A stretch of DNA of 24,477 bases from a virus. Made by a program: the position numbers and the translations under genes. Under the pieces are notes generated by a model. That model saw only the letters and a list, made by a program, of their open reading frames with translations. It was not told the origin of the DNA and ran no database searches. How positions within the stretch are numbered: position 1 is the stretch's first letter; each line of letters begins with the position of its first letter. This document shows, piece after piece, positions 1 to 24,477 of this stretch. The DNA lies in the IMG/VR virus record IMGVR_UViG_3300007960_000180, positions 1 through 24,477 of that record; one strand, given 5' to 3'.

Positions 1-1268
1 ACGTCCGTTTCCCATTTAAGATTGAACGCCTTGGTAAGGTCAGTGATCAGGTCGCGCACTTTCCAGGACAGGGGAATGATATTTTTCCACGGAACCGGAT
101 CGCCCAGGAACCACTGATCTTTTTCAAATTCAACTACGAATATACTCGTAAGGTCGAATGGGTCGCTGCTTATAGTACTGGTTTGCGTTTCGATGAAGCA
201 CTGCACTTCGTCGTCAGCTTCCAGTGTTCCAGACCATGTGATTTCGTGCGGGCCAATACCGCCGGACTGTGAAACGGTTGAATCGTACACTTTAGTAAAT
301 CCGAATGTATCCGCGCCGTTTTTTTTGAACCCCATATAAACGGTTTGGTCATCCGGGAAACCGGAGCCGCTTTCGAGGAAGTCGATAAAGTTGGTAACAA
401 AGCTTAGCCGATATAAGCCTTTGATCGGAGCCTTGAACGCTTGGCTATTGGTGTGGCCGACTTCATTGTATCGGTTTCCGGGGTCTTTGTTTGGGGCCGG
501 GGTTTCTTTGTCATGGTCAATCACTGTCTCCGTGGCCGTCGTGGTCGGCGCTGCGATGGTTTGCGCCGCCGAACTTTCCACCCGAATATTAACCGAATTA
601 TTAGAATATTCACCATCCAGGTTTAACGGTACGGGAATTATCAGCCGGTTCCACGGGTCGGAATCATACAGGCTATTAATATTGTAGCCTATCGAATTGA
701 ATGCTTTTTGTAGGATGGACGAAACGAATATGGCGGGCGTGTGGTCTACGTGCCGGATCGCGGAAGATTGAAACCATTCGGCCCACTTGATGACCGTGAA
801 GCAAGTTTCATCTGCTGGGGTATAGGTAGCCTCTACGCCTGATGTAGTGATCGTTTTATCTGCCCAGCCCAAGTCACGAATGCGCAAATCTCCCAAGTCC
901 TGAAACCAATCGGCATTTGATCCAAAGAAAGCGTACTTGTACCCGGCAGCCCGTAGGCCGTAGCCGCGCCGGATCAGATCCACGTCGGTTAGTTGCGCTT
1001 TGCCGGATAACACTGGCATTCCGTTTACCTCGATGCGCGCCGGTTGCAGGGTGCCCGCGCTGCTGGTTATGCTTGCCGGATCTTGCACACTTTCGGCGAT
1101 GGCAGCGTTTACGCTTGTAGCAGGTAGATTGATCGAACGCTTGGAGTGAGAACCGCGAACTTTCCCCAGGTCGGCCTCTTCGATGGAGTACTGAATAGAC
1201 AAGCTCAGGCCGGAAACATCCACGTCTACCGCCTGACCGCCTATGTATATGTCCACATACTTTTTCAC
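1..1268 (-). CDS. Large virion/tail-associated protein, C-terminus off the window
   Basis: An open frame of at least 422 codons runs off the left edge. It starts at GTG 1268-1266, which overlaps the TGA stop (1267-1265) of the gene before it; no in-frame ATG lies nearer. The protein begins MKKYVDIYIGGQAVDVDVSG and is rich in beta-prone, Ser/Thr/Gly/Asn segments with no signal peptide or membrane segment. A stretch near the left edge reads KVRDLITDLTKAFNLKWET. Its place at the end of the packaging/tail-like operon and its size suggest a tail, baseplate or fibre-type structural protein. That role is inferred from context, as I recognise no catalytic motif. Confidence 0.8.
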   Translation of the reverse strand, partial: MKKYVDIYIGGQAVDVDVSGLSLSIQYSIEEADLGKVRGSHSKRSINLPATSVNAAIAESVQDPASITSSAGTLQPARIEVNGMPVLSGKAQLTDVDLIRRGYGLRAAGYKYAFFGSNADWFQDLGDLRIRDLGWADKTITTSGVEATYTPADETCFTVIKWAEWFQSSAIRHVDHTPAIFVSSILQKAFNSIGYNINSLYDSDPWNRLIIPVPLNLDGEYSNNSVNIRVESSAAQTIAAPTTTATETVIDHDKETPAPNKDPGNRYNEVGHTNSQAFKAPIKGLYRLSFVTNFIDFLESGSGFPDDQTVYMGFKKNGADTFGFTKVYDSTVSQSGGIGPHEITWSGTLEADDEVQCFIETQTSTISSDPFDLTSIFVVEFEKDQWFLGDPVPWKNIIPLSWKVRDLITDLTKAFNLKWETD

Positions 1269-2419
1269 ACCTCTTGGGTTATTTCGTTCTCAAAAAGTAC
1301 CGTGAATTCTATTTCCTGCTGTGCTTCGCTGCTCGTGTCAATGTCAACACTCCCAGGCTCCACCGTCACCCGCCAAAGTTTGCTATCAATTTCCATATAC
1401 ACCTCCGGAGATATAAACATATTGCGCACCCAGTCGGCGGTCGTCGCGTCCATAACTTCCAAAACCTTGTATTTGATTTCGCTCACAATGCCGGTTTTCA
1501 CAATACCGGGCAGGTCGCTATCTGTCGGTATCGGCTGGTTAATTTCCCCGATCTCGCCGCCGTGGGTGTGGATCTTGGTAATTTGGCCCTCAAACGTGTA
1601 TTGATCCACCCCGCCCAGGCTGTTCATCCAGTACATACGCTTTGCATGCGCGCACCGGCGCACAATATCGAAGCGCCACGGCTCACTGACTACTGTGCCG
1701 CTGTTGGCAAGTTCTACCGTGTAGTAAGAAACCCCGGCAAAATCATAGGCTAAATTAGCCGTCCCGCCGTCCAGCACTTCCATTTTAGGATCTGCTCCAA
1801 CGCCTATAACGGGAACGGTGGCCGATGTGGTTTGACTTCCGGCGCTATCATATAGCTTAAAAAGATACTGGTTCCAACCTTTGCGCGCCGAACACAGGGC
1901 CGCCGGTTCGCTTGTCCCGATCTTTTGCGCGCTCGGTCCATCGGTAAGCCATTTAAATTTGCCACTGCCCTGGTAATAATAAGCGGTCATTGTGGTATCA
2001 CTGGCTGGGCGCTTGGCCGCAAACGCATAAAAGCCGCTGCTTGTTTCAGCAGCCGTACTTGTCACTAATAGCCCGGCGCTCGAACGGTATTCAAGGTAAA
2101 CGTCTACTTGGAAATTGGCGTAACAATCGGAAGCGTCAGAAGATGAGCCGCCGCTGGCGGCCGGAAATATGGAACTCGCCGCCGCCGCGTCTGTGCGCGG
2201 GGCCAGTGCTCTTTGTACCGGCGTCTGAACATCTATATTGAATGTGTAATCATTGCCCGCCTTCGTGGTGTATGGCTTTCGGTACGTTACTTGCAGGCTT
2301 CCATTAACCGTAACCTCTACCTTTGCGCTTTCTACATTTTCGCTGCTTGTCTGCATATTGACAAAAATTATCGGCCTGTACGCCGCGCTCAAATCGTTTG
2401 GGGTCGCTGTAAAACTCAT
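1265..2419 (-). CDS. Putative phage structural protein (384 aa)
   Basis: A 384-residue protein starting MSFTATPNDLSAAYRPIIFV. Its start overlaps the previous gene's stop by four bases (ATGA), and its own stop overlaps the GTG of the next gene, so it is tightly coupled in the structural operon. The sequence is beta-rich with an Ala/Ser-rich segment around residues 75-95 (DAAAASSIFPAASGGSSSDA). The C-terminal part (about 240-384) looks like a compact second domain. It has no signal peptide or transmembrane helix. I do not recognise a named family. Position next to another large Ser/Thr-rich protein supports a virion (tail or baseplate) role by inference only. Confidence 0.8.
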   Translation of the reverse strand: MSFTATPNDLSAAYRPIIFVNMQTSSENVESAKVEVTVNGSLQVTYRKPYTTKAGNDYTFNIDVQTPVQRALAPRTDAAAASSIFPAASGGSSSDASDCYANFQVDVYLEYRSSAGLLVTSTAAETSSGFYAFAAKRPASDTTMTAYYYQGSGKFKWLTDGPSAQKIGTSEPAALCSARKGWNQYLFKLYDSAGSQTTSATVPVIGVGADPKMEVLDGGTANLAYDFAGVSYYTVELANSGTVVSEPWRFDIVRRCAHAKRMYWMNSLGGVDQYTFEGQITKIHTHGGEIGEINQPIPTDSDLPGIVKTGIVSEIKYKVLEVMDATTADWVRNMFISPEVYMEIDSKLWRVTVEPGSVDIDTSSEAQQEIEFTVLFENEITQEV

Positions 2420-2952
2420 CGTCCGGATATTTGCGACCGGAAAAACGCCTCAATAAACGCCCTGTACGTTTGCTCTACGGCGTTTTCGATCAGTTGTGAA
2501 ATCTTATCCTCATTCTTATCAAGTCCCTCCTCAATAAACCCGGTGCGGCGGCCCGTGCTGCTGAATCGTTTACTTTTCAAACTTGGCAGCCCTTCGCGCA
2601 GATGCGTCCGGGCAATGGCAAAAGCGATGCGCTCCGCCTCTTTGCGATCCGCACCGAAGCGCAGCCGGGCGTAACGGGTCAGCCCTTGTATGTACTTGCT
2701 TGACTTCGCCCCGCTGCCGGGGGTGTACGGTATTCGGTTGGACGGAACGCCCTGGTTTATGTTCGCCATGTAATCCTGAATGTAGAAATCTATTCGGGTC
2801 GCATTGGCCGCCGTCGTTACCTGTTCCTCGATACTTTGCGCCGCCTTGCCGGTCAACTCGTGCCCCTGCCTGCGCCATTCGATCACTACCGCCTCTTTTG
2901 CGGTCCTGGCTATTGCTTGTATGGCTGCTTGGTCAATCATGCTGATATACAT
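2416..2952 (-). CDS. Putative tail-completion / HK97 gp10-like protein
   Basis: A 178-residue, mostly helical protein. The N-terminal half has a pattern seen in small neck or tail-completion proteins: a TGKAAQSIEEQV segment, then INQGVPSNRIPYTPGSG and a SKYIQGLTRYARLRFG stretch, with a charged helical C-terminus. The assignment to a gp10-like family is from this pattern and from its place among structural genes, and is not certain. Two starts are possible: ATG 2952 (20-base overlap with the GT2-like gene) or ATG 2940 (MIDQ, 8-base overlap). The shorter form fits the tight-overlap habit of this operon. It is followed directly by the 384-aa structural gene (ATGA overlap). Confidence 0.75.
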   Translation of the reverse strand: MYISMIDQAAIQAIARTAKEAVVIEWRRQGHELTGKAAQSIEEQVTTAANATRIDFYIQDYMANINQGVPSNRIPYTPGSGAKSSKYIQGLTRYARLRFGADRKEAERIAFAIARTHLREGLPSLKSKRFSSTGRRTGFIEEGLDKNEDKISQLIENAVEQTYRAFIEAFFRSQISGR

Positions 2953-3652
2953 TTTTGCCCTGTCGGTATAGCTTCAAATTCCGCTTATACACCTCCCAGG
3001 ACTTATTCAAAGACGCGTTTTTTTCCGCTTGATACTGCGCCGGGTTCGCTTCCTTTTGCCCGATGTGGTCGGCATAAAGGTCGTGCAGGTAGTAGTACCG
3101 CCACCCGGCGGCCTTCATGCGCTCACAGTAGTCAATATCAATAGGGCCGTACGTCCCGTAATCCATGCAAAAGCCACCAATGGCGTCGTAAACGTCGCGG
3201 GTAATTAGCCAGTTTCCTATTACCGTGCCCTCCTCGATCATCCAGCCGTTGACGTGCTTGGGTGGGTACCTGGTAGACTGATCGACCGCTACGGCCACCA
3301 CCCCCGTATGATATATATCTTTTGCGGCTCTCATCCGAAAGTCAAGCCACCCGTCCGGCTCTTTTATATCGTTCGCCATCGTCGCCACCGCGTGCGCGCC
3401 TGTGGCAAAGGCCGCTTTCATCATCCAGTTAAGGGCGTAGGCGATGCCCTTGTTTTTTGTCTCGAACTGCGTGAAGGAGAAACGCCACTTTGCCGCCTCC
3501 TCCATCATCATCGCCAACTCATCCGGCGTGCTGCCATTGTCAAACCAGAAAACGCGCACTTCACCGGCCCCGTGGTTGGCGAAGTTGTGCCGCCACGTTT
3601 CGACCGTCATTTGGGGCCGTCCGCAGGTGAGGGTGAGAATTGCCGTTTTCAT
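2933..3652 (-). CDS. Glycosyltransferase family 2-like (GT-A fold) protein
   Basis: A 239-residue protein starting MKTAILTLTCGRPQMTVETW. The N-terminal strand followed by a T-x-x-R-P-type segment, FDNGS (about 37-41), KNKGIAYALNWM (about 67-77) and an ANDIKEPDGW stretch (about 93-102) in the place of the metal-binding DxD, then the PIDIDYCERMKAAGWRYYYL block (about 170-190), match the general layout of GT-A/GT2 enzymes. Such enzymes transfer a sugar from a nucleotide-sugar to an acceptor in the cytoplasm. No transmembrane helix is present. It lies between a small zinc-binding gene and a tail-like gene, so glycosylation of a virion protein or surface glycan is an inference; the substrate cannot be read from sequence. 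Confidence 0.85.
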   Translation of the reverse strand: MKTAILTLTCGRPQMTVETWRHNFANHGAGEVRVFWFDNGSTPDELAMMMEEAAKWRFSFTQFETKNKGIAYALNWMMKAAFATGAHAVATMANDIKEPDGWLDFRMRAAKDIYHTGVVAVAVDQSTRYPPKHVNGWMIEEGTVIGNWLITRDVYDAIGGFCMDYGTYGPIDIDYCERMKAAGWRYYYLHDLYADHIGQKEANPAQYQAEKNASLNKSWEVYKRNLKLYRQGKNVYQHD

Positions 3653-3858
3653 TTCTTTTCAAATTTGGCGCAATAGAAATTTTCGTCGGTCAGTAATTCG
3701 CCATCTCTACTAATAACAACCGCGCCGCCTTTGCTGATGTTAACACGATTTAAGTCCGATTCATAATCGAGCGCCTTACACCACCCTTTGTTTTTCAGGG
3801 TAGGATAATTTTCTTGGTGTGCCCTTTGCCAATGTTTGCAATTTTTACAGTTTTTCAT
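3649..3858 (-). CDS. Small Cys-rich, probably zinc-binding protein (69 aa)
   Basis: A 69-residue protein starting MKNCKNCKHWQRAHQENYPT. The ATG at 3858 overlaps the TGA of the acyltransferase gene (ATGA), which fixes this start; a longer in-frame extension upstream only runs antiparallel to codons of that gene. Cysteines at 4, 7, 27 and 63 in a CxxCxxW...GWC...FYC arrangement suggest one zinc site. The stop overlaps the start of the GT2-like gene by four bases. Small proteins of this kind are frequent in phages; the function is unknown. Confidence 0.8.
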   Translation of the reverse strand: MKNCKNCKHWQRAHQENYPTLKNKGWCKALDYESDLNRVNISKGGAVVISRDGELLTDENFYCAKFEKK

Positions 3859-4418
3859 ATCTCCATGTTTAGCCACTTTCGATTCATGCCAAGTTTCCGC
3901 GCCGGGTTCCCGGCCCAGGTCTCCGCGTGCCGCATTTGCGCCGCTGCTTTCTTGGTTACGACCGAACCCATGCCGATCATGCACTTTGCAGGGATCAATA
4001 CGCCCTGGTGAATCAGCGCGCCCAGGCCAATATTGGCATAATCGCAAATGTGAACTTCCCCGGCTATTTTTGCGCCTTCGGTAAGTATCACGTTGTTCCC
4101 GATCTTGCAGTCGTGGCCGATGTGGACCGCCCCCATAATGAAACAATTTTCCCCGATCTCGGTAACGTCGAAGGAACCGGAAGAAATATGAGCGTGCGCC
4201 TTAATCACAGTACCCGCCCCAATCTTCACCTTCCCGATGGGCTGCGTTTTGTAGCCGGTTTTTATTTGCGCCTGATCGCCGATAACCACATACGGCCCGA
4301 TCTCTACGCCGTTGCCTATCTCCACCCTTCCGTATATCCTGGCGGTGGGGTGAACAAATACGCCCCGGTTTAGCCAGTCCTGTTCTATGCCGTCCATTAT
4401 TATTCTTTTTTTATCCAT
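3855..4418 (-). CDS. LpxA-like left-handed beta-helix acyltransferase
   Basis: A 187-residue hexapeptide-repeat protein. From about residue 22 to 155 it shows repeated (I/V/L)Gxxxx turns, as in VEIGNGVEIGPYVVIGD and TEIGENCFIMGAVHIGHD. The VHIGHDCKIGNN block (His about 102) followed by ANIGLGALIHQ matches the catalytic-His region and following coil of UDP-GlcNAc O-acyltransferase LpxA. It lacks the about 70-residue helical C-terminal domain of cellular LpxA (about 260 aa), so acyl length or acceptor may differ. O-acetyltransferases of similar fold are an alternative. Start ATG 4418 overlaps the upstream stop by 8 bases; a TTG one codon earlier is less likely. It sits inside the structural operon close to a glycosyltransferase, which suggests envelope or virion sugar modification. 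Confidence 0.88.
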   Translation of the reverse strand: MDKKRIIMDGIEQDWLNRGVFVHPTARIYGRVEIGNGVEIGPYVVIGDQAQIKTGYKTQPIGKVKIGAGTVIKAHAHISSGSFDVTEIGENCFIMGAVHIGHDCKIGNNVILTEGAKIAGEVHICDYANIGLGALIHQGVLIPAKCMIGMGSVVTKKAAAQMRHAETWAGNPARKLGMNRKWLNMEI

Positions 4419-5058
4419 CAATCAAGCCGTCTCCATCGTCATCAATCAGCGCGTCGCCTTCATCATCAATCAACAATTCACCTGCCCGCGCGTAAATATT
4501 TTCTTTGTCGATTGTGTCACTCGGTGGCCAAGGCATCCCCGCAGCAATTGCATCGTCGGGGTAGGTAATCCCCAGGCTGGTACAAGTGCTCGAAGTAATT
4601 ACTTCAAAATCGAAGTACACATATATAAGCCTTTGCGTACCCGCGTCGCTCATGAGCCCGCCGTTAATCTGATCGTTCAAAAGTCCGAGGTAGGCGGGTT
4701 TAGTTAGGTTTTTGTTTGCATTTTGCACTCCTCGGAACCATTGTAAGCCGCTTTCAAATAATTCACTCCACTGCTCGACCTGGTTATTATTGTCTAGTAA
4801 TGTGTTGTTATTGTATCCCTGCAAGTCGATGAAGTGTACCCGGAAAGAATAAACTGTTTTGAGGTCCATCGGGTTAACTCGAATATCGGGAGGAGAAACC
4901 AATACCGCCGGGTATAGCGTGCCGGTAGATTGTTCCGGGTCGTAGTTGTTTACCACGTTGCGAACCATGTCGGAAGGCCATCCAAAATGATAATTCTGGA
5001 AATTAGGGTGCAACTTCGTAACCGTGTTGAATAGGTTGGTTATTTCGAGTAGTTTCAT
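4411..5058 (-). CDS. Putative tail protein with C-terminal Asp-rich calcium-loop-like repeats
   Basis: A 215-residue protein starting MKLLEITNLFNTVTKLHPNF. Length and mixed alpha/beta character are compatible with a tail-terminator or tail-completion protein, but I see no diagnostic motif. The last about 20 residues are a tandem repeat of LLIDDEGDA / LIDDDGDG / LIDG; the middle unit fits the DxDxDGxID calcium-loop consensus. The repeat is visible in the DNA at 4419-4475 as TCATC/AATCA-type units, so it probably arose by short duplication. ATGA overlap with the gene before it and an 8-base overlap with the LpxA-like gene show translational coupling. Confidence 0.78.
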   Translation of the reverse strand: MKLLEITNLFNTVTKLHPNFQNYHFGWPSDMVRNVVNNYDPEQSTGTLYPAVLVSPPDIRVNPMDLKTVYSFRVHFIDLQGYNNNTLLDNNNQVEQWSELFESGLQWFRGVQNANKNLTKPAYLGLLNDQINGGLMSDAGTQRLIYVYFDFEVITSSTCTSLGITYPDDAIAAGMPWPPSDTIDKENIYARAGELLIDDEGDALIDDDGDGLIDG

Positions 5059-5276
5059 TCTTCGTTGTTTTCGAGCGCATCAGCGCACCGGCGCACAAAC
5101 TCCGGCAATATATCCCGGTCTAAATTCATATGCGCTTCTGCTGCCCGTGCTATCTTTTCATGGTTGCGCGCCCATAAAACAAGTTCGGCGGCCTCTTCCT
5201 TGGATGCACAAATAAACGGCTTCGCAGCGGGCCAGACTACGCTTTTTATAAAGTTCCAAATTTCCTTTATCTTCAT
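5055..5276 (-). CDS. Hypothetical 73-aa protein
   Basis: Starts MKIKEIWNFIKSVVWPAAKP. The ATG at 5276 overlaps the TGA of the -1 frame of the preceding gene (5275-5273) and its stop overlaps the next ATG, which supports it as a true operon member. The N-terminal 20 residues are amphipathic; the remainder is charged and helical (KEEAAELVLWARNHEKIARAAEAHMNLD). No recognised family. Position after a possible tail-assembly-chaperone-type gene suggests a tail-assembly role, by inference. Confidence 0.72.
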   Translation of the reverse strand: MKIKEIWNFIKSVVWPAAKPFICASKEEAAELVLWARNHEKIARAAEAHMNLDRDILPEFVRRCADALENNEE

Positions 5277-6189
5277 TTCGTTTCAATTAATCGGTTCTTA
5301 AAATCTGTTTCCGCTGCCTTTGCGCTCAGGTAGTGAAACGCATCATACAAGGGCGCTTGCTCTGCGGATTCAATCGGGGTGAGCCCGGCCCGGTTAAACA
5401 TGCCGGATTCCGCAATATCTTTCAACGTCAAGTACCAACCGTACTCCTTCGTAAGGTTTTTAACTCCCGCCTTAACCGCCCTAACGTCCGGCTTGCGGTA
5501 TAGATTTGGAAATCTCTCCCTAATGCTGCGCTTCGCCTCGTCAAAAAAAAAGCGACCTGCCAGACTATATCCATCGGCAAGCTATCAAATAGGCGCTTGT
5601 TGCGCTTGTAAATATTGTCGGTGTACTGTTCACCCTGCTTGCGCAAAAGAACGGCGCACACGTCGATCAACGCCCGAAAGTGCCCTTCTTTAACTTCGCT
5701 CATGGCAGCCTGAAACTGGGCCGCCTCCGCAAACTCGATAACTGAAGCGTTTTCCATCAGGCGGTCAGGTATAATCCAAAGCTCGCCGTTGAATTCTACT
5801 TCCTTCCTGTACTCGTACTGATCGGACGGCGGGGGAGCCAGGGCGCGAAGAATTGTATTATACAACGCTTCCAGCGTCTTAACATTCATCCCCGGCCCCC
5901 TTTCGCCGATCAAAATAGACAACTCAATTCCAGTAAAATGCGAAACGACACGGGCAAAATAAGGGTAGATATCACGGGCTAACATCCGGTTATCTATGCC
6001 CGCATTTAGTTCTTGTACTTTTTCTTCGTCGCCAGCGTCTATCGCTTCTTCGATCTGTTTTAAAATGTCCGGCGCTTTCGGGTACACCTTATCCAGGTAG
6101 GCGACAAACTGCCCAAACGTCACGTCTTCCGGCGCGGTCGGGTAACTATATTTTTTCGGGTCGTTCGGTATGGTAAATATTACCTTCAT
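5273..6189 (-). CDS. Frameshifted gene, possible tail-assembly-chaperone type (about 305 aa by -1 shift)
   Basis: The 0-frame starts MKVIFTIPNDPKKYSYPTAP and stays open to 5428 (253 aa), but after the T9 run (5551-5543, minus strand) its sequence turns Arg-rich and artificial-looking. In the -1 frame the reading continues as AFFFDEAKRSIRERFPNLYR and onward to a TGA at 5275-5273, which overlaps the next ATG exactly like other junctions in the operon. Without the shift there would be a 151-base gap, unique here. The 0-frame context GCU UUU UUU UUG gives a canonical X-XXY-YYZ heptamer. Programmed -1 frameshifting at this genome position is typical of tail assembly chaperones (lambda G/GT type); function is inferred. 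A one-base sequencing or natural indel in the homopolymer is the main alternative. Confidence 0.7.
5543..5551 (-). other. T9 slippery run, putative -1 ribosomal frameshift site
   Basis: Nine consecutive T on the minus strand follow codon GC(T) at residue 213 of the 0-frame. The heptamer U-UUU-UUU (5551-5545) is in the correct phase for simultaneous -1 slippage. I did not identify a clear downstream stem-loop or pseudoknot by eye. Confidence 0.6.
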
Positions 6190-6518
6190 TCGCTTTTTCG
6201 TCTGCGTGAAGAAGTGCGCTTTTTCGGGCGCGGTGCATTGTCAGCCAGCACGTCACCGGCTACCGGCGGGGCCGGGGTTATCGGCTTCGGCGCTTCGGTT
6301 GCCTTGGTTGTAATTACCGGCGCGCCCTGTACTATACTTTTAGGGATCGGCAGCGGATCGACCTGGATACCGTTCAATTTGGCAATTTTGCAAATGTGCG
6401 CAAAGCTGATTTCCAGCTTGCGCCATTGACCTATCCGGTCGGTCATCGCCTCGCGGGTCGCGTCGTATAGTTGCTGGATTGCGCTTTGCAGGTCGGCGTC
6501 TGTCTTGATTTCTTTCAT
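6186..6518 (-). CDS. Hypothetical 110-aa protein with Pro/Ala linker and basic tail
   Basis: Starts MKEIKTDADLQSAIQQLYDA. Residues 1-50 look like a helical domain. Residues about 60-95 form a Pro/Ala/Thr-rich linker (EAPKPITPAPPVAGDV), and the end is strongly basic (PRPKKRTSSRRRKSE), suggesting contact with nucleic acid or an acidic partner. Start overlaps the upstream stop as TAATG and its stop overlaps the next ATG. No family recognised. It sits between a small gene downstream of the large terminase and the frameshifted gene. Confidence 0.75.
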   Translation of the reverse strand: MKEIKTDADLQSAIQQLYDATREAMTDRIGQWRKLEISFAHICKIAKLNGIQVDPLPIPKSIVQGAPVITTKATEAPKPITPAPPVAGDVLADNAPRPKKRTSSRRRKSE

Positions 6519-6874
6519 TATTGTATCTTTTTAATGTAAGAACCATCATCATCTTTCCTGCACACGTAAAGCGCAGAATTTCCGTTAAAATCATCTTCTG
6601 AAAAAACTAATGGCTCATAAGTCAAAAATTCCTCATTCCATTTTATTTTGCCATGGAGCGGCTTACTAAGTTGCAGGCACTTGCCTACATAGATATTATC
6701 AAACCGACGCTCCGCCGTGTACCCCTTTTTTTTTAAAGATTCAATATTTTGCTCTGTCAACTTATCACCACTTAATACCTGACTGCCTGCGTGACAATAA
6801 CACCAATTATAGTACTCAATTGTATCACCTTCTTTCAATTGGTTACCAAAACTATCTTTTGGCAATTTTTTCAT
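6518..6874 (-). CDS. Hypothetical 118-aa protein
   Basis: Starts MKKLPKDSFGNQLKEGDTIE, preceded by AAAAGGATG. It follows the terminase gene by 11 bases, the only real gap in this part of the operon, and is more A+T-rich than its neighbours. Its opening resembles small phage proteins of 'what is measured and displayed' type with a GDxIEYYN turn, and it ends ALYVCRKDDDGSYIKKIQ. I do not recognise the family. The different base composition and lack of overlap suggest it may be a late insertion between the terminase and the assembly genes. Confidence 0.75.
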   Translation of the reverse strand: MKKLPKDSFGNQLKEGDTIEYYNWCYCHAGSQVLSGDKLTEQNIESLKKKGYTAERRFDNIYVGKCLQLSKPLHGKIKWNEEFLTYEPLVFSEDDFNGNSALYVCRKDDDGSYIKKIQ

Positions 6875-6885
6875 CCTTTTCTTTT

Positions 6886-8106
6886 TTACGTTGTATATGC
6901 TAATACTGATCTATTCAAATGCAGCCGATTAAATGCGTATCGCATCGCATCGAGCGCGTGGTTATACTCATCCACCGGCGTTTCGCTTTTCTTGTCATTC
7001 CAAACGTAGTTGCGAAGTTCTTTCTTCACGTTGTAACTACGCTCAGTAACCACTATTTCAAATTCCTGGATTAACCGAATGTCCTCAATAACTTCCCGCT
7101 TTTGGGCGCGGGTTATGTTGAACCCGTCCAGCGCAATGCTCGCTATCAATGTCGGCTCCGCGCTATCGGCAACGATCAAATCCTGAGGGCGGTCGATGCA
7201 GCCAAGCAGGTTAATAACGTTCTGCGCCGGAAGATATGATTTGTATAGGTACTCGTCAATGAAAATACGCCGCCTTTTGCTATCTACCGCCACCTTCACC
7301 AATGCCAGCGGCGAAGTAAAACCAAAGTCCAGGCCGTAGCAATAAGGTAAGGCGGTATCAAATTCGCCTTCCTGCCACTTCTCAAACACTACCCCTTCCC
7401 GCTTGTCTCGCCATTTGCCTATAAAAATATGTTCGTACTTCTCCCGGTTCGTTTCCTTGGTCATTTCGATCTCCCGAATAAAATCGGGGTGCAGGTTGTC
7501 CAGGTTGTCCAAGTACGTGGTGTGAATATGCAAAACGTCCGGATGGGTGCTGATCGGAACCTGTACGCCGTCGATGGTCCTCATGCGGTGCGATTTCTCA
7601 AACCACCGGGGCCAAATCCAGTGTTCAATGGTCGGCGGGTTCATAACTATGATAATTACGTTTTGCACGCCCTTAGCCCGGATGGAGTAGTTAATAACAT
7701 CGAACGCGGTTTCATCCTCGAACTCTTCGGCCTCTTCGATGATGAAGGCGTTTAGGTTCGGTATTGACTTTAGTTTTGCTGTCTGGTTGCCGCTGCTTGT
7801 CTTGATGCCGGAGAAGATAATGTCTGATCCGGTGCGACGGTTTATGATCTCTTTCTTGGTTACGTCGAACAAGGGCCGCACACCGAACAATTCTAATTTT
7901 TCTTCAAACTCAGGGATCACGGATATTTCGGCGCTCGTCAGGGTATAGCGGGTGTAAAGGAAGCGCCAGCCCCGGTTGTCATGTATCCGTGCGCAGGCAT
8001 AAGAAGCGGCAGCAAATGATTTGCCGGATCCGCGCCCGCCTGTTATGATCACATAACGCTTATCCAGGTTGTCAAAGAACGGTTTATATTTCGGTTTTAT
8101 CGCCAT
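6886..8106 (-). CDS. terL: Terminase large subunit
   Basis: A 406-residue packaging motor. The ATPase domain has Walker A GGRGSGKS (residues 23-30) and Walker B AFIIEEAEEF (120-129). The C-terminal RNase H-like nuclease shows its acidic residues in YGLDFGFTSP (D260), IVADSAEPT (D314) and YNHALDAMRYA (D386). This layout and length fit the PBSX/Terminase_3 type. The protein pumps DNA into the prohead at the portal and cuts the concatemer. ATG 8106 overlaps the small-subunit gene by 23 bases. No portal gene follows, which is unusual. Confidence 0.97.
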   Translation of the reverse strand: MAIKPKYKPFFDNLDKRYVIITGGRGSGKSFAAASYACARIHDNRGWRFLYTRYTLTSAEISVIPEFEEKLELFGVRPLFDVTKKEIINRRTGSDIIFSGIKTSSGNQTAKLKSIPNLNAFIIEEAEEFEDETAFDVINYSIRAKGVQNVIIIVMNPPTIEHWIWPRWFEKSHRMRTIDGVQVPISTHPDVLHIHTTYLDNLDNLHPDFIREIEMTKETNREKYEHIFIGKWRDKREGVVFEKWQEGEFDTALPYCYGLDFGFTSPLALVKVAVDSKRRRIFIDEYLYKSYLPAQNVINLLGCIDRPQDLIVADSAEPTLIASIALDGFNITRAQKREVIEDIRLIQEFEIVVTERSYNVKKELRNYVWNDKKSETPVDEYNHALDAMRYAFNRLHLNRSVLAYTT

Positions 8107-8446
8107 CGCTAAAGTATAGCGGGGTGAACTTTTCGCCGCCGGTAGTATGGTCGTGGTGCTGCAAACTCAACTTTCTGATCTCGCCCTCGTCCGCCAAAAG
8201 TTTGTAAAGTGCTATCTGTGTAGCCGGGGCATTGCCATGATACCACTTCGCCCGGAGTCCGTTTTTTGTCTTGATCCGGTTCTTTTCCAGCGCCTCTTTT
8301 ATTGTTTCTAATTTTTCCAACTCATGATTGTAGAAGGTGGCGCTATTGCAGGGAAGAAACGCCACCACGTCCTGAATAAAAAACAGGTTGTGTTTTTGGA
8401 TCGCTTCGAGGGCTTGCTTTTCCAGATCTGCTTTTTTGTAGGCCAT
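8084..8446 (-). CDS. Probable terminase small subunit
   Basis: A 120-residue protein starting MAYKKADLEKQALEAIQKHN. The N-terminal half reads as a helix-turn-helix (FFIQDVVAFLPCNSATFYNHELEKLETIKEAL), typical for DNA recognition by small terminase subunits, followed by a region ending in a short charged tail. It lies directly upstream of the large subunit with a 23-base overlap, and its ATG overlaps the methyltransferase stop as TAATG. Identification comes from position, size and the HTH pattern. Confidence 0.78.
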   Translation of the reverse strand: MAYKKADLEKQALEAIQKHNLFFIQDVVAFLPCNSATFYNHELEKLETIKEALEKNRIKTKNGLRAKWYHGNAPATQIALYKLLADEGEIRKLSLQHHDHTTGGEKFTPLYFSDGDKTEI

Positions 8447-9555
8447 TACCCTTCTGTTTTTACCTTCGGCGTGTATGTTTCGCCATTAATCTTTATTTCC
8501 AGATCCGGGAATGATTTGTGCATCCGGTCTATAATCACTTGGCAGTATTTGGGGTCAATTTCCATACCGTAGCAAGTTCGGTTTAATTGTTCACACACTA
8601 AAAAAAGCATTCCACCGCCGGCAAACCAATCCAAAACAATGCTGTTTTCTTGTGAATATGCCTTCACAATCGTAGATAGCAATTTATGCGGTTTTTGGTG
8701 CTTATGTTCATCCGCCCGGCGGTATTCTCCATTTATAACTGTGCGCAATCCATCTCCCTTATTAAATCTTACAGCAGGCTTTCCGGCGACTTCGTGGCTT
8801 ATCAAAATATGGTCCAAAAACACTTCGTTCCCCCCCTCTTGCGGAATAGCTGTTCCGCCATGATGGAAAATGAAAAACTTCTTAAATGAAAACGGGCTTT
8901 TTTGCAACTGCCTAACTATCGCTCGATCATTGTTGAATACAAATATATGCGCGTTTGAAACATGCTGTTTAGTTGGAAAATAATTAAAATCTATTTCATA
9001 AGGTGGGTCCGTTAAAACTAAATCAATAGTTGCGCCATTAATTAACTTTTCCGCGCAGATATTCTGCGTAGAATCCCCACAAAGCAACCGATGCCGACCA
9101 ATTTCAATCAAATCACCTTTTTTAACATCAACCTCAATTTCGTCCGGCACTTCGTACCCGTCCTCCTGCGCCTCCGGTTCTTCCTGCCCCCACTCGTCCG
9201 GCAATTCCAACCCCCATTCTTTCAACTCCACCTCGTCCCAATCTTTAGCCAATATCTCCCAATCCCATTCACCAAACCCGGTGTTATCCGCGATCACAAA
9301 CCGCCGCTTTTCTTCCTCGGTAAGTTCACTTGCTTTCTTCACCCACTCGCCGGGAATAGACTTGTACCCCAAATCAATCAACGCCCGGAGCCGCATATTG
9401 CCGCCAAGGACCACGCCGTTACCATCCACGACAATAGGACGCAAGTTCATCATCTTTGGAAACTGCTCAATACTTTGTTTAAGTTTCCCGAAACGCTCAT
9501 CCCGAATGTATCGAGGGTTTGCGTCGTTTAATTTGAGGTCTTTTATCTGGATCAT
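8446..9555 (-). CDS. ParB-like domain fused to DNA methyltransferase (N6-A/N4-C type)
   Basis: A 369-residue two-domain protein. Residues 1-110 match the ParB/sulfiredoxin-like fold, with RPIVVDGNGVVLGGNMRLRA around 39-58. An acidic linker (about 115-145) leads to a beta-class-like methyltransferase: DPPY at 183-186 (target-base pocket) and DWFAGGGMLF at 309-318 (S-adenosylmethionine loop) near the C-terminus. Such fusions occur in many phages and probably methylate phage DNA to resist host restriction. ATGA overlap joins it to the glycosyltransferase gene, and it precedes the terminase genes, so it may act on DNA about to be packaged; that last point is inference. Confidence 0.93.
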   Translation of the reverse strand: MIQIKDLKLNDANPRYIRDERFGKLKQSIEQFPKMMNLRPIVVDGNGVVLGGNMRLRALIDLGYKSIPGEWVKKASELTEEEKRRFVIADNTGFGEWDWEILAKDWDEVELKEWGLELPDEWGQEEPEAQEDGYEVPDEIEVDVKKGDLIEIGRHRLLCGDSTQNICAEKLINGATIDLVLTDPPYEIDFNYFPTKQHVSNAHIFVFNNDRAIVRQLQKSPFSFKKFFIFHHGGTAIPQEGGNEVFLDHILISHEVAGKPAVRFNKGDGLRTVINGEYRRADEHKHQKPHKLLSTIVKAYSQENSIVLDWFAGGGMLFLVCEQLNRTCYGMEIDPKYCQVIIDRMHKSFPDLEIKINGETYTPKVKTEG

Positions 9556-10583
9556 CCTTCCACCTTTTTGGTAAACCGCGCCCCGGTCAACTTTCCGATC
9601 AACTCCATGCGCTTTTCATTTTCATTCTCAACGGTCAGAAACTCCCGGAGCCATTGCCGCCCGGCCATTACGGTTTCTTCTTTGTTCAGTTCGCCCTTTT
9701 CGATCTGATCGAAGATGTCTCGCAAGTGTTCCGGGCTATCGTAATTGATCACACCAGGCAGGACAAACTCAGGAAAGCCAGACGGAGCCAGCACACCGGC
9801 CCCGGCGTTGAGCGCTTCGATTGCTGATATATTGCTTTTGCTCTGGTTGAACGGATCGTCAATGAGTGGGAACACTACCCAGTCCGGTCGCTCTTCGCCC
9901 AACGTACGAAAATAGCGGAATAGTCGGTTTTCCCATTCAGCTATCTGGTAGCCGTCAGGGTATGCGTGCAGCATCCATTTTTGTAGGCCGTGAAACTTTA
10001 CGCTCCACTGGTCGGAAGTGATGGCATAATCTAACACCGGCTTAACGGTCATCAGATCACCTAGGTGCGTAGCCGATCCGCGCCAATGCAGCCGGATCGG
10101 TTCGGATTGCGGGCGCACGGGGTTGAACCGGAACACATTCGGATCGTATGCGTTTTTCAAAACGGTGATCTCGTTGCGCGTCTGGTCCTGGTACTTGTCT
10201 TTTAGGTATTGGGTGGAGACGCTTACCGCGTCGGCCATCGCCAAAATCAGTTTGACGCTTTCCTTCACGTCGTAGCGCTCGAAATGCACTTTGGCTGGGT
10301 TGTAATCGCTAAGGCTGTCCAACAGGTCGTCATAGTCCACCCATACCCTCTTACCCATGTCCTTAACTTCGGTAATGATGTCAAGAAGCATATTGCCATT
10401 AGGCCGGGAAAAAAAAACTATATCGGAAGTGAAGAAATTAAACCACGTCGCAGAGTCAGGGGTGATGCAGTTGATATTGACAACCCCGGCAGTAGCTTTT
10501 TGAATGTACCACAGCGGGCCGACGGTTCTGTAAAAATCGGTAGCTGCACTTTGCGGATTAGTAACTACAGTGATATTAATCAT
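9552..10583 (-). CDS. GT-B-like glycosyltransferase
   Basis: A 343-residue protein starting MINITVVTNPQSAATDFYRT. It has an N-terminal Rossmann-like half with VWVDYDDLLDSL (about 80-91), a junction at LHWRGSATHLGDL (165-177), and a donor-binding-like C-terminal half with KSNISAIEALNAGAGVLAPS (249-268) and FPEFV, as in GT4-like family-1 transferases. No membrane segment. The acceptor is unknown: virion protein, envelope glycan or modified DNA are possible. It is the first gene of the long leftward packaging/structural operon; a leftward terminator ends only 9 bases before its ATG. Confidence 0.82.
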   Translation of the reverse strand: MINITVVTNPQSAATDFYRTVGPLWYIQKATAGVVNINCITPDSATWFNFFTSDIVFFSRPNGNMLLDIITEVKDMGKRVWVDYDDLLDSLSDYNPAKVHFERYDVKESVKLILAMADAVSVSTQYLKDKYQDQTRNEITVLKNAYDPNVFRFNPVRPQSEPIRLHWRGSATHLGDLMTVKPVLDYAITSDQWSVKFHGLQKWMLHAYPDGYQIAEWENRLFRYFRTLGEERPDWVVFPLIDDPFNQSKSNISAIEALNAGAGVLAPSGFPEFVLPGVINYDSPEHLRDIFDQIEKGELNKEETVMAGRQWLREFLTVENENEKRMELIGKLTGARFTKKVEG

Positions 10584-10591
10584 AGGCTAAG

Positions 10592-10615
10592 AAAAAGCCC
10601 CGATTTTGGCGGGGC
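10592..10615 (-). terminator. Leftward intrinsic terminator just before the glycosyltransferase start
   Basis: GCCCCG (10597-10602) pairs with CGGGGC (10610-10615) around a 7-base loop. On the minus strand the stem is followed by five T (10596-10592). The ATG at 10583 lies 9 bases further on, so this acts before the late operon, as terminator or attenuator. Confidence 0.8.
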
Positions 10616-10662
10616 AAAAAACAGTTTCCTGCTGATCTTGTCTTTCACTACCAAAAATAAAC

Positions 10663-10706
10663 AAAAAACCGCGTAAAAACAAGTTGTACCTGCTTGAACG
10701 CGGTTT
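10663..10706 (-). terminator. Leftward intrinsic terminator after the 75-aa gene
   Basis: AAACCGCGT (10666-10674) pairs perfectly with ACGCGGTTT (10698-10706) around a 23-base loop that itself contains CAAG/CTTG. On the minus strand the stem ends in a T6 run. It lies 20 bases after the stop of the 75-aa gene. The interval 10616-10662 between the two terminators holds no gene. Confidence 0.85.
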
Positions 10707-10725
10707 GGGATAAAGTTGGTAACAA

Positions 10726-10953
10726 TTACGATATTTCTGATTCTATAACCTCGCCCTCTTCAAACTCTTTTATTACAAAAGTGTCACCGGCTTTAATTTT
10801 AACCCATGCCTCTTTATAATGGTTTGGGAAATTAAGGTCTTTAAAGTTACTTTCTAAATAATTTAATACATGCTTAATTGCGGCTTGCTTGTTTTTTGCC
10901 ATGACGAAAAACTGATCACCATATGTTTCAGGGTCAAAATAATACAGCTTCAT
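10726..10953 (-). CDS. Hypothetical 75-aa protein
   Basis: Starts MKLYYFDPETYGDQFFVMAK and is acidic at the C-terminus (EFEEGEVIESEIS). It has a mixed alpha/beta layout and no recognised family. The start is preceded by ATAGGATGAT, a leader shared with several other genes of this element. It is the last gene before the tandem terminators and follows the structured non-coding stretch at about 10975-11255, which may be its leader or a separate RNA. Confidence 0.75.
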   Translation of the reverse strand: MKLYYFDPETYGDQFFVMAKNKQAAIKHVLNYLESNFKDLNFPNHYKEAWVKIKAGDTFVIKEFEEGEVIESEIS

Positions 10954-10982
10954 ATCATCCTATTTTAAGGTTGCAAAAATCG

Positions 10983-11002
10983 CCGGTCTTTCCCGGCTGT
11001 CA
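10983..11002. repeat. 20-base direct repeat, copy 1
   Basis: CCGGTCTTTCCCGGCTGTCA on the plus strand, identical to 11132-11151. Each copy folds as CCGG/CCGG with a 6-base loop; this copy has a fifth pair and a T-run behind it on the minus strand. Confidence 0.9.
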
Positions 11003-11131
11003 TCCTAAAGCATATAAGGAACTGTTTTCTAGGGCGGGTTCGACATGTTTCGTCATATCCTCATAACGGCTTACCGCCTTGCCTGCACGTCTCTCCGTAG
11101 TGTCACCCTACTCTAGCTCAGGTTGGCTATA

Positions 11132-11151
11132 CCGGTCTTTCCCGGCTGTCA
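11132..11151. repeat. 20-base direct repeat, copy 2
   Basis: Exact second copy of the unit at 10983-11002, 149 bases away and in the same orientation. It lacks the downstream T-run, so it is not a terminator. Confidence 0.9.
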
Positions 11152-11291
11152 GGGCTACACCTGTCAGCACTGAACCGGACTCCTGACGCTTCGCATTGTC
11201 CGGCTTGCCCCGCAACTTTCAGCCCCGGCGGGAGGTTTGCATTTTTATAGTACGCAAAATTAACGCACTTTTGCGTTTATTTTACTCTCTT

Positions 11292-11531
11292 TCATCGCTC
11301 TGCGTTTTTAGCGGCGTCAATATCGACCGGCGGCGGTTCGGGAAAATATGCCCAAGCATAAACCAAAAAACGGCCAGACAAATCTACTCCGTCCTGATGC
11401 GTCCATCGCCCGGCCCTGTAATACATAACACTATTATATGTTGCTTCGCTTGGCTTTATTTTAATGGCGACAATGTACCCGCTATCTCGCGGCGGCTTTT
11501 CGTCGTAATGCCATTCAAGATATGTTTTCAT
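11292..11531 (-). CDS. DUF551-like small protein (79 aa)
   Basis: ATG 11531 (MKTYLEWHYDEKPPRDSGYI) overlaps the stop of the previous gene as ATGA and is preferred over an ATG nine codons earlier. The layout W/HYDEKPPRDSG, I-V-A-I, YYRAGRW, then VYAWAYFPEPP near the end matches the phage DUF551 pattern (an aromatic LP-type N-terminus, a 'W..DG' middle and a W-x-x-LPEPP-type end). The function of the family is unknown. It is a distant paralogue of the gene at 17178-17384, which shares YAWAYFPxPP. Confidence 0.75.
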   Translation of the reverse strand: MKTYLEWHYDEKPPRDSGYIVAIKIKPSEATYNSVMYYRAGRWTHQDGVDLSGRFLVYAWAYFPEPPPVDIDAAKNAER

Positions 11532-11848
11532 TTCACTTTCAATTTTTTCATCCACCAATCCGGGTCATTAGCCCGGTTTATTTCGTTGTTGGCGCGCTCG
11601 ATCTCAAGCCACTTGTTCGCGGCCATAACCAACCAGGCGGACAGGCTCAACCCCGCCTGCTCCGCCGCCGCGCTCATTTGCGCGTACTCGGTCGGGGTGA
11701 GCAGGATCTCTTTGCGCTTGGTTCGTTTCTCTTTCATATCGTTTTCTTCTTTTTCCGGCGTGCACGGCTCCCCGCAGTCGAAGCAATGGCCGTGGCCGGT
11801 GATTGGGTCGCGCTGCCAGATTGGCGCGCCGCAGCAGTTAGATTGCAT
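11528..11848 (-). CDS. Zinc-ribbon plus ribbon-helix-helix protein (106 aa)
   Basis: The N-terminus carries CC (5-6) and HCFDCGEPC (21-29), a small zinc ribbon. The second half, KEILLTPTEYAQMSAAAEQA followed by GLSLSAWLVMAANKW, is a strand-helix-turn-helix pattern of the Arc/MobC RHH type, so it probably binds DNA. An internal in-frame ATG at 11737 (MKEKRTKRKEI) is preceded by AACGAT, the same context as a real start at 14973, so a shorter RHH-only product may also be made. Overlaps: 11 bases with the gene before it, 4 with the gene after it. Likely regulatory, but the target is unknown. Confidence 0.75.
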   Translation of the reverse strand: MQSNCCGAPIWQRDPITGHGHCFDCGEPCTPEKEENDMKEKRTKRKEILLTPTEYAQMSAAAEQAGLSLSAWLVMAANKWLEIERANNEINRANDPDWWMKKLKVK

Positions 11849-12065
11849 TTTCTAATTTTTGTTCTTTACGCATACCCCGGCGCAAGTTTTTACATACTTT
11901 CCCGGTTCTTTGGGAGTAAGTGCTGTGGTAAAAAGCGTAGTCCGTTGAGAATTTTTCCCACCACGACCAGCAATATGGTTCCATTTCAACGCCAATTTCT
12001 TTCTCTCTTTCTTCTGTTTTAAATCCTAATTTTTCGGCTGCGGTTTTGATTTCTTGAATTGTCAT
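11838..12065 (-). CDS. Hypothetical 75-aa protein, first gene of the 12.1-kb promoter
   Basis: Starts MTIQEIKTAAEKLGFKTEER and has a Trp/Tyr-rich middle (EPYCWSWWEKFSTDYAFYH). No recognised family. The ATG (context AAAGAGATATG) lies about 20 bases after the predicted transcription start of the promoter at 12089-12119, making it the first gene of that transcript. It overlaps the zinc-ribbon/RHH gene by 11 bases. Confidence 0.72.
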   Translation of the reverse strand: MTIQEIKTAAEKLGFKTEEREKEIGVEMEPYCWSWWEKFSTDYAFYHSTYSQRTGKVCKNLRRGMRKEQKLENAI

Positions 12066-12088
12066 ATCTCTTTGTTTTTATTACCCTT

Positions 12089-12119
12089 CAAAGATACGTA
12101 TATTATACGTATTATGCAA
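12089..12119 (-). promoter_or_regulatory. Leftward Bacteroidetes-type promoter
   Basis: On the minus strand TTG (12119-12117) is followed after exactly 20 bases by TATCTTTG (12096-12089), a full match to the TAnnTTTG -7 box. Transcription would start near 12083 and enter the gene at 12065. Confidence 0.85.
12094..12112. promoter_or_regulatory. 19-bp palindromic operator between the -33 and -7 boxes
   Basis: Perfect inverted repeat with 9-base arms around one central base (ATACGTATA-T-TATACGTAT on the plus strand). It overlaps the first three bases of the -7 box. A related 19-mer (15/19 identical) sits at the same place in the promoter at 22648-22678. RHH-type repressors are plausible binders. 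Confidence 0.8.
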
Positions 12120-12137
12120 TAGGCAAATAAAATTACC

Positions 12138-12149
12138 CGTTTGTAATCG
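12138..12149. promoter_or_regulatory. Upstream element CGTTTGTAATCG
   Basis: Matches CGTTTGTAAACG at 22697-22708 with one mismatch, and lies at the identical distance (18 bases between) upstream of the -33 box. Probably a binding site for an activator or switch protein. Confidence 0.65.
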
Positions 12150-12156
12150 CCTAAAT

Positions 12157-12178
12157 AAAAAACCCCGCCGGGGCGGGG
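12157..12178 (-). terminator. Leftward terminator of the DGQHR-like gene
   Basis: CCCCGCC (12163-12169) pairs with GGCGGGG (12172-12178); effectively 6 pairs with a 4-base loop. On the minus strand a T6 run (12162-12157) follows. It lies 39 bases after the stop at 12217. Confidence 0.85.
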
Positions 12179-12216
12179 CAGCTATGAAACTTAACAAAAC
12201 GAAAAACCAACTTTAA

Positions 12217-13092
12217 TTATTTGATTTCCGGGAATGGCTCCCGGTGCGCATCCCATTTCAATACAGATACCGTATTTCCGGATCTCCATTTGTTCCATGC
12301 TTTCACCACAAGTGCATGTTCAACCAAACCAGATATACTTACCTGTTTATTAAATTTCGCCTCTGTTAGTTTTGATCGAAGTAAAAAAATAGGATCAGTT
12401 CGTTGCAATTCGGTTCCGATTGCAAATTTTGTTAAAAACTGCCCGGCATGGGGTTTGCTTAATTCGGAAAACAAAAAATCATAAGCCGCCAATTTTGACG
12501 GAGATAGTATTATTCTACCAGATCCTTCGTACAAAGTATATCCAAATCTTACCGAATCTGATATATAATTGTGTGATTTGTACCATTCTAAAACATCTTT
12601 ATTGCTTATCTTACCTGAGCCATTAACCGACCTGTTAGACACCCCGTTCTTGTGCCTAATTACAAATTTAATTGCTGCTGCCGTTGTGTTTGCGTTCTCT
12701 ATCCCGTGAATACTTAGCACGTCACCCGGAGACCTTTTTTTCCCATCATCAATAGTTTCAAATGCATTCGGAGGCAAACCAAATACAACCATTAATTCGA
12801 TGCTCATGCCTGACAAAACAATTGCTAACAAACGATGTTGTCCATCCAGCAAAAGCCCTTCGTTAGAAAACTTCAACCCTTCGCCATTCATTATCCATTC
12901 TCCGTCAATCATCCGCCGCGCATAATCTTGCGCAATTGCTTGTGAAAGCGGCCTGTTCGTATTGTTCAGGTTCTCTAATATAAATTTAGCAATAGCCGGA
13001 GTAATAATGAGAACTTGAACTCCAGAGGAATTAGAAAGGCTGTGCTTTAGATACCATTTGTTTTGTACGGAAGGAAAGCTTAGATTTGTCAT
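12217..13092 (-). CDS. DGQHR/ParB-like protein, moron-like unit
   Basis: A 291-residue protein starting MTNLSFPSVQNKWYLKHSLS. The diagnostic stretch is NEGLLLDGQHRLLAIVLSGM (about 77-96), as in ParB-like/DGQHR-type domains, preceded by RRMIDGEWIMNGEGL. The remainder is helical. The fold family often binds or cuts DNA or hydrolyses nucleotides, but the role of phage members is not clear. It has its own promoter (13162-13191) and terminator (12157-12178), is visibly more A+T-rich than its neighbours, and does not overlap another gene. These features fit an independently acquired and expressed 'moron'. Confidence 0.88.
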   Translation of the reverse strand: MTNLSFPSVQNKWYLKHSLSNSSGVQVLIITPAIAKFILENLNNTNRPLSQAIAQDYARRMIDGEWIMNGEGLKFSNEGLLLDGQHRLLAIVLSGMSIELMVVFGLPPNAFETIDDGKKRSPGDVLSIHGIENANTTAAAIKFVIRHKNGVSNRSVNGSGKISNKDVLEWYKSHNYISDSVRFGYTLYEGSGRIILSPSKLAAYDFLFSELSKPHAGQFLTKFAIGTELQRTDPIFLLRSKLTEAKFNKQVSISGLVEHALVVKAWNKWRSGNTVSVLKWDAHREPFPEIK

Positions 13093-13122
13093 GACTTAAA
13101 TTTTAATTGTTACGAAATTACT

Positions 13123-13146
13123 GGCTCGCTACGGCGGGCCTTTTTT
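13123..13146 (+). terminator. Rightward terminator-like hairpin in the leader of the DGQHR-like gene
   Basis: GGCTCGC (13123-13129) pairs with GCGGGCC (13134-13140, one G-T pair) around TACG, followed on the plus strand by T6 (13141-13146). No plus-strand gene precedes it, so it may end an antisense RNA; on the leftward transcript it is a leader hairpin. Confidence 0.6.
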
Positions 13147-13161
13147 GTTGGTGCTAAAATA

Positions 13162-13191
13162 CAAACTTAAGCGCGAAAAACCAACCCCCAA
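13162..13191 (-). promoter_or_regulatory. Leftward promoter of the DGQHR-like gene
   Basis: On the minus strand TTG (13191-13189) is followed after 19 bases by TAAGTTTG (13169-13162). Start near 13155, giving a leader of about 60 bases that contains the hairpin at 13123-13140. The region 13093-13193 contains no gene. Confidence 0.75.
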
Positions 13192-13193
13192 AA

Positions 13194-13589
13194 TCAATAC
13201 TCCCCCTTTTCAAGATAAGCGATAACGCAGCGCTTAAACTCATCCAGGCTTCGCGGCATAACATAACCGTACCCGTGCTTAATGACTTCGGCTTCAAATT
13301 CTTTCTGGTTCGGCTGCTGCCGGCCCTTCGGCGTTTTCATTTCGATGTATAGGCCGGCCAGGTCGCCGGACGGGATGGACAGAAACAAGTCGGCCACGCC
13401 CGCTGTCATCCCGGCATTGCGAAGGCGCGCGCCCTGCCTCGCACCCCCGGCCAGTTTGATCCCGTTGAGAGACGAGAAAAGCAGCATTTGTTTTGCCGGG
13501 TATGCTTGGCGGAACCACGCCACGCATTCGCACTGAATCTGCTCTTCGCTTTTGTTGGCGAATTTGTTTCGGTATTCGTTAGCGGTCAT
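13194..13589 (-). CDS. VRR-NUC domain nuclease
   Basis: A 131-residue protein starting MTANEYRNKFANKSEEQIQC. It shows the VRR-NUC/PD-(D/E)XK layout: an N-terminal helix with acidic residue (SEEQIQCECVAWFRQAYP), LLFSSLNGIKL, then GVADLFL (D about 67), YIEMKTPKGRQQPNQKEF (E about 83, K about 85, later Q). Members cut branched or mismatched DNA and help phage recombination or replication. Start ATG 13589 overlaps the methyltransferase stop as TGATG; a TTG one codon earlier is less likely. Directly linked to a methyltransferase, though a restriction-modification pair is unlikely as the nuclease type is generic in phages. Confidence 0.92.
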   Translation of the reverse strand: MTANEYRNKFANKSEEQIQCECVAWFRQAYPAKQMLLFSSLNGIKLAGGARQGARLRNAGMTAGVADLFLSIPSGDLAGLYIEMKTPKGRQQPNQKEFEAEVIKHGYGYVMPRSLDEFKRCVIAYLEKGEY

Positions 13590-14227
13590 CAAAACATTAC
13601 TTTTTGAATCCCGGCGCTCATTCGCTTTTTCGCGGCGGCGTAATAGTCCGGGTCGATTTCAAAGCCGTGGTAATTAAAGTCCATGCTCTCGCACGCTATC
13701 AAGCTGCTTGCGCTGCCTACGTGAGTGTCCAGTATCAGGTCGCCGGGTTGGGCGTAGTTTTCCAATAGCCAGCGGTATAGCCTAACAGGTTTTTGAGTTG
13801 GGTGGATATTGCCGCCGCTTTCGCCTATATAGCACCTATTCAACCGGGCGCGCCTTAATGCTTTTTCATAACTAGAAAATGCAAGTTCGCCGTCGCTCAT
13901 CGTTAAATCCTGTCCTTTGTCCCAAAAAATCCAACCCATCGACGGCGGAAGGAAATCAGTAAAGTAATTTGCCCCCCAAACGATTTGATTTTTAGACACT
14001 CTAAACAATTCAAAAAAATAATTTTTATTTGTCGGTGCGTGATCCCATTGTTTTGGTTCGTACCATTTCCAATATTTACCGGTCGATCCGCCGTCTCGAC
14101 CAATCCCATACGGCGGATCAACAATAGCCAAATCAAAAAACTTGTCCGGGTAGGACGGAAGGCCATACTCCGGGTCCATGCAATCACCCAGGATAAACTT
14201 ATTTTTTGTGCAGTCGTAATTGCTCAT
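13589..14227 (-). CDS. Site-specific DNA methyltransferase (DPPY type)
   Basis: A 212-residue enzyme. DPPYG (37-41) is the catalytic pocket; HPTQKP (142-147) and ILDTHVGSASS (165-175) are typical of beta-class N6-adenine or N4-cytosine methyltransferases, the last being the S-adenosylmethionine loop. There is no target-recognition extension beyond the core and no cognate restriction enzyme next to it, so it is an orphan methyltransferase that probably protects phage DNA. It is joined by ATGA to a 48-aa gene upstream and TGATG to the VRR-NUC gene. Confidence 0.93.
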   Translation of the reverse strand: MSNYDCTKNKFILGDCMDPEYGLPSYPDKFFDLAIVDPPYGIGRDGGSTGKYWKWYEPKQWDHAPTNKNYFFELFRVSKNQIVWGANYFTDFLPPSMGWIFWDKGQDLTMSDGELAFSSYEKALRRARLNRCYIGESGGNIHPTQKPVRLYRWLLENYAQPGDLILDTHVGSASSLIACESMDFNYHGFEIDPDYYAAAKKRMSAGIQKVMF

Positions 14228-14370
14228 TTCATTTCGCTTTTCGCCGTCTCAATCAGATCGGCCATGTCGTGAAACAAGTACATTTTTTGCCCGATGTAGA
14301 ACATATCGCCGGATAGTTCTACGGTCACGGTCCGGCCGTCCGGCGCGGCTATGTGTATCCGTTCTGTCAT
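14224..14370 (-). CDS. Hypothetical 48-aa protein
   Basis: ATG 14370 (MTERIHIAAPDGRTVTVELS) overlaps the stop of the 58-aa gene as ATGA, and its stop overlaps the methyltransferase ATG, so this is preferred over a longer in-frame start at 14448 inside the preceding gene. Beta-hairpin-like, ending MADLIETAKSEMK. No known family. Confidence 0.65.
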   Translation of the reverse strand: MTERIHIAAPDGRTVTVELSGDMFYIGQKMYLFHDMADLIETAKSEMK

Positions 14371-14543
14371 CGTTCTTCTTCTTTTGCCAGCTTTAAAATT
14401 CTTGCAATTTCCTCCGGCGAATCCTTTTCCAATCGCTTGTAAATCCACGACAATAACTCAGCGGCCTCTATTACCGCCGCGGTCGCATTAGCGTCAAGCA
14501 TGGGATTGCGTTTCGTTATTTCGATGGCTTCTTCTAGTTTCAT
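14367..14543 (-). CDS. Hypothetical 58-aa helical protein
   Basis: A short gene read MKLEEAIEITKRNPMLDANA then TAAVIEAAELLSWIYKRLEK and ending KLAKEEER. Both ends overlap neighbouring genes as ATGA (14543-14540 and 14370-14367). The frame is fully open, helical and amphipathic with a normal amino-acid mix, so I consider it real. No family recognised. Confidence 0.7.
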   Translation of the reverse strand: MKLEEAIEITKRNPMLDANATAAVIEAAELLSWIYKRLEKDSPEEIARILKLAKEEER

Positions 14544-14794
14544 GCCGCCCGGTGTTTAAGGTTCAAAAATCGGATTAATTCCGCTTCGCTCCCATACTGC
14601 ACCGAAGGAACCCCGGCCACATAAAACAGCGGGCCGTCGGCCGTGCTGATCCGCATTACCATTTCGCGGAGATAGAACCCGTACCACTCGCCCATGCCCG
14701 TGCTCTTCCAGTTGATTGCGCTCATCGGCTTTGTTTTGGTCGCCCCAGATCGAAATAAACGGGCGACAATTTTGATTATAAAAATTGTTAGCAT
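14540..14794 (-). CDS. Hypothetical 84-aa protein with hydrophobic N-terminus
   Basis: ATG 14794 overlaps the stop of the previous gene as TGATG. A GTG one codon earlier is less likely. Residues 1-14 (MLTIFIIKIVARLF) are hydrophobic, possibly a short membrane-associating helix, but too short for a sure transmembrane segment. The rest (GEWYGFYLREMVMRIST) is aromatic-rich. No family recognised; an alternative internal start is MSAINWKSTGMGEW. Confidence 0.65.
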   Translation of the reverse strand: MLTIFIIKIVARLFRSGATKTKPMSAINWKSTGMGEWYGFYLREMVMRISTADGPLFYVAGVPSVQYGSEAELIRFLNLKHRAA

Positions 14795-14973
14795 CACAAG
14801 CGGTTTTGAATTTGATCCGCCAACGTCTCTATCATTCGCCGCTTTCTTTCAAATTGTTCTCTGCTCTTTTCGTTCCGGCTATTAAAAATGTAGCCGTTTA
14901 ATTGCAGAATATGCGACGTCAAGGCTTTTAGCACTTCCTGCGCTTGTTCTTCCGTTAGTTCAATGTTTATCAT
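14794..14973 (-). CDS. Hypothetical 59-aa helical protein
   Basis: ATG 14973 (MINIELTEEQAQEVLKALTS) is preceded by AACGAT and is preferred over an upstream in-frame start at 15033, whose extra residues run through a GC-rich hairpin. The protein reads as two charged helices (EQAQEVLKALTSHILQL; REQFERKRRMIETLADQI), probably a coiled coil. No family recognised. Confidence 0.68.
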   Translation of the reverse strand: MINIELTEEQAQEVLKALTSHILQLNGYIFNSRNEKSREQFERKRRMIETLADQIQNRL

Positions 14974-14992
14974 ATCGTTTTTTTTTAAAATC

Positions 14993-15013
14993 GGGGCCGG
15001 GCGGTGCGGCCCC
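14993..15013 (-). promoter_or_regulatory. GC-rich leader hairpin before the 59-aa gene
   Basis: GGGGCCG (14993-14999) pairs with CGGCCCC (15007-15013), 7-base loop. On the minus strand it is followed by GATTTT then A9, so it is at best a weak terminator; an attenuator between 15039 and 14973 is possible. Confidence 0.5.
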
Positions 15014-15038
15014 TGTTTTACGCATACACCCAAGTAAT

Positions 15039-15254
15039 TTATCCCGCCTTTTTGCTTATGTAATATTCACGGGCCTGGCGCTGGATCGCAGCCCATACAG
15101 CCGGTGACATTTTGCACTTGTAATAATATTGCTTTTTAACTTCGGCAATGCACTCCTTACACTGGTTCCGGTATCCGTCCTTGCATTGAGGGTGCTTGTA
15201 GTAGTGTCTGATCGGCTTCGTTTCGCCGCATCGGTTGCAGGTCTTTTCAGTCAT
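15039..15254 (-). CDS. Small zinc-finger protein (71 aa)
   Basis: Starts MTEKTCNRCGETKPIRHYYK. CNRC (6-9) and CKEC (32-35) form a four-cysteine zinc site, spaced as in the zinc part of recombination-endonuclease-VII or HNH-like phage proteins, but no catalytic His/Asn motif follows in this short chain. The C-terminal half (PAVWAAIQRQAREYYISKKAG) is helical and basic. DNA binding is likely; a nuclease role cannot be supported. It follows the DnaA-like gene by three bases. Confidence 0.78.
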   Translation of the reverse strand: MTEKTCNRCGETKPIRHYYKHPQCKDGYRNQCKECIAEVKKQYYYKCKMSPAVWAAIQRQAREYYISKKAG

Positions 15255-15257
15255 TTG

Positions 15258-15584
15258 TTAAAAAGGTATTTCTCGATCATATTCAATTCCGACAAGCAGC
15301 CGGTAAAAATCTTCGGCGTTGTCGCGTTCTTCGATAATTTGCGGGTCGATTGCGTCGCGCAATTTGTGATGATGATAAACCACCGTTGTATGATCCACGC
15401 CAATCATTTCACCGATAGCTTGGTAAGTTAGTTGCGCGTGTTCTCGCAACAGGTAACAGGCCATCGCCCGGGCCCGGCTGATCATTTGGCGGCGGCTTGG
15501 ACGGAGCAGGTCCGGGATGCTTATGTCATAGTGGCGTGTGATTGCGTCTATAACTTGTAGGCCGATTAGGTTGTTTGTATTCAT
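15258..15584 (-). CDS. DnaA domain IV-like DNA-binding protein
   Basis: A 108-residue protein lacking any ATPase part. Residues 29-76 (PSRRQMISRARAMACYLLRE, QLTYQAIGEMIGVDHTTVVY then HHHKL) reproduce the helix-turn-helix and signature of the DnaA C-terminal domain, where the DHTTV element contacts the DnaA box. A stand-alone form may recognise a phage origin or compete with host DnaA for boxes. It lies directly downstream of the two replication-associated genes, which supports a role in initiation. Confidence 0.88.
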   Translation of the reverse strand: MNTNNLIGLQVIDAITRHYDISIPDLLRPSRRQMISRARAMACYLLREHAQLTYQAIGEMIGVDHTTVVYHHHKLRDAIDPQIIEERDNAEDFYRLLVGIEYDREIPF

Positions 15585-15586
15585 AG

Positions 15587-16315
15587 TTATTGTTTTTTAT
15601 TTCTTGCTTCAACGGTTTTGTCAAAAAGCCACTGATTCATCCAGTATTGTGTGTACTCGTCGTAATCCATGTCAATGCACGCCCGGTCGTAGTCATCACT
15701 CACCGCCTGCGCCAACTTGCGCCCCAATTCCTTTTCATCTATGCCGTAGTACTGCGCGTATTGAGCCACCGAACGAAAAACCGGCTTAGGTTCCTTTTCC
15801 GGGCGTGCGTCCTTCCACCGTTCCGCAATGGCTTGTAGTATGTTGGTAGCGGCCTGTTCCCCGGCCATCTTGAACCGGCTTGCCTTCTGCGCGTTGTATG
15901 CTTCGGCCTCGTTCATCCGTTCGTCGGTGTATTGGTTGAGCGCCTGCATAATCACACCGCCGTCGATCCGGTCATATACCTTGCCATACAATCCTATTTT
16001 GAACTTCTCCGCGAATAGGCGCAGATCGGAGACTTTGAGATAGTAGAAGTTCTTTAAAATCATATCGACAAGCATCTTAATCTGGATTTCAGTCATCCCA
16101 TTCTTTACGTTGAAAAACTGTTCGATGTCGGCAAGCATGATCGAAATGTACGCGCTTGCCGCCTGCTTGCCCTGATCCCGCTTTACTACCGAAAGGGCAG
16201 AACTTCCGCACTCAAAAACATCCTGGTAATTTACCGGCGTCAGTTGCTCGAATGCCTTACTCGGCGAAGCTGGCAATAACGCGGGCGTACTTATCGGCAA
16301 GCTGTTGCTCTTCAT
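15587..16315 (-). CDS. Replication-associated phage protein (242 aa)
   Basis: Starts MKSNSLPISTPALLPASPSK. A helical protein with VKNGMTEIQIKMLVDMILKN, LYGKVYDRIDGGVIMQALNQ and a long coiled segment rich in Glu/Ala/Lys (about 125-170). The YGKVYDRIDG block recurs, from memory, in an uncharacterised family common in Bacteroidetes mobile elements. Its first 59 bases overlap the replication initiator-like gene; no other in-frame ATG occurs before residue 59. Position between initiator-like and DnaA-like genes suggests a helicase-loader or accessory role, unproven. Confidence 0.82.
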   Translation of the reverse strand: MKSNSLPISTPALLPASPSKAFEQLTPVNYQDVFECGSSALSVVKRDQGKQAASAYISIMLADIEQFFNVKNGMTEIQIKMLVDMILKNFYYLKVSDLRLFAEKFKIGLYGKVYDRIDGGVIMQALNQYTDERMNEAEAYNAQKASRFKMAGEQAATNILQAIAERWKDARPEKEPKPVFRSVAQYAQYYGIDEKELGRKLAQAVSDDYDRACIDMDYDEYTQYWMNQWLFDKTVEARNKKQ

Positions 16316-17141
16316 TGTGCTGCTGTTTTAGTAGTTGGATAATATTAAGAAATTTGCCATTGAAGATGTCCGGCGTAAAATTGGTGTGGTACCAAGCATC
16401 GCCCTTCTGAATGAGCATATCCAGGAACAGGCCGAAGTTGTTGCATATGGCTGCGTCGCTGACCTCCGCCCCTTGCGCCTCGATGCGTGCGGCAAGTTTC
16501 TCGGCTAGGTCTTTGAGATGCTTGAAGAACTTTGCGTCTTGGGTCGGCTTTTCTCTATGCAGGCGTTCGTGGCGCTCCGCCCATACTTCCCACATCAGGA
16601 ATGGAAGGCCCGGTGCTTTTTCTTTTTTTGGCGCAACTTTTTTTCTTTTTTCATTTTGGATTTTAGGGGTAATGATTTTTTCAGGCGCGGCGTTAGCCGC
16701 TATATCTCTTTGAGTATTCTTTGTAGTACTCTTATGTGTATTCTCTGTAATAGCACCGCCTTTTTGGCGTCTACTGTCCCGCCCTTTTGGCGTTCCTTGC
16801 GCCGCCTTTTGGGCGGCGCTAGCTTCGCCCAATTGGGCGAACAAGTCCGATAAATCGAAGTCGTAAAACGTTCGGCGCGGCAATCCTTCCAATGTTATAT
16901 TCATAAATGAATTACCCTTTAATGCGTTCTTTGCGCCCCGAAGTTCTTTTTCAGTTAGTCGGGTTTCTTCCATTATTTCGGAATCCGATTTGTAAAACTT
17001 TCGACCGCCGCACGCAGAGTACCAATAAAGCAATTGGCTCAGTAATATCGCCGCTGTTGTGCTGCCGGTCAAATCTCTGTACACAGGGTAATAAGCGATA
17101 GGTTTCTGATGCAGTTGTAACATCACATTCTTTACATTCAT
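16257..17141 (-). CDS. Phage replication initiator-like protein (winged-helix N-terminus)
   Basis: A 294-residue protein. Residues 1-95 (MNVKNVMLQLHQKPIAYYPV, TAAILLSQLLYWYSACGGRK, DSEIMEETRLTEKELRGAKN) look like the winged-helix domain of phage replisome organisers. A low-complexity linker rich in Gln, Thr, Lys (about 100-175, with QKGG, TTKNTQRD, KKVAPKKEK) separates it from a helical C-terminal part with PFLMWEVWAERHE and FNGKFLNIIQLLK. It would bind the origin and recruit the helicase. The linker DNA contains several imperfect repeats of CTTTTTGGCG type around 16755-16825, a possible origin, but this is only a suggestion. Confidence 0.82.
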   Translation of the reverse strand: MNVKNVMLQLHQKPIAYYPVYRDLTGSTTAAILLSQLLYWYSACGGRKFYKSDSEIMEETRLTEKELRGAKNALKGNSFMNITLEGLPRRTFYDFDLSDLFAQLGEASAAQKAAQGTPKGRDSRRQKGGAITENTHKSTTKNTQRDIAANAAPEKIITPKIQNEKRKKVAPKKEKAPGLPFLMWEVWAERHERLHREKPTQDAKFFKHLKDLAEKLAARIEAQGAEVSDAAICNNFGLFLDMLIQKGDAWYHTNFTPDIFNGKFLNIIQLLKQQHNEEQQLADKYARVIASFAE

Positions 17142-17177
17142 CTTTGCATTATTTTCCGGCGGGGGGAGCCGGGTAGG

Positions 17178-17384
17178 TTAAGAAATCTTTTTAGGGTCGG
17201 GCGGCGTAGGGAAATAGGCCCAGGCGTAGGGCTTGTTGATAAGCCTATAGCCTTTGTCATTCCTCCAATAACTGCCGTCATAATAGGCCGTCACCGCCTC
17301 GCGAGCCTCGAAATTGTTTACTATCGCAACGATCACCGGCACGTTAACCGGGATATGCGGGCTGTCTGTTTTGTACCAAGTCAT
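17178..17384 (-). CDS. DUF551-like small protein (68 aa)
   Basis: Starts MTWYKTDSPHIPVNVPVIVA. It shows the family layout: a W-containing N-terminus, VIVAIVNN, AYYDGSYWRNDKGY and a terminal YAWAYFPTPPDPKK. Clearly related to the gene at 11292-11531, from which it is over 5 kb away. The start has the shared leader (AAGATGAT before ATG). Function unknown. The bases 17142-17177 between it and the initiator-like gene hold a CCGGC/GCCGG hairpin without a T-run. Confidence 0.75.
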   Translation of the reverse strand: MTWYKTDSPHIPVNVPVIVAIVNNFEAREAVTAYYDGSYWRNDKGYRLINKPYAWAYFPTPPDPKKIS

Positions 17385-17402
17385 ATCATCTTGTTTTATA
17401 AG

Positions 17403-17678
17403 TTAAAAAAATAATTCGTTTTCAAATTCGCTGATCAACTCCGTGCACCGCTCTGCCTCTGCCCGCGTCAGATGCGGGATCCACTCCTCCCCGGTCCGGT
17501 AGTTAATCTCCCATCGGCGGGCGTTCGTGTCGTAGACAAACGGTGTCTTGTAAATCCATTCGGAATTTTCAACCGATTCAAAACCGGGCTCGGTAAAGTA
17601 GGTGCGCAGATGCCAGCCGCCCGGCCTTAGGCGCAAGACTATGCGCGCATTTTTATCGCGTCTTATCTCAATATCCAT
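17403..17678 (-). CDS. Hypothetical 91-aa protein
   Basis: Starts MDIEIRRDKNARIVLRLRPG. It is Trp-rich and beta-prone in the first 60 residues (GGWHLRTYF, NSEWIYKTPF, RRWEINYRTGEEW) with a helical end (TRAEAERCTELISEFENEL). No family recognised. It ends 18 bases before the DUF551-like start. Confidence 0.72.
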   Translation of the reverse strand: MDIEIRRDKNARIVLRLRPGGWHLRTYFTEPGFESVENSEWIYKTPFVYDTNARRWEINYRTGEEWIPHLTRAEAERCTELISEFENELFF

Positions 17679-17779
17679 GCGCTTATTTTTTCAAGTAAAA
17701 CTAAATCTTCAATGACTCTCATAGGTCGCCTGTTTTGGTTGTTATAGATTACGGCGGCCACATAGCGGCCGCCGTACAT
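17663..17779 (-). CDS. Possible 38-aa gene
   Basis: A short open frame reading MYGGRYVAAVIYNNQNRRPM, then RVIEDLVLLEKISAWILR, overlaps the start of the 91-aa gene by 16 bases and begins 5 bases after the stop of the 60-aa gene. It would fill the only gap in this stretch. Its first codons lie on a strong inverted repeat, so the region may be regulatory instead. Low confidence. Confidence 0.35.
   Translation of the reverse strand: MYGGRYVAAVIYNNQNRRPMRVIEDLVLLEKISAWILR
17750..17776. repeat. 10-bp perfect inverted repeat
   Basis: TACGGCGGCC (17750-17759) pairs with GGCCGCCGTA (17767-17776) around a 7-base loop. No T-run follows on either strand, so it is not an ordinary terminator; a protein-binding site or RNA hairpin is possible. 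Confidence 0.8.
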
Positions 17780-17783
17780 AAGA

Positions 17784-17966
17784 TTAACTGAAAATAAAAA
17801 CTATACTATTGTATCTCCATACTTTATATGGTATTTCATCCTTTCTATCCATAATGTATTTTACGGCGCGGTCGTATTCAATTGCGTCGCTTTTTGTAAT
17901 ACGCAACTCAATCGTTTTACCTTTTGAGCCTGCATGTTTATTAAGTTCTGCTAAAATTGATTGCAT
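17784..17966 (-). CDS. Hypothetical 60-aa protein
   Basis: Starts MQSILAELNKHAGSKGKTIE, with a helix (SDAIEYDRAVKYIMDRKDEI) and a beta end (KVWRYNSIVFIFS). It begins 9 bases after the SPPF methyltransferase stop. Plausible operon member with no recognised family. Confidence 0.6.
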   Translation of the reverse strand: MQSILAELNKHAGSKGKTIELRITKSDAIEYDRAVKYIMDRKDEIPYKVWRYNSIVFIFS

Positions 17967-17975
17967 ACGTCTAAT

Positions 17976-18980
17976 TTATCCGGCCGTGCTGAACAAGGTT
18001 TGCTCTGCCGCAAATCGGTATTGGACCGACTTCAAATTTTCAATACCTTGTCTCCAATAAGTTCCTTTCAGTTCTATCCCTAGTCCGAACCGATGCAAGC
18101 TAACCGGGCTGTAAACTTCTGATCCAACACCTCCAAACGGTGTCAACACATTCTCCCCGCGATTAGTATATAATTCGACGCACCGATCAATAGCATCCAA
18201 CTGCAGCGGGTGAACATGCTTTTCCTCTTCGCTTTCGCGTGCCTCTTTATATTTCAGTACATTGTCGATACGGATGTCATCCCATACCGGTGAGGCGTAT
18301 CTCTGCCAAATGACATGAGATAATTTGTTTGTCCGCTGATCTCCCTCAAATCCTACCCACTTCTGACGCAGGGATTCGAACGTCCCGTACTTTTCCTCCA
18401 TATCTGGCGTGCAAGGCATGGATCCAGCATAGTACCCAATGCCATGGCCTAGCCCGTGCTTATGCTCAACCGGAACGGGATTTTCTCCGGGCTTAACAAA
18501 AATCAGCATGTAGTCAGGAAGAGCCGGACGACATTTAACCGCGTCCTCTACGATCTGACCGTGTTTTAGCGCCGTAGGGTATCCTAGGCGGATAGCAATC
18601 TTGAGAGGGTCTTTCCAAATAACAAATCGGCCAGCGTATCCCCATCCTTCATCCTGGTGTAACTTAATTACGTCGCCAGGAAAATCAGTTAGCAATCCGT
18701 TTTTGTGAGCCGGAACGTCGGTAACATGAACGCAAGACACCCGTCCGCGCAAAGTGATGCGGAATTTCTCCCGTACAATGAACCGATAATGTTCCAAAAA
18801 TTGATCATAGTTCTCGCAGTTGCTAAGATCATTATCGGAGCTGGAGTATTGATACAATCCAGCAAACGGCGGAGAATATACGGTAAGATGAATGCTTTCA
18901 TCTGGGATGGTCGGCAACACTTCGCAGCTATCGCCGTTATACCAAGCGTATTGATCTGTAATTACTTGTTGATTTACCAT
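17976..18980 (-). CDS. DNA methyltransferase (SPPF type), partner of the SNF2-like helicase
   Basis: A 334-residue enzyme. The catalytic motif is SPPF (36-39) in HLTVYSPPFAGLYQY, a form often found in N4-cytosine methyltransferases, and VLTPFGGVGSEVYSPVSLHR near the C-terminus is the S-adenosylmethionine loop followed by GLGIELK. The middle insert (about 60-250), with GRVSCVHVTDVPAHKNG and WGYAGRFVIWKDPL, is longer than in the 212-aa enzyme at 13589 and probably carries target recognition. It starts one base after the helicase stop. Helicase plus methyltransferase pairs are common in phages, and the likely role is anti-restriction or DNA modification. Confidence 0.92.
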   Translation of the reverse strand: MVNQQVITDQYAWYNGDSCEVLPTIPDESIHLTVYSPPFAGLYQYSSSDNDLSNCENYDQFLEHYRFIVREKFRITLRGRVSCVHVTDVPAHKNGLLTDFPGDVIKLHQDEGWGYAGRFVIWKDPLKIAIRLGYPTALKHGQIVEDAVKCRPALPDYMLIFVKPGENPVPVEHKHGLGHGIGYYAGSMPCTPDMEEKYGTFESLRQKWVGFEGDQRTNKLSHVIWQRYASPVWDDIRIDNVLKYKEARESEEEKHVHPLQLDAIDRCVELYTNRGENVLTPFGGVGSEVYSPVSLHRFGLGIELKGTYWRQGIENLKSVQYRFAAEQTLFSTAG

Positions 18981-18981
18981 T

Positions 18982-20349
18982 TTAAAGAGCTTTTTGTAGC
19001 CAGCTCGGAAGACTGACAGGATTATTATAATTGAGTATTTTTCTAAATCTTTCGGCGTTGTTCATATGCTCGACGAGCATAGTAAACATATTGTCGGCGG
19101 CCTCACTCTTTTTTAAAAGATTGTTGTATGCCCTTACTTGCGCGTCCGTCATTACTACATCTATATTTACCTCTCTGGTCTGTCCGAATCTCCATATCCG
19201 CCGCGTGCCCTGGTAAAACTGTTCATAGCTATGATCGGGGAAAAAAGTCATATGAGCGCAGTGCTGCCAGTTCATACCGAAAGCGCCGATCTTAGGCTTA
19301 GTGATCAGCCTTTTGATTTCCCCATCGGTAAAAGCCATTAGCAACTCTTCTCGCTCATCCAAATCCTGAGATCCGCCTTTGATGTTTACGCTGCCTGGTA
19401 TTAATTCACTAAGTAAGTCGGTTTCATCGTTCAAGTTCCCCCAAATCACGCTACAATCTTGCCCCTCGACTATTTCAGCGACCTTATTACAACGTTCCTC
19501 GATAGTGACTCTTCTTTCGGCTAGCTCCTGTTGTCTGCCTACTGCCGGGACGGCAAACAACATTCCGGGCAGAGGCTTTGATCTTTTTAAAACCACCCGG
19601 TTAATGGCCATCGGGGGTAATTCAAAACCATTATCAGAAAATCCCAGGTCGGAAGGCTTCCGGATGGCCCGCGCCCAGCTCGCTACCCAACGCCAGAAGT
19701 GCGCCTCGGCATGAGGTTTGAACGTCCATTTACTCCCAATGAAAGCAGGATGCAAACTCTTTTCGTTGTTCTTGAAAAACTTTCCAAGCATATCCATGGC
19801 GCCCATGTCACCAATCGCCTCGGAAGTAGTTCCTAATTCAATCGGATCGTTAGGAGCAGGCGTAGCGGTCGCGCATAGCCGGTATTCCATTTTTTTTAGA
19901 AACTGGATAACTGTTTTCGAGGTCTTGCCTTTTAGGTTTTTAAGAATCGAACTTTCGTCACAAACCACTCCAAGATAATCGGAGGAATCAAACTTATGTA
20001 GCCTCTCGTAATTTGTGATCGTTATACCCGCCGCTGGTCGGCCATCCCGACTAACTGCACATTGAATACCGAATTTTTCACCCTCTCGGACAAATTGATG
20101 ACCTACCGCTATCGGCGTTATGATCAGCGCCCGGCCGCCAGTTTTTTGTACAATGTTCTGGCAGTACGCAAGCGCTATCAATGTCTTTCCTAGCCCGCAA
20201 TCAGCGAAGATCGCCGAACGGCCTTTTTTGACCGCAAAAGACAAAAGTGACTTTTGGTAGTCAAACATCTGATCAGGGATAAATACGGGCTCAAACCCGA
20301 ACTCTCCGCTCAAATGCGTCTTTTTGTTTAAAAATTCTTTGTAGTTCAT
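18982..20349 (-). CDS. SNF2-like SF2 helicase/translocase
   Basis: A 455-residue protein with both RecA-like halves. Motif I is ADCGLGKTLIAL (49-60), motif II CDESS (130-134, DESS instead of DEAH), motif III LCATATPAPNDP (158-169), motif V ITKPKIGAFGMNWQHC (349-364) and motif VI FYQGTRRIWRFGQTREV (378-394). This is the SNF2/Rad54-like pattern: ATP-driven movement on double-stranded DNA, usually without strand opening. There is no nuclease domain. It is followed after one base by the SPPF methyltransferase, so the two probably act together, for example by exposing or scanning sites. Upstream lie three terminators and no clear promoter. Confidence 0.94.
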   Translation of the reverse strand: MNYKEFLNKKTHLSGEFGFEPVFIPDQMFDYQKSLLSFAVKKGRSAIFADCGLGKTLIALAYCQNIVQKTGGRALIITPIAVGHQFVREGEKFGIQCAVSRDGRPAAGITITNYERLHKFDSSDYLGVVCDESSILKNLKGKTSKTVIQFLKKMEYRLCATATPAPNDPIELGTTSEAIGDMGAMDMLGKFFKNNEKSLHPAFIGSKWTFKPHAEAHFWRWVASWARAIRKPSDLGFSDNGFELPPMAINRVVLKRSKPLPGMLFAVPAVGRQQELAERRVTIEERCNKVAEIVEGQDCSVIWGNLNDETDLLSELIPGSVNIKGGSQDLDEREELLMAFTDGEIKRLITKPKIGAFGMNWQHCAHMTFFPDHSYEQFYQGTRRIWRFGQTREVNIDVVMTDAQVRAYNNLLKKSEAADNMFTMLVEHMNNAERFRKILNYNNPVSLPSWLQKAL

Positions 20350-20368
20350 TTCAGTTAATTATTAATTT

Positions 20369-20393
20369 AAAAATGGGCCGCCCGGCTCGGCCC
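20369..20393 (-). terminator. Leftward terminator-like hairpin, third of three
   Basis: GGGCCG (20375-20380) pairs with CGGCCC (20388-20393), 7-base loop; on the minus strand A then T5 follow (20373-20369). It lies 20 bases upstream of the helicase ATG. Confidence 0.7.
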
Positions 20394-20441
20394 GGTTATA
20401 GTTCTAATCAGTGTTATTTAATCAAATCCGGGTTACAATCC

Positions 20442-20498
20442 AAAAAAGGCGCCGGGCAAAAGGGATAGGAACAGGTAAGAAACAGCAACGCCCGGCGC
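20442..20498 (-). terminator. Leftward terminator, second of three
   Basis: GCGCCGGGC (20449-20457) pairs perfectly with GCCCGGCGC (20490-20498) around a 32-base A/G-rich loop. On the minus strand T6 (20447-20442) follows. The stretch between this and the third hairpin (20394-20441) holds no gene and no convincing promoter. Confidence 0.75.
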
Positions 20499-20526
20499 TC
20501 GAACCCTAAAACCAAAACTATTTCTT

Positions 20527-20586
20527 AAAAACCCGGCCCCGCATTCGTGGAATTAATTCAGTCGCTCATACAGTGCGGGGCCGGGT
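20527..20586 (-). terminator. Leftward terminator, first of three, after the NinB-like gene
   Basis: ACCCGGCCCCGCA (20531-20543) pairs perfectly with TGCGGGGCCGGGT (20574-20586) around a 30-base loop that contains the palindrome GAATTAATTC. T5 follows on the minus strand. It starts 5 bases after the NinB-like stop. Confidence 0.85.
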
Positions 20587-20590
20587 GATG

Positions 20591-21019
20591 CTAAATGTAT
20601 TCTCTATTTCCGTATCGTTGTAGCTGCTGTTCCATGCTTAGCAGCTTTTCTGTTTCGTTGGGCTCCGGTAGATATATATTCAAGTCTCGTGCGGCGTGGT
20701 TCCGAAACATCTCAATGGCGGTTGTCATTTCGCCGGTGTCTAGATCGGAAGAACTGCGGTAGATAACGCGGGAGTTTTTCACTCGCTCGAAAACAGATCG
20801 GCAAATATCCCGCTTCCAGATATCCTGCTTTACCTCTTCCAGCGTGTAGCCGGTTTCTAATCCGTACCAGCTAAGAATAAGATGAAGGTAAGCGTTTTGG
20901 TTATTGGTTCGCTTGTACCGCTTTTCTTTCAATACAACCCGCTTGCCTTTTGCCTTCAGGTATGCGGCGCGCTGATCGAAGCGCGCCTGATCTTCCGGTA
21001 TGCTTAGGTCGTAGGTCAT
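20591..21019 (-). CDS. NinB-like recombination protein (putative)
   Basis: A 142-residue basic protein starting MTYDLSIPEDQARFDQRAAY. The core VLKEKRYKRTNNQNAYLHLI followed by LSWYGLETGYTLEEVKQDIW is the R-(T/S)-x-x-QN-x-(Y/R/W)-L pattern seen in NinB/Orf-type phage recombination proteins, which bind single-stranded DNA and help annealing. Similarity is from pattern only. ATG overlaps the stop of the putative annealing protein as TAATG, which strengthens a recombination module. Confidence 0.8.
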   Translation of the reverse strand: MTYDLSIPEDQARFDQRAAYLKAKGKRVVLKEKRYKRTNNQNAYLHLILSWYGLETGYTLEEVKQDIWKRDICRSVFERVKNSRVIYRSSSDLDTGEMTTAIEMFRNHAARDLNIYLPEPNETEKLLSMEQQLQRYGNREYI

Positions 21020-21663
21020 TAATAGCTACGTTCATTAATTCGCTTGATGGCCGCTTTTGCGGCGTTGCGTATCTCCTTGTCATTTTTCAGTAGCGTCGCG
21101 GCCTTGCCAAGTTCAGTAACTGTTATAACATCCTCGCAAAGCCCAAAGGCACTGATCAGGATACGCTTGTATTCATTGTATAGAACCTCGTTCGTGTCGT
21201 TCTCCGCTACTACGGTGTCCATTTCTTCGGCGGGCGTAGCCTCATAGCCGGAAGCTTGCAGAATCCAGGCAAGCAGCACGCGGAACGCCTTGCCTACGGC
21301 GCGGGTCTGCGCCATGCTTGCAATGGCGTATTCGTCAAAATATTGCTTTTTCTTTTCCTTGTTGGAGCAGAAAGCAAAGGCCCGGCTAATTACTTCCCCA
21401 TTGCGGCTGTCAATGATCTCGACCTCCGCCCGGTACTTGTATTCGCCATTCTTGCTAATGTCGTCGCAGGATACGACGCGAGGAAACAGGCCAACCAACG
21501 CCCCAGCGTACTGCCAGGCCTCGACCATTGGGTAATCCTTACCGCCGATGTTGGCCGTCAGGCGGCGTGCGCTAACGTGCTGCCGGATCTGGTTGGCAAG
21601 GTGGTCCACGTTCGCCGGTTGGTTGAAGTTCTGAAAGGTAATGATTTGCTTTTCGTCTGACAT
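21019..21663 (-). CDS. Putative single-strand annealing protein (ERF/Rad52-like)
   Basis: A 214-residue protein starting MSDEKQIITFQNFNQPANVD. The middle segment YKYRAEVEIIDSRNGEVISR followed by AFAFCSNKEKKK and YAIASMAQTRAVGKAFRVLL then AWILQASGYEATPAEEM (about 85-148) resembles phage annealing-type proteins with the conserved SMAQTRA..KA.R...GYE.TPAEEM stretch. The C-terminus is a helical region rich in Lys. It would bind and anneal DNA strands during phage recombination. I am confident of the conserved block, less of the family name. Confidence 0.85.
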   Translation of the reverse strand: MSDEKQIITFQNFNQPANVDHLANQIRQHVSARRLTANIGGKDYPMVEAWQYAGALVGLFPRVVSCDDISKNGEYKYRAEVEIIDSRNGEVISRAFAFCSNKEKKKQYFDEYAIASMAQTRAVGKAFRVLLAWILQASGYEATPAEEMDTVVAENDTNEVLYNEYKRILISAFGLCEDVITVTELGKAATLLKNDKEIRNAAKAAIKRINERSY

Positions 21664-21667
21664 TGTA

Positions 21668-21967
21668 TTATCTTTGCAGCTTAAATAATTGCGAATTTTT
21701 CACGGGCCTGCATTGGCCCTTTTTTATTTTCTCCTCTGCGGCTTCGTTCGCATCCCAATACCACACCCCACCTTTGCCGCATTTTAGTTTTACATTGTAG
21801 TTGCTTAGCCAGACCTTGGCCCCGTCGATCAGGAACATGTAAGATATGTAATCGTCTGGAATCGGCCCCCGCCACTTGTGCGGGTCGGGGATGCCTGTCC
21901 ATTCGATTGTGCCTTCGTACACGTCGCCGGAGGGGGTTACTAGTGTGTGCAGCGTTTTCTTGTTCAT
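21668..21967 (-). CDS. Hypothetical 99-aa protein
   Basis: Starts MNKKTLHTLVTPSGDVYEGT. Beta-rich and aromatic, with IEWTGIPDPHKWRGPIPDDY, a YMFLIDGAKVWLSNYNV strand pair and a KCGKGGVWYWDANEAA turn. No family recognised. It overlaps the previous gene by ATGA and ends 4 bases before the start of the annealing-protein gene. A second open frame on the same strand (21681-21974) is only a shadow. Confidence 0.75.
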   Translation of the reverse strand: MNKKTLHTLVTPSGDVYEGTIEWTGIPDPHKWRGPIPDDYISYMFLIDGAKVWLSNYNVKLKCGKGGVWYWDANEAAEEKIKKGQCRPVKNSQLFKLQR

Positions 21968-22269
21968 AGTGCAAAAATTTCTGGAATAGGTTGATCGGAG
22001 CAGGTAAGGGAAGCGATTTGCTCCGGAAAGTCTTGGTGGGCTTTTTCGATCAGGTCGAAAGCGTATTTTTTTACAGCAGCATAAAACAACTTCGTTTTAT
22101 ATGCGCCGTTCACTTTTGCATCCGTTACGCGGCGATGGCCGAATGTTTGAAGTATCCAACTAATCGGCAAGTCTGCGGAGTAATCCGTATTGCCTTCGCG
22201 CCATTCGATGCGAACACTTTTAATAGGCGTGTCCTGTACTTTGATGTTTTTTAATTGCGAATTTTTCAT
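21964..22269 (-). CDS. Hypothetical 101-aa protein
   Basis: Starts MKNSQLKNIKVQDTPIKSVR. The N-terminal 45 residues read as beta-strands (VRIEWREGNTDYSADLP), followed by a helical part (KTKLFYAAVKKYAFDLIEKA). No recognised family. Its ATG lies two bases after the stop of the small RHH gene, and its stop overlaps the next ATG. Confidence 0.75.
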   Translation of the reverse strand: MKNSQLKNIKVQDTPIKSVRIEWREGNTDYSADLPISWILQTFGHRRVTDAKVNGAYKTKLFYAAVKKYAFDLIEKAHQDFPEQIASLTCSDQPIPEIFAL

Positions 22270-22271
22270 AA

Positions 22272-22403
22272 TTATTTTTTTTTAAGGTATTCAGTAATCG
22301 CCAAGCGAACCAGCGCCGCAAGGCTATTTAAATTCATTTCTTCCGCCTTTGCTCTCGCTTTTTCAAGCAATTCGGAAGGTATGTAAAAATTAATTCGCTT
22401 CAT
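22272..22403 (-). CDS. 43-aa ribbon-helix-helix regulator
   Basis: A complete short gene reading MKRINFYIPSELLEKARAKA, then EEMNLNSLAALVRLAITEYL and KKK. A first beta-strand (INFYIP), helix, turn (NLNS) and second helix are the CopG/Arc RHH pattern, and the size is that of minimal RHH dimers. It would bind a palindromic operator as dimers. It lies in the leftward early operon just after the 70-aa gene, close to the divergent control region with two operator types, so autoregulation is likely but unproven. Confidence 0.8.
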   Translation of the reverse strand: MKRINFYIPSELLEKARAKAEEMNLNSLAALVRLAITEYLKKK

Positions 22404-22413
22404 CTTGCTTATT

Positions 22414-22626
22414 TTACTTTATAAAACTTTCTTCCGTTGCCGGTTCATCTATCCAGATATAAGCTGAATACCCCCTCACGCCGTTCATCCCTTGAACGTG
22501 CATATTATTCTCTAATGCCCACTTGGCAACCTCAACGTCTCTAGTTTGGAATATTCCGCAGTCTTTAGTCTGCGAAGTGGCGCTGTTTGCGCTCATTAGT
22601 TTAATTATTTTTTGCTCTCTAGTCAT
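22414..22626 (-). CDS. Hypothetical 70-aa protein, first gene of the leftward operon
   Basis: ATG 22626 (MTREQKIIKLMSANSATSQT) lies just downstream of the leftward promoter. A longer in-frame start at 22767 would run through the promoter and operators and gives an unlikely Cys/Tyr-rich N-terminus, so it is rejected. The rest reads KDCGIFQTRDVEVAKWALEN and ends WIDEPATEESFIK. No family recognised. Confidence 0.72.
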   Translation of the reverse strand: MTREQKIIKLMSANSATSQTKDCGIFQTRDVEVAKWALENNMHVQGMNGVRGYSAYIWIDEPATEESFIK

Positions 22627-22647
22627 TTTTTTCTGTTTTGTTCGGTA

Positions 22648-22678
22648 CGAATATACATACATTATACATACAAAACAA
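22648..22678 (-). promoter_or_regulatory. Leftward early promoter
   Basis: On the minus strand TTG (22678-22676) is followed after exactly 20 bases by TATATTCG (22655-22648), one mismatch from TAnnTTTG. Transcription would begin near 22642 and enter the gene at 22626. Spacing is identical to the promoter at 12089-12119. Confidence 0.75.
22653..22671. promoter_or_regulatory. 19-bp operator-like element, degenerate copy
   Basis: ATACATACATTATACATAC is 15/19 identical to the perfect palindrome at 12094-12112, and overlaps the first three bases of the -7 box in the same way. The changes are all transitions (G to A, T to C). Confidence 0.7.
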
Positions 22679-22696
22679 GCGCAAACCAAACTTAGT

Positions 22697-22726
22697 CGTT
22701 TGTAAACGCTTATGCATTTGTAAACG
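22697..22726. promoter_or_regulatory. Paired operators CGTTTGTAAACG and CATTTGTAAACG
   Basis: CGTTTGTAAACG (22697-22708) has 5-base inverted arms; CATTTGTAAACG (22715-22726) differs by one base and starts 18 bases further on. The second contains the TTTG -33 box of the rightward promoter. The first lies 18 bases upstream of the leftward -33 box. Confidence 0.75.
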
Positions 22727-22748
22727 GCTATATTTATACATATATTTG
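22717..22748 (+). promoter_or_regulatory. Rightward promoter
   Basis: TTTG (22717-22720), 20 bases, then TATATTTG (22741-22748): a perfect match to the Bacteroidetes consensus. Transcription would start near 22754, leaving a leader of about 12 bases before the ATG at 22766. Confidence 0.85.
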
Positions 22749-22765
22749 ACTTAAAATAAACATAC

Positions 22766-22900
22766 ATGCAAAAAGAAAATAAAAAGGCTCTATGGGTAGA
22801 TCCGGCAACTCATAGAGCTGCAAAGATCGAAGCCGCGAAAAAGGGCCTAACTATCGGTCAGCTTATCTCTTGGCTGATGGGCAAAACGAAAGAGCAATGA
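22766..22900 (+). CDS. 44-aa ribbon-helix-helix-like regulator
   Basis: A short gene reading MQKENKKALWVDPATHRAAK, then IEAAKKGLTIGQLISWLMGK and TKEQ. The beta-strand (KALWV), helix, turn (GLTI) and second helix are typical of small RHH antitoxin or partition-type DNA binders. It is the first gene of the rightward operon, directly behind a strong promoter with paired operators, so it is the prime candidate for the switch repressor. Its stop overlaps the ATG of the next gene. Confidence 0.8.
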   Translation: MQKENKKALWVDPATHRAAKIEAAKKGLTIGQLISWLMGKTKEQ

Positions 22901-23094
22901 TGATACTAGCATACCTGTTGTTCGGTGCGGTGTTCGCGGCCGTAATCGAAAAGGCAAGCAGGAAAGGCGATCCCGATTATGTAGCCTTTTTGTTCCTGGC
23001 TGCTTTTTGGCCTTTTGTGATGATCCTGTTTTTATTTTTTTACTTCACTGATCTATTAGCCGATGAGCGAGGGGGAGATGATAGCGAACTTTAA
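22897..23094 (+). CDS. Small membrane protein with two predicted helices (65 aa)
   Basis: ATG 22897 (MMILAYLLFGAVFAAVIEKA) overlaps the RHH stop as ATGA and is chosen over an earlier in-frame ATG. Two hydrophobic stretches (about 1-17 and 28-51, YVAFLFLAAFWPFVMILFLF) are separated by a short polar loop; the C-terminus is acidic (DERGGDDSEL). Size and layout are compatible with a holin or a superinfection-exclusion-type membrane protein, but nothing proves either. Confidence 0.8.
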   Translation: MMILAYLLFGAVFAAVIEKASRKGDPDYVAFLFLAAFWPFVMILFLFFYFTDLLADERGGDDSEL

Positions 23095-23473
23095 TACGGC
23101 TCCGCCGCCGGGGATCTGGATTACCTGGGCATGGTTGGGCGTATGCTTCCTTGCTAGTGCCGTTTTAATCGTTTTAGACGCGCTTTTGCGGTCGCGGGTG
23201 ATACTCGGTATTAATCTGGTACAAAACGCGAACAGGCGCGCCCAGGAAGCCGAGGACGAAATAATACGCCTTGAGAGCAAGGTTGAAGCCAAGGACATAG
23301 AAATACTCTACTTGCGCAACGAAAACGAAACCCTCCGCGAATTGGCCCGGCGCAAAGGATCGTACACGGTCCGGGACGCTGATCCGGCACAACAAAGCGA
23401 AGGGCGCCTTTGGGATGAAGAAGCCGAAGAGGCTGAAGGGTACGAATTTAACTATCGAATTAACATAAAATAG
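23063..23473 (+). CDS. Membrane-anchored coiled-coil protein (136 aa)
   Basis: One transmembrane segment (about 18-41, WITWAWLGVCFLASAVLIVL) near the N-terminus is followed by a coiled coil (about 55-95, NRRAQEAEDEIIRLESKVEA onward to NENETLREL) and an acidic tail (EEAEEAEGYEF). This single-helix plus coiled-coil form is seen in spanin-like or lysis-accessory proteins and in membrane-bound phage factors. Start ATG 23063 overlaps the previous gene by 32 bases; ATG 23078 is an alternative. Confidence 0.78.
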   Translation: MSEGEMIANFNTAPPPGIWITWAWLGVCFLASAVLIVLDALLRSRVILGINLVQNANRRAQEAEDEIIRLESKVEAKDIEILYLRNENETLRELARRKGSYTVRDADPAQQSEGRLWDEEAEEAEGYEFNYRINIK

Positions 23474-23479
23474 GATGAT

Positions 23480-23848
23480 ATGAATATCACACAAGCCGAA
23501 GAACGATTTTTTTACCTGATCCAACGCGGGAAGCCGGTCAACAACGAAACAACAAATTTGGCGAAGTGCGGACGCGCTCTTTCTACTGTCATTAGAAAAA
23601 TGGGGTATGTTGACAAAAATGGATATTACACAGGCGCGGTACCTATCCCGGATGAATTAAAATTAGAAATTAAATCAAATTTCATCAACTATAACAACCG
23701 GCACAAAAAAGCGCCAAAAGTTAGCGATCAACACGCGCCGGACAAATCAACTGACGAATATTTAATTGCGCGCCTTAAATATATAACCGATCAACTCCGG
23801 GCGCGTGGCTATGACATCGAAGAAATCAAAATTACTTATACGATATAA
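23480..23848 (+). CDS. Hypothetical 122-aa protein
   Basis: Starts MNITQAEERFFYLIQRGKPV. A helix-rich N-terminus with NLAKCGRALSTVIRKMGYVD then KNGYYTG resembles a small winged-helix-like DNA-binding form, but this is weak. The C-terminus is a mixed charged region. The leader is ATAGGATGAT before ATG, shared with other genes here. Confidence 0.75.
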   Translation: MNITQAEERFFYLIQRGKPVNNETTNLAKCGRALSTVIRKMGYVDKNGYYTGAVPIPDELKLEIKSNFINYNNRHKKAPKVSDQHAPDKSTDEYLIARLKYITDQLRARGYDIEEIKITYTI

Positions 23849-23861
23849 AAAATAGGATGAT

Positions 23862-24110
23862 ATGACAAAGGAAGAAGCACAACGCCAATACGGAGAAATC
23901 GAACTAACATTTAAAGAATATTATTCGTACTCCGTGACGTTTGAAGCAACGCTGCCGGATGGCGTTGTAATTGGGAAGCACCTCTCCGGGCATGATGTCG
24001 CCAATAGGCATTTTCGCCCTGGGCAAACGACTACTATTTGCGAGCCTGAGCCAGATTGGGGGATCTTTTACGTGTTCAAGGGGGGCAAAAAATATGACTT
24101 TGAATTATAA
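23862..24110 (+). CDS. Hypothetical 82-aa protein
   Basis: Starts MTKEEAQRQYGEIELTFKEY and is beta-rich (YYSYSVTFEATLPDGVVIGK; TTTICEPEPDWGIFYVFKGG). No family recognised. It has the shared leader ATAGGATGAT and lies 13 bases after the previous stop. Confidence 0.72.
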   Translation: MTKEEAQRQYGEIELTFKEYYSYSVTFEATLPDGVVIGKHLSGHDVANRHFRPGQTTTICEPEPDWGIFYVFKGGKKYDFEL

Positions 24111-24119
24111 ATGGATGAT

Positions 24120-24477
24120 ATGAAAAACAAAGACGTAATTCAGCAGGACAACCAGGCATTTATTGCCGAGATCCTGGATAAAAGAGAAATTCGCAGGGAC
24201 GAAATCAGAAACAAGCGCCGCCGGGTAAAAACGTTCCGGTCAGTAACTTATATTTTTCAGGCGCTTTCCCTGCTAACTGCTACATACTTTATTTATCACT
24301 ACGCGAAAGATTACGCCGGGTTTTACGTGGCCCTGGTGTGGTCGGTCGGGGTCTTGCTCCTGTTTGTTATCGAAGCCGCCAAGCGGTTTTCTATCCTGGA
24401 AACGGCGCAAGGATATTATAACCCCGAGGACCGGCATAAGACCCGCTGGACGCCTGTTATTATTATTGCCATCGGAT
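24120..24477 (+). CDS. Membrane protein, 3' end outside the window
   Basis: ATG 24120 (MKNKDVIQQDNQAFIAEILD) is preceded by GGATGAT. The ATG nine bases earlier (MDD) is in frame but consists of the shared leader, so the later start is preferred. After a strongly basic stretch (RNKRRRVK) come hydrophobic segments at about 41-60 (SVTYIFQALSLLTATYFIYH), 68-85 and, at the edge, VIIIAIG. At least 119 residues are visible. No family recognised; a cytoplasmic N-terminus is likely from the positive charges. Confidence 0.8.
   Translation, partial: MKNKDVIQQDNQAFIAEILDKREIRRDEIRNKRRRVKTFRSVTYIFQALSLLTATYFIYHYAKDYAGFYVALVWSVGVLLLFVIEAAKRFSILETAQGYYNPEDRHKTRWTPVIIIAIG

Follow-up and report, generated by a model that had tools for sequence, protein, structure and literature searches.

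In phage P22, Mnt acts as a repressor at the ant promoter and as an activator at its own, and this is the logic that an earlier note had proposed for the region described here, with one bound protein silencing a rightward promoter and activating, or leaving on, a leftward one. Arc and Mnt are the ribbon-helix-helix (RHH) repressors of the P22 immI region, which has the antirepressor gene ant under its control and also contains the sar RNA (PMC2629481). The omega protein, which belongs to the same family, binds 7-bp repeats that adjoin one another and acts together with a ParA protein (PMC9499535). For the Riemerella phage RAP44, the integrase has been shown to be functional (PMC9745183). The consensus for Bacteroides promoters is TTTG near -33 and TAnnTTTG near -7 (PMC7366714). 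Control regions have so far been little characterised in Bacteroidota phages. We describe one such region, where about 650 bp (22272-22900) contain the promoters together with a candidate operator and two candidate regulators.

The DNA that was analysed, referred to as the window, is the whole of the IMG/VR record IMGVR_UViG_3300007960_000180 (positions 1-24,477; 24,477 nucleotides), which is classed as linear and is probably a fragment. From 22.6 kb down to position 1, nearly all of the called genes run leftward, and the rightward gene block starts at 22766; one weak rightward call (16335-16508) overlaps a leftward replication-gene frame (16257-17141). The terminase is nearest to that of Riemerella phages (about 47%), and together with the promoters it points to a Bacteroidota host for a tailed phage. 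The comparison set consisted of four phages (the window, L013, L014 and L099), three of which are close and all of which are known from fragment records. L013 and L014, retrieved via the helicase, are the close relatives, and L099 is a distant one that has nine proteins in common with the window, at 28-79%. A BLAST search with 22400-24477 against annotated phages gave no match, and a three-member alignment of RHH44, the first rightward gene product, matched only L013, L014 and, over a short stretch, L096 among the viral contigs. Most other loci retrieved by the helicase or by the 214-aa protein lack a homologous switch and carry other genes at the equivalent position. Scans for Rfam families and tRNAs gave no hits.

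Between 22648 and 22748 of the window there are two divergent promoters that match the Bacteroidota consensus (Table 1). The rightward promoter, PR, has an inferred start near 22752; its box positions are kept in L013 and L014, and in L099 it has a poor -7 box. The leftward promoter, PL, has an inferred start near 22645, and its two mismatches to TTTG-N20-TAnnTTTG in the window are replaced by an exact TTTG-N20-TATATTTG in L014. Promoter coordinates and the offsets to the inferred starts were measured by hand on the sequence. Sigma-70 matches in the region were no more frequent than in shuffles. The core block of PL (22650-22670, 21 bp) is identical in L099, and the 11-bp direct repeats in this promoter form a possible second operator. 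The PL block is the same in L099 although the counterpart there of RHH43, the leftward RHH protein, differs, so RNA polymerase may be the reason for the conservation of the block.

Table 1. Features of the divergent control region and the adjoining genes, in window coordinates
Feature	Position	Strand	Description
RHH43	22272-22403	-	43-aa CopG-like RHH protein; second leftward gene here, first in L013 and L014
70-aa non-RHH protein	22414-22626	-	First leftward gene, between PL and RHH43; in this window only
PL	22648-22679	-	-33 box CTTG (22679-22676), N20, -7 box TATATTCG (22655-22648)
Two 11-bp direct repeats	22652-22673		TATACATACAT and TATACATACAA; inside PL, part of the 21-bp block shared with L099
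Candidate operator copy 1	22691-22708	+	CTTAGTCGTTTGTAAACG; palindromic core CGTTTGTAAACG (22697-22708)
Candidate operator copy 2	22709-22726	+	CTTATGCATTTGTAAACG; core CATTTGTAAACG (22715-22726); includes the -33 TTTG of PR
PR	22717-22748	+	TTTG (22717-22720), N20, TATATTTG (22741-22748); exact consensus match
RHH44	22766-22900	+	44-aa omega/HicB-like RHH protein; first rightward gene
65-aa hydrophobic protein	22897-23094	+	84% in L013 and L014; no L099 counterpart
136-aa protein	23063-23473	+	Apparent membrane anchor and coiled coil; 88-90% in L013 and L014
122-aa protein	23480-23848	+	43% to a 123-aa L099 protein
82-aa protein	23862-24110	+	95% and 84% in L013 and L014
Large protein, N-terminal part	24120-24477	+	Probably a membrane protein; truncated by the record end; 54% to a 377-aa L099 protein

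A tandem 18-bp repeat (22691-22726), with adjacent units that are 83% identical, lies between the core elements of PL and PR. The core of copy 1 is a perfect 5+2+5 palindrome. The earlier note had placed one repeat copy over the rightward -33 box and the other upstream of the leftward promoter, and this is indeed the layout: the TTTG of PR falls inside copy 2, and copy 1 is 17 bp upstream of the PL -33 box. The repeat centres are near -32 and -50 for PR and near -58 and -76 for PL. When the intergenic region was shuffled with dinucleotides preserved, 11 of 20,000 shuffles contained a 5+2+5 palindrome with a second copy within 30 nt that matched it at 11/12 or better; if no palindrome was required, such a repeat was seen in 127 of 5,000. 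The whole intergenic region is kept in L013 and L014. Copy 1 is unchanged in both and exact over 17 of its 18 bp (22692-22708) in L099; copy 2 is looser, with one or two changes in L013 and L014 and the TTTG retained. L099 has a single repeat unit and no separate copy 2, which means that the tandem arrangement was either gained in the lineage of the window or lost in L099. In the comparison with L013 and L014, 2 of the 36 columns of the repeat vary, whereas at third codon positions the count is 20 of 44 for RHH44 and 63 of 136 for the 136-aa gene. The exact blocks common to the window and L099 measure 21 and 17 bp, and the longest word in common in any of 3,000 shuffle pairs was 15. The exact 12-mer core is present once in each of the four phage records, at this site only. 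The divergent promoters with a shared operator-like repeat that had been described are thus a real feature, conserved in L013 and L014 and in part in L099. A degenerate pattern of the double operator had one match, with three mismatches, when 395 genomes of the Bacteroides phylum were searched. A one-mismatch copy of the core, CGTTTGTAATCG at 12138-12149, was set aside, as five matches with two or fewer mismatches were found and 3.1 were expected; it sits in the gap upstream of a leftward gene (11838-12065) and may be there by chance.

RHH genes are found on both sides of the promoter region in all four phages. RHH43 belongs to the strand-helix-helix family by its Pfam match (RHH_1, 9.6e-6, above the cut-off; the NCBIfam ORF56 match, at 1.8e-4, is below it). 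RHH44 belongs to it through its L099 orthologue, RHH38, which scores above the cut-off for HicB and at 5.9e-6 for Omega_Repress; the window protein alone has a weak Pfam score (HicB, 0.044). The model of RHH44 has two helices (mean pLDDT 76) and no strand in the monomer, and none of the top structural matches (ParG, Rv0298, PutA and Arc) has an E value better than 0.36, which makes the similarity in fold no more than suggestive. All four phages have the RHH44 strand KKA[LI]WVDP without variation, as they do the operator core. Where this N-terminal strand aligns with omega it carries Ala and Trp, at positions that we take to be Thr and Arg in omega and to contact DNA there, so that DNA recognition by RHH44 would be unusual. 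A protein of the RHH44 family, FKILWVDPETHQKARILAAKQG, is also present in the G188 prophage (L194-L195; L191 1468-1689, minus strand, and 1701-2408, plus strand), opposite a CI-like repressor of the S24/HTH type and with a tyrosine integrase near the pair.

On the left side, the picture of RHH genes flanking the promoters holds for RHH43 and RHH44 themselves, but the first leftward gene of the window encodes a 70-aa protein that is not of this type. A protein search of viral contigs found no relative of it, and neither L013 nor L014 has one; in these two phages RHH43 starts directly at PL. L099 has two RHH genes and a short open frame at this place, and its RHH43 counterpart is 36% alike and differs in the DNA-contact strand, at likely DNA-contact positions. 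Left of RHH43, the window genes (20591-22403) match L099 (2730-4826) at 28-69%, and L013 (2136-4233) and L014 (1365-3459) have a different gene set that includes a YqaJ-like exonuclease. As the switch is common to all four phages but the left-hand genes differ, this suggests mosaic exchange around the switch. In other phages, a 67-aa protein that is RHH-like by eye (L004 4982-5185, L006 4316-4519) stands opposite small rightward genes, close to a homologue of the 214-aa protein.

The rightward cassette is complete in L099, where it encodes RHH38 and proteins of 93, 123 and 377 aa and is followed by convergent late genes. The 93-aa protein, with an apparent membrane segment and a coiled coil, resembles the 136-aa protein of the window in position and layout but has no BLAST match to it. 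The 377-aa protein has several hydrophobic helices and is probably a membrane protein; its model was set aside as too poor (mean pLDDT 50.5). Scans with Pfam, PHROGs and PADLOC assigned no function to the cassette proteins, and the membrane-protein cassette was not found in the 395 Bacteroides-phylum genomes, a set without a positive control.

These results are consistent with an early-control region of a tailed phage. PL would drive a long leftward operon with RHH43 and the genes for recombination, replication and packaging, and PR a short cassette with RHH44 and membrane proteins, perhaps for host takeover or exclusion. RHH44 would bind the palindromic repeats. With copy 2 over the PR -33 box and copy 1 just upstream, such binding would shut PR, which amounts to negative autoregulation, and from the positions near -58 and -76 of PL the bound protein would either not hinder PL or assist it. 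The 11-bp repeats in the PL core may allow RHH43 to adjust PL. We infer both the identity of the binding protein and the direction of the effect on each promoter. Repression by RHH44 of its own promoter through the repeats, with a site upstream of PL, is our best explanation, and we hold it with moderate confidence; it is favoured by the placement of the repeats, by the joint conservation of the repeat and the RHH44 strand and by the precedent in the family.

The earlier note went further and read the layout as a lysis-lysogeny or immunity switch. RHH43 and RHH44 would then be mutually opposed repressors and the cassette would represent the lysogenic state. Divergent promoters with shared operators are present at the sequence level, and two temperate arrangements speak for this reading: in RAP44 the module opposite the leftward operon runs rightward and encodes an S24-like protein and an integrase, and in the G188 Bacteroidota prophage the RHH44-family protein has the position of Cro, with the integrase beyond the opposing repressor. 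However, the divergent gene that faces the lytic operon here encodes an RHH protein and not an HTH/S24-type repressor. Neither a tyrosine integrase (PF00589) nor a serine resolvase (PF00239) was matched in the four fragment records, S24 (PF00717) and HTH_3 (PF01381) gave no match in G000, G002, G003 and G004, and the antirepressor, sought through its Bro-N domain (PF02498), gave none in the four records, while the controls were matched in each case. The complete cassette of L099 also lacks such a gene and runs into convergent late genes, and the failure to find the cassette in the 395 genomes, with no positive control, points the same way. As the records are fragments, absence is no proof, and the lysogeny reading is weakened by these searches. 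We regard lysogeny as unsupported and a true switch of this kind as decidedly doubtful. A decision region with two RHH proteins and no HTH repressor, in which the lytic operon is balanced against a membrane-protein cassette that changes the infected cell (through exclusion or a carrier-like state) without integration, is unlikely, if still worth bearing in mind. We are similarly sceptical of an antagonistic early switch in a virulent phage, where RHH44 would hold PR and RHH43 would hold PL and thereby time early and cassette expression. The presence of RHH genes to either side in each of the four phages fits this, as do the 11-bp repeats within the PL block shared with L099, but the low likeness of RHH43 in L099 extends to its DNA-contact strand, and the two leftward RHH genes of L099 make the pairing ambiguous.

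Type II toxin-antitoxin operons, too, typically begin with an RHH gene whose promoter is overlapped by a palindromic operator; RHH44 would then be the autoregulating antitoxin and one of the genes after it the toxin, and the HicB-like match of the RHH44 orthologue agrees with this. We nevertheless consider it very improbable, because the scans of the cassette, which cover known families, showed no toxin-like partner and the second gene (65 aa) is absent in L099. There may also be no switch, if PL and PR are ordinary promoters for the host polymerase and the repeat serves another protein of the host or the phage. RHH binding at the repeats is a prediction, and conservation of the PL block could reflect the polymerase alone; yet the 12-mer core is a palindrome that recurs, is conserved without change and overlaps the -33 box of PR, and this explanation seems improbable to us. 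The compact region and the relatives that mark the kept bases make binding and repression directly testable.

How does this locus compare with known systems? The best distant relative of RHH44 by sequence is omega of plasmid pSM19035 (ParB-pSM, RHH family), which also binds repeated DNA; here, in contrast, the units are of 18 bp with a 12-bp palindromic core and no ParA is seen beside RHH44. RHH43 is like the plasmid copy-control repressors CopG and ORF56 in size and fold, with a weak ORF56 match, whereas its locus is not one of plasmid copy control. RAP44 resembles the window in having a leftward NinB/YqaJ operon opposite a rightward module, and the two have only the terminase (47.6%) and NinB (38%) in common; RAP44 has an integrase and an S24-like protein, and the window cassette has neither. 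By analogy, P22 immI with Arc and Mnt would be the closest known arrangement, as both have two small RHH proteins, divergent promoters and an operator between them, with binding predicted in our case. They differ in that no Bro-N antirepressor was found here and that the operons are those of early replication and a membrane-protein cassette. The earlier note had stressed RHH proteins in place of Cro and CI; they do lie on both sides, but P22 immI already uses RHH repressors, so that control of this kind at divergent phage promoters has a precedent. Should both RHH proteins act at this locus, immI-style control would be extended to early control, and to a different group of phages.
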